A stretch of 64,000 nt of DNA from Azoarcus sp. Aa7 (GTDB lineage: Bacteria; Pseudomonadota; Gammaproteobacteria; Burkholderiales; Rhodocyclaceae). Positions within the stretch are counted from its first letter, which is position 1; each line of letters begins with the position of its first letter. The notes beneath the pieces were generated by a model. That model had not been told where the DNA came from. It saw only the letters and a list, made by a program, of their open reading frames with translations, and did no database searches. Below are positions 1 to 64,000 of the stretch, piece after piece. The DNA lies in NCBI RefSeq assembly GCF_014822185.1, contig NZ_QVLR01000060.1, positions 1-64,000 on the forward strand, given 5' to 3'. The position numbers and the translations under genes are program-made.

Positions 1-303
1 CGAGCATCGAAACCGGGAACCGATCCGTTGGACTACACTGAAGGGTAGTCACTGCAATGACGCGTGGCTAAAGTCCCTGGGTAAAATTCAACGCGCACGG
101 CTGGGTAATTTTGGATGCGCGCCGACAGTCGAGCACATTCGTTCTGTTCCTGCTCGTGGTGAGCCGCCGCTACAGGGCACGCTGGGAAAGGGCGGCGAGG
201 ACGGTATCGGACGCCCTCGACGACGTGGACGCAAGCCAGCGCCGAGGCGATGCTGCCGACAATGGTGGGAAGCCTCGGCTGCGGCGTGTGTCGTGAGAGC
301 GGA
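1..303. other. No gene recognised at left edge
   Basis: Short open frames exist on both strands, but none has a credible ribosome binding site or resembles a family I recognise. The stretch may hold the end of a gene outside the window or decayed sequence. It leads directly into the DUF4926 gene. Confidence 0.4.
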
Positions 304-546
304 ATGAAGATACTCGATACCGTCGCGCTGCTTGACGATGCGATGGGATGGTCGATGGACAACAAGGACGTGCAGTTATTCCGGGGCCAGGTCGGAACTG
401 TGGTCGAGGACGCGGACGCCCATCATGTGCTCGTCGAGTTTGTGACAGAGGACGGCGCGACATACGCGCTGGCGTCAGTCCCGTGCTCGAATCTCCTTCG
501 ACTCCACCGGGGCAGTACCGTACTCGCGCCCGAACAGTCCCGTTGA
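304..546 (+). CDS. DUF4926 domain protein
   Basis: An 80-residue protein resembling the DUF4926 family, small single-domain beta-rich proteins of unknown function. The family-like pattern is clear: an N-terminal MKILDTVALLDD, a central RGQVGTVVE, then VEFVTEDG and a C-terminal LLRLHRG. The ATG at 304 is preferred over an in-frame ATG at 250, because the DUF4926 homology begins at MKILDTVALL and the 18 extra residues look like noise. The upstream purine stretch (gagagcgg) is only a modest ribosome binding site. DUF4926 genes often lie in accessory regions beside toxin-like genes, and the surrounding gene-poor DNA fits that. No partner gene is visible. Function unknown. Confidence 0.6.
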   Translation: MKILDTVALLDDAMGWSMDNKDVQLFRGQVGTVVEDADAHHVLVEFVTEDGATYALASVPCSNLLRLHRGSTVLAPEQSR

Positions 547-833
547 GCTTCTCGGGGCACAGGGCTGAACTGGGCGGGGCGGAGGGCTTCTGTCCATAGG
601 TCTGTTGCGGACCCCAGCTTTTCGTCAGAACTTAGGTACTTTCGAGCGGTCCCCTGCCGTTCCGCGCTGGAGTTCCATGACTCCACGCAGCTTTGCTTCC
701 GGCAAGTGCGGGGGCGAGGGTAGCCCGAGCACGGTTCCAGCTGGCCGAGACGTCTGATGTCCCCAGGCGCATCGGATTCGCGAGACAATTTTCGAAGAGG
801 AAGTACAGATTTACCGTGGGCACGGAGGCGCCA

Positions 834-1088
834 ATGAAGACCGCAATCGGCAAGACTCAAGCTCCTGGTCGGCAGTTCAACCCGACCCCCGTCCCAGGCC
901 GGAACGAAGGAGTTCAGCCTGACAAGGACAGTCAGCCGGTGTGCCGGGGCAACGTGGGAGTGGAGCGTATTCCGCAGGGGCTCGAACAAGAGCGACTGCA
1001 GCAGGGGGCGAACGATAAGTTGTGTGCGGCGCTGAATCGCTTCCACGACGAGCATGGTTCGTTTGCAGCCGAATATTCGAATCTATGA
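834..1088 (+). CDS. Small protein, possible degraded CcdA-like antitoxin
   Basis: An 84-residue frame whose ATG lies seven bases after a good GGAGG, which is the main reason to list it. The C-terminal LNRFHDEHGSFAAEYSNL resembles the end of CcdA-family antitoxins, which finish with a similar tyrosine/asparagine, acidic, His-Gly pattern. The N-terminal two thirds lack the ribbon-helix-helix pattern of CcdA, so the DNA-binding half is missing or scrambled. No CcdB-like toxin follows. It may be a remnant of a toxin-antitoxin pair or an unrelated small protein. Confidence 0.3.
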   Translation: MKTAIGKTQAPGRQFNPTPVPGRNEGVQPDKDSQPVCRGNVGVERIPQGLEQERLQQGANDKLCAALNRFHDEHGSFAAEYSNL

Positions 1089-1911
1089 GTCGGTCAGGTC
1101 CGTCACGGCGGGCGGAATCGGGAGCACGTCCGTGGCGAGGCTCCCCGTCCTGTTCGAAGGACAAACGGTCGGCCGGTAATGGCTCCGTAGTAGTCGAGTT
1201 TGTTCTGGGGTTTTTTCCTGCGGTCGGCGTTGGGCGCTCGCGCGCGACGGGTCCGCTCCCTGAGCGTCTGGCGGTGTGGTAGAAGTTGCCGGCGCTCACC
1301 TTCAGGTTCGCCTGACCAGTGGTCCGCTTCTACGTTCACCGAGGGAGGGTGAAACTGTGACCAGGTCCATCGGCCTTCGGCTCATGCGCGACGTGAGATA
1401 GACTGCCCGGTTCGCGGCCCCGGGGTGGGCGTCGCTGCGATGTCCCTCTCCGGCGGGCGTTGCGCGAACAGCTTGGTGGGTGATTGCGATGTGATTGGCG
1501 GTCCGGCTCGCGTGGGGCCGGAGACCTCCCAAGGTGACCTTCCGGAGTGCCGTTTCGTGCCGCCGGGAACCGAAAACGGCGAAAAGTCGTGTCGTTTCAC
1601 GGAAACTTTTTTGGCCACGAATTGCTTTATTTCGTGCCGGTTGGCCAAGTTATGGTTTTCGAGGGTTCCCCGGCGTGGGCGAAATCGGGTTCCCAAGGCA
1701 GTTTCAGGCCCGCCGGTGGTCACGAGTTCGATAGCTCTTGGCCACTTTATGCTTTATTCCGGGACAGGAAATGCTTAACGGCACATCTGGCCTTTTTCAC
1801 GTCTGCCCGACACGCCACCCATGTCTTCGAGGGCGCGCATGCGAAATGAGTGCTTGACCCGCCACAGGTCCGTACCCCCATGACGCTACTCGGCCAGACT
1901 CACCTCAATCG
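1089..1911. other. Gene-poor stretch of about 820 bases
   Basis: Several overlapping frames of 70-117 codons exist on both strands, but none resembles a known family or has convincing translation signals. Base composition around 1550-1850 is less GC-rich than the flanking genes, with T- and A-runs such as the one near 1607. The stretch looks like decayed accessory DNA between the small-gene area and the NUDIX gene. No terminal inverted repeats or tRNA were seen. Confidence 0.4.
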
Positions 1912-2439
1912 ATGCGAATCGTCATGACAGCCGCTCAGCTTTCCTGCGGTTTGCTGGTGATCAACGAGCGTGGCGAGCTGCTGGTCGGGCATTCGACCGG
2001 AAGCCGGCATTGGGACCTGCCCAAGGGGCTCATCGACGCGGGGGAAGGGCCGATGACTTGCGCGCTGAGGGAGGCGCAGGAGGAGTTCGGGCTCGTGTTC
2101 GATGCGGACCGGCTCACGGACCTGGGCCGGCATGCGTACTATCGTGGCAAGGATCTGCATCTCTTCGTGGTCCGCTCTTCGTCGGAAGAGACGCGCTCCG
2201 ATCGGTGCCGCTGCACCAGTTACTTCGATCACTATGTAACGGGTCGGCGGGTGCCCGAGGTGGATGGTTTCGCGTGGGCCGACGATGCGCAGTTGGCCAC
2301 CATGCTGGCGTGGAGCATGCGGAGTTTGCTTCTGGACAAGGGCTTGCTCGCCCATGCCAGATCGGTGGGAACGATCGGCCCGGCCACAGGCCGGGCGCTT
2401 GCCGGGGACGGGATTCGGGATCCGGACCGGACGGAGTGA
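1912..2439 (+). CDS. NUDIX hydrolase
   Basis: A 175-residue NUDIX hydrolase. The Nudix box GX5EX7REUXEEXGU is complete: G-LIDAG-E-GPMTCAL-REAQEEFG, at about residues 43-65, supplying the Mg-binding glutamates. Family members cleave nucleoside diphosphates linked to another moiety; the substrate cannot be read from sequence. A preceding WDLPKG is the usual entry into the box. An alternative in-frame ATG lies four codons in (1921-1924 region), and neither has a strong ribosome binding site. The gene converges on the sbcC gene, whose stop is 46 bases away. The last 30 residues are low in predicted structure. Confidence 0.85.
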   Translation: MRIVMTAAQLSCGLLVINERGELLVGHSTGSRHWDLPKGLIDAGEGPMTCALREAQEEFGLVFDADRLTDLGRHAYYRGKDLHLFVVRSSSEETRSDRCRCTSYFDHYVTGRRVPEVDGFAWADDAQLATMLAWSMRSLLLDKGLLAHARSVGTIGPATGRALAGDGIRDPDRTE

Positions 2440-2485
2440 GGCGTCCTGCTCGGGGCTGCGAGGCGCTCCACGGGAACCACCACGC

Positions 2486-5400
2486 TCAGGCGCATCCCCG
2501 GATCTGAACATGGCTTCCGGCTGCTCCGAGGCTGACTTCGATGCCGGCGTCGATCTGCCGTTTCAGTTCATCGACGTGGGAAATGATGCCGACCATGCGG
2601 CCTTTCTGCTGCAGGTCGATGAGCGCCTTCATCGCCATGTCGAGCGACTCCGGATCGAGGCTGCCGAAGCCTTCGTCGATGAACAGGGTGTCGAGCTGGA
2701 TGCCGCCGGCGTAGGACTGGACGACGTCGGACAGTCCTAGCGCGAGCGACAGCGAGGCCATGAAGCCTTCGCCGCCCGAGAGGGTATTGGCGGGGCGGGC
2801 GCGCCCGGTGTAGTCGTCGAACACTTCCAGATCGAGGCCGGAGGCCTTGCGCGCGTCGGCGACGTCCATGCGGCGCTGGAGGGTGTAGCGGCCGCGGCTC
2901 ATGGCCTTGAGGCGCAGGGATGCCTGGCCGAGCACGTCGTCGAGGAGCGCGGCGAGGACGAAGCGCTGGAAGGTGAGCTTGCGGCTGTTGTCGCCGTTGG
3001 CGATGGCCGCGAGGTGGCCCATCACGCGGTAGCGGTCTTCGATGTCGCCCAGTTCGCGGCGGATGTCGGCGAGCGTGTCGAGCGTCTTGCGTTCGTGGGC
3101 GATCTTCTCCTTGAGGGTGTTTTGCACGGCGACAAGCGATTCGACGCGTTCGCGCGTCGCGCTCTGGGCGGCCTTCAGCGCGGGCAGATCGGGTGCAGTC
3201 TTGTCCGCAGTGCTGCCTTCGGCGCGTGCCACGCGTTCCTTCGCGGCGGCGAGCGCTTCGTCGTGGGCCTGCAGGCGGGTGCGCAAGGCGGCGACTGCGT
3301 CGGCGGACCGGCGAGCCTGCAGGAAATCGTCTTCGGCGGCGAAACCGTGCTCGGCCAAAATCCGGATGAGCGTTTCGTGCGCCTCGGTGCTGCGGTGCTC
3401 GGCCGCTGCGAGGGATTCGCGCAGGGTGGCGAGGGTGGCCCGGGCGGCGGCGTCGGCGGCATGGGCTTGTCGATGCGCGTCCTGTGCGCTTTTCAGCTGT
3501 TCGAGGAGTTGGTCGCAGCGCGCTTTCGCGGCGCGGATCGCTTTTTCGAGCGCATCGTCTTCGCGAAGGTCTGCGGGGACTTGGGCGGACCGCTCGGCGA
3601 CGCGGGATGCCGCCGTGGCGGCCTGGAGTCCGGCTTCCTCGCTCTTTCCGCGCGCGAGCTCCACGGCCTGCGTCGTGGCGGCGAGATCCCGATCGCAGGT
3701 TTCGATCCCGGTTTTTGCCTGGTTCAAGGCCGTCGCGGCCTGCCTGGCGGCGGCGAGTTCCCGTTCGAGCGTCTGCAGGGCCTGTTGTGCCGCCGCCGGA
3801 TCGGGTACTTCAGCAGGCAGGCCGGACAGTAGGGTCGCGACGGTCGATTCGTCGGCGGCGACCCGGTTGGCGGCTTCGTGATGGGTGGTGCGGGCCAGAT
3901 CCAGCGTGCCCTCGGCTTTCTGCTGCGCGGCTGCGGCGGCGCGTAGCTCCGCTTCGGTCGGAACGGCCTCGCCGCTCGCGGCGGGGTGGGGATGCTCGAG
4001 GCCGCCGCAGACGGGGCAGGGCTGGCCGTCCGCAAGATGGTGCGCGAGCACGGCGGCCTGCCCTTCGCGCCAGCGCGCTTCGAGGGCTTCCTTGTGTTCG
4101 AGCGCACGCTGGCGTGCCGTCTGCGCCGCTTCGAAGGCCCGCTTGCGGTTCCCGGCTTCGGTCTGGTTCGTGGCGAGCGTGGCCTTTGCGGTAGCCAGCC
4201 TGGTGAGCGCGGTGACGCGCTGGGTTTGCTGCTCGATCTGCACCTGCAGGGCATCGCAGCGGTTGGCGAGGGGAGCGTGGACTTCGATGGCCTGCTGCAG
4301 CGCCCTGCGGTTGGTGGTCAGGCTGTCGTGCTGCTTCTGCAGTGCCGCGAGTGTCTGGAGGGCCGAGCAGGCAGCAGCGTCGGCCGCGGCGTGCTCGCGC
4401 TGCGCGACTTTCAAGCCCAGCACGGTCTCGCGCAGGCCTTCGAGGCGCGCATGTTCGCGTGCCGCGGCATCGCGCTCGGCTGCGCGGGCGGTTTCCGTAT
4501 TCAGCACGGTTTCGGCCGCGGACAGTGCCGCCGTGGCGGTTTCCGCCCCGGTTGCGGCCGTCGCTGTCTGCCCGGCAAGCTGCTGCTGGTGCCGGCGGGC
4601 CTCAGTGAAACCCACGTGGGTGGGGATGACGTTCTGCGCGCGCGTGGCGTCGTCCAGCTCGCGTCGTTGCGCATCCGCGAGTGCCGCTCCGGCCGTCAGT
4701 TTCTCCAGGGCCTGCTTCGCCAGGTCGACTTCCTTGAACCGGGCGGCCAGCGCTTCGCCTGCGACGAGCGCCGCAGAAGCCGCGGCGTCGTCGCTGCGGC
4801 TCTGCTTTTCCTGTATGGCGAGGTCGGCAAGGCGGGCTTCGGATTCGCTCACGCGCGCGGCCAGTTCGTCTCCGGATGGCGCGCCGGCCTGCTCCAGCAG
4901 CGTCGTGCGCCGCGCCCTGGCTGCGTCCGCCTGTTGTTCGAGCTGGCGCGCGGAGCCGTTGAGGCGTTCCTGCAGGCGCTTGTAGGTCTCGGTCGAGAAC
5001 AGCGCCTCGAGGATCTTCTCGCGATCCCTGGAGTCGGCGGTCAGGAGCTTTCGGAACTGCCCCTGGGGCAGCATGATCACCTGACGGAACTGGTCGGCCT
5101 CGAAGCCGAGGAGCGCGACGATGCGCTCGGTGACTTCGGTGGTCTTGCTCACCAGCGGCGTCCACTCGCCCGTGCCGGCGGTGTCCTGGACGTGAAGCTC
5201 GGCCTTCGCCGGCGTTTTGACGAGTTCCTTTTTGCCGCGCAGGGCGGTGCGTTCCTGTTCGGGTGAGCGGCGGATGCGGTAGCGCGAGCCGCCGAGTTCG
5301 AACTCGAACTCGACTTCCGTCAGGACGCTGTCCGGGGCGTGGTGGCTGCGCATCTCCTTCGCCGAGCGCTCGCTGCCCGAGGTTTCGCCATAGAGCGCGT

Positions 5401-5548
5401 AGCAGATGCCGTCGAGGAGCGAGGTCTTGCCCGCGCCGGTTGGACCGTGGATGAGGAAGAGGGCGTCGGACGGCAGTGCGCCGAAGTCGATTTCCTCGCG
5501 GCCGGCGAAGGGGCCGAAGGCTTGCAGGGCGAGACGGCAGGGTTTCAT
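2486..5548 (-). CDS. sbcC: Exonuclease subunit SbcC (SMC-like ATPase)
   Basis: A 1020-residue Rad50/SbcC-type ATPase that works with SbcD to open and cut DNA hairpins and protein-blocked ends. The N-terminal Walker A is GPTGAGKTSLLDG (about residues 35-47). Long alanine/glutamate-rich coiled coils surround a central zinc hook, CPVCGG, near the midpoint. The C-terminal half carries the ABC signature NTLSGGEGFMASLSLALGL and Walker B DTLFIDEGFGSLD. Length fits the family (about 1000-1200). The start codon overlaps the sbcD stop as ATGA, so the two are translationally coupled as an sbcDC operon. The protein is cytoplasmic and associated with the nucleoid. Confidence 0.95.
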   Translation of the reverse strand: MKPCRLALQAFGPFAGREEIDFGALPSDALFLIHGPTGAGKTSLLDGICYALYGETSGSERSAKEMRSHHAPDSVLTEVEFEFELGGSRYRIRRSPEQERTALRGKKELVKTPAKAELHVQDTAGTGEWTPLVSKTTEVTERIVALLGFEADQFRQVIMLPQGQFRKLLTADSRDREKILEALFSTETYKRLQERLNGSARQLEQQADAARARRTTLLEQAGAPSGDELAARVSESEARLADLAIQEKQSRSDDAAASAALVAGEALAARFKEVDLAKQALEKLTAGAALADAQRRELDDATRAQNVIPTHVGFTEARRHQQQLAGQTATAATGAETATAALSAAETVLNTETARAAERDAAAREHARLEGLRETVLGLKVAQREHAAADAAACSALQTLAALQKQHDSLTTNRRALQQAIEVHAPLANRCDALQVQIEQQTQRVTALTRLATAKATLATNQTEAGNRKRAFEAAQTARQRALEHKEALEARWREGQAAVLAHHLADGQPCPVCGGLEHPHPAASGEAVPTEAELRAAAAAQQKAEGTLDLARTTHHEAANRVAADESTVATLLSGLPAEVPDPAAAQQALQTLERELAAARQAATALNQAKTGIETCDRDLAATTQAVELARGKSEEAGLQAATAASRVAERSAQVPADLREDDALEKAIRAAKARCDQLLEQLKSAQDAHRQAHAADAAARATLATLRESLAAAEHRSTEAHETLIRILAEHGFAAEDDFLQARRSADAVAALRTRLQAHDEALAAAKERVARAEGSTADKTAPDLPALKAAQSATRERVESLVAVQNTLKEKIAHERKTLDTLADIRRELGDIEDRYRVMGHLAAIANGDNSRKLTFQRFVLAALLDDVLGQASLRLKAMSRGRYTLQRRMDVADARKASGLDLEVFDDYTGRARPANTLSGGEGFMASLSLALGLSDVVQSYAGGIQLDTLFIDEGFGSLDPESLDMAMKALIDLQQKGRMVGIISHVDELKRQIDAGIEVSLGAAGSHVQIRGCA

Positions 5549-6771
5549 TGCGCGGCCTCCCGGTCGGCCCGGGCGAGGGCGGCGATCTCGGCATGCAGGA
5601 GTTGCGCGGCGGGATCATCCAGCTCGGCGCCGGTCATCTCGCGATAGAAGCTGGCGAAGAGATCCTGCGTCGCGACCTTGCGGTGATCCGTGCCGGCGTC
5701 GAGACCCGCTCCGCTGCCGGACAATTGCGGGCGTTCGATGGAGAGCGCGTTGGGGTAGGCCGCGCGCAGCTTGCTCATCGCGTCGAGGATCGCGCCGGTG
5801 TCGGAAATGCGCGCGAGCACGTAGTCGTCGCGCTGCGGGTCGTCGGCCGCCCTGCGCACGATGTCCTCCAGCGGGCCTTCGAGGATGCGCAGGTCGCGGC
5901 GCGGGGTGAGCGGCATGCGGCGGATTGCGGTGCCGCCGCGGCCGTCGATCTCGACCAGCGAGACGCTCTTGGCGTGCCCGGCTTCGGCGAAGGAATACTT
6001 CATCAGCGAGCCGGCGTAGTCGAGGCGGCCGCTTTCCAGTGCCTGCGGGCGATGCAGGTGGCCCAGGGCGACGAAATCGAAGCCGTCGAAGACGTCGCTG
6101 CCCACCGCGCCGGTGCCACCGACCGAGAGGGGACGTTCCGACTCCGAGGCCGTGCCGCCGATCACGAAGGCGTGGGCGAGGACCACCGAGCGCCGCGAGC
6201 GGTCATGGCCTTCGCGCACCCGGTTCAGTTGTGCCTTGAGGCCGGCGTGATGGTCCGCGATGGTGTCCTCGGCCAGACAGTGCCGCAGCATGGAAGGTTC
6301 GGCGTAGGGCAGGGGATAGAACGCGACTTCGCCGTCGGCGTCGCGCAGGATCACCGGCGTGATGTCGGCCGTGACGGTGCCGCGCACGGTCAGCCCCGCC
6401 TCGGACAGGAGGCGGGCACCGAAGCCGAGGCGGTCGGGGCTGTCGTGGTTGCCGGCGATCAGGATGACCGGTACGCGCTCGCCGATCACGATGCGGGTGA
6501 GGGTGTCGTCGAGCAGGCGCACGGCCTCGGCCGGCGGGACGGAGCGGTCGTAAACGTCCCCGGCGACGAGCACGGCGTCGGGCTTTTCCGCGTGGATCAG
6601 GGCGACGAGCTCATCGAGGACCTGGGCCTGGTCTTCGAGCAGCGACACGCCGTGATAGACGCGGCCGAGGTGCCAGTCGGCGGTATGGAGGATTCTCAAT
6701 GCGTTGGTCTCGACAGGATGTGGAGTGCCACTCGGCCACCGGGGCGCGGCAGGGGCTGAAATATCGCTCAT
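5545..6771 (-). CDS. sbcD: Exonuclease subunit SbcD (Mre11-like)
   Basis: A 408-residue metallophosphoesterase nuclease, partner of SbcC in the Mre11-Rad50-type complex. Metal-binding motifs appear in order: TADWHLGR, VAGDVYD, IAGNHDSPDRL and further on ALGHLHRPQ. The N-terminus carries about 28 residues ahead of the usual start of homology (ALRILHTADWH). An ATG at 6771 and a GTG at 6789 are both possible; I chose the ATG. The gene is first in a two-gene unit with sbcC, overlapping by four bases. The eutC stop lies 90 bases upstream, on the same strand. Confidence 0.93.
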   Translation of the reverse strand: MSDISAPAAPRWPSGTPHPVETNALRILHTADWHLGRVYHGVSLLEDQAQVLDELVALIHAEKPDAVLVAGDVYDRSVPPAEAVRLLDDTLTRIVIGERVPVILIAGNHDSPDRLGFGARLLSEAGLTVRGTVTADITPVILRDADGEVAFYPLPYAEPSMLRHCLAEDTIADHHAGLKAQLNRVREGHDRSRRSVVLAHAFVIGGTASESERPLSVGGTGAVGSDVFDGFDFVALGHLHRPQALESGRLDYAGSLMKYSFAEAGHAKSVSLVEIDGRGGTAIRRMPLTPRRDLRILEGPLEDIVRRAADDPQRDDYVLARISDTGAILDAMSKLRAAYPNALSIERPQLSGSGAGLDAGTDHRKVATQDLFASFYREMTGAELDDPAAQLLHAEIAALARADREAAQ

Positions 6772-6860
6772 CGCGGCCCGTCTGGCCACTCATCTGCGTG
6801 CAGGCGGAGTACGTTGGGCAATACGTGGGCCGCTTTACTGTGCGGCGATCCACGCGCCGG

Positions 6861-7679
6861 TTACGGCAGTGAGTCGAGCAGGAAGTTCGTCGCCGGCGCG
6901 GCGAGGCGTTCATGGGGCGCTTGCGTGTCGTCCTTGAGGGACACCCCGGACAACTGCCTGCTGCGTGCCTCGTTCATCAGCCAGAGCAGCTTGTCGGCGG
7001 CGAGGTCGATATCGAGTCCTTCGCGCCGGATGTTGGAGATGCAGTTGCGCTGCGCGTCCGTCGTGCCGATACGGGGCTGCCAGGTGAGGTAGATGCCCAA
7101 GCTGTCGGGGGAGCTGAGGCCGGGGCGTTCGCCGATGAGGATGGCGACCATGCGCGCGTGCAGCGTGACGGCGATGTCGTCGCCGAGGGCGACGCGGGAT
7201 TGTTCGGCGACCACGAGCGGGGCCAGCTTCCACGCCGAGGCTGGCAGGCGGGGCAGCATGGCGTCGAGGAAGGGCAGGGCGTTTTGTTCGATGGCGAAGG
7301 CGGAGAGGCCGTCGGCGAGCACGATGGCGACGTCGAAGGGGGCGTCGTCCGCGGCCTTGAGTGCGGCGAGCGCTGTCCGCGAGGTTTCGTCCAGGCGTCG
7401 CCCGAGGTCGGGGCGCTGCAGGTAGGTCTTGCGATCGGGGGCGGCGCTGCGAACCGTGGCGACGGTGTGGCCGCGTTGCGCGAGCGCCGTGCGCAGGACG
7501 TCGGTCGCGAGGGAGTGATGGACGGCGTCGCGCGCGCGGGCGTGGGCGAGCTGGAAGGCGAGCTGGGCCTCGGTCGGGACGCTGGTGCCGGCGCGTCCGA
7601 GCGCGATGCGGGCAGGGGTGAAGCGGCGGAGTTTTGCCCAGGCGTCGGGGATAACGGGCGTGTCGGCGGGGTCGTCCAT
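6861..7679 (-). CDS. eutC: Ethanolamine ammonia-lyase light chain EutC
   Basis: A 272-residue small subunit of adenosylcobalamin-dependent ethanolamine ammonia-lyase, which converts ethanolamine to acetaldehyde and ammonia. Family-typical blocks are visible: FTPARIALGRAG near the N-terminus, then PDRKTYLQRPDLGRRLD, IVLADGLSAFAIE, a GERPGLSSPDSLGIYLTW stretch and RNCISNIRREGL. The start chosen is the ATG at 7679, eight bases after GAGG; a GTG at 7682 directly precedes it. It follows eutB by ten bases. No eutA reactivase, permease or microcompartment shell gene is nearby, as is common in non-enteric proteobacteria. Confidence 0.95.
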   Translation of the reverse strand: MDDPADTPVIPDAWAKLRRFTPARIALGRAGTSVPTEAQLAFQLAHARARDAVHHSLATDVLRTALAQRGHTVATVRSAAPDRKTYLQRPDLGRRLDETSRTALAALKAADDAPFDVAIVLADGLSAFAIEQNALPFLDAMLPRLPASAWKLAPLVVAEQSRVALGDDIAVTLHARMVAILIGERPGLSSPDSLGIYLTWQPRIGTTDAQRNCISNIRREGLDIDLAADKLLWLMNEARSRQLSGVSLKDDTQAPHERLAAPATNFLLDSLP

Positions 7680-7689
7680 CACGGTATCC

Positions 7690-9081
7690 TCAGTCGAGCT
7701 TCGCGAGCGCGTGGCGGAAGGGGGCGGGCAGGTCCTGCGCGAGCGCCAGCGCTTCGCCCGGCGCGAAGATGCCGATATCGCGCAGCCAGGCTTCGAACTC
7801 GGGCGCGGGGCGCAGGCCGAGGACCTGGCGGATGTACAGGGCGTCGTGGAAGGACGTGGACTGGTAGTTGAGCATGACGTCGTCCGAGCCGGGCACGCCC
7901 ATCACGTAATTGACCCCAGCGGCGGCGAGGAGCGTCAGGAGCGCGTCCATGTCGTCCTGATCGGCTTCCGCGTGGTTGGTGTAGCACACGTCGCAGCCCA
8001 TCGGCACGCCCAGCAGCTTGCCGCAGAAGTGGTCTTCGAGGCCGGCGCGGGTGATCTGCTTGCCGTCGTACAGGTATTCCGGACCGATGAAGCCGACGAC
8101 GGTGTTCACCAGCAGCGGCTTGAACTTGCGCGCGACGGCGTAGGCGCGCGCCTCGCAGGTCTGCTGATCGACGCCGTGATGGGCGTTGGCCGACAGGGCG
8201 CTGCCCTGGCCGGTTTCGAAGTACATGACGTGGTCGCCGACGGTGCCGCGCCGCAGCGACAGGGCCGCGTCACGCGCTTCGGCGAGCACGGCGAGATTGA
8301 CGCCGAAGCCGGCGTTTGCGGATTCGGTGCCGGCAATCGACTGGAATACCAGATCGACCGGGGCGCTGCGGCCGATGGCCTCGATGGTGGTCGTGACGTG
8401 GGTGAGGACGCAGGCCTGGGTCGGGATGCGGTACTTGGCGATGACGGCATCGAGCATGCGCAGCAGCGTCGTGACGGTGTGCACGTTGTCGCTGGCGGGA
8501 TTGACGCCGATGACCGCGTCGCCGCAGCCGTACATCAGGCCGTCGACGATGCTGGCGGCGACCCCGGCGGGGTCGTCCGTCGGGTGGTTGGGCTGCAGGC
8601 GGGTGGCCATGTGGCCGGCGAGGCCGATGGTGTTGCGGAAGGCTGTCACGACGCGGCATTTCTTCGCGACGAGGATCAGGTCCTGCACGCGCATGATCTT
8701 GCTGACGGCGGCCGCCATCTCGGGCGTGAGGCCCGGCGCGAGGGCAGCGAGCGTGGGCTCGTCGGCGGCTTCGGACAGCAGCCAGTTGCGGAAATCCCCG
8801 ACGGTGAGGTGGCTGACCGGTGCGAAGGCGGTGTTGTCGTGCTCGTCGATGATGAGGCGGGTGACTTCGTCCTCTTCGTAGGGGATCGGCACCTCGTCGA
8901 GGAAGGTCGCCAGCGGCAGTTCGGCGAGCGCCATCCGGGCGGCGACGCGCTCTTCGTCGCTGCCTGCGGCGATGCCGGCGAGGTGGTCGCCCGAACGTGC
9001 CGGCGTGGCCTTGGCGAGCAGGCTCTTCAGGTCGGCGAACCGGTAGCGGGTTCCATCCACGGTGTGTGCGTAGCGGGGCAT
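7690..9081 (-). CDS. eutB: Ethanolamine ammonia-lyase heavy chain EutB
   Basis: A 463-residue large subunit of ethanolamine ammonia-lyase, carrying the TIM-barrel active site. Typical motifs include GDFRNWLLS, MYGCGDAVIGVNP, THVTTTIEAI, FQSIAGTESAN, MYFETGQGSALSANAHHG and GCDVCYTNHAEADQDDMD. Length fits the family (about 450-465). The start at 9081 (MPRYAHTVDG) is preferred over an ATG 20 codons upstream because homology starts there. It is the first gene of eutBC. The acetaldehyde formed would need an aldehyde dehydrogenase encoded elsewhere. Confidence 0.95.
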   Translation of the reverse strand: MPRYAHTVDGTRYRFADLKSLLAKATPARSGDHLAGIAAGSDEERVAARMALAELPLATFLDEVPIPYEEDEVTRLIIDEHDNTAFAPVSHLTVGDFRNWLLSEAADEPTLAALAPGLTPEMAAAVSKIMRVQDLILVAKKCRVVTAFRNTIGLAGHMATRLQPNHPTDDPAGVAASIVDGLMYGCGDAVIGVNPASDNVHTVTTLLRMLDAVIAKYRIPTQACVLTHVTTTIEAIGRSAPVDLVFQSIAGTESANAGFGVNLAVLAEARDAALSLRRGTVGDHVMYFETGQGSALSANAHHGVDQQTCEARAYAVARKFKPLLVNTVVGFIGPEYLYDGKQITRAGLEDHFCGKLLGVPMGCDVCYTNHAEADQDDMDALLTLLAAAGVNYVMGVPGSDDVMLNYQSTSFHDALYIRQVLGLRPAPEFEAWLRDIGIFAPGEALALAQDLPAPFRHALAKLD

Positions 9082-9364
9082 GGTCTCCGGTTCCGATGGC
9101 GAATGCGGGAGGTTCGTAGCGCGCGTCCGGACCCGCATCAATGGCCCGGGTGCGGGGGCAGCATGTATGGATTGTAGTCAACGCCGGGTTTCAGTCCGTT
9201 TGCGGAGCGGCTTTCCCGCTCGGGCGCTGCCGGCACCTCCGGATTTTCTGTCCTATCATGCATTTGGGGCGTTTGCCTCATGGCGATTGACTATCCGCCG
9301 GTGCCGGCGGACGAGCTGCCCGGTCAATGGCATCGACGAAAGCTTCCCGTGTACGGAGGGTGTC

Positions 9365-9667
9365 ATGCGCAAATCCCTTGCAGTTGCACTCCTGGCCGTT
9401 CTCTTCGCGGCGCACCCGGCCGCAGCGCAGCAGCGTCCCGGCCTGGCCGGAGAGGGTAAGGGGGACCGCCCGGGGCTGGCCACGGGTTCTGCCGCCGGCG
9501 ATGACGGGGACCGGCAGGTGCCGGGAATGAGCCGCAGCGGTGAGTCGTCCGGGGACGTCACCGCGCTGCGCCGCGAGAACGCGGTGCTGAAGCGCAAGGT
9601 GGACGTCCTCGAGAAGCAGGTCGAGCTGTTGAGACAGCGCGTGAGATCGCTGGAGGGCGGGCAATGA
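9365..9667 (+). CDS. Small secreted coiled-coil protein
   Basis: A 100-residue protein with a clear Sec signal peptide: MRKS, then a hydrophobic core and an AHPAAAQQ cleavage region (about residues 1-21). A glycine/aspartate-rich linker follows, and the C-terminal 35 residues form a leucine-heptad coiled coil (VTALRRENAVLKRKVDVLEK and onward). It should be periplasmic and may oligomerise. Its stop overlaps the next start as ATGA, so it is coupled to the membrane protein that follows. A GGAGG lies near 9357. I do not recognise the family. Confidence 0.7.
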   Translation: MRKSLAVALLAVLFAAHPAAAQQRPGLAGEGKGDRPGLATGSAAGDDGDRQVPGMSRSGESSGDVTALRRENAVLKRKVDVLEKQVELLRQRVRSLEGGQ

Positions 9668-10062
9668 CGAAGGCGGAGTTCGACAAGCAGATGGCCGACC
9701 TCGACCGGGAGCTTTCGCAGGTGCCCGCGGCGCCCGTGAAGACCGTCGTGACGCCGCCCGCCGCGGGGCCGGAGTGGTGGTCGAACCAGAACGCGATGAC
9801 GATGAGCGCGGTGGTGCTGATTTTCGGCATCGTCGTGCTCGTCCTGTGCGCCGGGCTGATGCGCAGTTCGCGCCCGTCGTCGGAGGCAATCCTGCGCGTC
9901 TTCGGCACGGTGCTGATCATCACCGGCGCGCTGTTCCTGGTGGTGGCCGGCTACACGGACCAGCAGGTCGCGCCGGTGATGGGCTTGCTGGGGACGCTTG
10001 CGGGTTACCTGCTCGGAAAGGGTTCTCCGAACGAGCCGGGGCCGCCGCGTACGGACAAGTGA
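9664..10062 (+). CDS. Small inner-membrane protein
   Basis: A 132-residue protein with an acidic soluble N-terminus (about 45 residues, including a proline/alanine stretch) and about three hydrophobic segments: MTMSAVVLIFGIVVLVLCAG, VLIITGALFLVVAGY and a weaker one around PVMGLLGTLAGYLLG. The tail is charged. It is translationally coupled to the secreted coiled-coil protein just upstream, which suggests they form an envelope pair with the coiled coil outside and this protein in the membrane. Family not recognised. Confidence 0.65.
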   Translation: MTKAEFDKQMADLDRELSQVPAAPVKTVVTPPAAGPEWWSNQNAMTMSAVVLIFGIVVLVLCAGLMRSSRPSSEAILRVFGTVLIITGALFLVVAGYTDQQVAPVMGLLGTLAGYLLGKGSPNEPGPPRTDK

Positions 10063-10152
10063 AGGGCGGCAGGGGATGGCGTGCCGGGTAAGGGAGCCAT
10101 GAAGCAGCGTTGGGCGCATAATCGACGCTCGTTCCCGACCAAGGAGATAGGC

Positions 10153-10236
10153 ATGGAGCACGTGTTGGGCGTGGTTGTCCTCTTCGGCATCATCGCCTGG
10201 GCCTGCGTCCGGGCGATGCGCGGGCCGCGCGCCTAG
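10153..10236 (+). CDS. 27-residue single-pass membrane peptide
   Basis: A very short frame, MEHVLGVVVLFGIIAWACVR then AMRGPRA, preceded by a strong AAGGAG seven bases before the ATG. Nearly the whole peptide is one transmembrane helix with a basic C-terminal tail, as in small membrane proteins that modulate larger partners. It lies between the membrane protein gene and the DUF3175 gene on the same strand. The call rests on the ribosome binding site, hydrophobicity and position. Confidence 0.45.
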   Translation: MEHVLGVVVLFGIIAWACVRAMRGPRA

Positions 10237-10249
10237 CCGCGGCCACGCG

Positions 10250-10534
10250 ATGGTGCCGGCCGCTCGAGGCTGGTCGCAGAAGGTCACCGAAACCAGCCGG
10301 GCGCTGGATCTCGAGCCAGGGGTCTTTTCGCTCGAGGATCCGCGGGAAGTCGCGCTTTCGTTGCAGCGGTCTGCCGAGGCGAGTGTGAAGCGGAAGACCG
10401 AGCCGTTCCGGTCGGCGATGTCGATGCTGAACTTCTACGTTAACCGCGCAGGCAGGAATCTCTCCGCCGAGCGGCGCGCCTGTCTGGAGGCGGCGAAGGG
10501 CGAACTGCGTCGCCTCTACGGCCGGACGGGCTAG
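10250..10534 (+). CDS. DUF3175 family protein
   Basis: A 94-residue soluble protein resembling the DUF3175 family. Diagnostic segments are WSQKVTETSRALDLEPGVF at the N-terminus, LQRSAEASVKRKTEPFRSAM, then LNFYVNRAGRNL and a C-terminal LEAAKGELRRLYGR. The start at 10250 places the WSQKVTETS motif at residue 8, as expected. Function unknown; such genes often sit near stress-related genes. It converges on the MFS transporter gene, 24 bases away. Confidence 0.8.
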   Translation: MVPAARGWSQKVTETSRALDLEPGVFSLEDPREVALSLQRSAEASVKRKTEPFRSAMSMLNFYVNRAGRNLSAERRACLEAAKGELRRLYGRTG

Positions 10535-10558
10535 CGCATCGCCGGCTGAACCTGCGGC

Positions 10559-12187
10559 TCAGCGCGTGTCGGCAGTGCTGCCGGGCCGGCCATCGACCGA
10601 CTCCGCGACGTAGCGGCGCATCAGTGGTGCCTCGGGGCCGATATGGAAGGCGAGCCGGCGCTCGCGCAGGCCCAGGTCCGCGGCCGTGAAGCGTTCCAGG
10701 CGCCGCTGGTGCTCGATCCAGTTCTCGTCGAGGAAATATTCGATGTAGCGCTCGGGCCGCGCCGTGTCGCGGAACAGGCCCCACGACAGCGCGCCCTGAC
10801 GCAGGCGGGCGCGGCGGGTTTCCTGCATCACAGCGTTAAAGCCTGCGGCGCGCGCGGGGTCGATCAGGTATTCGATCGTCACCATCACCGGCCCTTCGTC
10901 GGGTTCGATGTCGATCGCCGGCGGGGGCAGCGTCGCGACGACGGCGGCGGGACTGTGGTCGTCGTCGTGCGCGCCGATGGGCGCATGGCGGCGCGTGAGC
11001 AGCAGCACCACCGGACCCACGACGGACGCGACGAGGATGCTGGTGGTGACCGACGTCAGGTTCGCCACGTAGCCCCACAACGCGGCGCCGGCGGCGCTGC
11101 CGCCCATCAGGGCCATCTGGTAGATCGACATGCCGCGCGCGCGTACCCAGTTCGGCAGCCCCATCTGCGCCGCCACCGTGAGCGCGTTCGCCGTGGCGAT
11201 CCACGCAATGCCGGCGGCGAACATTGCGGGAATCGCGACCCACAGTGTCGGCACGAGGACGACGACGGCGGCGCTTGCGGCATGGACGAGGGTGCCCCAG
11301 TGCACGAAGTCCTCGCGTTCCAGCCGGTGGCGCAGGCGCTCGAGGTTCAGTGCCGCCAGGATCGCACCGCCGCCCATCGCCGCGAGCAGGCTCGTGTAGG
11401 CCGTCGCGCCGCCCGTGTGGAGGTCGCGGACGACGAGGGGGAGCAGTGCGGTCAGCGAGGTCGACTGCAGGAAGAACAGGAATATCCGGGCGAGGACCGC
11501 GCGCATCGGCGGCGACTGCATCACGTGCTGCAGGCCCACGCGCATTGCCGCGAGGAAGCGTTCGCCGGGGAGCGCGCTGACCTTCGGTTCGGACTTCCAG
11601 CGCAGGATCATCACGAATGCGAAGATCGACAGCAGTGCGTTGAGCAGGAACACGTAGGCGCTGCCTGCGCCGGCGAGCAGTGCGCCCGCGACCACCGGGC
11701 CGATGATGCGCGACATGTTCATCGCGACGCCGTTGAGGGCGAGCGCGGCGGGCAGGTCGCGGCGCGGCACGAGGTCCGGGATGATCGCGGCGAACACCGG
11801 CCAGCGCATCGCGAGGCCGATGCCGTTGGCGAAGGTGAGCGCGAGCAGCAGTTCCGCGCTCAGCGCGTCGGCCAGGGCGAGGCCGCAAAGCAGGATGGCC
11901 GCAACCGCGATCCACAACTGCGTGGCGGCGAAGTACTTGCGTCGGTCGATGATGTCGGCCAGCGCGCCGCTCGGCAGGCCGAGCACGAACACGGGCAGCG
12001 TCGAGGCGGCCTGCACCATCGCGACCATGAAGGCGCTCGACGTCAGCGACGTCATCAGCCAGGCCGCGGCGACGTCGTTCATCCACATCGTGATGTTCGC
12101 GGCCAGCCATGCGATCCACAGCATGCGGAACATGGGCTGGCGCAGCGGCGCGAGGGCGGATGGACTGACGTCGGTGTCGTTGGGCAA
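10559..12187 (-). CDS. MFS exporter, MFS_3 (transmembrane secretion effector) type
   Basis: A 542-residue major facilitator. About 400 residues form the 12-helix transport domain, beginning FRMLWIAWLAANITMWMNDV and including the MFS loop SGALADIIDRRK. A soluble C-terminal domain of about 120 residues follows (VTIEYLIDPARAAGFNAVM to the end), resembling the monooxygenase-like tail typical of MFS_3 proteins. Relatives include EntS-like exporters. The start is uncertain: I chose the TTG at 12187, preceded by GGGAAAA; an internal ATG lies about 19 codons later. It is divergent from the ABC transporter operon, with about 200 bases between. Substrate unknown, probably an export function. Confidence 0.8.
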   Translation of the reverse strand: MPNDTDVSPSALAPLRQPMFRMLWIAWLAANITMWMNDVAAAWLMTSLTSSAFMVAMVQAASTLPVFVLGLPSGALADIIDRRKYFAATQLWIAVAAILLCGLALADALSAELLLALTFANGIGLAMRWPVFAAIIPDLVPRRDLPAALALNGVAMNMSRIIGPVVAGALLAGAGSAYVFLLNALLSIFAFVMILRWKSEPKVSALPGERFLAAMRVGLQHVMQSPPMRAVLARIFLFFLQSTSLTALLPLVVRDLHTGGATAYTSLLAAMGGGAILAALNLERLRHRLEREDFVHWGTLVHAASAAVVVLVPTLWVAIPAMFAAGIAWIATANALTVAAQMGLPNWVRARGMSIYQMALMGGSAAGAALWGYVANLTSVTTSILVASVVGPVVLLLTRRHAPIGAHDDDHSPAAVVATLPPPAIDIEPDEGPVMVTIEYLIDPARAAGFNAVMQETRRARLRQGALSWGLFRDTARPERYIEYFLDENWIEHQRRLERFTAADLGLRERRLAFHIGPEAPLMRRYVAESVDGRPGSTADTR

Positions 12188-12385
12188 GGCGATTTTCCCG
12201 GTGGCGTGTGTCCGCGACGGCCGGGGATCGGTGTTGTCGCGATGCCCCCGGTGGGTACGAGTATAGCGAGCCCGGTGGCGGCGGCGCCTGCGCCGATCGC
12301 CTATGCAGGTGGGTCCGCGCCAAGCGCACATGATAATCTCGCTGGTTTCCGGCCATTGCCCCAGAAATCCGAACAAGGAGTGTCC

Positions 12386-13549
12386 ATGCTGAAGCTGAAG
12401 AACGTCGCAGTCTCCCTCGCACTGTGCGGTGCAGTTGCCGCCCATGCCGAACCGGTCAAGGTCGGGGTCGCGCTCGACATCTCCGGTCCGTTCGCGACGA
12501 TCGGCGCCGAGACGCGCGACGGCCTGAACCTCGCGGTGGAGCGCCTCGGCAGCAAGCTGGGTGGCCAGCCGGCGGAGTTCATCCAGCAGGACTTCGCGGG
12601 CAATCCGGAGCAGGCAAACCAGCTCGTGAACCGCTTCCTGCAGCGCGACAAGATCGATTTCTTCACCGGCCCGGTGGCGTCGAATTCGGCGCTGGCGGTC
12701 GGTCCGGCGCTGTTCGCGGCCAAGGTGCCCTTCCTGTCCAGCAATCCGGGGCCCAGCCTGTTCGCGGGCAAGCAGTGCAGCCCGTACTTCTTCGGTGTTT
12801 CGTACCAGAACGACACCTACGATGAGGCGGCAGGCAAGGTCGCCAACGAGAAGGGCTTCAAGAACATGGTCCTGATCGCGCCGAACTACCCGGCGGGCAA
12901 GGACCACATCGGCGGCTTCAAGCGCCTGTACAAGGGCACGGTGAAGGAAGAGATCTACACCAAGGTCGGCCAGATCGACTACGCCGCCGAGATCGCGCAG
13001 ATCCGCGCGGCCAAGCCCGATGCCGTGTTCGCCTTCCTGCCCGCGGCGATGGGGATCAACTTCATCAAGCAGTACGTGGGCAGCGGTCTGAAGGACATCC
13101 CGCTGATTTCGCCGGGCTTCACCGCCGACCAGGACGTGATCGAGGCGGTCGGCGAGCCGACGCTGGGGATGCTGAACACCGCGCACTGGGCGCACGACCT
13201 GAAGGTGCCGGCCAACGTCGAGTTCGTCGAGGCCTTCCGCAAGAAGTACAACGGCCGCTACCCGACCGTGTATGCCGCGCAGGCCTACGACGTCGTGATG
13301 GCGATGGACGCCGCGGTGCGCGAAGTCGGCGGCAAAGTCGATAACCGCGAGGCGGTGATCGCGGCGCTGAAGAAGGCGAACTTCAAGTCGGTGCGTGGCG
13401 AGTTCAAGTACGGGCCGAACAACTTCCCGGTGCAGAACTACTACCTGCGCGTCGTAGACAAGGACGCGAGCGGCAAGCTGACGAACAAGCTCGTCGGCAC
13501 CGTGATGGAGAAGCACCAGGACGCCTACGTCGGCGACTGCAAGCAGTAA
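12386..13549 (+). CDS. ABC transporter substrate-binding protein, LivK family
   Basis: A 387-residue periplasmic binding protein of the branched-chain amino acid type (Peripla_BP_6). A signal peptide of about 21 residues ends AAHA-EP. The mature start VKVGVALDISGPFATIGAET is typical of the fold, as are FFTGPVASNSALAVGP and FLPAAMGINFIKQYVGSG. AAGGAG lies six bases before the ATG. It heads a five-gene importer operon. In this lineage such systems often import aromatic acids or amides instead of leucine, and the sequence alone does not settle the ligand. Confidence 0.9.
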   Translation: MLKLKNVAVSLALCGAVAAHAEPVKVGVALDISGPFATIGAETRDGLNLAVERLGSKLGGQPAEFIQQDFAGNPEQANQLVNRFLQRDKIDFFTGPVASNSALAVGPALFAAKVPFLSSNPGPSLFAGKQCSPYFFGVSYQNDTYDEAAGKVANEKGFKNMVLIAPNYPAGKDHIGGFKRLYKGTVKEEIYTKVGQIDYAAEIAQIRAAKPDAVFAFLPAAMGINFIKQYVGSGLKDIPLISPGFTADQDVIEAVGEPTLGMLNTAHWAHDLKVPANVEFVEAFRKKYNGRYPTVYAAQAYDVVMAMDAAVREVGGKVDNREAVIAALKKANFKSVRGEFKYGPNNFPVQNYYLRVVDKDASGKLTNKLVGTVMEKHQDAYVGDCKQ

Positions 13550-13564
13550 GGGCATCATCTTCCG

Positions 13565-13598
13565 GCGCGGCGGCGGGTGTGCCCGTCCGCCGCGCTTT
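13565..13598 (+). terminator. Hairpin between binding protein and permease genes
   Basis: GCGCGGCGG (13565-13573) pairs with CCGCCGCGC (13587-13595) around a 13-base loop and is followed by TTT. It sits in the 81-base gap after the binding-protein gene. Hairpins here commonly stabilise the mRNA of, or attenuate transcription past, the highly expressed binding protein. Read-through to the permeases is expected. Confidence 0.5.
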
Positions 13599-13630
13599 CG
13601 CGTTGTCCGGCTTTATCCCGTTTTCCTCCG

Positions 13631-14551
13631 ATGGATTCGATCTTCGTTTTCGAGCAGCTCCTGAACGGCCTCGGCTTCGGCCTGATGCTGTTCCTGCTCG
13701 CGGCCGGCCTCACGCTCGTGTTCGGCATCATGGACACGATGAACCTCGCGCACGGCTCCCTCTACATGGCCGGCGCCTACATCGCCGCGCGCGTGCATGA
13801 GGCGGGCGGCAGCTTTGTCGGCGCGGTGCTGGTCGCGGTCGTGGCGACCGTGCTGGTGGCTTTCGTGCTCGAGTTGCTGATCGTGCGCAGGCTTTACGCG
13901 CGCGACCACCTCGCGCAGGTCATCGCGACCTTCGGCGTGATCCTGATCGCCGACGACGCGGTCAAGGCGATCTGGGGCCCGTCGCCGGTGATGGCGACGA
14001 CGCCGGCGGCGCTCGCCGGGCCGGTGCAATTGCTGCCGGAGCTACCGTATCCGGCTTACCGGTTGGTGCTCCTCGCGGTGGGGCTGCTGGTCGCGATCGG
14101 CCTGTACGTGCTGGTGAATCACACGCGCGTCGGCATGCTGGTGCGCGCCGGGGCATCGAACCGCAAGATGGCGGAATTCATGGGGGTGCGTGTCGGGCGC
14201 GTGTTCTCCTTCGTGTTCGCGCTCGGTGCGGCCCTCGCGGCGCTGGCGGGGGCGCTGATGGGGCCGATCTCCGCGGTGCAGATCGGCATGGGCGAGGCGA
14301 TCCTGATCCCGGCGCTGGTGGTGATCGTCATCGGCGGCATCGGCTCGGTGCGCGGTGCCTTCGTCGCGGCGTTGCTGGTGGGGCTGGTGGATACCGCCGG
14401 TCGCGCCTTTCTGCCGCCGCTGCTGCGCTCGGTGTTGCCGCCCGCGCTCGCGGCGGATCTCGGCCCGGCGTTGGCGGGGATCGCGATGTACGTGCTGATG
14501 GCGGCGGTGCTGATCCTGAAGCCGGCGGGCCTGTTCCCGGCGCGGGCGTGA
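13631..14551 (+). CDS. ABC transporter permease, LivH family
   Basis: A 306-residue membrane permease of the branched-chain amino acid transporter family, with about eight transmembrane segments. The N-terminus FEQLLNGLGFGLMLFLLAAG and GLTLVFGIMDTMNLAHGSLY are hallmark LivH sequences; an ILIPALVVIVIGGIGSVRGA loop near residue 235 is the conserved coupling region. The start MDSIFVFEQL is chosen because family proteins begin there. It pairs with the LivM-type permease ten bases downstream. Confidence 0.9.
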   Translation: MDSIFVFEQLLNGLGFGLMLFLLAAGLTLVFGIMDTMNLAHGSLYMAGAYIAARVHEAGGSFVGAVLVAVVATVLVAFVLELLIVRRLYARDHLAQVIATFGVILIADDAVKAIWGPSPVMATTPAALAGPVQLLPELPYPAYRLVLLAVGLLVAIGLYVLVNHTRVGMLVRAGASNRKMAEFMGVRVGRVFSFVFALGAALAALAGALMGPISAVQIGMGEAILIPALVVIVIGGIGSVRGAFVAALLVGLVDTAGRAFLPPLLRSVLPPALAADLGPALAGIAMYVLMAAVLILKPAGLFPARA

Positions 14552-14560
14552 GGGGCGGCG

Positions 14561-15538
14561 ATGAGTGACAAGCTTCATTCCGCCGCGATCCCGTCGTCGG
14601 GCGGCGTTGCGCGCTGGCTGCCGTGGGCATTGCTCGTCGTGCTGGCGCTGCTGCCGATCGTCGGTGCCGAGCTGGGCCTCGACTATTACGTGGGCTTCGT
14701 GCGCCGCATGCTGATCGTGATGATCGCGGCGACCAGCCTCAACTTCATCCTCGGTTACGGCGGCATGGCGGCGCTGGGTCATGCGGGTTTCATCGGCGTG
14801 GGGGCGTACACGGTCGTCGCGCTGGTCGATGCCGGGGTGAGTTCCGCATGGACTGCGTGGGGTGCCGCGGTGCTGGTGTCGGGTGCAATCGCCGCGCTGA
14901 TCGGCGCGGTGTCGCTGCGCACGCGCGGCGTGTATTTCCTGATGATCACGCTCGCCTTCGCGCAGATGCTGTACTACCTCGCCGTGTCGCTGTCGGCCTA
15001 CGGCGGGGACGACGGCTACGGCCTGTATTCGCCGCTGGAACTGGGCTTCGGCCGCACGACGGGCAATGCCGCGCTGTTCTTCTGGATCGTGCTCGCAATC
15101 GCCGCGCTGGTATTCGCGTTCGCGAGTCGCGCGGCGGTGTCGCGTTTCGGCCTCGCGCTCACGGGCATCCGCGACAACGAGACGCGCATGGAGGCGCTGG
15201 GCTATCCGGTGTATCGCCTCAAGCTCGCCGCCTTCACCGGTGCGGGTGCGCTCGCGGGGCTCGCCGGCGCGCTCCTTGCGAGCCACAACAACTTCGTCAG
15301 CCCGTCGACGATGCACTGGACCGAGTCGGCGACGCTGCTCGTGATGGTGGTCCTCGGCGGACTGGGGCGGCGCTGGGGTGCCGTGCTGGGCGTCGCGGTG
15401 TGGCTCGCGCTGTCGGAAGTGCTCAAGCTGTACACCGAATACTGGCACTGGCCGCTGGGGCTCATGCTGATCGCGGTCGTGTTCGCCGCGCCGCGCGGGC
15501 TCGCGGGGGTGTTCGACCGGAGGAGGGCAGTCCAGTGA
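14561..15538 (+). CDS. ABC transporter permease, LivM family
   Basis: A 325-residue second permease of the Liv-type importer. Conserved blocks are TSLNFILGYGGMAALGHAGF, LRTRGVYFLMITLAFAQM, the coupling segment GIRDNETRMEALGYPVYRLK and the end of the membrane domain MVVLGGLGRRWGAVLG. Its stop overlaps the following GTG start (GTGA). It forms the membrane channel with the LivH-type partner. Confidence 0.9.
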   Translation: MSDKLHSAAIPSSGGVARWLPWALLVVLALLPIVGAELGLDYYVGFVRRMLIVMIAATSLNFILGYGGMAALGHAGFIGVGAYTVVALVDAGVSSAWTAWGAAVLVSGAIAALIGAVSLRTRGVYFLMITLAFAQMLYYLAVSLSAYGGDDGYGLYSPLELGFGRTTGNAALFFWIVLAIAALVFAFASRAAVSRFGLALTGIRDNETRMEALGYPVYRLKLAAFTGAGALAGLAGALLASHNNFVSPSTMHWTESATLLVMVVLGGLGRRWGAVLGVAVWLALSEVLKLYTEYWHWPLGLMLIAVVFAAPRGLAGVFDRRRAVQ

Positions 15539-16284
15539 GCCTCTTCGTCGCGCAGGACCTCGTGAAGCGCTTCGGCGGGCTGGTCGCGACCGACCATGTC
15601 AGCCTCTCCGTCGAACCGGGTGAAGTGCATGCGCTGATCGGCCCGAACGGCGCCGGCAAGTCGACGCTCGTGAACCTGATCTCCGGGTTGCTGGCGGCCG
15701 ACGGGGGTTCCATCGTGCTCGACGGCGTCGAGCTCACATCGCTTTCCGCGCATGATCGGGTTCGTCACGGCCTGTCGCGCTGTTTCCAGATCACCAGCGT
15801 GTTCCGCGGCGACTCCGTGCTCGACAACCTGCTGCTCGCCGCGCAGGCCCACTCCAGGTCGAGCTTCCGCTGTTTCGGGCGGCGTGCGGGCGAATCGGCG
15901 CTGCGCGAGCGGGCCTTGGAGCTCGCCCACACGGTTGGCCTGGCGGACATGCTGGATCGCGTCGCCGGGACGCTGCCGCACGGCGTGCAGCGCAAGCTCG
16001 ACGTCGCGCTGGCGCTCGCGGCGCGGCCGAAGCTGCTGCTGCTGGACGAGCCGATGGCGGGCATGGGGCCGGAGGATTCGCAGCAGATGGTCGAACTGAT
16101 CGCGCGCCTGCGTTCCGAGGCGGCGATCCTGTTGATCGAGCACGACATGGACGCGGTGTTCCAGCTCGCAGACCGCATCTCGGTGCTCGACTACGGCAAG
16201 GTGCTCGCGTCCGGCGACACGGCCTACATCCGCGAGCATCCCGAGGTGCAGGCGGTGTATCTGGGGGTGGAGGAGGTGCGATGA
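15535..16284 (+). CDS. ABC transporter ATP-binding protein, LivG family
   Basis: A 249-residue ATPase of the Liv importer, starting at a GTG overlapping the LivM stop. Walker A is GPNGAGKST (about residue 41) and Walker B LLLLDEP, followed by the LivG-typical AGMGPEDSQQM; the switch region is LLIEHDMDAVF. The ABC signature is unusual: LPHGVQRKLDVA replaces the common LSGGQ or LSHGEQ form, losing the serine and glutamate. In these transporters one degenerate site is often tolerated because the partner (LivF type) keeps LSGGEQ. Confidence 0.88.
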   Translation: MSLFVAQDLVKRFGGLVATDHVSLSVEPGEVHALIGPNGAGKSTLVNLISGLLAADGGSIVLDGVELTSLSAHDRVRHGLSRCFQITSVFRGDSVLDNLLLAAQAHSRSSFRCFGRRAGESALRERALELAHTVGLADMLDRVAGTLPHGVQRKLDVALALAARPKLLLLDEPMAGMGPEDSQQMVELIARLRSEAAILLIEHDMDAVFQLADRISVLDYGKVLASGDTAYIREHPEVQAVYLGVEEVR

Positions 16285-16997
16285 GCCGCGACGTGCTGCT
16301 GAGCTGCGTGGGCCTCGAGGCCGGCTATGGCGCGAGCCAGGTGCTGTTCGGGCTCAACCTCGACATCCGCGCCGGCGAGGTCGTGACGCTCCTCGGGCGC
16401 AACGGCATGGGCAAGAGCACGACGATCAAAACGGTGATCGGCGGCCTGCGCGCGCGGCGCGGCGAGATCCGCTTCGACGGCCAGGCGATCCACGGTCTGT
16501 CGGCCGATGCGATCGCGCGGCTGGGGGTGGCGATCGTGCCGGAAGGGCGCCAGTGCTTCCCCAACCTCAGCGTGCGCGAGCATCTGGTCGCGTTCGCGGA
16601 CAATCGCAGCGGCGCGGCCGCGCCGTGGACGCTGGAGCCGCTCTACGCGCTCTTCCCTCGGCTGAAGGAGCGCGCCGGTCACCTCGGCAACCAGCTCTCG
16701 GGCGGAGAGCAGCAGATGCTCGCGATCGCGCGGGCGCTGTCGACGAACCCGCGCCTGCTGATCCTCGACGAGGCCACCGAAGGCCTCGCGCCGGTGATCC
16801 GCGAGGAGATCTGGCGCTGCCTCGCGCGGCTCAAGGAAGCCGGGCAGACGACGCTGGTGGTCGACAAGTACGTCGAACGCCTCGTGAAACTCGCCGACCG
16901 CCATGTCATCCTGGAGCGCGGTCGCGTCGCGTGGACGGGGACATCCGGGGAGCTGGATGCCGACCGGGGGGTGTGGCACCGGTATCTCGGAGTCTGA
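16281..16997 (+). CDS. ABC transporter ATP-binding protein, LivF family
   Basis: A 238-residue second ATPase of the importer, starting within the previous stop (ATGA). Walker A is GRNGMGKST, the signature LSGGEQQMLAIARAL and Walker B LLILDEATEGLAP, all LivF-typical. The switch histidine position reads LVVDKYVERLV, so lysine replaces the usual histidine (commonly VEQN or EHD here). This is common in LivF-type subunits. It is the last gene of the operon; the palindromic element begins at the next base. Confidence 0.9.
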   Translation: MSRDVLLSCVGLEAGYGASQVLFGLNLDIRAGEVVTLLGRNGMGKSTTIKTVIGGLRARRGEIRFDGQAIHGLSADAIARLGVAIVPEGRQCFPNLSVREHLVAFADNRSGAAAPWTLEPLYALFPRLKERAGHLGNQLSGGEQQMLAIARALSTNPRLLILDEATEGLAPVIREEIWRCLARLKEAGQTTLVVDKYVERLVKLADRHVILERGRVAWTGTSGELDADRGVWHRYLGV

Positions 16998-17089
16998 CGT
17001 AGGGCGGAAAAGCGCAGCGCCTTCCGCCGGATGTGCGGCGTTCGGAATCGGCATGCGGCGGAAGGCGCCTGCGGCTTTTCCGCCCTACG
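16998..17089. repeat. Long imperfect palindrome, dispersed repeat copy 1
   Basis: The left arm (16998-17029, beginning CGTAGGGCGGAAAAGCG) is the reverse complement of the right arm (17056-17089), apart from two inserted bases. Arms are about 32 bases with a 26-base centre. It fills the gap between the convergent livF-type and S-formylglutathione hydrolase genes and even contains the stop codon of the latter, so it should act as a two-way transcription terminator. The same outer sequence recurs at 29384-29497. Confidence 0.85.
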
Positions 17090-17933
17090 GCCCGCCGAGT
17101 GCCGCCGCGTGGTGGCGCAAATGATCCTCGATGAAGCTCGCGATGAAGTAGTAGCTGTGGTCGTAGCCCGGCTGCAGCCGCAGCGTCAGCGGGTGGCCGG
17201 CGGCGCGGGCTGCGGCTTCGAGCGCTTCGGGCTGGAGCTGGGTGGCGAGGAAGTCGTCGCGGTCGCCCTGGTCGATGAGGATGGGCAGCTTTTCGGCAGC
17301 GTCGGCGATCAGCACGCTCGCGTCCCATTCGCGCCAGCGCGTGCGCTCCGCGCCGAGGTAGCGCGAGAAGGCCTTCTCGCCCCACGGGCAGTTCATCGGG
17401 TTGGTGATCGGCGCGAAGGCGGACACCGAACGGTAGCGGCCGGGGTTGTGCAGCGCGCAGACGAGCGCGCCGTGCCCGCCCATCGAGTGCCCGCTGATGC
17501 CGCGTGCGTCCGACACCGGGAAGTTCGCCTCGACGAGCGTGGGCAGTTCCTCGACGATGTAGTCGTGCATGCGGTAGTGGTGCGCCCACGGTGCCTGTGT
17601 GGCGTTGAGGTAGAAGCCCGCGCCGTGGCCGAAGTCCCACGCGCCGTCGGGGTCGCCCGGCACGTTCGGCCCGCGCGGGCTGGTGTCGGGCGCGACGAGG
17701 ACGAGACCCAGTTCGGCTGCGACGCGCTGCGCCCCGGCCTTCTGCATGAAGTTCTCGTCGGTGCAGGTCAGGCCCGACAGCCAGTACAGCACCGGCAGCT
17801 TGCCGCCGGGTTCGGCCTGCGGCGGCAGGTAGACGGTGAAAGTCATTTCGCAGTCGAGCGTGCGCGAACGGTGGCGGTAGCGCTTGAGCCAGCCGCCGAA
17901 GCTTTTCTGGGACGAAAGGTTTTCGAGGGTCAT
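17085..17933 (-). CDS. fghA: S-formylglutathione hydrolase
   Basis: A 282-residue esterase-D type serine hydrolase that converts S-formylglutathione to glutathione and formate, the second step of glutathione-dependent formaldehyde oxidation. Typical sequences are [28 protein letters not shown], the nucleophile elbow [10 protein letters not shown] (Ser in about the middle), the acid region [10 protein letters not shown] and the histidine region [12 protein letters not shown]. The ATG at 17933 gives the family-typical N-terminus ([13 protein letters not shown]). It follows the dehydrogenase gene by 20 bases, forming an operon for formaldehyde detoxification. Confidence 0.95.
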
Positions 17934-17953
17934 GGAAGTCGGCCCGCCTCGCA

Positions 17954-19162
<1,209 letters not shown>

Positions 19163-19198
19163 CTACGCTCTCTTCGCTCGTGCGCCACCACTGCCCGG

Positions 19199-21985
19199 TC
19201 ACACCATCGTATCCGGCTCGCCGCAGTGCTGGAGGATGTCCCGCCGGGCGGCATCGCGCAGTGCGAGCGCGGCGCTCCAGTCCTTGCCCCGGGGCAGGAT
19301 GGGGCGGCCGATCGTCACCGTGACGGGGCCGCGGCGCGGCCGCCAGGTCTCGTCGGGCAGCACCGTGCGCGTGCCGCGGATCGTGACCGGCACGACGGGG
19401 AGGTCGGCCTCGCACGCGGCGAGGAAGGCGCCGAGGCGGAACTCCTGCAGGCCGGGCCGCCGCACGAAGGTGCCTTCGGGGAAGTAGAACAGCGCCGAGC
19501 CCAGCCGTGCGCGTTCGGCGAGCCGCTTCGCGGCGTCCGCGCTGTCCTGCACCGCGAAACGTTCGATGAACTCCGTTCCCAGACCCTGCAGGAAGCGGCG
19601 CGCGATGGCGTTGTCGAGCAGCTCGCGCTTGGCGACGAAGACGAAGGGGCGGGGCAGCGCCGCAGCGGCGATCAGGCCGTCGAGGTAGCTTGCGTGGTTC
19701 GCGACGACGATGCAGGGGGCGGATGCGGGAAGGTTCGCCTGTCCCTTGACGTCGATGCGGACGCCGATCAGGCCGGCCAGCAGTCGCGCGCCCCCGCGGC
19801 CGATGTGCCAACCGATGGCAGGGCGGCGCAGCCCTGCGACGGCGAGCCAGACGGGGATCGCGAGCAGCACGAGCGCAGTCCACGCCCAGGCGGCCCACAG
19901 CGTGGCGCCCGTGCGTTGCAGGGCCTGGGTCGCGTTGCGGCTGGCGGCAAGCGCGGCGAGTCGCAGCATCTGCATGCGCACGCTGTGCTGGCGGCCGAGC
20001 ACGCCGCTCTGGTACAGCTCGCGCGTCGCGGCGCGCCGGATCTTGCCGCTGGAAGTCTTCAGTACGCTGTGCGGCGGTGCGAGCACGACCTCGTCGAGCG
20101 GCACGCCGAGCAGGTCGACCGCCAGGTTGCCGACCGCATGTTCGAGCCGCCGGCGTTCGGCATCGTCGGCGCTGCGCGTCTCGACGACGGCGACCAGGCG
20201 CTCGCTTGCCGTCGCGGGATCGGCGACCCCGAACACCGCGACGCAGCCGCGGCGCACGCCGGCCAGTGCGCCGATCGCATCTTCCAGCTCGTAGGGGTAC
20301 AGGTTGCGTCCGCCGCGGATGATCATGTCCTTGACGCGACCGGTCACGAACAGCTCGCCCTCGGCCAGGTAGCCGAGGTCGCCGGTGTCCAGCCAGCCGG
20401 CCCGCAGCAGCTTGCGCGTCTCCTCGGGATTGCGCAGGTAGCCGGCGGTCGCCGACGGGCCGCGGAATTCGATGCGGCCGACGCGGCGGTCGGGGAGTTC
20501 GTCGCCGTTCGGCCCGACGATGCGCACTTCATGGCCGGGCAGCGGCTGGCCGCAGCCGACGAAGCGGATCGCGCTCGCGTCCTCGGCGGCGGCGCGGACC
20601 GCCTCGGTGCGGAAGAAGGCTTCGCGCGCGACGCGGTCGATGCGCGGACCGCGTCCGGGTGGCGGCACGGCAAGACCGACCGCGTTTTCGGCGAGGCCGT
20701 AGGCGGGGGTCATCGTTTCGCGGTGCAGGCCGTAGCGGGCGAGGCGAGCGGCGAAGTGCTCCAGCGTGTCCGGGTTCACCGGCTCGGCGCCGTTCGCGGC
20801 GATGCGCCAGCGCGAGAGGTCCAGACCGGCGAGTTCGGGTTCCTCGACGTGCTTCAGCACGAGCTCGTAGGCGAAGTTCGGCGCCGCCGAGAGCGTGCCG
20901 CGGTAGCGGTGCAGGGCGCGCAGCCAGCGCACCGGTCGCGACAGGAAATCCAGCGGCGACATCAGCACGAGCGGGCAGCCGTTGTACAGGCTGCCCAGCC
21001 AGGCGGCGATCAGGCCCATGTCGTGGTACAGCGGCAGCCAGCTCACCGTGACGTCCGCCGCCGTGATGGCGACGCTGCGGCTCCACGCGCGGATGTTGGC
21101 GAGCAGGTTCGCGTGCGTGAGCATCACGCCCTTGGGGTTGCCGGTGCTGCCCGAGGTGTATTGCAGCAGCGCGAGGTCTTCCGCCCGCGGCGTCGCGGCT
21201 GCGGGACTGCTGTTGCCTGCTGAGAGCTCGCGTGCGGTGACGGTGTGCCTGAGGTGCCCCGAGGGCGTGGAGATCAGGCGGGCAACCGGCTGCACCTGCG
21301 CGTCGGTGATCAGCACCGGCGCGCGGCAGCTCTCCAGGATGCCGGACTGGCGGCGCAGGTGGTCCTCGAGCTGGGAGGGGCGCGTGGGCGGGTACATCGG
21401 CACCGGCACGCCGCCCGCGAGCAGGGCGCCGAAGAAGCTCGTGAAGAACTCCAGCGAGGTCGGCAGCATGATCGCCACCGCGTCGCCCGGCGCGATGCCG
21501 CGCTGCTGCAGCCCGGCGGCGATGCGCTGTGCCCCCTGCAGCAGCTCGCGGTGCGTGAGCGTGCCGACCTCGGCGTCGTCGTGCAGCAGGCGGATATGCA
21601 CGTGTTCGGGGGAACGCTCCGCGTGCCACAGCAGGACTTCGACGAGCGTCGATGCACCGACCGGGGCCTCGATGTGCCCGGCGTCCGGCGCAGCGGCGAT
21701 CTCCGGCGCGGACGAGGTCGCCTCCGGTCGTGCGGCGCGCAGCGCGGCAAACAGCTGGCGCGGGGTTTCCGCCGTGGCGAGGGTGTCTTCGGGCAGGCGG
21801 GCACGCGCCGCGCGCTCGATGCGCGCGAGCAGCTCGACGCGCGCAAGGCTGTCGAGTCCGAGGTCGCGTTCGAGGTGGCTGTCGAGACCGGCTTCCGGCG
21901 GCTTGCCGGGGCGCAGCTCGCTGACGAGCCCGCGCACGATCCCGAGCACCTCGGCGGCGTCGATTGCCGGACGGCTTCGATTCAT
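19199..21985 (-). CDS. ACP - acyl-AMP ligase - acyltransferase fusion protein
   Basis: A 928-residue three-domain protein. Residues 1-90 form an acyl carrier domain with the phosphopantetheine motif DLGLDSLARV (Ser46). Residues about 100-660 form a fatty-acyl-AMP ligase-like adenylation domain (YTSGSTGNPKGVM, LPLYHDMGLI, YGLAENAVG, DTGDLGYL, SSGKIRRAA). Two hydrophobic helices follow, then a PlsC-type 1-acylglycerol-3-phosphate acyltransferase domain with NHASYLD (from residue 763) and FPEGTF. Inference: a fatty acid is activated, loaded on the internal carrier and passed to a lipid acceptor at the inner membrane, similar in logic to Aas. The acceptor is unknown. The downstream gap to frmA is 129 bases. 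Confidence 0.85.
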   Translation of the reverse strand: MNRSRPAIDAAEVLGIVRGLVSELRPGKPPEAGLDSHLERDLGLDSLARVELLARIERAARARLPEDTLATAETPRQLFAALRAARPEATSSAPEIAAAPDAGHIEAPVGASTLVEVLLWHAERSPEHVHIRLLHDDAEVGTLTHRELLQGAQRIAAGLQQRGIAPGDAVAIMLPTSLEFFTSFFGALLAGGVPVPMYPPTRPSQLEDHLRRQSGILESCRAPVLITDAQVQPVARLISTPSGHLRHTVTARELSAGNSSPAAATPRAEDLALLQYTSGSTGNPKGVMLTHANLLANIRAWSRSVAITAADVTVSWLPLYHDMGLIAAWLGSLYNGCPLVLMSPLDFLSRPVRWLRALHRYRGTLSAAPNFAYELVLKHVEEPELAGLDLSRWRIAANGAEPVNPDTLEHFAARLARYGLHRETMTPAYGLAENAVGLAVPPPGRGPRIDRVAREAFFRTEAVRAAAEDASAIRFVGCGQPLPGHEVRIVGPNGDELPDRRVGRIEFRGPSATAGYLRNPEETRKLLRAGWLDTGDLGYLAEGELFVTGRVKDMIIRGGRNLYPYELEDAIGALAGVRRGCVAVFGVADPATASERLVAVVETRSADDAERRRLEHAVGNLAVDLLGVPLDEVVLAPPHSVLKTSSGKIRRAATRELYQSGVLGRQHSVRMQMLRLAALAASRNATQALQRTGATLWAAWAWTALVLLAIPVWLAVAGLRRPAIGWHIGRGGARLLAGLIGVRIDVKGQANLPASAPCIVVANHASYLDGLIAAAALPRPFVFVAKRELLDNAIARRFLQGLGTEFIERFAVQDSADAAKRLAERARLGSALFYFPEGTFVRRPGLQEFRLGAFLAACEADLPVVPVTIRGTRTVLPDETWRPRRGPVTVTIGRPILPRGKDWSAALALRDAARRDILQHCGEPDTMV

Positions 21986-22043
21986 GGCGAGGTTCCGACC
22001 GCAATGCCCGTCGCGGCGCGTACGGGCCGGGTCTTCCCCCTTT

Positions 22044-22697
22044 TTAGCCTCTGGTCGCGAGTCCTGCCGTGACGGCGTCGCTCGCGGGCAGCGCGCGCAC
22101 GCCGCGGCAATCGGTCGCGCGGATCTGCTGCAGCATGTAGTCGGCGGTCAAAGTGGGCAGCATCGCGCGCAGGTAGCGCGCCAGGTTGAGCATCTGGCGG
22201 TTGTCGAGTTCGGTCTCGCAGTTGGTGCGGCCGAAGTCCTCGTCGGGCGGGATCTGCGAGAAGCCGAGCCGCGCATTGGGGGCGATCTCGCGTCGGGTGC
22301 CCGCGGCAAACACCAGCAGGCACAGGGTGTGGCAGGTGCTGCCGGCGGCGATGCGGGTGTCGAAGCCGCGGTTGCGCAGCATCGAGCCGACGGTCATCGC
22401 GGCGCCGACGCTGCCGTCGGCGAGGTCGAGGACCACGGTCTTGCCCTGGCACGAACGCTTCGCGAGCGCGTCGCTGGCCAGTCTCAGCGAGGATACGGCG
22501 GCCGGCGTCAGGGTGCCGCGCAGCGTGAGCTCGCAGTCCGCGCCGCGTTGCGCGGCCGCCACGTCGCCGCCCTTGTAGGCGAAATGTTCCGCCTTGGCGT
22601 CGGCCTTCGGCTCCACGGTCGGGGCAAGCCCGCAGCCCGCTACGGCCAGAGCCGTGGCGGCGGCAGCAAGGAGATGCCAGGGGAAGCGGATGTGCAT
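22044..22697 (-). CDS. Periplasmic lipoprotein, ClpP/crotonase-like fold (COG3904 type)
   Basis: A 217-residue lipoprotein. The N-terminus has a signal with lipobox LAVAGC (Cys about 22). The rest resembles the predicted periplasmic proteins of COG3904, which have a ClpP-like fold: VVLDLADGSVGAAMTVGSML and a TCHTLCLLVFAAGTRREI segment at the place where ClpP-like proteins hold their catalytic serine. No obvious serine nucleophile is seen there, so catalysis is uncertain. It is divergent from rtcB and lies 58 bases upstream of the ACP-ligase-acyltransferase gene, possibly cotranscribed with it. Confidence 0.65.
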   Translation of the reverse strand: MHIRFPWHLLAAAATALAVAGCGLAPTVEPKADAKAEHFAYKGGDVAAAQRGADCELTLRGTLTPAAVSSLRLASDALAKRSCQGKTVVLDLADGSVGAAMTVGSMLRNRGFDTRIAAGSTCHTLCLLVFAAGTRREIAPNARLGFSQIPPDEDFGRTNCETELDNRQMLNLARYLRAMLPTLTADYMLQQIRATDCRGVRALPASDAVTAGLATRG

Positions 22698-22783
22698 GGA
22701 GTCACTCTCCTGATGATCTGCGGCAAGCTGTTCGGCGGCCTCGGGCCGGATTCGCCGCCGATATTAGCGCAGCGCGAACGTGT

Positions 22784-22818
22784 GCCCCTGCAGCTTACTA
22801 AAATATCACGGCAGGGGC
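22784..22818. promoter_or_regulatory. Inverted repeat in rtcB upstream region
   Basis: GCCCCTGC (22784-22791) and GCAGGGGC (22811-22818) are perfect inverted arms around a 19-base AT-rich centre (contains CTAAAATAT). It lies between the divergent lipoprotein and rtcB genes. It could be an operator or a stem in the rtcB leader. No clear sigma-54 promoter (GG/GC at -24/-12) was found here. Confidence 0.35.
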
Positions 22819-22983
22819 GCCCGCCCGGAGCGGGGCGGCGCACGATGTGTGAGCCATGCGGGCAGCTATTGGCTATGCTGCACATGACAGGAGCACGTAG
22901 TGCAGCGTCGCGGTACGCTCAGGCGCGCGCGATCGGGCGGGCGCGGCGCTGAACGGCGGCATGGAAGCGGCAGGAGGCAGACG

Positions 22984-24414
22984 ATGGAACTCCGGAAATT
23001 CCGCCAACGCGGCCCGTATGAATGGGAGCTGCCCGCCACGGGGCGCATGCGCGTGCCCGGCGTGATCTTCGCGTCGCACGAACTGATGGAGGCGATGGAC
23101 GAGAAGGTCGCCGAACAGGTCGCGAACGTCGCGAGCCTGCCGGGCATCGTCGCGGCCTCCTATGCGATGCCCGACGCGCACTCGGGCTACGGCTTCCCGA
23201 TCGGCGGCGTCGCGGCCTTCGATGCGGACGAGGGCGGCGTCGTGTCGGCGGGCGGGGTCGGCTTCGACATCTCCTGCGGCGTGCGTACGCTGCACACGGG
23301 GCTCAAGCTGGCCGAGGTGGAGGCGCACAAGAAGCGCCTCGCCGACGTGCTGTATGCGCGCATCCCGGCCGGCGTCGGCAGCACCGGCGCGTTGCGCCTG
23401 TCCGGGCCGGAGACGGATGCGATGCTCAAGGGCGGCGCGCGCTGGGCGGTGAAGGAAGGCTACGGCAGCGAGGCCGATCTCGCGCACATCGAGGAGTCGG
23501 GCTGTGTCGCCGGCGCCGACCCGCACGCGGTGTCGGACATGGCGAAGAAGCGCCAGCGCGACGAGATGGGAACGCTCGGCTCGGGCAACCACTACCTCGA
23601 AGTGCAGGTGGTCGACGAGGTGTTCGACGCGGCGGCCGCGCAGGCTTACGGGCTCGCGAAGGGCGACGTCGTCGTGAGCATACACTGCGGTTCGCGCGGG
23701 CTCGGACATCAGATCGGCACCGACTACCTGCGCGAGATGGTGATCGCCGCGCCGGCCGCCGGCATCGTGCTGCCGGACCGCGAGCTCGCCTGCGCGCCGC
23801 TGAAGTCGACGCTGGGTCAGCGCTATCTGGGCGCGATGCGCGCCGGGATCAACTGCGCGCTCGCGAACCGGCAGATCCTCACCCATCTCGCGCGCGAGGC
23901 CTTTGCGCAGGTCTTTCCGCACGTGCGCCTGGCGGTGCTGTACGACGTGTCGCACAACACCTGCAAGGAGGAGACGCACCGCGTCGGCGACGAGCGGCGG
24001 CGGCTCTTCGTGCATCGCAAGGGCGCGACGCGCGCCTTCGGGCCGGGGCACGCGGAGCTGCCGCGCGAGTACCGCGAGGCCGGCCAGCCGGTGCTGATCG
24101 GCGGCAGCATGGGCACGGCGTCGTGGATCCTCGCCGGCGCCGCAGGCACCGAGGAGCGGGCGTTCGGCTCGGCCTGCCACGGCGCGGGCCGTGCGATGAG
24201 CCGCAACGAGGCGCTGCGCCGCTGGCACGGCCGCCAGGTCGTCGACGAGCTCGCCGCACGCGGCATCCTGATCCGCAGCCCGAGCGTCCGCGGCGTCGCC
24301 GAGGAAGCGCCGCTCGCCTACAAGGACGTCGACGCCGTCGTCGAGGCGGCCGACCGGGCGGGTCTGGCGATCAAGGTGGTGCGGCTCGCGCCGCTGGTTT
24401 GCATCAAGGGTTGA
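22984..24414 (+). CDS. rtcB: RtcB-family RNA ligase
   Basis: A 476-residue RtcB, the GTP- and Mn-dependent ligase joining RNA 2',3'-cyclic phosphate or 3'-phosphate to 5'-OH ends. Metal and GTP sites are present: GGVGFDISCGVR (catalytic-site Cys), MGTLGSGNHYLEVQ, SIHCGSRGLGHQIG, YDVSHNTCKEE, GSMGTASWIL and the guanylylated-histidine segment ACHGAGRAMSRN. The length matches the long archaeal-like class better than the roughly 400-residue E. coli form. A good GGAGG precedes the ATG. It has no adjacent RtcA, RtcR or archease; instead it leads a ligase/dehydrogenase run with only 33 bases to the next gene. Confidence 0.92.
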   Translation: MELRKFRQRGPYEWELPATGRMRVPGVIFASHELMEAMDEKVAEQVANVASLPGIVAASYAMPDAHSGYGFPIGGVAAFDADEGGVVSAGGVGFDISCGVRTLHTGLKLAEVEAHKKRLADVLYARIPAGVGSTGALRLSGPETDAMLKGGARWAVKEGYGSEADLAHIEESGCVAGADPHAVSDMAKKRQRDEMGTLGSGNHYLEVQVVDEVFDAAAAQAYGLAKGDVVVSIHCGSRGLGHQIGTDYLREMVIAAPAAGIVLPDRELACAPLKSTLGQRYLGAMRAGINCALANRQILTHLAREAFAQVFPHVRLAVLYDVSHNTCKEETHRVGDERRRLFVHRKGATRAFGPGHAELPREYREAGQPVLIGGSMGTASWILAGAAGTEERAFGSACHGAGRAMSRNEALRRWHGRQVVDELAARGILIRSPSVRGVAEEAPLAYKDVDAVVEAADRAGLAIKVVRLAPLVCIKG

Positions 24415-24447
24415 AAAGCACATCCGTACGCAACGGAGGAGGGAGTG

Positions 24448-26214
24448 ATGGAGCGAACTTCGATCATCCGCAAGACGGCAGCGGAGCTTCGAACCCGGCC
24501 GAACCTCGTCGATTACGAGGCGACCCGCCGCGGCTTTGACTGGGACATCGCGCGCGAGGCGCTCGCAGGCCTGCCCGGTGGGGCGCTCAACATCGCCTAC
24601 GAGACGGTCGTGCGCCACGCCGGCGGGCGGCTGCGCGACCATCTGGCGTTCCGCTTCCTCGGCCAGAGCGGCGCGGTGCGCGACCTCAGCTACGGCGACC
24701 TCGCGGCCCTCACGGCGCGCTTCGCCAACGTGCTGCGCGGGCTCGATGTCGTGCGCGGCGAGCGCGTGTTCGTGCTCACCGGACGCATCCCCGAGCTCTA
24801 TGCCGCGGTGCTCGGCGGCCTGCGCGCCGGCTGCGCGGTGTCGCCGCTGTTCTCCGCCTTCGGGCCGGAGCCGATCGCCACGCGCCTGAACCTCGGCCAG
24901 GGCGCGGTGCTGGTGACGACCGAATCGCTGTACCAGCGCAAGGTCGCGAAAATCCGCGGCGAGCTGACGACGCTGCGTCACGTGTTGCTCGTCGGCGAGG
25001 GGGGTACCCCGACCGACGTTCCCGGTACGCACGACCTCGGGCGCCTGATGGCGGCGGCGTCGGACGACTTCCCGACCGTGCCGACGCGCCCCGACGAGCT
25101 CGCGCTGCTGCATTTCACGAGCGGCACGACCGGCACGCCCAAGGGCGCGATGCACGTGCATGGCGCCGTCGCGACGCACTGGGCGACCGGCCTCTACGCG
25201 CTCGACCTGCATCCCGACGACGTGTTCTGGTGCACGGCCGATCCGGGCTGGGTCACCGGCACCTCCTACGGCATCATCGCGCCGCTGCTGCATGGCGTGA
25301 CCTCGATCGTCGACGAAGGCGACTTCGACGCCGAACGCTGGTACCGCATCCTGCACGAGCAGAAGGTCACGGTCTGGTACACCGCGCCGACCGCGATCCG
25401 CATGCTGATGAAGGCGGGGCCGGAGCTTGCGCAGCGCTTCAGCTTCCCGAGCCTGCGCTTCGTCGCGAGCGTCGGCGAGCCGCTCAACCCCGAGGCCGTG
25501 TGGTGGGGCAAGGAGGTGCTGGGCCTGCCGATCCACGACAACTGGTGGCAGACCGAGACGGGCGGGATCATGATTGCCAACGTGCCGGCGCTGGACATCA
25601 AGCCGGGCTCGATGGGCCGGCCGCTGCCGGGGGTCGAGGCCGCGATCGTGCGCGAAGGCAAGGACGGCCTCGTCGAGGTCATCGAGGAGCCCGATGTCGA
25701 AGGCGAACTCGCGCTGCTGCGCGGCTGGCCGGCGATGCTGCGCGGCTACCTGAACAACGAGGAGCGCTACCGCAAGTGCTTCTCGGGTGTGTGGTACCTC
25801 ACCGGCGACCTCGCGCGGCGCGATGCCGACGGCTACTTCTGGTTCGTCGGGCGCAAGGACGACGTGATCAAGTCGGCCGGCCACCTGATCGGCCCCTTCG
25901 AGGTCGAGAGCGCGCTGATGGAGCATCCGGCGGTCGCCGAAGCCGGCGTGATCGGCAAGCCGGACGCGATGGTCGGCGAGGTCGTGAAGGCCTTCGTGTC
26001 GTTGAAGAAGGGCTTCGAGCCGAGCGAGGCGCTGCGCATGGAGCTGCTTGCGCACGCGCGCAGGAAGCTCGGCGCCGCCGTCGCGCCGAAGGAGATCGAC
26101 TTCGCGACGACGCTGCCGCGCACGCGCAGCGGCAAGATCATGCGCCGGCTGCTGAAGGCGCGCGAGCTGGGATTGCCCGAAGGCGACACCTCGACGCTGG
26201 AGGCCGGCGCATGA
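24448..26214 (+). CDS. Acetyl-CoA synthetase-like AMP-forming ligase
   Basis: A 588-residue acyl-CoA synthetase close to the acetyl-CoA synthetase family. Motifs: [20 protein letters not shown] (ATP loop), [10 protein letters not shown] (acetyl-CoA-synthetase-like A5), [10 protein letters not shown] and the C-terminal [11 protein letters not shown] whose lysine is the usual acetylation site. Length is shorter than AcsA (about 650), closer to the acetoin/acetate-type paralogue. GGAGGAGG lies just before the ATG. Its stop overlaps the E1alpha start, tying it to the dehydrogenase genes; it may recapture acetate or activate a short acid for the same pathway. Confidence 0.88.
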
Positions 26215-27230
26215 ACGAGACGGGAGGCAAGACGAAGGCCGGGACCGGGATGCCGGTGCAGCCAGGGCGGCCGTTTGCACATCGGCTGCTCGCGGACATG
26301 CTGCGCATCCGCCGCATGGAGGAAAAATGCGCCGAGCTCTACGGCGCGCAGAAGATCCGCGGCTTCCTGCACCTCTACATCGGCGAGGAGGCCTGCGCGA
26401 CCGGCGCGATGCACGCGCTCGACGCGGACGACAACGTCGTCGCGACCTACCGCGAGCACGGGCACGCGCTGCTGCGCGGCGTGCCGATGGACGCGATCAT
26501 GGCCGAGATGTTCGGCAAGGCCGCCGGGTGCTCGCGCGGACGCGGCGGCTCGATGCATCTCTTCGACGCCGCGCGGCGGTTCTACGGCGGCAATGCGATC
26601 GTCGGCGGCGGCCTGCCGCTGGCGGTCGGGCTCGCGCTCGCGGACCGGATGCAGGGCATCCGCCGCGTGACGGCGTGCTTCTTCGGCGAGGGAGCGGTCG
26701 CCGAAGGGGCGTTCCACGAAGGCATGAACCTCGCCGCGCTGTGGCGGTTGCCGGTGCTCTTCCTGTGCGAGAACAACCTGTACGCGATGGGCACTGCGCT
26801 GGATCGTTCGGAGTCGCAGACCGAGCTGTGTGTGAAGGCAGCGAGCTACAAGGTGCCGACGCTGAAGGTGGACGGCATGGACGTGCTGGCGGTGCATGAG
26901 GCGACGCGTCGTGCCGCGCAGCAGGTGCGCGAGGAGGGCGGGCCCTTCTTCGTCGAGTTCCGCACCTTCCGTTTCCGCGCGCACTCGATGTTCGACCCCG
27001 AGCTGTACCGCGACAAGGCCGAGGTCGAGGAATGGAAGAAGCGTGGGCCGATCCACAGCTTTTCGGCGCAGTTGAAGGCGGCGGGCGAGCTGACCGAGGA
27101 CGGCTTCCTCGAACTCGACGCTGAAGCCGAGGCGGAGGTCGCCGCTGCGGTGGCGTTCGCCGAGGCCGCGCCGTGGGAGCCGGTCGAGGACCTGCTGCGC
27201 GACGTCACGACACCGGGAGCGACGCGATGA
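26211..27230 (+). CDS. 2-oxoacid/acetoin dehydrogenase E1 component, alpha subunit
   Basis: A 339-residue thiamine diphosphate-dependent E1 alpha subunit (AcoA/PdhA type). Thiamine site: [20 protein letters not shown] followed by [10 protein letters not shown]; the usual GDG is GEG, seen in some acetoin-type relatives. Other motifs are [26 protein letters not shown] and [11 protein letters not shown]. The start overlaps the ligase stop (ATGA) and the stop overlaps E1beta, so three genes are translationally coupled. It would decarboxylate a 2-oxoacid or cleave acetoin; the substrate is not determined. Confidence 0.9.
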
Positions 27231-28198
27231 GGATCAGCTACCGCGAGGCGATGCGCCAGGCGCTGCACGATGCGCTCGCCAGTGATCCGCGCGTCTTCCT
27301 GATGGGCGAGGACGTGGGCCGCTACGGCGGCACCTACGCGGTGTCCAAGGGCTTCTACGACGAGTTCGGACCCGAGCGCATCCGCGACACGCCGCTCTCC
27401 GAGCTGGGTTTCGTCGGCGCCGGCATCGGCGCGGCGCTGGGCGGCATGCGGCCGATCGTCGAGGTCATGACGGTGAATTTCAGCCTGCTCGCGCTCGACC
27501 AGATCGTGAACAGCGCCGCGCTGCTGCGCCACATGTCCGGCGGTCAGGTGTCGGTGCCGCTGGTGATCCGCATGGCGACCGGCGCGGGACGCCAGCTCGC
27601 GGCCCAGCACTCGCACAGCCTGGAGAACTGGTACGCCCACATCCCCGGCATCCGCGTGCTCGCGCCGGCGACGATCGCCGACGCGCGCGGCATGCTCGCG
27701 CCCGCGCTCGCCGATCCCGATCCGGTCGTGATGTTCGAGCATGCCCAGCTCTACAACATGGAAGGGAAACTGCCCGACAACTGGCAGTGCGACATCGAAC
27801 GCGCCGCGATCCGTCGCCCCGGCAGCCAGCTGAGCCTGATCACCTACGGCGGCAGCCTGCCCAAGGCGCTGGACGCCGCGGCCGAGCTCGCGCGCGACGG
27901 CATCGACGTCGAGGTCGTCGACCTGCGCGTGCTGCGTCCGCTGGATACCGAGACCATCGCGGAGTCGGTGAGCCGCACGCACCGCGCGGTGATCGTCGAC
28001 GAAGGCTGGCGCAGCGGCAGCCTCGCCGCGGAGGTGATGGCGCGCATCGTCGAGAACTGCTTCTACGACCTCGATGCGCCGCCGGTGCGCGTGTGCAGCG
28101 AGGAAGTGCCGATCCCCTACGCGAAGCACATGGAGGGCGCCGCACTGCCGCAGCCGGCGAAGATCGTCGCCGCGGTCAGGGAGGTGCTGAATGTTTGA
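27227..28198 (+). CDS. 2-oxoacid/acetoin dehydrogenase E1 component, beta subunit
   Basis: A 323-residue E1 beta subunit. Conserved sequences include [15 protein letters not shown] at the start, [54 protein letters not shown] and [13 protein letters not shown]. It completes the heterotetrameric E1 with the alpha subunit; the stop overlaps the E2 start by eight bases. Confidence 0.93.
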
Positions 28199-29363
28199 CT
28201 TCACGTTGCCCTCGCTCGGCGCGGACATGGACGAGGGCAAGCTCATCGAATGGAAGGTGAAACCGGGCGACGCGGTGAGCAAGGGACAGGTCGTCGCGAT
28301 CGTGGATACCTCCAAGGCGGCCGTCGACGTCGAGATCTGGCAGGACGGCGTCGTGCATGAGCTGCTGATCGAGCCTGGGGAGAGGATTCCCGTCGGCACC
28401 GTGTTGGCGACGCTGCTCGAACCGGGTGAAGAGGCGCCGCCGCAGGGGGCTGCGCGAGGGGGGAGACAAGCGGGCGCACGAGCTCCCGCTGCGCCGGGCG
28501 CCGGCGCCGCGGAAACCGCACGCCTGCGCATCTCGCCCGCCGCACGCAAGCGTGCCGAGGCGCTCGGGGTGGATCTCGCCCGGCTCAATGGCTCCGGCCC
28601 GGGCGGCGCGGTGACGCTCGCCGACGTCGAGGTCGCGGTGCAGCCCGGAGCGCCGAAGGCCCCCGAAGCTGCGCCGGCAGCGCATCCCGCGGCCGACAGG
28701 AACGCGGAGATGCGTCGCGCGATCGCTGCGGCGATGAGCCGCTCGAAGCGCGAGATCCCGCATTACTACCTGTCCGAGACGATCCCGATGGCGCGTGCGC
28801 AGAACTGGCTCACGCAGGCCAACGAGGGGCGGCCGATCACCGAGCGACTCTTGATGGCGGTGGTGCAACTGAAGGCGGTTGCGGCGGCGCTTGCGCAGTA
28901 TCCCGAGATGAACGGCTTCTTCCGCGACGGCCGCTTCGAGCCGGTGCAGGCCGCCCACATCGGTGTCGCGATCTCGCTGCGCCAGGGCGGGCTGATCGCG
29001 CCCGCGCTGCACGACGTCGGCAGCAAACCGCTCGACCAGCTGATGCGCGAGCTCGCCGATCTCGTGAAGCGCACGCGTGCCGGTTCGCTGCGCAGCTCGG
29101 AGATGTCGGACCCGACGATTACCGTGACGAATCTCGGCGAGCAGGGCGTGGAAACCGTGATGGGCGTGATCTACCCGCCGCAGGTCGCGCTCGTCGGCTT
29201 CGGCCGCATCATGGAGCGGCCGTGGGTCGAGGATGGCGCCCTCGTCGCGCTGCCGACCGTCGTCGCGAGCCTCGCGGCGGATCACCGCGTCTCGGACGGG
29301 CACCGCGGAGCGCTCTTCCTCGCCGAACTGCGCGAGCGCCTGCTGCGGCCCGAGGAGTTGTGA
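28191..29363 (+). CDS. Dihydrolipoamide acyltransferase (E2)
   Basis: A 390-residue E2 with three domains. Residues 1-78 form a lipoyl domain with the modified lysine in [11 protein letters not shown] (about Lys42). An alanine/glycine/proline linker leads to the subunit-binding domain ([17 protein letters not shown] to [10 protein letters not shown], about 110-145). The catalytic domain runs from about 165 to the end and closes with the active-site segment [16 protein letters not shown] single lipoyl domain and short linker give a compact E2. No E3 (dihydrolipoamide dehydrogenase) gene follows, so an E3 from elsewhere in the genome must serve. Confidence 0.92.
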
Positions 29364-29383
29364 CTACGCGTAGATGAAGGGGT

Positions 29384-29497
29384 CCGTAGGGCGGGAGGAG
29401 CCGAAGGCCTAATGTGTCAATTGCGCCGCCATGCGGCCCTTGGGCCGTTTGCGATGAGGGGATTGGCGGGATCCGCTACGCTCCTCCCGCCCTACGG
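29384..29497. repeat. Long palindrome, dispersed repeat copy 2
   Basis: Perfect 18-base arms, CCGTAGGGCGGGAGGAGC (29384-29401) and its reverse complement (29480-29497), enclose 78 bases that can form further small stems. It lies between the E2 and acyl carrier genes. The outer CGTAGGGCGG is shared with the element at 16998-17089, while the centre is different. It may cause partial termination after the dehydrogenase genes. Confidence 0.8.
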
Positions 29498-29581
29498 GGG
29501 GGTGCGATTGCCCTGCGCTCCGCTTGAAGAGGGGTAAAGCAGCACGGCATCGCTGAAGGGCACTGAAAAAAGGGGAAGCCG

Positions 29582-29833
29582 ATGACCGAAAAATTCCCGG
29601 AACTGCGCGCGAACGTGATCGCGATCCTGCGCAGCATCGCGCCCGAGGTCGAGGCGGACGAGCTGCGCGACGACCGCCCGCTGCGCCAGCAGGTCGACCT
29701 CGATTCGATGGACTGGCTCAATTTCCTGATCGGGATCAGCGAGCAGCTGAAGGTGAGCATCCCCGAGGCGGACTACGGCCGCCTCGTGACGCTGGCGAAC
29801 CTGCTCGACTACCTGCGCGCGAAGCTCGGCTAG
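29582..29833 (+). CDS. Acyl carrier protein
   Basis: An 83-residue free-standing carrier protein. The phosphopantetheine attachment motif is VDLDSMDWLNFL, with Ser about 41. The remainder is a four-helix acidic domain with a short positively charged end. A ribosome binding site (AGGGGAAG) precedes the ATG. It follows the E2 gene after a palindromic element. It is not the housekeeping AcpP (which has DSLD and different surroundings). Carriers beside E1/E2 genes suggest acyl transfer from the dehydrogenase or ligase to a carrier; this is inference. Confidence 0.85.
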   Translation: MTEKFPELRANVIAILRSIAPEVEADELRDDRPLRQQVDLDSMDWLNFLIGISEQLKVSIPEADYGRLVTLANLLDYLRAKLG

Positions 29834-29846
29834 TGCCGCCAGGCGT

Positions 29847-30668
29847 TCAGGCGCCCGGCTGCTGCATGATCATCACCTGTGCCGGCATCGGCGTGGGGAA
29901 GCCGGCGGCAGCGAGGGTTTCGCGGATCACGCGGTTGCCGTCGAAATAGACCTGCCAGTAGTGGTCGTTGTGGCAGAAGGGGCGCACCGCGAGCACCGGG
30001 CCGACGAGGTTGAATTCGAGGATGTCGACCTCCGGCGCAGGGTTTGCGAGCACGTTCGGCACCGCGAGCAGTTTTTCGCGCAGCAGCTGCATCGCGGTGA
30101 GGTGGTCCGCGCTACCGGCGAGTTGGCACTTCAGCTCGACGCGGCGGTAGGGGTTGGCGGTGAAATTCTGGATCGTGTCGCCGAACACCTTGCCGTTGCC
30201 GACCAGGGTCATGACGTTGTCGGGGGTGTTGATCGCCGTCGCGAACAGGCCGATCTCCTTCACGGTGCCGGTGACGCCGGCCGCGCTGATGAAGTCGCCG
30301 ACCTTGAACGGGCGCAACACCACGACGAAGATGCCCGCCGCGAGGTTGCCGAGCAGGCCGCCCCAAGCGGCGCCGATCGCGACGCCGATACCGGCGACGA
30401 GGGCGGCGAAGGTGGTGGTCTGCACGCCGAAGTAACCAAGGATGGCGACGACCAGGATGATGTTCAGGGTCACCGAGAGGAAGCTGCCGACGTAGCGCAT
30501 CAGCGTCGGGTCGACCTTCTGGCGTTCCATCGCCTGCTGCAGCAGGCGCCCGGCGAGTCCGATCAGCCAGCGGCCGACGATCCAGAAGATGATCGCCGCG
30601 ACCACCTTCACCCCGATGTCGGTTGCGTAGGTCATGGCCAGTTGGCTGAATGTGTCTATCTGTTCCAT
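29847..30668 (-). CDS. Small-conductance mechanosensitive channel (MscS)
   Basis: A 273-residue MscS-type channel that opens on hypo-osmotic shock. Three transmembrane segments occupy about residues 15-130. The pore helix is glycine/alanine rich (GAAWGGLLGNLAAGIFVVVL) and followed by the family motif RPFKVGDFI, then the beta domain and cytoplasmic alpha/beta domain. The start MEQIDTFSQL is chosen because GGAG lies eight bases upstream; an upstream ATG at 30743 would add 25 unlikely residues. It converges on the acyl carrier gene, 13 bases away. Confidence 0.92.
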   Translation of the reverse strand: MEQIDTFSQLAMTYATDIGVKVVAAIIFWIVGRWLIGLAGRLLQQAMERQKVDPTLMRYVGSFLSVTLNIILVVAILGYFGVQTTTFAALVAGIGVAIGAAWGGLLGNLAAGIFVVVLRPFKVGDFISAAGVTGTVKEIGLFATAINTPDNVMTLVGNGKVFGDTIQNFTANPYRRVELKCQLAGSADHLTAMQLLREKLLAVPNVLANPAPEVDILEFNLVGPVLAVRPFCHNDHYWQVYFDGNRVIRETLAAAGFPTPMPAQVMIMQQPGA

Positions 30669-30984
30669 GGCATTGCTCCAGGTCGGGTGAAGGGATGCGG
30701 AGTCGAGTGTTGGAAGGCAGGTGACGTCAGTCGCGTCATGCAATAAGGCTAGACCGTAAATATTGCAAATGCACGGTCATTGGTCATGAACCGTGTGTCC
30801 TGCTGTCGATCCGACGACGTCATGGGACGGGTGCATGGCCGGCGATGCGTTGCGGTGAACGCGGGCGGGGAAAGCGCGAGGAGTGCAGACATGACGCCGG
30901 CCCGAGCCGGGCGATTGCTCGCCCGGGACGGGCCGGCGTTGCGGGGGGAGGTCTTCGTGGGGGGAAGTCTTCGCGGGAGAAACC
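30669..30984. other. Intergenic region between hsp20 and mscS
   Basis: About 316 bases without a gene. It contains the strong hairpin at 30894-30939 and, nearer the channel gene, an AT-rich patch (GTAAATATTGCAAATG around 30754-30770) that could hold the mscS promoter on the minus strand. Nothing else was recognised. Confidence 0.5.
30894..30939 (-). terminator. Strong GC-rich stem-loop after hsp20 pair
   Basis: ACGCCGGCCCG (30894-30904) pairs with CGGGCCGGCGT (30929-30939), and an inner GGGCGA/TCGCCC pair around a four-base loop extends the stem. There is no T-run, so it may work as a rho-dependent or mRNA-stabilising element. It lies 46 bases beyond the downstream hsp20 stop. Confidence 0.6.
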
Positions 30985-31365
30985 TTACATCACGGCGATT
31001 TCGATCCGGCGCGGCTGCGCGTGTTCGGCCTTCGGAATGCGCAGTTTCAGCACACCCTGGTTGAATTCGGCCGACACCTTGTTCGCATCGAGTTCTTTCG
31101 ACAGCGTGAACGCGCGGCGGTATCGCGGCAGGTTCACTTCGGCGTGGGACGATTCCATGCCCTCGGGCGCTGCGAGGCTGATCTCACCCTCGATCGTCAG
31201 CGTGTCGCCTTCGACCTGCAGGGTCAGCTTGTCCTTCGGTACGCCCGGCAGGTCGGCGTACAGCGTGATCCCGCCGGCATCCTCGATGACGTCGACGGGC
31301 GGCAGCAGTGCCATCTCGCTGGCCGGGGCTTCGGGTTTGCGGGTGACGTTGGTGTTGTCGCTCAT
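30985..31365 (-). CDS. Hsp20/alpha-crystallin small heat shock protein
   Basis: A 126-residue small heat shock protein that holds unfolding proteins as oligomers. The alpha-crystallin domain runs from about residue 22 (PPVDVIEDAGGITLYADLPG) to GVLKLRIPK, the conserved GVL motif. A short C-terminal extension ends QPRRIEIAVM and contains an I-x-I/V-type pair. AGGAGG sits eight bases before the ATG. It is second of two adjacent hsp20 genes (13-base gap). Confidence 0.93.
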   Translation of the reverse strand: MSDNTNVTRKPEAPASEMALLPPVDVIEDAGGITLYADLPGVPKDKLTLQVEGDTLTIEGEISLAAPEGMESSHAEVNLPRYRRAFTLSKELDANKVSAEFNQGVLKLRIPKAEHAQPRRIEIAVM

Positions 31366-31378
31366 GTCCGGTTCCTCC

Positions 31379-31819
31379 TCACTCGATGCTGATGCGGCGC
31401 GGCTGGGCGGCCTGCCGGCGCTGGACGCTGACGTGCAGCACGCCGTCGCGGTACTTCGCGCTCACGGCGTTGGGATCGGCATCGTCGGGCAGGGTCACGA
31501 CGCGGCGGAAACGTCCGGAGAAACGCTCGTCGATATGCACCGTGGCATTGGCTTCCTTCGGCGGCATCACGCTCGCGCGCTCGCCGGCGATCGTCAGCAC
31601 GCCCTTTTCGAGCTGCACGTCGATCGTCGCCGGGTCGATGCCGGGCGCAAACGCGTAGATCTCGATGGAATGCGGCGTGTTGCCGACGTTGATCGCGGGA
31701 AAGCCGCCGCGCGCGAGACCGCGGATGCTGGGGGAGAACTCGTACGACTGCTGCATCTCGCGCTGCAGGCGATCGAGCTCGGACAGCAGATCGCGGGGAA
31801 ACACTGATCGGTACAACAT
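31379..31819 (-). CDS. Hsp20/alpha-crystallin small heat shock protein
   Basis: A 146-residue small heat shock protein. The N-terminal arm (LYRSVFPRDLLSELDRLQRE) is family-like; the alpha-crystallin domain follows (HSIEIYAFAPGIDPATIDVQ to DGVLHVSVQRR), ending RISIE. Two adjacent ATG codons (31822 and 31819) follow AGGAGG; the second has better spacing. It is first of an hsp20 pair of different sequence, an arrangement often seen in heat- and solvent-tolerant proteobacteria, where two classes may form mixed oligomers. Confidence 0.92.
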   Translation of the reverse strand: MLYRSVFPRDLLSELDRLQREMQQSYEFSPSIRGLARGGFPAINVGNTPHSIEIYAFAPGIDPATIDVQLEKGVLTIAGERASVMPPKEANATVHIDERFSGRFRRVVTLPDDADPNAVSAKYRDGVLHVSVQRRQAAQPRRISIE

Positions 31820-31966
31820 CATGATCCTCCTTCGGGCAGGGACGGGTGTCCGCTCGCAACACCCATGTCTGCGGATATAGAGGCGGTCGGCAGGACTTCA
31901 AGTCCACATGCCGCAACGCCTATGCCGAAGGAAGCGAGGAGCCGCGGCGCGGCTCCCGGGGGAGGC

Positions 31967-32536
31967 TCAGGCGAAGTTGCCGAGCGCCTCGACCGAGCCG
32001 TCGAGCGCCATCAGCAGGGTCTCGATCCCGAGGCCGGGATGCTTGTCCTTGATGGCGGCGGCGAGGCGTTCGAGGTGGTCGCGATGCACCGCGGCTTCGC
32101 GCATCGGATCCGGTGCCAGGTCCTCGCCCAGGATCGCCTTGTAGGCGCCGCAGTCGCGGTGGTCCATGACGACGACTTTCTTCACGTCATGGAGCTGGAT
32201 CGCGACGGCGAGGTGGTCCCAGAAGGTGCGGTTCCAGGCCGGGTATTTGTCGGTCAGCGCGCCGAGCGAGGCGCCGGCGAGCACGATGTGGTCGTACTTG
32301 TGCGTCAGGCCGCGGGCCGCCATGTAGTGCTCGACGCTGTCCATGAGGCGGAAGTCCATGCAGGTGAGCAGCAGGATGTCGGTGTGGCCTCCGGCGAGCG
32401 CAGGGCGGCTCTGCGAGACAGTGCCGAGCAGGGCGACACCGGCGGCGAGCGTGGCGCGCGTGAGGAAGTTGCGGCGGGCGCCGGAGTGATTTTCGCCGGC
32501 GGCGTGGTTGCAGTTGCAGTGGTCGTGAGTGTTCAT
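31967..32536 (-). CDS. Tat-exported beta-carbonic-anhydrase-like protein
   Basis: A 189-residue protein. The N-terminus is rich in His and Cys (HDHCNCNH at residues 4-11). A twin-arginine signal follows (RRNFLTRATLAAGVALLG to ALAGG), so the protein should be exported folded. The body resembles beta-carbonic anhydrases: CMDFR (zinc Cys and the Asp-Arg dyad) and a later HRDCGAY (zinc His and Cys). The active site thus looks complete, though the protein is short. It may hydrate CO2 in the periplasm or bind another metal. It sits between the hsp20 pair and the CHAT gene. Confidence 0.75.
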   Translation of the reverse strand: MNTHDHCNCNHAAGENHSGARRNFLTRATLAAGVALLGTVSQSRPALAGGHTDILLLTCMDFRLMDSVEHYMAARGLTHKYDHIVLAGASLGALTDKYPAWNRTFWDHLAVAIQLHDVKKVVVMDHRDCGAYKAILGEDLAPDPMREAAVHRDHLERLAAAIKDKHPGLGIETLLMALDGSVEALGNFA

Positions 32537-32670
32537 TGTTCGATGTTCTTTTGATGGAGTTCGGATGGAGGTGAGCGGGATGGTATACCTCCGCAAACTT
32601 TCGAGATATTCATTAAGAATATTTAATCCGCACTGTGGAATATCGACAATCCCTTGATGCAAAAGGCTTG

Positions 32671-35600
32671 TTATGGATTCTTCTTGATGCCTTTGGAATG
32701 TTTTGCGCGCCCTGGTGCTGGCGCTGGTGCCGGCGCCGGCGGCGGCAGTCCGGGGCAGTCCTGCTGGCCGAGGCTGCGCGCGAGTTCGCCGAGCACCCGG
32801 GCATGCGCCGCGTCGCCGGGGCGGCCGCGCAGGGCGGCCAGGCGCGCGAGCAGGCAGATCTGCTTCACGACGGAGTCGAACTTGCGCGCGCTGCGCGGCA
32901 CGTTGCCGATCGCCTCTTCGTAGACGCGGGCGAGCTTCGGGCCGTCGTCGGCACCGATTCCCGCGAGGAGCCGTGCGGCGAGTTCGGCGTCCGCCGGTTT
33001 CACCGCGTCGAAGAAGTCGCCGCTGCGCGCGAACAGCGCGCGCGCCGCCTGGGCGCACATGGCCGCCTGTTCGGTCGCGCGCTTGCGCCCGGCTGCGGCG
33101 TCGGTTTCGAGGAGCAGCCAGTCGAGTTGCAGGCGGTTGATCATCAGATAGGGATCGAAGCCCGTATCGCCCGGGGTGCCCTCGGCGCCGGCGTAGGCTT
33201 CGCGGGCGCGCGCCAGCGCCGCGCGGACGCTCGGCCAGTCGCCGTCCTTCGCGGCGAGCACGGCCGCCTCGCGCTTGAGGGCGCTGCCGAGCAGGGCGCG
33301 GCGTTCGGCGTTCGACGGCATGGGGGCCGTGCCGGGCGGCATCGGCTTTGCCAGCGCGATGAGGCTGTCGAGGCGCGCGATGGCGGATTCGATCAGGGTC
33401 GTATCGCCCCGCGTCTCGCCCATGCGGGCTTCGAGGTTGGCGAGCTGCTCGATGATGCGCACGGGCACGCGTCCGCTGCGGTCCTCGCCGGCGAGCGCGA
33501 GGCAATAGGCGGTGCAGGCGCGTTCGAAGCCTTCGGTGCCGAGTTCCGCATAGGTCGCGCCGATGGCGGCCTGTACCTCGGGCAAGTTCTTCCAGGTGGC
33601 CGGGACATGAGCAAGGACGGCCGCGATGTGGCGCTCGACCTCGGCGACGCGGCGCGACCGGTGCGACAGGTCGATGCGCAGGCGCGCGAAGGTGTCCACG
33701 AGGTCGACGGGCGAGACGATGTCGGTCGGGACCCGCGTCGTGCCGTCGTCGTCCGGGGCTTCGAGCATGTAGTGCGGATCGCCGTAGGCCTGGTAGGCGC
33801 CCCAGGTGTTGTACTGGGGAAACTGCTCCCATGCGTTCCTGCGCGCGGTGAACACGGCGGGGCCGAAGGGTTTTCCGTCGCGCACGAAGCTCTCGAAGAA
33901 GCTCGTCGCGAAGAGGCGGGCGGCCTCGTCATTGACCTGCCAGCCGGCCGCGACGACGCAGCGCACGCCGATCTCGATCAGTTCGCGCGCGATGCTGTAG
34001 GCGAGGCGGTTGGCCATGTCAGGGGCGACCGACATCGCGCCGAGGTGGCAGCAGTTGAGGAACACGAGCTCGGGCACGACCTCCAGCTGCGACACCTCGG
34101 CGGCGGTGAGCAGCATGCCGTCGGACAGGACGACGCCGGTGCGCTGCGTGCCGTCGCGCGCCGTGGCCTCGAACACGCCGTGGGCGGAGACGACGAGCAC
34201 CTTGCACGGCTGGCGGAAGAGGCGCGCGAACACGTCGAGCGCCTCGAGGCCTTCGCCGTAGCCGACTTCGTAGCCGCACTCGCCCAGCAGGTCGCGGATC
34301 GCCGCACCTTCGGCCGCCGCGCCGGGCAGGTCGGGCAGATGGTCGTCCTGCGGCGCGGGCAGCGGTCGCGACGGATCGCCGAACTGGCCGTAATAGCCGT
34401 GGGTGGAGGGGTTGGCGATCACGCACGCGAGCTTGCGCGTGATGCTGAGCGGGTTGCGGCGGAAGCGCCCGGAGGCGAACTGGCGCACGATCGCCGTCTT
34501 GAGCGCCATCGGCTGCTCGTCGGCCTGCAGCATTTCCCACGGCAGGTTCGCGGTGTAGCCGTCGACGACCAGGACGAGCTGTTCGACTTCGCGCGCGGCC
34601 GCCTTGAAGTCCAGCGGCACCATCAGCTGGAACAGCGTGCGCGACAGGTCGGCGTTGTAGTGGTCCTGGGTGATCGCGTTACGCACCAGCGCCTCGATGA
34701 GTCCGGGCTGGCGCTGGTGCACAACGCTTTCGGCGCGCGCGCGTTCGGACAGCATGACGTACTTCAGCCGTGCGGCGATCGCACGGCTGCTACCCGCCGG
34801 AGCCTGTGCGCCACCGTCCGCGGGGCCGTCGTCCGCGGTGACGAGCATGCGCGGCCAGTAGCCGAAGGGGGCGAACACCGACAGGCGCGGGCGGGCGCCT
34901 TCGCCCTCGTTGAGCTGCTCGGCGACTTCGATGCGCGACTCCAGGCGGCGCAGGTCGCCGGCCATGCGCACGGGCAGCTGGCGCACCGCGCGCGCGGCGC
35001 TGATCGCGGTGTCCATGAACAGTTCGATGAATTCGAGGCGCGCGACCCTCAGCCGCGTGAGCGGCATCGCCTCGGCGAACTGGCGGTTGGCGGCGAGCAC
35101 GCCGCGCACGATGGATTCGATGGAGTCGTCGACGCTGATATGGGCGGTGGAGTTGTAGCCGATCAGCAGGCTCGCGAGCGTGAGTTCGCCCGCCCCCTCG
35201 CCCTCGCCCGCGCCCTCGGTGCCCTGGCGGTCTTGCGAATGGAGCAGGTAGCGCAGTACGCCGGAACGCACGGTCTCGACGATGTCGGCGGTGGAGAGCT
35301 CGCCGAAGCGCCCCAGGCCGACGATCACGGCGCCGCGCCCGGTGCCGCGCAGGCGGTCTTCCCGGCTGCGCGCCTGCAGCACGACGGCCGCCGAGCCGAT
35401 TTCGCCCGCATACACGCCGAGCCGTTCGCGCTGACGCAGGGCGCCGTCGACCAGTGCGTCGTTGATCGCGGCCTCGGCGCCGGCGATCCCGTCGCCCAGG
35501 TAGTGTCCGCACAGGATGGGCTGGCGCGCGAAGCGCAGATCCATCGCGCTGACCGAGACCTGCAGCGGATGGATCGCGGACACCGGCCGGCGGCGGCGCG

Positions 35601-38496
35601 GACGGGTGCCGACGAGGCTGCAGACGAGTTCCTCCTCGGTCGGCAGCACGGGCGGCGGGGCGTCGTAGCTGGCGGTCGGGGCGGCGGCGCCGCGTGCGGC
35701 GGGCAGGCGGCCGAGACGGCTCGTGGCGCCGGTCTGCAACAGGTCCGCGACGGCGGGGAAGTATTCCTCGGTGCCGGTCAGCGCGCCGTGGTCGACCGGC
35801 ATGTACCAGTATTGCTCGGCCGGCAGGTTCGCGAGCCGTCCGGACGCCCAGCTCACCGAGCCGTCGCCCTGCGGGGTGCCGATCATCTTGATCTGGTCGC
35901 CTTCGGTCGTGGTGCCGCAGGGCGTGTTTTCGGCCTGGCCGAAGACGTAGGTCACGCGTTCGACGGGCTGCGGCGCGTCGTTGGTCGCGAGCGGCCCCTC
36001 CCACAGTCCGCGGGCAGCGGCGAGCGTGGCGTCGCCGGGTTGTCCGGCGATGCCGTCGCCGAACCAGCGGTCGCGGTTGGCCTTGGCGGCGACCGGCCAG
36101 ATGGGCGCGCGCAGCCAGTCGTCGTACCGTGTCGGTCCGGCGTCGACGAAACCGGGGCGCGGCAGCAGCTGCATCGCGCCGGGGAAGCCCGCGACGATGT
36201 CGAGCACCCCCTGCATGCCGTGGCCGAGATCCATGCGCGCGAGCTGGCGCATCGTGCCGGATTTGCCGAGCAGGGTCTCGACCATCAGGTGCGAGCCGTT
36301 GTTGGGCGTGCCCAGCATCACCAGCCGGCCGCCGGGGCGGCGCACGACTTCCGCCCACAGGTCGGGCCGTGTCGCGATCATCGTGCGGCACACGAGGCCA
36401 CCCATGCTGTGTGCGAGCAGGCGCACGGGCTGGTTCGGATGCGTCTTCAGCGCCTGGTCGAGCGTCTTGGCGAGGCGCTCGGCTGCGCCGTCCGGAGCGT
36501 GGACGGGTTTGCGCCAGTCGTAGGGGAAGCGGATGACGGTGTGCGTGCTTTCGAGATGCTCGGCGAGGTCGCCGTAGAACATGTCGAAGAGGGCTTCCTC
36601 GCGCACGTCGGCCTTGTCCATCGCGACCTTCGCGAGGCCGCCGGTCGCGAGGTCGAGGAAGTCGAACCACACGCGGTCGCCGTCGCCCGGCTTGCGTCCG
36701 TCCTTGCGCACCTCGAGGTGCGAACCCATCATGCCCGGCAGGAAGATCACGACCGGGCGACTGTCCGGGCGCGGCGCCTCGCGCAGGGCGGCCCGGCTGG
36801 CGTCGCGTTCGCGCGCCTCGGCGGCGCCGGGTTCGCGGCGGCGGGCGATGGCGCTGAAGGTGGGCAGGGCGGCCGGGTCGTTGCTCGTGAGCCAGTCGCG
36901 CAGCGCGGTGCGGGTATGGCGGTTGGCGAAGTAGCTGAAGTGATTGACCGACGCGCCCTGGTCGAAGAGGTAGCGCGCGTCGTTGCGCATCGCGAGGCCG
37001 GCGTACATCGAGTCGGTGTCGACGACGAGGTCGTTGTCGTGGCGGTCGAACAGCATCCAGTCGGTGAACATCACGCCGAGGCGCTTGAGCACGCTGGTTT
37101 CCTGGATGTCGCCGCTGATGACGGCCATCGCGATGCCCTGCTTGCGCTGCGCGGTCGCGAGCAGCGTGCCCATCGGCGCGTCGGTGAGCATCGCCTCGAT
37201 GCCGGGGACCAGACGCGCATCGACGCGCTTGTCGGCGATCTCCAGCACGATGCGCTTGAACGCGGACAGCACCGCGCCGCCGGCCGGGCCGGTCACGGCG
37301 CCGACGAGCCGGGCGGTGAGGCTCAGCAGCCCGGACAGGAACAGGTCGAGGTTGTCGGAGAGCAGCGTCGTGCCGCGCGCGGGGCAGGCGACGCGCACGT
37401 AGCGTTCGATGCGGAAGTTCTTGTCCGCGAGCTCCTGGCGCAGCGCGCGCAGCGTGTCCTGCTCGCGCGCGGTGACGAGGTCGCGCAGGCGCTTTTCGCG
37501 CTCGGATTCGCCCGCGTTGGGGGGCGTGGCGTGGCGGTAGGTGGCGATGGCGTCGTCGCTCAGGCCCGCGAGGCACAGCAGGTCGCCGACGAGGCCGCCG
37601 CGCGAATGCGTGACGACCGACAGGCGGGCGCCGGCGGGCAGGGTGCGTGCGAGCTGCAGCGCGTTGTCGATCGGGCTTTCCGAGAAGGTGCGGTGCTCGA
37701 AGCCGAAGATGCGCTCGCCGAAACGGCGTGCGAGTGGTTCCCAGTCCGCGGCGGCGCTGCCCGAGCGCAGATCCTTGAAGCTGCCCAGCGTGTGCGAGGC
37801 CGTGCCGTGGATGAAGAGCAGCGTCGGCGCGTCGCCGATCGCGGCGAGGCGCGGGTCGTTGGCCGCGCAGCGGTCGGCGCCGGCGAGGCCGCTGCCGTCG
37901 CGCCACTGGTAGAGCCCCGGTTCGCCCGCGAGGCGGCTTTCGATCGCCCACATCAGCGCCTTGGTGCCGAGCCACGACGCACCGGGCGCGGCGAGATCCT
38001 CGCTGCGCTCGCCCAGCCAGTCCTGCAGCCATTCCAGCGCCTTGTCGCGCGCCGCGTCGGCGATGGCGTCGTGCCCCAGCGTGAGGACCGACACGCCCGA
38101 CCACAGCCAGTCGGGAATGCCGCGCGCCGCCGCGTCCGGGTCGCGCAGAGCGGCGAAGTCGATCGAGCCGTCGGCACGGATTGCTTCCGGGCGCACGCGC
38201 GCGAGGTCTTCCTTGAGCTTGTCGGCGCGCATGAAGACGGTGGTGCCGTCGCCCGCCTCCAGTGCGAGCAGGCTGTCGTCGCGCAGGCGCGCGTCGGTCG
38301 CCGCAGCCGCGTCGCGCCCGGGCGCGGTCAGGGCATAAGCGGCCTGCACCGCGACCACGCCGTCGAGGAAGGGATCGGGCGCAGCAGTGCCGGCCGCGCG
38401 CGTGCCGGCCTTCAGCGCGGCGGGCAGGGTGTCGGCCTCGCGCGGCACCCCCGGCAGGTGGAAGACGAGCTCACTCGGTTTGCGCGGTGCCGGCAT
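32671..38496 (-). CDS. Giant CHAT-domain protein with two alpha/beta-hydrolase domains
   Basis: A 1941-residue protein with no signal peptide. Residues about 222-530 form an alpha/beta hydrolase (LLFIHGTASHTLGSF; elbow THSRGG with Ser298). Residues about 580-870 form a second, LCAT-like hydrolase (VVIFLPGMMGSHLE; elbow AHSMGG, Ser697). An alpha/beta region of unknown type follows (about 900-1290), then a CHAT caspase-like domain (about 1300-1560) with catalytic His1439 in VVSAHG and Cys1483 in FLNCCHLG. The last 350 residues are helical and TPR-like, with a proline/alanine tail. Its gene lies 66 bases after the metacaspase gene. Family knowledge: CHAT domains are proteases in bacterial conflict and death systems. 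Inference: proteolysis and lipid or ester hydrolysis in one effector. Confidence 0.85.
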   Translation of the reverse strand: MPAPRKPSELVFHLPGVPREADTLPAALKAGTRAAGTAAPDPFLDGVVAVQAAYALTAPGRDAAAATDARLRDDSLLALEAGDGTTVFMRADKLKEDLARVRPEAIRADGSIDFAALRDPDAAARGIPDWLWSGVSVLTLGHDAIADAARDKALEWLQDWLGERSEDLAAPGASWLGTKALMWAIESRLAGEPGLYQWRDGSGLAGADRCAANDPRLAAIGDAPTLLFIHGTASHTLGSFKDLRSGSAAADWEPLARRFGERIFGFEHRTFSESPIDNALQLARTLPAGARLSVVTHSRGGLVGDLLCLAGLSDDAIATYRHATPPNAGESEREKRLRDLVTAREQDTLRALRQELADKNFRIERYVRVACPARGTTLLSDNLDLFLSGLLSLTARLVGAVTGPAGGAVLSAFKRIVLEIADKRVDARLVPGIEAMLTDAPMGTLLATAQRKQGIAMAVISGDIQETSVLKRLGVMFTDWMLFDRHDNDLVVDTDSMYAGLAMRNDARYLFDQGASVNHFSYFANRHTRTALRDWLTSNDPAALPTFSAIARRREPGAAEARERDASRAALREAPRPDSRPVVIFLPGMMGSHLEVRKDGRKPGDGDRVWFDFLDLATGGLAKVAMDKADVREEALFDMFYGDLAEHLESTHTVIRFPYDWRKPVHAPDGAAERLAKTLDQALKTHPNQPVRLLAHSMGGLVCRTMIATRPDLWAEVVRRPGGRLVMLGTPNNGSHLMVETLLGKSGTMRQLARMDLGHGMQGVLDIVAGFPGAMQLLPRPGFVDAGPTRYDDWLRAPIWPVAAKANRDRWFGDGIAGQPGDATLAAARGLWEGPLATNDAPQPVERVTYVFGQAENTPCGTTTEGDQIKMIGTPQGDGSVSWASGRLANLPAEQYWYMPVDHGALTGTEEYFPAVADLLQTGATSRLGRLPAARGAAAPTASYDAPPPVLPTEEELVCSLVGTRPRRRRPVSAIHPLQVSVSAMDLRFARQPILCGHYLGDGIAGAEAAINDALVDGALRQRERLGVYAGEIGSAAVVLQARSREDRLRGTGRGAVIVGLGRFGELSTADIVETVRSGVLRYLLHSQDRQGTEGAGEGEGAGELTLASLLIGYNSTAHISVDDSIESIVRGVLAANRQFAEAMPLTRLRVARLEFIELFMDTAISAARAVRQLPVRMAGDLRRLESRIEVAEQLNEGEGARPRLSVFAPFGYWPRMLVTADDGPADGGAQAPAGSSRAIAARLKYVMLSERARAESVVHQRQPGLIEALVRNAITQDHYNADLSRTLFQLMVPLDFKAAAREVEQLVLVVDGYTANLPWEMLQADEQPMALKTAIVRQFASGRFRRNPLSITRKLACVIANPSTHGYYGQFGDPSRPLPAPQDDHLPDLPGAAAEGAAIRDLLGECGYEVGYGEGLEALDVFARLFRQPCKVLVVSAHGVFEATARDGTQRTGVVLSDGMLLTAAEVSQLEVVPELVFLNCCHLGAMSVAPDMANRLAYSIARELIEIGVRCVVAAGWQVNDEAARLFATSFFESFVRDGKPFGPAVFTARRNAWEQFPQYNTWGAYQAYGDPHYMLEAPDDDGTTRVPTDIVSPVDLVDTFARLRIDLSHRSRRVAEVERHIAAVLAHVPATWKNLPEVQAAIGATYAELGTEGFERACTAYCLALAGEDRSGRVPVRIIEQLANLEARMGETRGDTTLIESAIARLDSLIALAKPMPPGTAPMPSNAERRALLGSALKREAAVLAAKDGDWPSVRAALARAREAYAGAEGTPGDTGFDPYLMINRLQLDWLLLETDAAAGRKRATEQAAMCAQAARALFARSGDFFDAVKPADAELAARLLAGIGADDGPKLARVYEEAIGNVPRSARKFDSVVKQICLLARLAALRGRPGDAAHARVLGELARSLGQQDCPGLPPPAPAPAPAPGRAKHSKGIKKNP

Positions 38497-38562
38497 CGGG
38501 GTCTCCTGCTGCGGTTCGGTTAGGGCCGTGCGCGCCGTCGCAGGACCGCGCGCCGGCGCGTG

Positions 38563-39357
38563 TCACGCGAAGACCTTGAAGCGGCGCGCGCTGCGGGTGC
38601 CGAAGATCTGCGGATCCTGCGGCAGGCGCGTGGAGGGCAGGTAGTTGCGGATTTCCTTGAACCAGTGCTCGTAGGTCGCCGTCGCCGGCAGGTTCTTCAG
38701 CGTCTTCAACGCATAGAAGGTGAAGGCGCCGTTGGGGCGGCCGTTGAAGCTCGTGTCCCAGCTGAACTGCGTGTCGAGGCACCCCGCGAGCAGCAGGTCG
38801 CCACCGGCGCGCGTAAAGCCGCCGGACAGCCGCGCCGGGCGCACCGTGTCCGCGGGCAGGGCTTCGCGCTTCATCCACACGGACGGGGGCAGGAAGCGGG
38901 CGCGCGGCATGCCGGGGTCGAGATCGCTCTCGTCGCCGCGCGTGACGGTGCCGGAGTGGCAGCTGTCGGAGATGAGCACGATGCGCACGCCGCCGGCACG
39001 CCGGTTGAAGAGGTCGTGCAGCTCGTCGTCGAGCAGCACGTTGCCGCTGTCGATGTCCCACGGGCACAAGGCCTCGTCGCGCGCGTCGGGCTCGTCGCCG
39101 TCGGTGTCGGCCAGCCAGGTGCCGTGGCCGGAATAGGTGAGCACGATCGTGTCGCCCTTCGCCGCGCCGGTGACGAGGGTGTCGATGGCCTGCACCATCG
39201 CCGCCTTGGTCGCCGCCGAATCGAGCAGGCGCGTCACCGAGAAGCCGCGTTCGGTGAGGGCGGCGGCCCAGTCGCTGGCGTCATTGACGCAGCCGGAGAG
39301 GTCGCTGTCGGTGCCGGGGTAGTTGTTGATGCCGATGCAGAGCGCGCGTCTTGCCAC
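38563..39357 (-). CDS. Metacaspase-like caspase-family protease
   Basis: A 264-residue peptidase C14 (metacaspase type). The dyad is present: His78 in LTYSGHGTW and Cys133 in ISDSCHSGT. ARRALCIGINNYPG is the typical first strand, and a GDEPDARDEALCPWD segment supplies the usual acidic specificity region. The GTG at 39357 is chosen because AAAGGAG lies eight bases upstream and homology begins there. It stands between the GH46-like gene (206-base gap) and the CHAT gene (66-base gap) on the same strand. It may process or activate the CHAT protein, or be activated by it. Confidence 0.9.
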   Translation of the reverse strand: MARRALCIGINNYPGTDSDLSGCVNDASDWAAALTERGFSVTRLLDSAATKAAMVQAIDTLVTGAAKGDTIVLTYSGHGTWLADTDGDEPDARDEALCPWDIDSGNVLLDDELHDLFNRRAGGVRIVLISDSCHSGTVTRGDESDLDPGMPRARFLPPSVWMKREALPADTVRPARLSGGFTRAGGDLLLAGCLDTQFSWDTSFNGRPNGAFTFYALKTLKNLPATATYEHWFKEIRNYLPSTRLPQDPQIFGTRSARRFKVFA

Positions 39358-39522
39358 GAGATTCTCCTTTGGATACGGAGCATCCCCGCCTCCCGCGGCG
39401 GCCCCTTGCCGGGCGCATTTCGGAGCGATGCGGACGACTTCAGGCACAACCTTGCTGTCGGGGCATGCGGGCTGCCGCTGCCGGGACGGAGCGGTGCCGC
39501 GCAATTATTCTGTTTAATTATC

Positions 39523-39551
39523 TGTGTAGAGCCCGCTCACGCATTTGTCAA
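39523..39551 (-). promoter_or_regulatory. Candidate promoter for metacaspase and CHAT genes
   Basis: On the minus strand TTGACA (39551-39546) is followed after 17 bases by TACACA (39528-39523), a perfect -35 with a weak -10; an AT-rich TAATTA lies just beyond. TTTGACAAA also occurs a second time at 39561-39569, over the end of the upstream gene, giving a tandem repeat spaced 16 bases that could be a regulator site. The leader to the GTG start would be about 160 bases. Confidence 0.4.
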
Positions 39552-39563
39552 ACTGCGCCTTTG

Positions 39564-40514
39564 TCAAACCGTAACGTCGTCGAACGAGCACAGCCGTGCG
39601 ACCTGGGCGACGTCCGCGACGCCGGTGGCGGGAAGGCCGTTCTTCGCCTGCCAGGCCTTGATGCAACGGGCGCTGGTCTGGCCGAAGAGGCCGTCGGCCT
39701 TGATGTCTACGCCGCGCAGCGACAGGCCCAGCTGCATGCGGCGCACGTCGAGCCCGCGCATGATGGGCGAGCCGACCGACAGAGGGCGCGAACCCGGGGC
39801 CGGTCCGTCGAAGCAGCCCGGGGGCAGGGCGGCCAAGGTCGCGGGCGAAATCTCGGCGCTGCGTACGACCAGCGGCAGCTCGAGGTTCCAGAAGCCTTGG
39901 TCGATCAGGCGCTGGAAGGCATCCATGCGATACACCGTCGGGCGCAGGTCGGCGCGCGCGTGGCCGGCGAGCCAGGCGCGCCGCGTCGCCACGTAGCCGG
40001 CGATCCATTTCTGCTCGCCCGCGTCGGCCACGCTGCCGTGCGCCGCGTTGCAGCGGTCGCGCATCGCCTTCCACGCGCCGTGCACGAAACTGTCATACAC
40101 CACGGCGCAGCCCAGCGGCGAGGCGACGCCTTCGCGGGCGGCCGCGCGCATCGCGGGCTGCCAGTAGTTCTCGTCGAAGAAGGCGTCCTGCACGTCGCGC
40201 ATCACCGCGTCGTCGGCGCCGGCGCGCAGGATGTTGTGCAGTGCGTTGTCGTTGTCCAGAGCGAGGTCGACGGCGTCGAAGCGCGGCAGGTAGCGGTCGA
40301 GCAGGGGGGCGAATTCGGCGCCGGGCGTACTGCAGTACTGGCGCAGCAGCTTGGCGAGGTTGCCCGAGCCGAGCGTCGTCTGCGAGCGCCCGTAGGTGAG
40401 GTGGCCGGTGTCGCCGCGGATGATCGTGACCATGCCGTAGTCGCCCAGCGCCTGTCCGGTCTCGAAAAGATTCACGATGCTCTCGGCGGTCTTCTTCTGC
40501 GTGGCTGTCAGCAT
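39564..40514 (-). CDS. GH46 chitosanase-like hydrolase with peptidoglycan-binding domain
   Basis: A 316-residue protein. Residues 1-230 resemble GH46 chitosanases: ESIVNLFETG places a possible general-acid Glu at 18, and IIRGDTGHLTYGRSQ places Asp at 35, a spacing like that of known GH46 enzymes. Residues about 235-300 form a PG_binding_1-like domain (MQLGLSLRGVDIKADGLFG and AWQAKNGLPATG). No signal peptide or membrane segment is visible, which is odd for a wall-directed enzyme and suggests release by lysis or a dedicated secretion path. First of three same-strand genes with the metacaspase and CHAT protein. Its substrate may be chitosan-like or peptidoglycan glycan. Confidence 0.75.
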   Translation of the reverse strand: MLTATQKKTAESIVNLFETGQALGDYGMVTIIRGDTGHLTYGRSQTTLGSGNLAKLLRQYCSTPGAEFAPLLDRYLPRFDAVDLALDNDNALHNILRAGADDAVMRDVQDAFFDENYWQPAMRAAAREGVASPLGCAVVYDSFVHGAWKAMRDRCNAAHGSVADAGEQKWIAGYVATRRAWLAGHARADLRPTVYRMDAFQRLIDQGFWNLELPLVVRSAEISPATLAALPPGCFDGPAPGSRPLSVGSPIMRGLDVRRMQLGLSLRGVDIKADGLFGQTSARCIKAWQAKNGLPATGVADVAQVARLCSFDDVTV

Positions 40515-40608
40515 GGGTTCGACTCCTGTCGTCGGGGAAACTCGCGGGGGGAAGATAGGTGAGTGCGGTGCTCCTGCCCTGAATGGGCCGCCGGAGGCGA
40601 TGCGGCGC

Positions 40609-43600
40609 TCAGCCGCCGGGATCGCTCCGGTCGTCGAAACAGTCGATCAGCGCGATCACCAGGTTGCGCGATGCGGTGCGGAACTTCAGGCCGGCGAGCG
40701 CGCGGCGCGCCGAGGTCTGATAGCCATGGTTATAGTCTGCGACGATCTGGCCCGCCAGCTTGTGGAAGGCCTTGTGCATGCGCGCGAGATGCGCGAGGCG
40801 GTCGGCGGGCAGGGCATCGTTGCCGTCGATCCATTGGCCCAGCTGGCACAGGCTCACCGAGCTCGCTTCGGAATCTTCCAGCGCGTCGGCGGCGGACCGC
40901 CCGCTGACATAGGTGTTGAGCCGCTTGCGCCAGCCGAGGTGTGCCTCGATGGCCTGCTTCAGGTCCAGACCGTGCCGCTTCCAGCCTTCCCGTTCCAGGA
41001 ACGCGGCCAGATCGGGCGAACGTTCGCCGAGCAGCCGGCGCAGCCAGCCGTCGACGTCGAGGTCGTCGCGGCGCAATGCGGTGAGCAGGCGCGACTCTTC
41101 CGGGTCGAGATGGTCGACCGAGGGCAGCAGGAAGTGCTTCTGCAGCATCGCCTCGAACTCCTCGGGCGGCAGCGGCTTGCCGATGAGGTAGCCCTGCAGG
41201 AAGTCGCAGCCGAGTTCGCGCAGGAAGCTTACCTGCTCGTCGGTCTCGACGCCTTCCGCGGTGACGTGCAGTCCGAGGCTGTGGGCCATGTTGATGATGG
41301 CCTCGACGAGATGCGCGTCGTTGCGGTCATCCGGGCAGTCGTTGATGAAGCTGCGGTCGATCTTGACGATGTCGACGGGGAAGCGCTTGAGGTAGGACAG
41401 CGACGAGAAGCCGGTGCCGAAGTCGTCGAGCGCGTAGCCGATGCCCAGCGCCTTGATGTCGCGCATGCGCGCCTCCATCGATTCGCTGCCGCCCATCAGC
41501 ACCGACTCGGTGATCTCGACCATCAGGCTGCCGCGGTCCATGCCGAATTCCGTCAGCACGCTGGCGACCAGGTCGGGCAGTCCGGCTTCGCGGAACTGCA
41601 CGCCGGACATGTTCACCGCCAGTCGCGGCGTCCCATGCCCCTGTTCGCGCCAGGCCCGGGACTGGCGCGCGGCCTCGCGCAACGCCCATTCGCCGATGCC
41701 GATGATGAGGCCGCTGTCCTCGGCCACGGGGATGAACTCCAGCGGCGACACCGGACCGCGCGTGGGGTGAATCCACCGGATCAGCGCCTCGGCGCCGACC
41801 AGTTCGCCGCTGTCGGTATCGACGATGGGCTGGTAGTGCAGCGAGAAGGCCTGCTGTTCGAGCGCGATGCGCAGGTCCGCCTCGAGCTTCATGCGCGCGA
41901 GCGCGTCGCTCTGCATGTCGCGGGCGTAGAACTGGAAGCGGTTCTTGCCGGCCTGCTTGGACTTGTACATCGCGATGTCGGCGTTGCGGAACAGCGCCTG
42001 CAGGTCCTCGCCGTCGTCCGGGTAGACGGTGATGCCGACGCTGCCCGACATGCGGTGCTGCATGCCGCCCAGCGAGAACGGATCGCGCAGCACGCTGACG
42101 ATCTTCTCGGCGATCGCGTTCAGGTCGTCGGGTTCGGCGAGGTCGTGCACCACGATCGTGAACTCGTCGCCGCCGAAGCGCGCCACGGTGTCCTGCTCGC
42201 GCACGCAGAAGGTCAGGCGGCGCGCGACTTCGACCAGCAGTTCGTCGCCGGTATCGTGCCCCAGCGTGTCGTTGATCCACTTGAAGCCGTCCAGGTCGAT
42301 GAACAGCAGGCCGACGTGGGCGCGGTTGCGCCGCGCATGCGTCATCGCCTGGTCGAGTCGGTCCTGCAGCAGGCTGCGGTTGGCGAGCTTGGTCAGCGGG
42401 TCGAAGTTGGCCTGGCGCCAGATGGCCTCCTCCTGCTGCTTGCGCTGGGTGATGTCGTTGAACAGCGAAATGTAGCCGGTGACGGCACCGCGGTCGTCGT
42501 AGATGGCCGAGATCGTCTGCCACTGCGGATAGATCTCGCCGTTCTTGCGCCGGTTCCAGATCTCGGATTCCCAGCGGCCCTCGTGGGTCAGCGAATCCCA
42601 CATGTTCGCGTAGTAGGTCTCGTCGTGGCGCCCGGAGGCGAGCACCGAAGGCTTGCGTCCGAGCACCTCCTCGGCGGCGTAGCCGGTGATCGCGGTGAAC
42701 GCCGGATTGACGGCCGTGATCAACACATTCGCGTCGGTGGTCATGATCCCCTGGCTCGACGCGTTGAACACCACCATCGCCTGCTTCATGCGGGTTTCGA
42801 TGCGCTTGCGCTCGGTGACGTCCTGCATGCTCAGCTGCAGCAGCGTGCGGTCGCGATGGCGGAAGCTCATGCAGCGGATCTCGGCGTCCCACTCCTCGCC
42901 GTCCGGGCGGCGGTTGCGCCACTCGAACACGCTCACGCGCGTGTCCAGGCAGCGCGAGAGCTGGTCGTTGCCGGCCTCGCCCGACGGGCGCCCGTCCGGT
43001 TGCACCGGCGCGGCCAGGTCGAGCGGGGAGCGGCCGATCATGCTGCGCCGGTCCGGGTAGCCGCACAGCGCCGCCGCCGCGTCGTTGCAGTCGATGAAGC
43101 GGCGCGTGCCGGGGTCCAGGATCGCCTGCGCGATGTGCGAATGCTCGAACAGGGTCTTGTTGTACGACTCGCTGTCGACCAGCGCCTGCATCGCCTCCTT
43201 CGGCGCCGAAACGTCGTTCATCACGCCGACGAACTGCCGTGGCTCGCCGCCGGGGGCGAGGACCGGCGCGATGCGCAGGTCGCTCCAGTACAGCTCGCCG
43301 TTCTTGCGGCGGTTGAGGAGCTCGCCCTGCCAGCTCTCGCCCCGCAGGATCACCCTCCACAAGTCCTCATACAACTCGTGCGGCGTCTTGCCGGAGCGGA
43401 ACAGCGCCGGCGTTTGCCCAAGGGCTTCGCGCGCGGGGTAGCCGGTGATGCGCGAGAACGCCGGGTTCGTGTATTCGATCGCGGCGGAGCGGTCGGTGAT
43501 GATGATGCCCGAGGTGCTCGCATCGACCGCCACCTTGTACAGGTGAAGACGGTGCGCGGCGCGGCGGCGCTGCTCCAGCAGCACGCCGGCCAGCACGATC

Positions 43601-44652
43601 AGCAGCATCGCGATGATCTCGACGTGCATGTGCAGCAGCGTCGTCCAGCCCAGCGCGGAGCGGTCGACCACGTGATATATCGTCCATGGCGCGTTCTTCA
43701 GGCGAACGCCCGCCAGCAGCCAGCCCTCGTGCTCGCCGTAGCCGGTTGTCGCGACGTCGACGAACTGCGGAAGGTGGCCGGAGAGTTCGCGTGGCAGCGT
43801 GCGGTCGACGAGGCGGACTTCCGAATCACCCGGTTTCACGATTTCGGGATCGGCAATCAGCTGGCCCTGCTCGTTGGTGACGAACATGCGGCCGATCTCC
43901 ATGCCGGGGCCGGCGAGGTAGCCATTCAGGGTCGCGAGCGTGATGTCGAGCGCGATGATGGCGCGGAAGCGGCCCGCTTCATCGTACACCGGCGCCGTCA
44001 CCGAACTCATCATGCCCTTGCCCGCTTCGTCGACGTAGGCCTCGCTCCATTGCAGCGCGCGATCCGGATTGTTCTCCGGTGCGGCGCGCGTGACGACCGG
44101 GTGCGTGAGCATCTCGTCGCGCCAGCTCAGATACTTCCACTGCGCATCGAGTGGATAGACGCTGACGAAGCCCGCGCGCGACGTGTAGTACACCCACGCC
44201 GCCTGCGGAACGTTCTCGCGTACGCGCTGGAACACGGGAATCAGGTGCAGCGCAACCTCGATCTCGCGTTCCATCGGCGCGGGAAGGGCGGCGGGATCGC
44301 CGCGGCCGAAGACGTAAGCGCCGAGGCCGGGCGGCAGATCTTCCGGGATGCGCGTCGTCGCGAACAGGCCGGGTTCGGGGAACGCCGCGAACGCCTCGCG
44401 CAGCGGGCTGCGCGCATGGACGACCTCGTCGCGCAGCGCACGTTCCGCCTCCACGCGCAGCATCGCGACGTGGTCGGTGCCGGATTTCGCCGTGGCATCG
44501 AGCGCACCGCTCATGGCCTGCAGGCTCTCGCCGGAAAGGCGTAGCGCCGCGGCGACGCGGAAGGACCACAGTTCGTAGAAGCCGACGCTCGCGAACCCGA
44601 TCACGGCGGCGTACGCGATGAGCACGACCCGGTTGAGCTGCGGAGCTTTCAC
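40609..44652 (-). CDS. Membrane PAS-GGDEF-EAL-CZB c-di-GMP signalling protein
   Basis: A 1347-residue sensor. A transmembrane helix at the N-terminus, a periplasmic Cache-type domain of about 280 residues and a second helix (IIAMLLIVLAGVLL) come first. Three PAS domains follow, with RRKNGELYWSDLRIAP and RRKNGEIYPQWQTISA typical of PAS/PAC. The GGDEF domain is intact (ARFGGDEFTIV, about residue 824), as is the EAL domain (GAEALIRWIHP, about 954; DDFGTGFSSLSYL). The C-terminal 150 residues match a zinc-binding CZB domain: an AHLGWRKRL His, CQLGQWI Cys and HKAFHKLA histidines. It may thus make and degrade c-di-GMP in response to periplasmic ligands and cytoplasmic zinc. Confidence 0.9.
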   Translation of the reverse strand: MKAPQLNRVVLIAYAAVIGFASVGFYELWSFRVAAALRLSGESLQAMSGALDATAKSGTDHVAMLRVEAERALRDEVVHARSPLREAFAAFPEPGLFATTRIPEDLPPGLGAYVFGRGDPAALPAPMEREIEVALHLIPVFQRVRENVPQAAWVYYTSRAGFVSVYPLDAQWKYLSWRDEMLTHPVVTRAAPENNPDRALQWSEAYVDEAGKGMMSSVTAPVYDEAGRFRAIIALDITLATLNGYLAGPGMEIGRMFVTNEQGQLIADPEIVKPGDSEVRLVDRTLPRELSGHLPQFVDVATTGYGEHEGWLLAGVRLKNAPWTIYHVVDRSALGWTTLLHMHVEIIAMLLIVLAGVLLEQRRRAAHRLHLYKVAVDASTSGIIITDRSAAIEYTNPAFSRITGYPAREALGQTPALFRSGKTPHELYEDLWRVILRGESWQGELLNRRKNGELYWSDLRIAPVLAPGGEPRQFVGVMNDVSAPKEAMQALVDSESYNKTLFEHSHIAQAILDPGTRRFIDCNDAAAALCGYPDRRSMIGRSPLDLAAPVQPDGRPSGEAGNDQLSRCLDTRVSVFEWRNRRPDGEEWDAEIRCMSFRHRDRTLLQLSMQDVTERKRIETRMKQAMVVFNASSQGIMTTDANVLITAVNPAFTAITGYAAEEVLGRKPSVLASGRHDETYYANMWDSLTHEGRWESEIWNRRKNGEIYPQWQTISAIYDDRGAVTGYISLFNDITQRKQQEEAIWRQANFDPLTKLANRSLLQDRLDQAMTHARRNRAHVGLLFIDLDGFKWINDTLGHDTGDELLVEVARRLTFCVREQDTVARFGGDEFTIVVHDLAEPDDLNAIAEKIVSVLRDPFSLGGMQHRMSGSVGITVYPDDGEDLQALFRNADIAMYKSKQAGKNRFQFYARDMQSDALARMKLEADLRIALEQQAFSLHYQPIVDTDSGELVGAEALIRWIHPTRGPVSPLEFIPVAEDSGLIIGIGEWALREAARQSRAWREQGHGTPRLAVNMSGVQFREAGLPDLVASVLTEFGMDRGSLMVEITESVLMGGSESMEARMRDIKALGIGYALDDFGTGFSSLSYLKRFPVDIVKIDRSFINDCPDDRNDAHLVEAIINMAHSLGLHVTAEGVETDEQVSFLRELGCDFLQGYLIGKPLPPEEFEAMLQKHFLLPSVDHLDPEESRLLTALRRDDLDVDGWLRRLLGERSPDLAAFLEREGWKRHGLDLKQAIEAHLGWRKRLNTYVSGRSAADALEDSEASSVSLCQLGQWIDGNDALPADRLAHLARMHKAFHKLAGQIVADYNHGYQTSARRALAGLKFRTASRNLVIALIDCFDDRSDPGG

Positions 44653-44808
44653 ACGCCACCTGATTCGCTGGGGGAACGAACAATCCCTTCAAATCTAACG
44701 TATTACGGAGACGGGAAGATGCGAAATGACGATCGGGCACCCAATTTCTCACGAATCGGATGCGGGAGACGGCTATCGGCTGCTGCGATCGCGTCCGGGA
44801 GCCGAAGC

Positions 44809-45243
44809 TCAGCGCGTCAGGCCGGCGTTGTCGACGGTGCGCTCGACGATGCGGCGCAGCAGGGCGCGCGCGAACTCGCCGGCGGGCGATTGCAGCGCCG
44901 GCGGGCGTGTGGCCAGGAATACCGTGCGCGGCCGGCCGGGCAGCGTGTACAGCGCCACCGTCATCGGGCACAGCGCGATGTTGCGCACGTCCTCCGCGAT
45001 CATGCGGCCCGAGACCTGCGCGCTGCAGAAAGAAAAGATCTCCGCCTCGCCGTAGAAGTCCGCGCGGTGGCCGAGATCCGGCGCCGTGCGCGCGAGCATC
45101 TCGCCGAACGGGCTCACCGCCGGCGGCGCCAGCCCCTCGTCGACGAAGGCGTCGAGCAGCGCTGCGCGGGCGTCCGCGTAGGCGAGCGGTTGCAGCTCGC
45201 GCACGACGATGTCGTCCGCGGCCCGCGCCACGGTGCCGCCCAT
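44809..45243 (-). CDS. DUF302 protein, start unclear
   Basis: A DUF302 protein of unknown function: the core FCSAQVSGRMIAEDVRNIALC and MTVALYTLPG with FLATRPPAL are family-typical. The only canonical start is the ATG at 45243, but the residues just before it in frame (LVRAGLVFFVAALL) are clearly the hydrophobic core of a signal peptide ending MGGTVARAAD. No ATG, GTG or TTG occurs in frame for more than 100 bases upstream; only a CTG at 45351 overlapping the TonB receptor stop, or an ATT before it, could serve. The gene may use a rare start, be read by coupled reinitiation, or be damaged. It is directly downstream of the TonB receptor. Confidence 0.65.
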   Translation of the reverse strand: MGGTVARAADDIVVRELQPLAYADARAALLDAFVDEGLAPPAVSPFGEMLARTAPDLGHRADFYGEAEIFSFCSAQVSGRMIAEDVRNIALCPMTVALYTLPGRPRTVFLATRPPALQSPAGEFARALLRRIVERTVDNAGLTR

Positions 45244-45305
45244 GAGCAGGGCCGCGACGAAAAAAACGAGCCCCGCCCGAACGAGCCGGGCAGGGCGGAA
45301 GCGGA

Positions 45306-45335
45306 CGCCGCGAAGGAGGTCGCCGCGAAGGAGGA
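45306..45335. repeat. 15-base tandem duplication
   Basis: CGCCGCGAAGGAGGT (45306-45320) is repeated immediately as CGCCGCGAAGGAGGA (45321-45335), 14 of 15 identical. It lies between the TonB receptor stop and the DUF302 signal sequence. Being a multiple of three it keeps the frame, reading LLRGD/LLRGV on the minus strand. It may have displaced or replaced a start region. Confidence 0.75.
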
Positions 45336-45347
45336 GTACGGGGCCGG

Positions 45348-47507
45348 TCAGAATCGGTAGCTCGTCTTGATGCCCGCGTACACGCTGCGGGTCGGGCCGG
45401 GTTCATAGAAGCGGTCGTTGCCGTCGCCGACGATCACCGAGGCGACGTGTTCCTTGTCGAACAGGTTATCCACGCGCACCATCTCCTGGAAGGTCCAGTT
45501 CCCCGAACGCTGCTCGGCGGTCAGGCGCAGGTTCGCCAGCGTATAGCCCGGTGCAGCGCGCTTGGCATTGGTGTCCTCGACGTAGACCTTGCCCCGGTGC
45601 AGGACTTCCACGGCGCCAGCCAGGCCTTCGCGCGGCTTCCATTCCAGTTCGGCATAGGCCGACAGCGCGGGGATGCCGGGGATGCGCTTGCCGTCCTCGA
45701 CCAGGCGGCCGCCGGCGACGAAGGCGTCGTCGTAGACCGCGTGCAGTCTCGTCACCGACATCCGCCCGCGCCAATTGCGCGAGAACTCCGTATCGGCCGC
45801 GAGCTCGATGCCCTGGCGCAGCGTCGAGCCGGCGTTCTTGAACACCGTGCGCCCGCCCAAGGCGCTGTCCACGACCAGTTCGTCCTTCGTGCGGATCTCG
45901 AACAGGGCCACGTTCACTCGCGTGTTCTCGCCGACGAAGGCCTTCGCCCCGAGTTCGTACTGCTTGCTGGTGGCGGGCTTCAGGCCGAAGTTGAAACCGT
46001 CCGTCGAGGTCGTGCCGGAATAGGAGAGCTCCGTCAGCGTCGGCGTCTCGAAGCCGCGCGCCGCGCTCGCGTACAGGTTCACCACCGGGCTCAGGTGATA
46101 GACGATGCCCAGCGCCGGAGTCGTCTTGCGATAGCGGATGTCGCCGCTGTCGTCCGGGTTGCCGGCCACGATGTACTTGTCGTCCACCTCGAACTTCACG
46201 TCGCTGTGGCGCAGCCCCGCCTGCAGCGTCCACTTGTCGAGCTTCCAGCTGCCCTGCACGTAAGGATCGACGCTCGTCACCGTGTCGGTCTCGTTCCTGC
46301 GCAGCCGCCCCTTCACCCCCACCGCGGTCGGAGTGATGGCGCTGCCGAGGAAGTTCTCGAAGCCCTTGCGCGCATCCTCCGAGCGGTCGTAATCGACGCC
46401 CGCCGTCAGCGTCAGCTCGCCGGGGCCTGCCGTCAGCGTGTGCGTCCAGCGCGCGCCGAGGCCGTGGAAACTGCGGTCGAAGTCGATGACTCCGCCCGAA
46501 TGGCGCGGCCGCGTCACGATGTTCTGGACGGCTGTCGGAATCGCCTGGAATTGCGTCACGCTGCGTTCGCCCGCATACGCCGACAGGTGCAGTCGTCCCG
46601 CGCCGAAGCGCCGTTCGTAGGTCGCTCCGCCCTGGCGGTGATCGATGCTCTTGCGGGTGTTGAAGGTCTCCGCCACGCTTTCGACGTCCCGCGGATCGTC
46701 CTTGAACGTACCCCAAGTCAGGCCAAGCGGATCGTCGGTATCGTCCTGCCGCAGCGCGTTCGCCACCAGCATCAGCCTGCTGTCCTCGTCGGGGCGGAAC
46801 AGCAGCTTGCCGAAGAGCTGATCGCGTGTCGCGGCGCTGTGGTCGCGGTAGCCATCGGTATCGAAGCGCGACGCATCGACGACATAACCCACGCCGTTCT
46901 TATCGCCTTCCGCGCCGACGTCCACCTTGGTCGTGCCCCACGAACCGCCCAGCACCCCGCCGCGCAGCGTCGGCGCACCCTTCGGGTCGCGCGAAAACAG
47001 CTGGATCACGCCCCCGGCATGGTTGCCGTACACGGTCGAGAAGGGCCCGCGCATCACCTCGATGCGTTCGGCCGTGTCGAGGTTGAAGGTCGCCGCCTGG
47101 CCCTGGCCGTCCGGCGTGCTGGCCGGGATGCCGTCGGCGATCAGCTTCACCCCGCGCACGCCGAAGGCCGCCCGGCTGCCGAAGCCGCGCACCGAAATCT
47201 GCAGGTCCTGCGCGTAGTTCTGGCGGTTCTGCACCACCAGCCCCGGCACCCCCGCGAGCGCCTCGGACGCATTCACGCCGAGATTGCCCGCCTGCACCGC
47301 CTGCATGTCGACCGCATCCACGGAGAAGGGCAGGTCGAAGCTCTCGGCCTCGACGCGGCTGCCCGTGACGACCACCGGGTTCAGGATCGGCGTCGGCTCC
47401 GCGGCCCGTACGGTGGATGCCCCCACACAGGCGAGCAGCGCCAGGGGAAGCGGCCGAAGCCGGGTGCGCGGGGAGGGAGCGGGCGATTTGCGGGTGGAAG
47501 CGAACAT
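45348..47507 (-). CDS. TonB-dependent outer-membrane receptor
   Basis: A 719-residue gated porin for iron chelates or another scarce nutrient. A signal peptide of about 35 residues ends STVRAAE. The plug follows (NPVVVTGSRVEAESFDLPFS, VRGFGSRAAFGVRGVKLIAD, ERIEVMRGPFSTVYGNHAGG), then a 22-strand barrel ending in aromatic YRF, the usual BamA signal. No ligand can be read from the sequence. The DUF302 gene follows directly. No Fur box was convincingly identified upstream. Confidence 0.93.
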   Translation of the reverse strand: MFASTRKSPAPSPRTRLRPLPLALLACVGASTVRAAEPTPILNPVVVTGSRVEAESFDLPFSVDAVDMQAVQAGNLGVNASEALAGVPGLVVQNRQNYAQDLQISVRGFGSRAAFGVRGVKLIADGIPASTPDGQGQAATFNLDTAERIEVMRGPFSTVYGNHAGGVIQLFSRDPKGAPTLRGGVLGGSWGTTKVDVGAEGDKNGVGYVVDASRFDTDGYRDHSAATRDQLFGKLLFRPDEDSRLMLVANALRQDDTDDPLGLTWGTFKDDPRDVESVAETFNTRKSIDHRQGGATYERRFGAGRLHLSAYAGERSVTQFQAIPTAVQNIVTRPRHSGGVIDFDRSFHGLGARWTHTLTAGPGELTLTAGVDYDRSEDARKGFENFLGSAITPTAVGVKGRLRRNETDTVTSVDPYVQGSWKLDKWTLQAGLRHSDVKFEVDDKYIVAGNPDDSGDIRYRKTTPALGIVYHLSPVVNLYASAARGFETPTLTELSYSGTTSTDGFNFGLKPATSKQYELGAKAFVGENTRVNVALFEIRTKDELVVDSALGGRTVFKNAGSTLRQGIELAADTEFSRNWRGRMSVTRLHAVYDDAFVAGGRLVEDGKRIPGIPALSAYAELEWKPREGLAGAVEVLHRGKVYVEDTNAKRAAPGYTLANLRLTAEQRSGNWTFQEMVRVDNLFDKEHVASVIVGDGNDRFYEPGPTRSVYAGIKTSYRF

Positions 47508-47665
47508 GATTCCGGATCCTGTCGGTTGGAGTACGCCGCGTGTGGCGTTTGTACCAACTTTACGGACCCGCGCACAGTCCCGCGTCCAAAAGTCCGCGGA
47601 ATCGCACTACAGAAAATCATGAGACTGCACTCGGGGAACGCCTGTGCGCACCGCCGCGCGCCGCC

Positions 47666-47995
47666 TCAACCGTGCCAGATCACGAAATACTTCTGTGGCC
47701 ACCGCAAGGTGCGCCACCACCGTTCCCCCGCCTCGTAAAGCGCGACCCCGTCGGACGACAGGGTGTAATAGTGCGCCCGCGGCCCTTCCTTCGCGCACGG
47801 CACGATGTAGCCGTTGCGCTCCAGAAAGCCGAAGTAATGCACCGCCATCGGCGCGCCTTCAAGGTGCGTGAGGCAGGAGAGGTCCCACAGGTGAATGAAC
47901 GGATACCCCGCATGCATCGACCGCAGCATCTGCAGCACGTGCCAGCGGTGCGGAAGCGGTTCGCGGCGAGGGGCATCATCGGCACGCGCAAGCAT
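47666..47995 (-). CDS. Small winged-helix protein, PadR/ArsR-like
   Basis: A 109-residue protein. It has the pattern of a winged helix domain: PHRWHVLQMLRSMHAGYPFI as the first helices, WDLSCLTHLEGAPMAVHYFG as recognition part and GYIVPCAKEGPRAHYYTLSS as the wing, followed by TLSSDGVALYEAGERWW. The start is the ATG at 47995, with GGAGAG five bases upstream; the frame stays open far upstream but without good signals. Likely a transcription regulator of unknown target. It is oriented toward the TonB receptor gene start, 158 bases away, on the same strand. Confidence 0.65.
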   Translation of the reverse strand: MLARADDAPRREPLPHRWHVLQMLRSMHAGYPFIHLWDLSCLTHLEGAPMAVHYFGFLERNGYIVPCAKEGPRAHYYTLSSDGVALYEAGERWWRTLRWPQKYFVIWHG

Positions 47996-48333
47996 CACAC
48001 TCTCCAGGGTCTGCGTTTCCAGGGCAAGCCCGACAAGGTATCCCGCTCCTTCCATGTGCCGACGTCGGCAGTGGAGCGGAGCGGTAGCCGGCCGCGAACC
48101 GCGTGCAGCCGACCAAGCCTCGCCTCTGACCGGTGCGAGCGATGCCGGATGAGCCTTCATCCCGCTCGCTTGCGCGGCCGACAATTGATTTATAGCCCGC
48201 GGGATGCGGCTTGTCTTCGGGTCGCGGATGGTGGTGCCGGATGGTGCGACGGCGCGGTCGGCCGGATCGATTCCTTGCCCGTCGGGCAGGCGAAACGCCC
48301 GTCCGCCCGCCCCCGGTCCGTCGGGTGTGGAAC
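47996..48333. other. Region upstream of winged-helix gene
   Basis: About 338 bases between the M23 peptidase stop and the winged-helix start. It contains the promoter candidate at 48189-48217. The winged-helix frame continues open through it, which is a compositional effect of high GC. No gene is supported. Confidence 0.45.
48189..48217 (-). promoter_or_regulatory. Candidate promoter of winged-helix gene
   Basis: On the minus strand AAGACA (48217-48212) and TATAAA (48194-48189) are separated by 17 bases; this is one of few AT-rich sites in the region. It would start transcription about 190 bases before the winged-helix ATG. Confidence 0.4.
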
Positions 48334-49647
48334 CTAGCGCCGGTCCCGCTCCCATCGCTGCAATGCGCGCAACGCCGCTTCGTCACGCGAAATTCCCGGC
48401 GCCTTCCGCTGCTCGTAATCCAGCAGACGTTCCGCCTTTCCATGATCGCCGCCGCAAGCCCGCAGCAGCCTTGCCCACGGCGTTTGCGCGCCGAAGTCCG
48501 GATTCCCGGAGCGGTGTGTCCCGAGCGAGGGCTCGCGCGGCTCGAACGCCGCACGCATCCTCCTCTCCGCGCGCCGCGTCCCCAGGCGCAGGATCAGGAA
48601 CACGACCCCGACCAGCATCGCAAACCAGCCCCATGGCGGAAGCGTTTGCAGGTAAATGCGGACCTGCGAGACCTTTGTATCCGCGAAGAGCTCCGCAGTC
48701 GCCGGGAAGGACGCCGTCACCTGCCGCAGCAGGCCGGCCGACTCCCCGCCCTGTGCTGCGCGCGCAGACGCGCCGTTCGACGCAGGAGCGGACGACGAGT
48801 AGTCCGCCTTGACGAGTGCACCGGACGTCGGCCGGAACGGCGCAGGCGGGTTGCCCACGTAGAACCGGAAAGGGATCGACGCTATGCCCAGATCGTCGCC
48901 GTTCCGGACCACCTGCTGCACAACGAAATGCAGGTGCGGCCCCGACGAATACCCGGTGGAGCCCACCAACCCGATCTGCTCCCCGGCGGCCACACGCTGT
49001 CCCGGATACACATGCACGCCCCCGTGGGCCAGGTGCGCATAAACGGCGATCGTCCCGTCGGCGTGCCGAATCCTCACCTCATTCGCCTTGTCCAGCAGAT
49101 CGGGCGTTTTGCCACCATACTTCTGGTCCGCCTCGGTATAGATCACCGTTCCCGCGCGCGCCGCGAGTACCGGCGCGTCCTGCGGCATCACGATGTCGAC
49201 CGCGTGGGCGCTGTCCGCCGCGTGATGTGTCGTGATCGGCCCGCCCGGCGCCTGCCCGATCCGGTATGCGCTGCCGTCGCGGTAGGGAAGCCGATACAGC
49301 GCATCGGCACTCTGCCGCGCGTTGAAGTCACCCAGCAACCACGAACTCGAATACCGGAACGAATAGCCGACGCCCGACATCGTGCGCTTGAATCGCCCGA
49401 GATACAGCACCCCGCCATTCGGCGGAACGACCGCGAAGACGGGAAACTTGCGGTCCGGCGTTGCATACACGGAATACAGCAGCGCCACCTTCACGGAAAC
49501 CGGTGCCGGTCCGTTGTTGCGAGCAACGATCCGATGCCCGTCGCCTTCCGGCTCGCTTTCCACCGTGAAGGGGTAATTGTCGTTCGGCGCCGCGAGGCAG
49601 GAGCCGATGGCAAAGTGGGCCAGGAACAGCAGGAATGTCGCGCGCAT
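48334..49647 (-). CDS. M23-family metallopeptidase (LytM-type), membrane anchored
   Basis: A 437-residue protein with a signal peptide (cleavage near CLAAPND). After a beta-rich N-terminal domain, the M23 peptidase domain starts about residue 125 with the zinc ligands in HHAADSAHAVDIVMP and closes with the GYSSGPHLHFVVQ histidines, so the site looks complete. Family members cleave peptidoglycan cross-links or act as scaffolds. A transmembrane helix (WFAMLVGVVFLILRLG, about residue 350) follows, then a charged cytoplasmic tail, an unusual end for an M23 enzyme. Periplasmic catalytic domain with C-terminal anchor is inferred. Confidence 0.88.
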   Translation of the reverse strand: MRATFLLFLAHFAIGSCLAAPNDNYPFTVESEPEGDGHRIVARNNGPAPVSVKVALLYSVYATPDRKFPVFAVVPPNGGVLYLGRFKRTMSGVGYSFRYSSSWLLGDFNARQSADALYRLPYRDGSAYRIGQAPGGPITTHHAADSAHAVDIVMPQDAPVLAARAGTVIYTEADQKYGGKTPDLLDKANEVRIRHADGTIAVYAHLAHGGVHVYPGQRVAAGEQIGLVGSTGYSSGPHLHFVVQQVVRNGDDLGIASIPFRFYVGNPPAPFRPTSGALVKADYSSSAPASNGASARAAQGGESAGLLRQVTASFPATAELFADTKVSQVRIYLQTLPPWGWFAMLVGVVFLILRLGTRRAERRMRAAFEPREPSLGTHRSGNPDFGAQTPWARLLRACGGDHGKAERLLDYEQRKAPGISRDEAALRALQRWERDRR

Positions 49648-50242
49648 CGCTCATGTAGGACGTGGACGTATGAGGGAATGATAGCGTGCGTTGGGGCGGG
49701 CAACTGCGGCGCAGTTCATGCTGCCGGGGGGGCGTCAGTTCGTGCGGTCGGTAGACTCTATCGGGGGCATCGAGGAGGTGACTCGCCGCCACAGCCGGTC
49801 CCTCGTTAGGTAATTGTGTGGCCGCGTTTCGGCCAATGCTGTCGGCCAGGAAGCTCCGTTTGAGTGGCAGCAGTGCTGTTCTACACCCGCCGCTCAGCGC
49901 TCAGATAGGTTGAACGGCAGGTCGCCATATCAGGGGAGACGAGCGGCTCACCTGCGCGCCGACATATGTTCCGGTGAGCGATCCGGATTTTCTCGCCATT
50001 CAGGTCTGGTCTTACAGGAATCGACGCCCGAGAAACCACACCTATGCGCTGCACACTGCGGGAGCAAGCGCCTGCGCACCGACGTTAAAGGTGCGCCCCA
50101 CGCGTGCGAGTAGTATTCGAACCTCTATGCAGGACGGCCGGCCTCACGACATGCAAAGGGTTTCGGGGGGCCGCATGCGCGCGCTCAAACGGGGAGGGAT
50201 CGTCTGGCAGGCTGCCCTCCCAACATTTGCCGCAGGCCGCCT

Positions 50243-50378
50243 GCTGCACATAGCTCGAACTGCTCGCCTTGCGAGCCAGATGCGTCTTGCCTGACCCAGT
50301 GGGTAACTGGAGCACGCAAGACGCATCGAGCAGGCCTGCTGCGGCGATTTCGCCCTTGGCCGCGCGGAAGCGGTCCAT
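50243..50378 (-). pseudogene. Truncated DEAD/DEAH-box helicase remnant
   Basis: The frame beginning ATG at 50378 reads MDRFRAAKGEIAAAGLLDAS followed by a Walker A, LQLPTGSGKTHLARKA, the N-terminus expected of a superfamily 2 helicase. Similarity stops after about 38 residues and the rest of the helicase is absent. It points away from the adjacent Xre antitoxin gene, so a larger accessory cassette probably once stood here. Confidence 0.5.
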
Positions 50379-50407
50379 GAGTTGAGGCTATCGAAGCCTA
50401 TGCGGGT

Positions 50408-50441
50408 TTCAAGTGAGACATTCTATCGTCTATACTGAGAC
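50408..50441 (+). promoter_or_regulatory. Promoter and possible operator of xre-res
   Basis: TTCAAG (50408-50413) and TATACT (50431-50436) are spaced 17 bases and resemble -35/-10 elements. TGAGAC occurs twice (50414-50419 and 50436-50441), 22 bases apart, about two helical turns, so the repeats could be a binding site for the Xre antitoxin. AAGGAG precedes the start at 50462. Confidence 0.5.
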
Positions 50442-50461
50442 TGTTAAAAAGGAGAGCAAAG

Positions 50462-51094
50462 ATGCCCCTACGTTTCATGCCCCCCCCCAAGAAGACGGCC
50501 ACGCCGCGCGTGCGGGCGCGCACAAAAGGTGAAACTGGCAAAGCAGCCTTGGCCGAGGCTATGAGCAATTTGGGTACGATGGTAAAAGTAACCATCGATC
50601 CACCGCCGAAATCGGCACCGCGACGCATACGTGTGCATAGAAATGCCGCAGGCGACAAGACCTTCATTATCGAGAAAGTGAAGATTGTCCGCGCCGACCC
50701 CGATCTACGCATCAGGTTGCTCCGAAACGGGTTTCCAGCTGCGGTCGTGACCGAACTGGCCGACGAGATGGGCTGGTCGCGCGAACATGCGATCGACACT
50801 TTTCGTTTCAAACGCTCAACGGTGCTGCGCAAGATCAAGAAAGATGAACGGCTGGACACAAGCGAGTCCGAACGCCTGTTGTCCGTCATGGACATCATTG
50901 ATCAGGTGCAAAGGATGGTCGAGCGATCCGGCGACCCGACCGGCTTTGACGCGAGCAAGTGGGTTGCAGACTGGCTCGAAACCCCGGTCCCGGCGCTTGG
51001 GGACAAACGGCCCGCCGAGTATCTGGACACAAACGAGGGCGTTCTGATCGTGCGTCGTCTGCTCGCACAGATGGAAACGGGGGCCTACGCCTGA
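50462..51094 (+). CDS. Xre-family antitoxin with MbcA/ParS toxin-binding domain
   Basis: A 210-residue antitoxin of the RES-Xre class. The middle carries the helix-turn-helix-like segment (FPAAVVTELADEMGWSREHA to FKRSTVLRKIKKDERL). The C-terminal DUF2384 toxin-binding domain reads FDASKWVADWLETPVPALGD and AEYLDTNEGVLIVRRLLAQ. The N-terminal 75 residues, with a basic proline stretch, are longer than typical. Its stop overlaps the toxin start (TGATG). It should bind and inhibit the RES toxin and repress its own promoter. Confidence 0.92.
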   Translation: MPLRFMPPPKKTATPRVRARTKGETGKAALAEAMSNLGTMVKVTIDPPPKSAPRRIRVHRNAAGDKTFIIEKVKIVRADPDLRIRLLRNGFPAAVVTELADEMGWSREHAIDTFRFKRSTVLRKIKKDERLDTSESERLLSVMDIIDQVQRMVERSGDPTGFDASKWVADWLETPVPALGDKRPAEYLDTNEGVLIVRRLLAQMETGAYA

Positions 51095-51576
51095 TGGCGG
51101 CGGCGTGGAGAATCGGGACCGACACTCCCGACTACACGGCCGACGATCGGGACGGATTCGGCGCGAAAAAGAGCGGCGGACGGTGGAATCGCCCGGGCGT
51201 TGCGCTCGTCTATGCGGCGAGTTCCGCGGCGCTCGCCTGCCTTGAGACGGTGGTGCATCTGTCGGCCGGCGCCCTGCCCATGAACCGTTACCTGGTGCGC
51301 ATCGATATTCCGGATGACGTCTTTGCTCGTCGACTGCGCTTCGAGGATCTCGTCCCCGCACCGAAGCGGGTCGGATGGGATGCCGAGCCAGCGGGGCGAG
51401 TGAGTCTCGAACTGGGGGGCGATTGGGTCGCGGCAGGCTCTTCGGCCATCCTGGAGGTGCCCTCCGTGATCATCCCCGAGGAGCCGAACTACCTAATCAA
51501 CCCTGCCCATCCCGACGCGGCCACCATCACCGCCACGAAGCTGCGACGCTTCGAGTACGACCGCCGTCTGCGGTGA
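51094..51576 (+). CDS. RES-domain toxin
   Basis: A 160-residue RES toxin. The family's key residues are present: Arg in GGRWNRPG, Tyr in LVYAASS, Glu in ALACLETVVH and Ser in AAGSSAILEVPSVI. Family knowledge: RES toxins such as MbcT degrade NAD+, stopping growth unless bound by their Xre antitoxin. The fold is ADP-ribosyltransferase-like. The ATG overlaps the antitoxin stop, giving coupling. A stem-loop follows at 51591-51610. The unit looks complete and functional. Confidence 0.92.
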   Translation: MAAAWRIGTDTPDYTADDRDGFGAKKSGGRWNRPGVALVYAASSAALACLETVVHLSAGALPMNRYLVRIDIPDDVFARRLRFEDLVPAPKRVGWDAEPAGRVSLELGGDWVAAGSSAILEVPSVIIPEEPNYLINPAHPDAATITATKLRRFEYDRRLR

Positions 51577-52034
51577 GGTGACGAATGTTGCGCGCAGTAA
51601 ACACTGCGCGGCGCACTTGTTGGTAGCCTTCATCTCATCATCTATCTTGCGTGGAATTATCCCAAGTGCATTGATCTCGCGGGGTGATGGCGCCCGAATA
51701 AATCAGCGGCTCCCTAATAGAGGGGGGATCACCCGGGCATGCTATATCCGAATGTCCTGCGCGCGTTCGATATCGTGTCCGAACTGATCGATCAACTGCA
51801 TCGTTCAGATGGGCACCTCCCGCCGAACGGCGGGTATCCCGCCCATTGCTGACCGACACGATCAAGCAGGTGAACGTCGGCATTGGCCGAGTCGCCGCCA
51901 TTAGCACCGGCAGCAACTACGATAGGCCGATTGTCATCGAGTGGAAACACGCCGCCCCCGCCAGCCCCAAGAGCAACGCGCCAGCCACTTTTCCCTTCGC
52001 TGCACTTCAGCCACGCGCGCCCGATCCGAGCAAG
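51577..52034. other. Intergenic region after the toxin-antitoxin pair
   Basis: About 458 bases with no supported gene. It holds the hairpin at 51591-51610 and a second perfect hairpin CCCGCC-GAAC-GGCGGG at 51819-51834. A short frame starting 51738 (MLYPNVLRAFDIVSELIDQL) and another from about 51846 are not recognisable and may be remnants. Confidence 0.45.
51591..51610 (+). terminator. Stem-loop after RES gene
   Basis: CGCGCAGT (51591-51598) pairs perfectly with ACTGCGCG (51603-51610) around AAAC. It lies 15 bases beyond the toxin stop. No T-run follows, so termination strength is uncertain. Confidence 0.5.
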
Positions 52035-54365
52035 CTAGCCACGCTCCACATCCACCCGCAGCGCCCGAAAGCCTTCAACAAATTCCTCGACCTGCTCGGC
52101 TGTGATTGGCTTGCTGAACAAATACCCTTGAATTCTCTGGCACCCGATGCTCCCCAGAAAGTTGAGCTGAGCCTCCGTCTCTACCCCTTCGGCCACCACC
52201 TGCAGGCCGAGCTTTCGCGCCAGCAACATCGTCATTTCGCAGATCGCTGCGTCGTTCTCGTCTGTCCCGAGATCCGTCACGAATGAGCGATCGATCTTGA
52301 TAATGTCGATGGGAAAGAGTTTCAGATAGGCGAGCGATGAGTAGCCGGTACCGAAATCGTCGAGGACCACCTTGACGCCCAGATCGGTCAGCGCATTCAT
52401 CATCACGATGTTCTGCTGCGGATTCCGCATCGCCATCGATTCGGTGATCTCCAGATGAATGCAACTGGCAGGCACTCCAGCGCGCTCCACGGCTTGCTTG
52501 ACCAGGTCAGGCAAGTCCTTTTCCTGGAATTGGATCGCGCTCAAGTTCACCGACATGTTTAGCTCGTTCAGCCCTGCGTCGTGCCAGCGCTTGAGCTGCC
52601 GGCAGGCTTCTTCGAGGACCCATTTGCCGAGCGGCAGAATCAGTCGGGTTTCTTCGGCTAGAGGAATGAAGTCACCCGGGAGAATGGTTCCTCGCTCCGG
52701 ATGGCGCCAGCGCACCAGCGCTTCGACGCCGACGACCAAGCCGCTGTCGAGCTCGATCTGCGGCTGGTAATGCAGGACGAACTGTCCTTCGGTCAGCGCG
52801 ACCTCCAGCGCTTTCTCCGCCGTTACGCGCTCAGCGACGGCCTTTCGCATCTCGTCGGTGTAGAACTGGAAATTGGACCGGCCGGCCGCCTTGGCGCGGT
52901 ACATCGCGATATCGGCATTCCTGACGAGCTCGTTGATTTCGGTGGCATCGTCGGGATAGAAGCAGATGCCGATGCTCGGCGAGGTGCGCAAATCATGGTC
53001 GACCATCGGATAAGGCGCGGCGAGCTGATCGACGATCTTGCCGGCGACCTCGGCCGCATCCGAGATATTTTCGATCGCGGTCAGGGCGACGACGAATTCG
53101 TCGCCGCCTAGCCGGGCGACGATATCGCTGTGCCGCACGGAGCGCTCGAGGCGCTTTGCGACCTCGATCAGCAGTCGATCGCCGACGTGGTGACCGAGGG
53201 TGTCGTTGATCGACTTGAAGCCGTCGAGGTCGATCAGCATGACGGCCATCGCCTTGCCGCATCGCCGAGCCATGGCGATGCTCTGCTCCATGCGCTCGTA
53301 CAGGCTGCTGCGATTGGGCAGGCCGGTCAGTCCGTCGTGGTGGGCGAGAAAACGGATCCGGTCCTCGGCCCGTTTGCGCTCGGTGATGTCGCGCGCGATC
53401 CCGAGGACGCCGGCCGGCGCCCCATCGGCGCCGGGCAATGGCGCCTTTACGGTCTCCAGCAGGATCGCCGGCCCGCCGTCGGCCGCCGGAACCAACTCCT
53501 CGTTGCGGCGCGGCTCACCGGCGGCGATGGCTTCCCTATCCTTGCTGCGGAAGAATTCGGCCAGTTCGGCGGGGAAAAAGTCGTCGTCGCGGTGACCGAC
53601 GATCTTAGCGACGGTACTGCCTACCAAGCGCTCGAACGCCCTGTTGCAGGACAGGTACACGCCGTTCGTATCCTTAAGCCAGACCGGGTCGGGCAAGGCA
53701 TTGATGAGCGCTTCCATGCGCCCCTGGCTTTCGCGCAGTCGCAGATTGGTCAGCGACAGATGCGACAGGTAGGCAGCCAGGTTGACGACCAAGCCCATCA
53801 CGCTGCGCACCTTTTCGCGGCTGAAGCGCGGCACTCCGGCGATGGCGGCCAGATACGTGGTCTTATCGTAGTTGAAACGCTCGGCCTGTGCCGCAAAGAA
53901 GCTTTCGTCAACGACGTCGTCGTCGTAAAAGAATTGGCCGCAATAGAGATTGCCAAGATGCTCCTTGCCGACGAATACGGGCGTGACGACGTCCCATAAT
54001 CCGTTCTTGCACTTGTAATCGATGAACTCGCCCTTTCGCAGATGGCTGGCGAGAAAGAGGTCGCTCTCGGTGCAATTGACGCCCGAACCCGAAACCGCGC
54101 GATGGAAGGCCGTGCAGGCCGATTGCCAGCCGGCGCTCTGCAGGATGTTGCCGTCGAGGTCGAGCAACGCCGTGGCGATGCCGACCAGATCGGACAGCCC
54201 GTCGAGAAACGAACGCAGCGATTCGACATCGATCAGCGCGGCGACGCCGACGTGCGACACCGAATTCTTAGGCCGTGTCTGAACCGAATCGGCCGTGCAG
54301 TCGTTCCGTGATACCGCCTTGTGCCATCGCACAGGCACGGCCTCAGGTGGCGCTAATCTGCCCAT
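52035..54365 (-). CDS. PocR-PAS-GGDEF-EAL c-di-GMP signalling protein
   Basis: A 776-residue soluble sensor. Residues about 45-210 form a PocR ligand-binding domain ([20 protein letters not shown], cysteine-containing [11 protein letters not shown] and [14 protein letters not shown]). A PAS domain follows ([18 protein letters not shown]), then an intact GGDEF ([12 protein letters not shown], about 417) and EAL ([17 protein letters not shown], about 548; [16 protein letters not shown]). No membrane segments, so it is cytoplasmic. The start at 54365 has an AGGAAG upstream; a longer frame reaching 54506 lacks signals. PocR domains are known to sense small hydrocarbon-like ligands, so it may link a metabolite to c-di-GMP. 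Confidence 0.9.
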
Positions 54366-54940
54366 GATCTTCCTGCCTCTCGCCCGGATAGGATGCGCGG
54401 TCGCTGGCGGCGCCGTCGGGCTATTGCGAAAATAGTACAGGAGTTTCCGCCGAGAGGTTGCCGGTGAGCGCTCCTGCCGATCTCCTGGTGATCGGGCGTG
54501 GCACAAAGTGCCCCGGGATCAAATCCCAAAAAACACCATGCTAGAGGCGAGTAACCGGCGAGTTGTCGCAGGTGCTACCTGACGTGGTGAAAACACGGTG
54601 AAATAAAAATTCTGACTCCTATACGTTGTTCTTGTTCCTTGCTGAGAAGGCGGGCAGGCTGCCTTTCGCTCGTGACGAGCGTGATCAGATTAGCGTGCGA
54701 ATTCATCACCAGTTCGATGACCGGAAACCTGCCGTTCGACCGGTCTGAGTGCCGTGCGGCGGCTTCAACACTGCCGTCGGTCAATCGACGCCGGCTAGCC
54801 GTCAGCTGTGGCCGACCACCTGCCCGTAGTCTTGCCGGCCTCGTCGAATGCCTTTCCATCAGTCGGCATCGCCGCCGCGGCATTCACCGCAACGGGCCAA
54901 TCACAGCCGCCGATGGCCGCAATCGGCATGCGTGACGCGC
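54366..54940. other. Gene-poor stretch of about 575 bases
   Basis: No supported gene. A 102-codon frame on the minus strand near 54575-54883 does not resemble a known family. The stretch contains an A-rich patch (GTGAAATAAAAATTC around 54600) and GGTGAAA repeated twice close to it. It may carry the promoter of the PocR gene. Confidence 0.4.
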
Positions 54941-55729
54941 TCAGCCTCGTCCCTTGCGGAACTCCGCCGGCGTCTGCTGCATCAGGCGACGGAACATCGT
55001 GATGAAGGCCGAGGCGCTGGCGTAGCCGAGTTCGAGGGCGACGGCTTCGACGGTCCGCCCGGATGCGAGCAGCGGCATGGCCTTGAGGATGCGCAGGCGC
55101 TGGCGCCATTCGGACAGGGGCATGCCGAGGTCGCGCTGCGCGCGGCGCATCAGGGTGCGTTCGGTGGTGTTTGCGAGCCGTGCAAGCTCGATCATCGTGC
55201 GGTTGTCGTCGGGGTGGGCGTCGAGGAACCGAAGCACGGCGCCCAGCGCGGGATCGGACGAAGACGGGAGGTAGCTCCCGGCGCAGGGGGCGTGTACAAG
55301 CTGGTCGACGAGCACCTGCAGCAAGCGATCGTTTTCGGCGTCACGAATCGCGTCGGGCGCCTGCAGGCGCAGGTGGTCGAGGATGGCGACGATGAGCGGG
55401 CTGACGGCGAGCGCGCAGGGTTTGCGGGGCAGGCGATCGCACAGCGGCGCCGCGACGTACAGCGAGCAATGTCCCGCCTCGTTGCGGTTGAGGCCGACGT
55501 GCGCCACGCCGGGCGGCAGCCACACGCCGTACTGGGGCGGGGCGAGGAGGTGTTCGCCTTCGACCTGGATTTCCATCACCCCCATGAACGAATACACGAA
55601 TTCCCCACCGGCATGCTTGTGCATCGGGTAGACGGTGTTGGCGGGCAAGGCCGCGGCGCGGAAGTGGATCAGCGCTGGCAGCTGCTCGCCCTGGGGCTCC
55701 ATGCGGTGCGTGCTGCGGGATTGCTTCAT
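54941..55729 (-). CDS. AraC-family transcription regulator
   Basis: A 262-residue regulator. The N-terminal half is a cupin-like sensor domain (MHKHAGGEFVYSFMGVMEIQ, WLPPGVAHVGLN). The C-terminal half holds the two helix-turn-helix units (MIELARLANTTERTLMRRAQ and AVALELGYASASAFITMFRR), ending TPAEFRKGRG. The start is uncertain: ATGs at 55807, 55729 and 55702 are all possible and none has a strong ribosome binding site. It is divergent from the EamA transporter gene, which it probably regulates. Confidence 0.85.
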   Translation of the reverse strand: MKQSRSTHRMEPQGEQLPALIHFRAAALPANTVYPMHKHAGGEFVYSFMGVMEIQVEGEHLLAPPQYGVWLPPGVAHVGLNRNEAGHCSLYVAAPLCDRLPRKPCALAVSPLIVAILDHLRLQAPDAIRDAENDRLLQVLVDQLVHAPCAGSYLPSSSDPALGAVLRFLDAHPDDNRTMIELARLANTTERTLMRRAQRDLGMPLSEWRQRLRILKAMPLLASGRTVEAVALELGYASASAFITMFRRLMQQTPAEFRKGRG

Positions 55730-55847
55730 GTGCGAGGGGACGCCGCGAAATTGGCGGATCGTCGCTAGCGGTTGGCGGTTTCTCACTATATCAGCCGATG
55801 CCGCCATCCTCACAATGCTGCCATCAACAACTCGCCGGAGTTTTCCG

Positions 55848-56789
55848 ATGGTCCCTCGCCTTGCTCTCGATACCCGTGCCGCCGGGGTGATGACCTTGCT
55901 GTGCCTTATCTGGGGAATGCAGCAGGTGGCGCTGAAGGCGGTTGCCGCCGACATCGCCCCCGTGCTGCAGATCGCACTGCGCTCGGGCATCGCCGCAGTG
56001 CTGGTCGGCGCGCTGCTGGCGTGGCGGCGCGAGCGGCTCACATGGGACACGTGGCGACCGGGGCTGCTGGTCGGCGTTCTGTTCGCCGCTGAATACCTGT
56101 TCGTCGGCGAGGCGCTGGGCCTCACGAGCGCCGGCCACACGGTGGTGCTGCTGTATACGGCGCCGATCTTCGCGGCACTGGGCCTGCACTGGAAGGTGCC
56201 TGCCGAGCGGCTTTCGCGGTTGCAGTGGCTGGGCATCGCGCTGGCCTTCACGGGCGTGGGCGTGACCTTCCTCGGCAATGACGACCCGGCCTCCGCGGGG
56301 TGGTCGAGGTCGCTGCAGGGTGATCTGCTCGCGCTGCTGGGCGGGCTCGCATGGGGAGCAACCACCGTGACGATCCGCATCTCGCGCCTGTCGACGGCGC
56401 CCTCGGCGCAAACCCTGTTGTACCAACTGGTCGGCGCCGCCGTGCTGTTGCTGGCGGCGGCATTCGCGACCGGCCGGAGCGGGTTCGTCGCGACGCCGCA
56501 GGCCGTGGCGAGCCTCGCATTCCAGTCGATCATCGTGTCGTTCGCGAGCTTTCTCGCGTGGTTCTGGCTGCTGCGCACCTATCTCGCGTCACAGCTGGGA
56601 GTGTTCTCGTTCCTGACCCCGGTGTTTGGGGTCGTGCTCGGGGCTGTGCTGCTGGGCGAGACGCCGGAACCCCGTTTCGCGGCGGGAACTGCGCTCGTAC
56701 TGCTGGGCATTCTGGTAGTCAACACGCAGGCATGGATCAGGGGCGCACTCGCAATGATGCGGAGATCTGGCCGACCGGCGCCGCGCTGA
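55848..56789 (+). CDS. EamA-family (DMT) transporter
   Basis: A 313-residue inner-membrane protein with about ten transmembrane helices in two EamA repeats (first repeat GVMTLLCLIWGMQQVALKAV, second GDLLALLGGLAWGATTVTIR). Family members are mostly exporters of amino acids or metabolites. GGAG lies seven bases before the ATG at 55848. The divergent AraC gene starts about 118 bases away, a common regulator-exporter pair. Confidence 0.9.
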   Translation: MVPRLALDTRAAGVMTLLCLIWGMQQVALKAVAADIAPVLQIALRSGIAAVLVGALLAWRRERLTWDTWRPGLLVGVLFAAEYLFVGEALGLTSAGHTVVLLYTAPIFAALGLHWKVPAERLSRLQWLGIALAFTGVGVTFLGNDDPASAGWSRSLQGDLLALLGGLAWGATTVTIRISRLSTAPSAQTLLYQLVGAAVLLLAAAFATGRSGFVATPQAVASLAFQSIIVSFASFLAWFWLLRTYLASQLGVFSFLTPVFGVVLGAVLLGETPEPRFAAGTALVLLGILVVNTQAWIRGALAMMRRSGRPAPR

Positions 56790-56944
56790 GGGCCGATTCG
56801 CTACGCCGGGACCGCGGCGTCCTGGCCGTCCCTGAAAAATGGGGGCACGCTCAACTTTCCGGAGGACGAGACTGGGTGGGCTCGGCAGTTCGTCCTGAAC
56901 GAGTTAGCTTGGCAAAATCTGGCGAGCCGAGGTGTCAGGCACAC

Positions 56945-57904
56945 TTAACTCTCCAGAAACGGCGCGTTCCCGGTGGCGATCAGCCGGGCTTCGCGCCAGC
57001 TTCCGTCCCGGCAGAGCTCGCCGACCAGCACTTGCAGCACCCTGGCGACCGCCAGGGTGGCCGCCGAGGCCGGAATATGCCGCGAGGTGCAGAGCACGAC
57101 GCGTCGGCTCAGGTCTTCCGGTGCGATGGGTACGGCCTGCAGCGTGCCGTTGTCCAGTTCGTGCTGCATCGGCATCGGTGGCAGCAGGGTGTGCCCGAGG
57201 CCGGCGAGCAGGCTGGTGCGCAGGATGCTGATGGAGCTGATGTCGGCGATGACGTTGGGGGCGGCGAGGCCGGCCTTCCAGGCTGCGGCGTCGACGATGG
57301 GGCGGACGCCATGCGGCGACGCGGGCAGGATGAGGGGCATTCGCAACGCTTCGCGCAGGCTGATGGGGCCGCGTGGCGCATCGGGCGCTGCCGCCGGCGA
57401 AATCAGCAACAGCGATTCTTCCAGCAAGGGGTGGCAGCGGAATTCGTCGAGGAGGCCGTCGTCGAAGAGGACCGCGAGGTGGATCAGGCCGGTGCGCAAC
57501 TGCGGGATCAGGTTGCCGGTGAGTTCCTCGGTCAGTTCCAGCTCGACGCGCGGCAAGGCCGAACGCACCGCCTTGAGCAGCGGCAGTGCCAGCGCTTGCG
57601 AGACGCTGTGCGGTATGCCGAAGATCACCTTGCCTGCGGCTTCGCCCTCCGTTTCGGTGACGCTCTGCCGGGCATCTTCGACCTGGCGCAGGATGGATAG
57701 CGCATGCGGATGGAAGGCCCGGCCGGCCGGTGTCAGTTCCACTCCGCGCGGCAGGCGGTGAAACAGCGGCCGCCCGAGTTCATCTTCGAGTTGGGCCAGC
57801 TGGTGGCTAAGTGCCGACTGCGCGACATGAACCATCCCGGCGGCCTTGGAGAAGCTCCCGTGTTCGGCAATGGCGAGAAAGTAACGGAGCTGGCGCAGTT
57901 CCAT
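56945..57904 (-). CDS. LysR-family transcription regulator
   Basis: A 319-residue LysR regulator. The N-terminal winged helix is clear (MELRQLRYFLAIAEHGSFSK, AAGMVHVAQSALSHQLAQLE, GRPLFHRLPRGVELTPAGRA), followed by a two-lobed effector domain from about residue 92. In sequence it is near the Nac/CbbR-like group that binds small anions or amino acids, but the effector is unknown. No target gene is adjacent and divergent; the region upstream (57905-58237) has an AT-rich patch suited to its autoregulated promoter. Confidence 0.92.
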   Translation of the reverse strand: MELRQLRYFLAIAEHGSFSKAAGMVHVAQSALSHQLAQLEDELGRPLFHRLPRGVELTPAGRAFHPHALSILRQVEDARQSVTETEGEAAGKVIFGIPHSVSQALALPLLKAVRSALPRVELELTEELTGNLIPQLRTGLIHLAVLFDDGLLDEFRCHPLLEESLLLISPAAAPDAPRGPISLREALRMPLILPASPHGVRPIVDAAAWKAGLAAPNVIADISSISILRTSLLAGLGHTLLPPMPMQHELDNGTLQAVPIAPEDLSRRVVLCTSRHIPASAATLAVARVLQVLVGELCRDGSWREARLIATGNAPFLES

Positions 57905-58237
57905 GTCGGGGCAGGGGGAAAGGAATGACTCATTCTATCTGTTTTAAAGATAGCAATATCGCAATTATGAAATTTTCAGATTTGTCCGCTTGAGGTCTAA
58001 TGGCAACAACTGATCTGCACCGACGCTTCCGGCCACAAGCCGGGATGCTCCAGCCAAACCCGGCTCCGGTTGGTGCGAACAGGCGCTTTTTACCGGAAGT
58101 GTTGCCCCGGCAGGGGATCGATCAAGGGCAGGCCGGCACGTTCGGGCTGCCCTTGTTTTTAGGGCGGCTGCATGACGTCCTGGTGCACCATGCCGCGGGT
58201 TGTGCGCGACAAAGCGCACTGCTGGCCGGCAGCGCGG
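57905..58237. other. Intergenic region with possible small transcript
   Basis: About 333 bases between two minus-strand LysR genes. The left end is AT-rich (AAAGATAGCAATATCGCAAT, 57943-57962), with GCAAT repeated 11 bases apart. A plus-strand hairpin with a T-run lies at 58124-58160, and GTGCGC/GCGCAC forms another hairpin near 58200-58218. No protein gene is supported. Confidence 0.45.
58124..58160 (+). terminator. Plus-strand rho-independent terminator without an upstream gene
   Basis: AAGGGCAG (58124-58131) pairs with CTGCCCTT (58147-58154) and is followed by GTTTTT, a textbook intrinsic terminator reading plus. No plus-strand protein gene precedes it within 1.3 kb, so it may end a small RNA starting from the AT-rich promoter-like stretch near 57960. 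Confidence 0.5.
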
Positions 58238-59143
58238 TCAGACGTTGCGGAGGAAGTCCTCCGGACGCTGCTCGATCAGGTCCCGGATGAAGTCCCATAC
58301 GACGCGGACGCGCTTGATCCGCAGCAGGTCTTCGGGCGCAGCGATCCATAGGGTGCGGGTCACGAGCGACTGTCCGGGGAACACGCAGACCAGGTCGTCG
58401 GACAGATCGGCGACGAAAGGCGACAAGGCCACGAGACCCATTCCGGCCGCCGCGGCCTCGCGCTGGGCAAGTATGCTGGTGGAGGTGAAGATCCTCCTGG
58501 GATGGGGTGTGAGTTCTTCCAGGACCCGGAAGAGGCCGCTGAGCGAGCCGTCGTGGATGTAGTCCACGAAGTCGTGCTCGGCGATGTCGCTCAACTGGCG
58601 GATGGGCGGGTGGGCGTCGCGGTAGCCGGGCGAGCAGTAGATGGAAAAGTCGACATCGGTCAGCCGCGCGACCTTGTAGCGTCCTACCTCGGGCGGGTCC
58701 AGGGTGATCAGGATCTCGACCTCGCGCGTGACCAGGCTCGGATACTGGGGCTGGGGCATGAGCTGGACATGCAGATCGGGGTGCTCGCGATGCAGTTTTG
58801 CCAGGCCGGGTGCGATCAGGTGGATACCCACGCCCTCCGGCGTACCGACGCGCACCGATCCCTTCACCCGCACGCCCAGGCCCGCGCTCTCCTCGACGGC
58901 TTCGAGCAGCGCGCTTTCCATTCTTTCCGCATGCGGGATGAGCGCGTGGCCGGCATCGGTCAGCGAATACCCGGTGCGCCGGCGATCGAACAGGACGACG
59001 CTGAGGTCGGCCTCGAGCCGGTCGATGCGGCGCGAAACCGTCGAGTGTTCGATCCCCAGCCGCTCGTCTGCAAGGGAAATCGTGCCCAGGCGAGCGACGG
59101 CGAGGAAGACGCGCAGGTCGTTCCAGTCCGGTAGGGAGTTCAT
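58238..59143 (-). CDS. LysR-family transcription regulator
   Basis: A 301-residue LysR regulator. The helix-turn-helix reads DLRVFLAVARLGTISLADER followed by LGIEHSTVSRRIDRLEADL and DRRRTGYSLTDAG, typical of the LysR group with EHSTVSRRI. The effector domain follows from about residue 90. The ATG at 59143 is the only good start. The next gene, an acyl-CoA ligase, is divergent with 163 bases between, holding repeated TGTGCA sites, so it probably controls that ligase and the CBS/permease genes. Confidence 0.93.
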   Translation of the reverse strand: MNSLPDWNDLRVFLAVARLGTISLADERLGIEHSTVSRRIDRLEADLSVVLFDRRRTGYSLTDAGHALIPHAERMESALLEAVEESAGLGVRVKGSVRVGTPEGVGIHLIAPGLAKLHREHPDLHVQLMPQPQYPSLVTREVEILITLDPPEVGRYKVARLTDVDFSIYCSPGYRDAHPPIRQLSDIAEHDFVDYIHDGSLSGLFRVLEELTPHPRRIFTSTSILAQREAAAAGMGLVALSPFVADLSDDLVCVFPGQSLVTRTLWIAAPEDLLRIKRVRVVWDFIRDLIEQRPEDFLRNV

Positions 59144-59179
59144 GTGCACTATTGTGCATTGGCGCACAGGCCGTGTGCA
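59143..59179. promoter_or_regulatory. Candidate LysR operator
   Basis: TGTGC (59154-59158) and GCACA (59164-59168) form a perfect inverted repeat with a six-base spacer. TGTGCA also occurs at 59143-59148 and 59174-59179. The site lies at the start of the LysR gene and faces the ligase promoter, the usual place for a LysR binding site with autoregulation. Confidence 0.5.
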
Positions 59180-59306
59180 ACTTCTTGCTTTGGCGAGAAA
59201 AAAACGAGCCGGATAATCCGCGAGAAGAAGATCACGTGCGTCGACCGAAGGGCGATGTCGCACTGAATCGACCGCACTAACTTCCATACCAACAAGGAGA
59301 CAGGCA

Positions 59307-60959
59307 ATGGACTTCGACGCAGTCTTGCTACCCCCTCGTCGTGCGGCCAGCGTTGCCGCGGGCCTGTGGCCCGATCGCACGATCAACGACGAACTCGACG
59401 CCTGCGTCGCCGCTTTTCCCGACAAGTTTGCCCTGACCGCGATGCGCGCCGAAACCGGCGAAGTGCGGCGTTTTTCCTACCGCGAACTGGCCGCGCTGGC
59501 CGATCGCGTCGCCGTCGGTCTGTCGCGCCTGGGTGTGGGCCGCAACGACGTGGTGGCGATGCAGCTGCCGAACTGGTGGCAGTTCACGGTGGTGTATCTC
59601 GCGTGCGCGCGCATCGGCGCGGTGATCAATCCCCTGATGCCGATCTTCCGCGAGTGCGAGCTGTCCTTCATGCTCGGCCACGGCGAGGCGAAGGTGCTGA
59701 TCGTGCCGAAGACCTTCCGCGGCTTCGACCACGAGGCGATGGCGCGCGGGCTGCAGCCGAGCCTGCCGGCACTCAAGCGCATCGTCGTCATCGACAGCGA
59801 CGGCCCGGACTCCTTCGATGCGCTGCTCACGGCGCCGGCCTGGGAGAACGAACCCGACGCCGCGGACATCCTGACGCGCAGCCGGCCGGGCCCCGACGAC
59901 ATCACGATGCTGATGTATACCTCCGGCACCACCGGCGAGCCGAAGGGGGCGATGCACTCGACCAACACGGTGATGGCGAACCTCGTGCAGTACGCCCGCA
60001 GGCTGCGCCTGGACCACGACGATGTGGTGCTGATGGCCTCGCCGATGGCACACCAGACCGGCGCGGCGTACGGAATGATGCTGCCGATCCTGCTGCACGG
60101 GCGTTCGGTGATCCTCGACAAGTGGGAGCCGGCGAAGGCGGTCGAGCTGATCCGGGCGGAGGGCGCGACCTTCACGATGGCATCGACGCCCTTCCTGACC
60201 GACCTGACGAAGACCGTGCAGGAACTGGGGCTGCCGGTGCCGACGCTGCGAAGCTTCCTGTGCTCCGGCGCGCCGATTCCCGGCCCGCTGGTCGAGCAGG
60301 CGCGCAAGGTCCTCGGCACCAAGATCGTGTCCGCCTGGGGCATGACCGAAATCGGCGTGATCACGATGATCGACCTCGACGACGACGAGCGCGCCTACAC
60401 GACCGACGGCAAGGTGATCCACGGCGCCGAGATCCGCATCGTCGATGAAACGGGTGACGAGCTTCCGCGCGGAGAGGTCGGTCGCCTTGTCGTGCGTACG
60501 TGCTCGGCCTTCGGCGGCTACCTCAAGCGGCCGCAATGGAACAACGTCGATGCCGAAGGCTGGCTCGACTCGGGCGATGTCGCGAAGATGGACGAGCAAG
60601 GTTACATCCGCATCAGCGGCCGCAACAAGGACGTGGTCATCCGCGGCGGCGAGAACATTCCGGTGTTCGAGATCGAGTCCTTGCTGTATCGGCATCCGGC
60701 CGTCGAGCAGGTGGCGATCGTCGCTTACCCGGATGACCGGCTCGGCGAGCGCTGCTGCGCCGTCGTCGTGCCCAAGGCCGGCGCGACGTTCGACTTCGCG
60801 TCGATGGTCGATTTCCTGAAGGCGCAAAAGGTCACGCTCCAGTACATCCCCGAGCGCCTGATCGTGCGCGAAACAATGCCCTCGACGGCGACGGGGAAGA
60901 TCCAGAAGTTCAAGCTGCGCGAGTTGCTGCGCGAGGAGCTTAGCCTCCCCCAGCAATAG
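59307..60959 (+). CDS. AMP-dependent acyl-CoA ligase, cyclohexanecarboxylate-CoA ligase-like
   Basis: A 550-residue acyl-CoA synthetase. Motifs in order: MYTSGTTGEPKGAMHSTNTV (ATP loop), SAWGMTEIG (A5), DSGDVAKMDEQGYIRISGR and the C-terminal lysine in PSTATGKIQKFKLR. The N-terminus MDFDAVLLPPRRAASVAAG is like cyclohexanecarboxylate-CoA ligases of anaerobic aromatic or alicyclic degraders; this substrate call is tentative, and a fatty or other carboxylic acid is possible. Start at an ATG with AAGGAGAC nearby. First gene of ligase, CBS protein and permease, with a LysR gene divergent. Confidence 0.85.
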   Translation: MDFDAVLLPPRRAASVAAGLWPDRTINDELDACVAAFPDKFALTAMRAETGEVRRFSYRELAALADRVAVGLSRLGVGRNDVVAMQLPNWWQFTVVYLACARIGAVINPLMPIFRECELSFMLGHGEAKVLIVPKTFRGFDHEAMARGLQPSLPALKRIVVIDSDGPDSFDALLTAPAWENEPDAADILTRSRPGPDDITMLMYTSGTTGEPKGAMHSTNTVMANLVQYARRLRLDHDDVVLMASPMAHQTGAAYGMMLPILLHGRSVILDKWEPAKAVELIRAEGATFTMASTPFLTDLTKTVQELGLPVPTLRSFLCSGAPIPGPLVEQARKVLGTKIVSAWGMTEIGVITMIDLDDDERAYTTDGKVIHGAEIRIVDETGDELPRGEVGRLVVRTCSAFGGYLKRPQWNNVDAEGWLDSGDVAKMDEQGYIRISGRNKDVVIRGGENIPVFEIESLLYRHPAVEQVAIVAYPDDRLGERCCAVVVPKAGATFDFASMVDFLKAQKVTLQYIPERLIVRETMPSTATGKIQKFKLRELLREELSLPQQ

Positions 60960-61034
60960 GCGGTCATGCCCCGTTCGAACATCCACGGGAAAACAAGCGA
61001 TGTTCGATAACACATACAAGGCAGGAGACAAGGA

Positions 61035-61502
61035 ATGGAAAAGACCGTGAAGACGGCCAGGCAACTGGTCGAGGAGTCCGGGAGCGGCGTGGTTTCGGTC
61101 GGTCCGGACGAGCCAGTGATGGCGGTGTTGCAGGCGATGGCGGACAAGGACGTCAACGGCGTGCTGGTCATCGACAACGGGCAGCTGCTCGGCATCGTCA
61201 CCGAGCGCGACTACGCCTTGAAGGTGGAACTGAAGGGCCGCACGGCCAGGGAGACCCGGGCGCGCGAGATCATGACCAGCGAGGTGATTTGCGCCTCGGC
61301 CGATGATTCCTGCGAGCGCTGCATGGAAGTCATGCACCGCGAGTGGGTGCGTCATCTCCCGGTGATGGAGCAGGGCAAGGTGATCGGCGTGCTGTTCCTG
61401 CGCGACGTGCTGGAGGAAGTGGTCGCCGAGGACGAGCACCTCATCAAGGATCTCGAGCGCGAGCGCATCGAGTCCAGCGGTGCCACCGGCGGCAACTACT
61501 GA
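61035..61502 (+). CDS. Two-CBS-domain protein
   Basis: A 155-residue protein with two CBS domains, residues about 12-72 (VVSVGPDEPVMAVLQAMADK to GIVTERDYA) and about 80-140 (IMTSEVICASADDS to GVLFLRDVLEEVV). Such pairs bind adenosine nucleotides and act as energy sensors. It lies 75 bases after the ligase gene and 33 before the permease, so it may couple transport or activation to energy state. GAGAC-rich ribosome binding site (AGGAGACAAGG) just before the ATG. Confidence 0.88.
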   Translation: MEKTVKTARQLVEESGSGVVSVGPDEPVMAVLQAMADKDVNGVLVIDNGQLLGIVTERDYALKVELKGRTARETRAREIMTSEVICASADDSCERCMEVMHREWVRHLPVMEQGKVIGVLFLRDVLEEVVAEDEHLIKDLERERIESSGATGGNY

Positions 61503-61535
61503 CCGCGCCCTCCCACTCCACATCGGGTTCTCGAA

Positions 61536-62930
61536 ATGTACGAATTTATCGTAATCCTGGCGGCGCTCGTGTTTCTGATGTTCGTCGCCTATCGCGGTTT
61601 CAGTGTCATCATCTTCGCCCCTGTCGCCGCCCTCGGCGCAGTGCTGTTCACCGATCCATCGCTGGTGCCGGCCATGTTCACCAGCGTGTTCATGGAGAAG
61701 ATGGCCGGCTTCATCAAGCTCTACTTCCCGGTCTTTCTGCTGGGAGCGGTGTTCGGCAAGGTCATCGAGCTGTCCGGCTTCTCGAAGTCGATCGTCTCCG
61801 CGGTGATCAGGCTTGTCGGGCGCGACCGGGCGATTTTCTCCATCGTGCTCGTTTCCGCCATCCTTACTTACGGCGGGGTGTCGGTGTTCGTGGTGGTGTT
61901 CGCGGTCTACCCCTTCGCCGCGGAGATGTTCAGGCAAAGCGGCATCCCGAAACGGCTCCTGCCGGGAACGATCGCCCTCGGGGCCTTCAGCTTCACCATG
62001 GATGCGATGCCCGGCACGCCGCAGATCCAGAACATCATCCCCTCCGCCTTCTTCAAGACCAATGCCTGGGCCGCCCCTTGGCTCGGCGTGGTCGGCTCGG
62101 TCTTCATCCTGCTGGTGGGTCTCACCTATCTGACTTGGCGGCGCAAGCAGGCGGCGGCGCGGAACGAAGGCTACGGCGAGGGTCACCACAACGAACCCGA
62201 GCCCTTCGGCGGCGAGGCGCTGCCCAACCCCTGGATCGCCATCCTGCCCCTGATCGCGGTGGGCGTGCTGAACCGGGTTTTCGGCGCGTGGATTCCGCAG
62301 CTGTATGGCAGCACCCACGAAATGGCACTGGCCGCGGGCGGCAAACCCGTCGTCACCGAGGTCTCCAAGGTCGCCGCCATCTGGGCGGTGGAAGCGGCGC
62401 TGCTGGTGGGCATTCTCACCGTGCTGGTGTTCGCGTTCAGGACGGTGAAGGCGAAGTTCGCCGAAGGGACCAGGGCGGCGGTGTCCGGTACGCTGCTGGC
62501 ATCGATGAACACGGCTTCCGAATATGGTTTCGGTGCCGTGATCGCCATCCTTCCGGGCTTTCTGATTGTCGCCGATGCACTGAAGGCCATCCCCAATCCG
62601 CTGGTCAACGAGGCGATCACGGTCACCACGCTGGCGGGTATCACCGGCTCGGCCACTGGCGGCATGAGCATCGCGCTGGCAGCGATGTCGGAGCAGTTCA
62701 TCGCTGCGGCCAACGCCGCCGGCATCCCGCTGGAAGTGCTGCACCGGATCGCTTCCATGGCCAGCGGCGGCATGGACACCCTTCCCCATAACGGCGCGAT
62801 CATCACGCTGCTGGCGGTCACCGGCCTTACCCACCGCCAGGCCTACGGCGACATTTTCGCCATCACCTGCATCAAGACTTTGGCGGTGTTCGTGGTCATC
62901 GCCTTCTTCTACCTGACCGGGCTGTACTGA
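61536..62930 (+). CDS. GntP-family permease
   Basis: A 464-residue membrane transporter of the GntP (ion transporter superfamily) type, with about 12 helices. Typical features: FIVILAALVFLMFVAYRGFS at the start, LILTYGGVS-type loop (SAILTYGGVSVFVVVFAVYP), FTMDAMPGTPQIQNIIPSAF, and the second-half GITGSATGGMSIALAAM with SMASGGMDTLPHNGAIITLL. Family members import gluconate, hydroxy acids or similar carboxylates with protons. Its position after an acyl-CoA ligase suggests uptake of the acid the ligase activates. Confidence 0.88.
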   Translation: MYEFIVILAALVFLMFVAYRGFSVIIFAPVAALGAVLFTDPSLVPAMFTSVFMEKMAGFIKLYFPVFLLGAVFGKVIELSGFSKSIVSAVIRLVGRDRAIFSIVLVSAILTYGGVSVFVVVFAVYPFAAEMFRQSGIPKRLLPGTIALGAFSFTMDAMPGTPQIQNIIPSAFFKTNAWAAPWLGVVGSVFILLVGLTYLTWRRKQAAARNEGYGEGHHNEPEPFGGEALPNPWIAILPLIAVGVLNRVFGAWIPQLYGSTHEMALAAGGKPVVTEVSKVAAIWAVEAALLVGILTVLVFAFRTVKAKFAEGTRAAVSGTLLASMNTASEYGFGAVIAILPGFLIVADALKAIPNPLVNEAITVTTLAGITGSATGGMSIALAAMSEQFIAAANAAGIPLEVLHRIASMASGGMDTLPHNGAIITLLAVTGLTHRQAYGDIFAITCIKTLAVFVVIAFFYLTGLY

Positions 62931-62965
62931 GCACCGCGTTTGCCGCAACAAGGCAGAGGAAACGG

Positions 62966-63030
62966 ACGCGCGGATCCTCCGCAGCTCGTGTGACGCCGCC
63001 GGCGTTCCACGGGATGCGGAGGGTCCGCGT
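62966..63030. terminator. Imperfect inverted repeat after permease gene
   Basis: ACGCGCGGATCCTCCGCA (62966-62983) and TGCGGAGGGTCCGCGT (63015-63030) are largely complementary. It lies 36 bases after the permease stop and may end the operon. No T-run. Confidence 0.4.
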
Positions 63031-63131
63031 TGCCGGAGTCGAATTTCCCGCGCATCGCGGCACTCGTAGGGCATCTCTGCGGTCACAGCTTGCGGAGGCC
63101 GTGCTTCGGCCGTTGTGTGGAGGGAGGGGGC

Positions 63132-64000
63132 ATGTCCAGCCCGTCGTCCCCGATGATTCCCGCCTGCTCGATGACGCGAGCGCAGTTCCTGCGGCTTGCG
63201 GCGGGCGCGGCTGCGGCCCTTGTCGTCGGCGGCCGGGCGAAGGCCCAGGCGCCCGGCGAGGCTTCCGGAGGTGCGATGCCGACGCGTCCGATTCCTTCGA
63301 CCCAGGAGCGCTTGCCCGTCGTCGGGCTGGGCACGTACGTGGGGTTCGACGTCCCGCGCGAATCGGCGGAGTATCGGCGCTTGCCCGAGGTGTTGCGGAC
63401 CTTGTTCGAGGCCGGCGGGTCGGTGATCGATACGTCGCCGATGTACGGGCGGGCGGAGGCGGTGACGGGCGAGCTGCTCGCTGCGGCCGGGCTGCGCAGC
63501 AAGGCCTTCGTCGCGACCAAGGTGTGGACGCACGGGCGCGCCGAGGGGATCCGGCAGATGCAGGAGTCGATGCGGCTGCTGCAGATGGAGCGCCTGGACC
63601 TGATGCAGGTGCATAACCTGATCGACTGGCGGGTGCATCTGGCGACGCTGCGCGACTGGAAGGCCGAGGGGCGCGTGCGCTACGTCGGCATCACGCATTA
63701 CACGCACGGCGCCTATGGCGAACTCGAGGCGGTGATGCGCGAGGCGCAGTTCGATTTCGTGCAGGTCAATTATTCGGTCGACGAAGCGGAGGCGGAGCGG
63801 CGCATCCTGCCGCTGGCGGCCGAACGCGGCATGGCGGTGCTGATCAACCGGCCCTTCGGTGGCGGCCGGGTGTTGCGCCGCCTGCGCGACCGGCCGCTGC
63901 CGCCGTGGGCGACGGAGATCGGCGCGACGAGCTGGGCGCAGGTGCTGCTGAAGTTCGTGCTGAGCCATCCGGCGGTGACGTGCGCGATTCCGGGCACCGG
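63132..64000 (+). CDS. Exported aldo/keto reductase, truncated by window end
   Basis: The frame runs open to the window edge (at least 289 residues). The N-terminus has MTRAQFLRLAAGAAAALVVG and an AKAQA site, a weak twin-arginine-like or Sec signal, so export is likely but the motif lacks the second arginine. The aldo/keto reductase core is clear: VIDTSPMYGRAE (Asp and Tyr), VATKVWT (Lys), DLMQVHNLIDW (His), the catalytic tetrad, and FDFVQVNYSVDEAEAE. It would reduce or oxidise carbonyl compounds using NADPH or act as a Tat-type periplasmic variant. AGGGAGGGGG lies before the ATG. Confidence 0.85.
   Translation, partial: MSSPSSPMIPACSMTRAQFLRLAAGAAAALVVGGRAKAQAPGEASGGAMPTRPIPSTQERLPVVGLGTYVGFDVPRESAEYRRLPEVLRTLFEAGGSVIDTSPMYGRAEAVTGELLAAAGLRSKAFVATKVWTHGRAEGIRQMQESMRLLQMERLDLMQVHNLIDWRVHLATLRDWKAEGRVRYVGITHYTHGAYGELEAVMREAQFDFVQVNYSVDEAEAERRILPLAAERGMAVLINRPFGGGRVLRRLRDRPLPPWATEIGATSWAQVLLKFVLSHPAVTCAIPGT

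Follow-up and report, generated by a model that had tools for sequence, protein, structure and literature searches.

Proteins with CHAT or caspase folds act as cysteine proteases in conflict systems. According to the available sections of PMC12847820, ADP-ribose derivatives made by TIR proteins switch on effectors containing macro domains or caspase-like proteases, and the pairing of a caspase with an alpha/beta-hydrolase is described for VMAP conflict systems in the available sections of PMC7159879. LypABC of Caulobacter is a protease-containing, defence-like gene set that drives lysis and serves gene transfer agent release; it has peptidase and ATPase domains, and CHAT, lipase and hydrolase go unmentioned in the accessible main text (PMC13236601).

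We compared these systems with a locus in a 64,000-nucleotide stretch of the Azoarcus sp. Aa7 genome (hereafter, the window). Three minus-strand genes with intact open reading frames encode a GH46-PG_binding protein, a caspase-like protease and a giant multidomain protein (Table 1), with gaps of 206 bp (GH46-caspase) and 66 bp (caspase-giant), in agreement with the same-strand trio described in the initial annotation. As in type IV Thoeris (PMC12847820, sections available), the set includes a caspase-like protease, and TIR genes lie near a number of related giants, but the window's locus adds a giant CHAT-lipase and Pfam detected no TIR among its six proteins, so it was not assigned to that type. 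The three TIR_2 matches of the genome itself are on contigs C107, C51 and C80, and the window is on C60. A caspase stands beside an alpha/beta-hydrolase as in the VMAP pairs (PMC7159879, sections available), whereas here a single chain combines the hydrolases with CHAT and TPR-S, and a Pfam scan of the six proteins of the locus found no MoxR ATPase, vWA or VMAP (other window ORFs were judged by eye). Compared to the TPR-CHAT protein of Craspase (Csx29), the giant has its TPR-S part at the C-terminus and includes two hydrolases and a macro-type fold in the same chain, and no Cas7-11 (gRAMP) was detected with Pfam among the same six proteins. The locus resembles the phage holin-endolysin pair in having a wall hydrolase with no evident signal peptide, for which the inner membrane needs opening first, and many wall-hydrolase relatives match PHROGs called endolysin or amidase. 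It differs in that the membrane step would be performed by a lipase instead of a holin, and, when 50,697 phage records were searched with tblastn (1e-5), neither the giant nor the GH46 protein gave a match. The parts are already known; what appears to be new, judged from sequence, is a single-chain giant joining CHAT, double-hydrolase, macro-type and TPR-S parts, with interchangeable wall-hydrolase partners. No description of such a combination was found in the literature searched, which left most subscription papers outside its scope, nor was a relevant paper found there under the domain names DUF7379 and TPR-S.

Table 1 Features of the locus in the window.
Feature	Coordinates	Strand	Evidence or remark
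Two adjacent HSP20 genes	30985-31822	-	Downstream of giant
Giant multidomain protein, 1941 aa	32671..38496	-	ORF; aligned with 80 other non-redundant giants
TPR-S (Tetratricopeptide Repeats-Sensor), giant residues 1660-1791	33124..33519	-	Pfam PF20308 5.1e-8, 33.9 bits, cut-off 27.6
CHAT protease, giant residues ~1212-1580, H1439/C1483	33757..34863	-	Pfam CHAT 105.8 bits
Macro-type fold (leucyl-aminopeptidase N-domain / macro), giant residues ~975-1185	34942..35574	-	
LCAT / lysosomal-phospholipase-A2-like hydrolase 2, giant residues ~574-930, S697-D878-H903	35707..36777	-	Pfam LCAT 36.2 bits
Alpha/beta-hydrolase 1 (DUF7379), giant residues ~211-540	36877..37866	-	Pfam DUF7379 1.2e-33, 117.2 bits
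Caspase-like protease (Peptidase_C14), 264 aa from GTG	38563..39357	-	Pfam; start from relatives' ATG
GH46 + PG_binding_1 protein, 316 aa	39564..40514	-	Pfam
GGDEF-EAL-PAS gene	40609-44652	-	Ends 94 bp upstream of GH46 gene
1962-codon ORF antisense to whole giant	32635-38523	+	ORF list; taken as high-GC by-product

The death or defence role suggested in the initial annotation is partly supported: the caspase-giant link is wide, the catalytic residues are conserved, and giants repeatedly have genes for TIR, patatin, TPR-S or wall-hydrolase proteins nearby. The cassette probably has a conflict or suicide role. On the basis of gene linkage, domain content and conserved active sites, we tentatively read it as a system of regulated self-lysis of the abortive-infection type (probability about 0.4). 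In favour of self-lysis are the caspase neighbours, the co-occurrence and correlated distances of caspase and giant, the affinity of hydrolase 2 to phospholipases, the wall hydrolases of several families with low N-terminal hydropathy, the gene orders of L079 and L069, and the TIR_2, patatin and TPR-S neighbours (all detailed below). The giant would be held inactive until its TPR-S domain, its macro-type domain or both receive a signal, which in some other loci may come from adjacent TIR or second TPR-S proteins. The activated CHAT protease would cleave the giant itself, the neighbouring caspase or both, and the inner membrane would come under attack from the phospholipase-like domain, perhaps aided by hydrolase 1. 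This breach would give the cytosolic GH46-PG_binding protein access to peptidoglycan, as a holin releases endolysin, and the cell would lyse. If true, a single bacterial death programme would combine proteolysis of the caspase type with an attack on membrane phospholipids and hydrolysis of the wall, and switching on a CHAT protease with built-in lipases would be open to direct test. We consider it rather unlikely that the cassette is a repeatedly assembled, host-encoded equivalent of holin plus endolysin, with the CHAT-phospholipase as holin, interchangeable wall hydrolases of endolysin class (GH46, GH19, M15, amidase, muramidase) as a second blade, the caspase as a gate and the TPR-S/macro-type part as receiver of a TIR-made nucleotide signal.

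The CHAT assignment agrees in profile, fold and His/Cys pair, and hydrolase 2 has the profile, fold and Ser-Asp-His residues of LCAT/lysosomal phospholipase A2 (PLA2)-like lipases. In structure comparison of the model, hydrolase 2 was closest to lysosomal PLA2/LCAT, followed by the type VI phospholipase effector Tle4, with which it shares fold and Ser-Asp-His, although this predicted lipase sits within the giant chain. Structural matching covered mainly residues 574-930, and hydrolase 1 was modelled only within a longer chain; its putative alpha/beta-hydrolase fold is suggested by the motif, Pfam and strand order in the model, where a strand and then a helix surround S298 of THSRGG. Searches of the whole giant returned one weak local match in NCBIfam and six weak sequence matches in PDB (E 0.012 to 0.077). 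The initial annotation had correctly recognized both hydrolase elbows (THSRGG and AHSMGG, with nucleophile positions S298 and S697) and the CHAT domain with its His1439/Cys1483, both present; its domain reading missed the macro-type fold and the TPR-S match within the helical tail that it reported. The long antisense ORF was read as a by-product since the Pfam matches and conserved residues sit in the minus-strand frame.

For the neighbour survey, 108 giants longer than 1600 aa were reduced to 81 by removal at 80% identity, or 80 without the window, among which 74 include 1.1 kb of upstream sequence and 68 include 1.5 kb of sequence on each flank; partners are matches to local profiles or proteins, not Pfam. 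Two giant alignments were used (64 of 81 rows in one, 50 of 80 in the other). Across the 81 giants (pairwise <80% identical, window included), S298 is kept in 78 (one Cys, one Gly, one gap) and D489 and H519 of hydrolase 1 in all 81 each; D463 is also invariant (50/50 alignment rows), making D463 and D489 alternative candidates for the acid of hydrolase 1. Serine 697 is kept in 75 of 81 giants (six Gly), and D878, H903, H1439 and C1483 are each found in 81/81. The hydrolase and CHAT catalytic residues, whose loss would have spoken against the initial annotation, are therefore conserved, and the near-constant conservation of four active sites down to ~30% identity supports self-lysis. The giants with Gly at position 697 (L085, L091, L102, L130, L132 and L136) retain D878 and H903, and L136 has a separate patatin gene nearby. 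Two of them, L102 and L130, are without the serine of both hydrolases. The six Gly cases and these two double losses count against self-lysis.

The caspase-like protease matches Peptidase_C14 (Pfam 92.1 bits, 5.5e-26, cut-off 21.4), and its His/Cys dyad is kept in 60/60 aligned caspase rows (redundant rows included). The previously proposed metacaspase dyad His78/Cys133 fits a start at the GTG at position 39357, where relatives carry ATG; the same residues are H127/C182 in the longer ORF. The caspase was the sole PADLOC match at the locus, with none for the giant, a result that counts against self-lysis. It lies directly upstream of the giant (gap <=220 bp) in 30/74 non-redundant loci, and 33/74 have it on the same strand at a distance of up to 2.5 kb. 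Grouped by identity of the giant to that of the window, a caspase neighbour occurs in 2/5 (>=55%), 22/39 (40-55%), 1/1 (36-40%) and 8/29 loci (<36%); its lower frequency beside the most diverged giants, compared to the 40-55% group, also counts against self-lysis. Among 200 related genomes, all 19 with a full-length caspase match of >=55% identity also have a giant, including 11 of the 11 caspase genomes outside the genus, where 26 genomes have giants (Fisher 5e-11, kinship ignored). One genome (G025) was excluded from the 19 because its caspase match is split (45% plus a 77-residue piece at 58%); it has this caspase relative and no giant match, counting against self-lysis. Pairwise distances of caspase and giant are correlated (r=0.62, 35 loci; 0/5000 permutations as high). 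In two of the 19 genomes (G109, locus L202; G118, locus L203), the caspase adjoins the gene that in relatives comes after the giant, but the giant is absent at that site and matched elsewhere in the genome, and in G014 the giant follows a GGDEF-EAL gene without the caspase or GH46; these three cases count against self-lysis. The frequent adjacency and correlated distances, together with sites that carry one gene alone, indicate that the two are linked yet separable. Thus, of the co-occurrence that the initial annotation had made a test of its operon, the caspase-giant pair held, being separable and not scattered, whereas GH46 is no general partner.

Both domains of the GH46 protein exceed their Pfam cut-offs (GH46 [chitosanase], residues 13-215: 64.4 bits, 1.5e-17, cut-off 27; PG_binding_1, residues 254-308: 38.3 bits, 1.5e-9, cut-off 23), as expected from its earlier description as a peptidoglycan-binding GH46-like enzyme. 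It matches the PDB chitosanase 7c6c (1.9e-19), where E18 aligns with a Glu that we take to be the catalytic Glu of chitosanases (7c6d has Ala there), and D35, one residue off the Asp pair in this alignment, is a candidate catalytic Asp. The window shares its contiguous order of GH46, caspase and giant with seven further Aromatoleum genomes. At E 1e-3, 13 genomes of the 200 have GH46 matches; the strong ones are confined to eight same-genus genomes and one unlinked copy, and 8/9 adjoin the giant system. GH46 was therefore rejected as a general partner of giants.

Other wall hydrolases adjoin the giant or its caspase in 12/68 other loci, four of which also have a caspase. With GH46/GH46-like included, five families are represented: GH19 (L079, next to the caspase; L089; L113), M15 (L056, L058, L061, L143), Amidase_2 (L069, L110), muramidase (L137) and a GH46-like domain (L055, L128). 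Pfam backs eight of the 12, with L079 at a score below the GH19 cut-off and L128 through its PG-binding part alone; L058, L069 and L143 are phmmer matches only, and the L055 candidate had no Pfam match. A single profile alignment (probability 78, E 1.8e-5, 68 columns) and a PHROG of unknown function shared by L055 and L128 underlie the GH46-like call. In a PHROGs scan of nine of the 12, eight matched endolysin or amidase families (L128 via its PG-binding part) and L055 did not; the GH46 protein of the window matches such PHROGs solely via its PG-binding part. N-terminal hydropathy was 0.37-1.84 in 12 wall hydrolases tested (window included) vs 2.30-3.07 in three exported controls, and was low by eye in L143, which speaks against signal peptides in these proteins. 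The GH19-caspase-giant order of L079 repeats the layout of the window.

These neighbours bear on a somewhat unlikely alternative, a conflict system without lysis as output, in which caspase and CHAT would degrade cellular proteins, the lipases would damage membranes and the wall hydrolases would be opportunistic cargo. Consistent with this, 56/68 loci have no nearby wall hydrolase of the tested classes, and, in the available sections of the sources, type IV Thoeris (TIR plus caspase-like protease) degrades cellular proteins (PMC12847820) and caspase and alpha/beta-hydrolase genes go together in VMAP systems (PMC7159879). Against it, five families are involved and all 12 wall-hydrolase matches in 1.18 Mb of flanks adjoin the giant or its caspase, although the queries themselves came from flanking genes. 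Matches in 31 genomes (Amidase_2 40, M15_3 26, GH19 10) give a base rate of ~2.5 per genome. If a genome is assumed to have ~4000 genes, ~0.2 would be expected vs 9 observed in the 272 genes that flank the 68 giants most closely (two per side), a comparison that overstates the case because the families were chosen after being seen there. Across the 200 genomes, all three close M15 matches adjoin the giant (1e-5 gives 7 matches in total); adjacency of amidase relatives (1/7) and of the L055 type (1/5 close matches, 13 in all) counts against self-lysis. Neighbours of the giants in L101 and L091 were rejected as wall effectors since they resemble housekeeping genes, presumably of RlpA and PBP1C type, indicating that wall genes also lie near giants by chance. 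The fullest version of the set seen is in L069 (caspase, amidase, giant, TIR and astacin-like genes on one strand), and on a Thauera contig an Exo_endo_phos protein (L138:698-1669) lies between a putative GH19-type fragment (by eye) and the giant.

Within 2.5 kb on the same strand, the 68 loci have TIR (9), TIR-like plus TPR-S proteins (8), patatin (3) and SLOG-like genes (8), where 'TIR-like' and 'SLOG-like' are labels given by eye; two SLOG-like neighbours scanned had no Pfam match. Pfam TIR_2 was found in nine scanned neighbours from eight loci (L045, L050 [twice], L055, L056, L063, L069, L114 and L119), with those of L045 and L114 on the opposite strand. In 24/68 loci, including L114 with its TIR gene on the other strand, none of the tested partners is present on the same strand at up to 2.5 kb; this counts against self-lysis and is the point in favour of a metabolic or lipid-remodelling complex that uses CHAT and caspase for processing and has no death role. 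We regard such a complex as very improbable, given that caspase and TIR neighbours recur and the protease active sites are conserved.

At E 1e-3, 50/200 related genomes have giant matches, of which 39 fall below 1e-60; two candidate places were scored per genome, so giants may be missed. Among GTDB contigs, at least 569 of 591 pattern-matching stretches encode a giant relative, and the 80 places kept from these represent 78 distinct loci, including by title Proteobacteria, Desulfobacterales, Nitrospira and Cyanobacteria (Synechococcus, Cyanobium). Fourteen plasmid records match the giant, none over 80% of its length, and one copy on an Azotobacter plasmid adjoins type I restriction-like genes. 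The window itself is unlike the defence island envisaged in the initial annotation: with ORFs judged by eye, the surroundings of the trio resemble housekeeping genes, which counts against self-lysis.

It is improbable that the set serves stress-triggered developmental or recycling lysis or content release, and not antiviral defence. LypABC exemplifies the use of a defence-like set for lysis (PMC13236601, accessible text), and synteny with the GGDEF-EAL and HSP20 genes is stable in Aromatoleum; this reading is opposed by the TIR, TPR-S and patatin neighbours, the plasmid copies including the one beside restriction-like genes, and the patchy presence of the giant in the same genus (13/17 Aromatoleum genomes). 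The GGDEF-EAL-PAS gene could be a member of the set. It adjoins the system in eight Aromatoleum genomes and immediately precedes the giant in G014 (L038), and the six closest genomes likewise carry the HSP20 gene pair at their loci.
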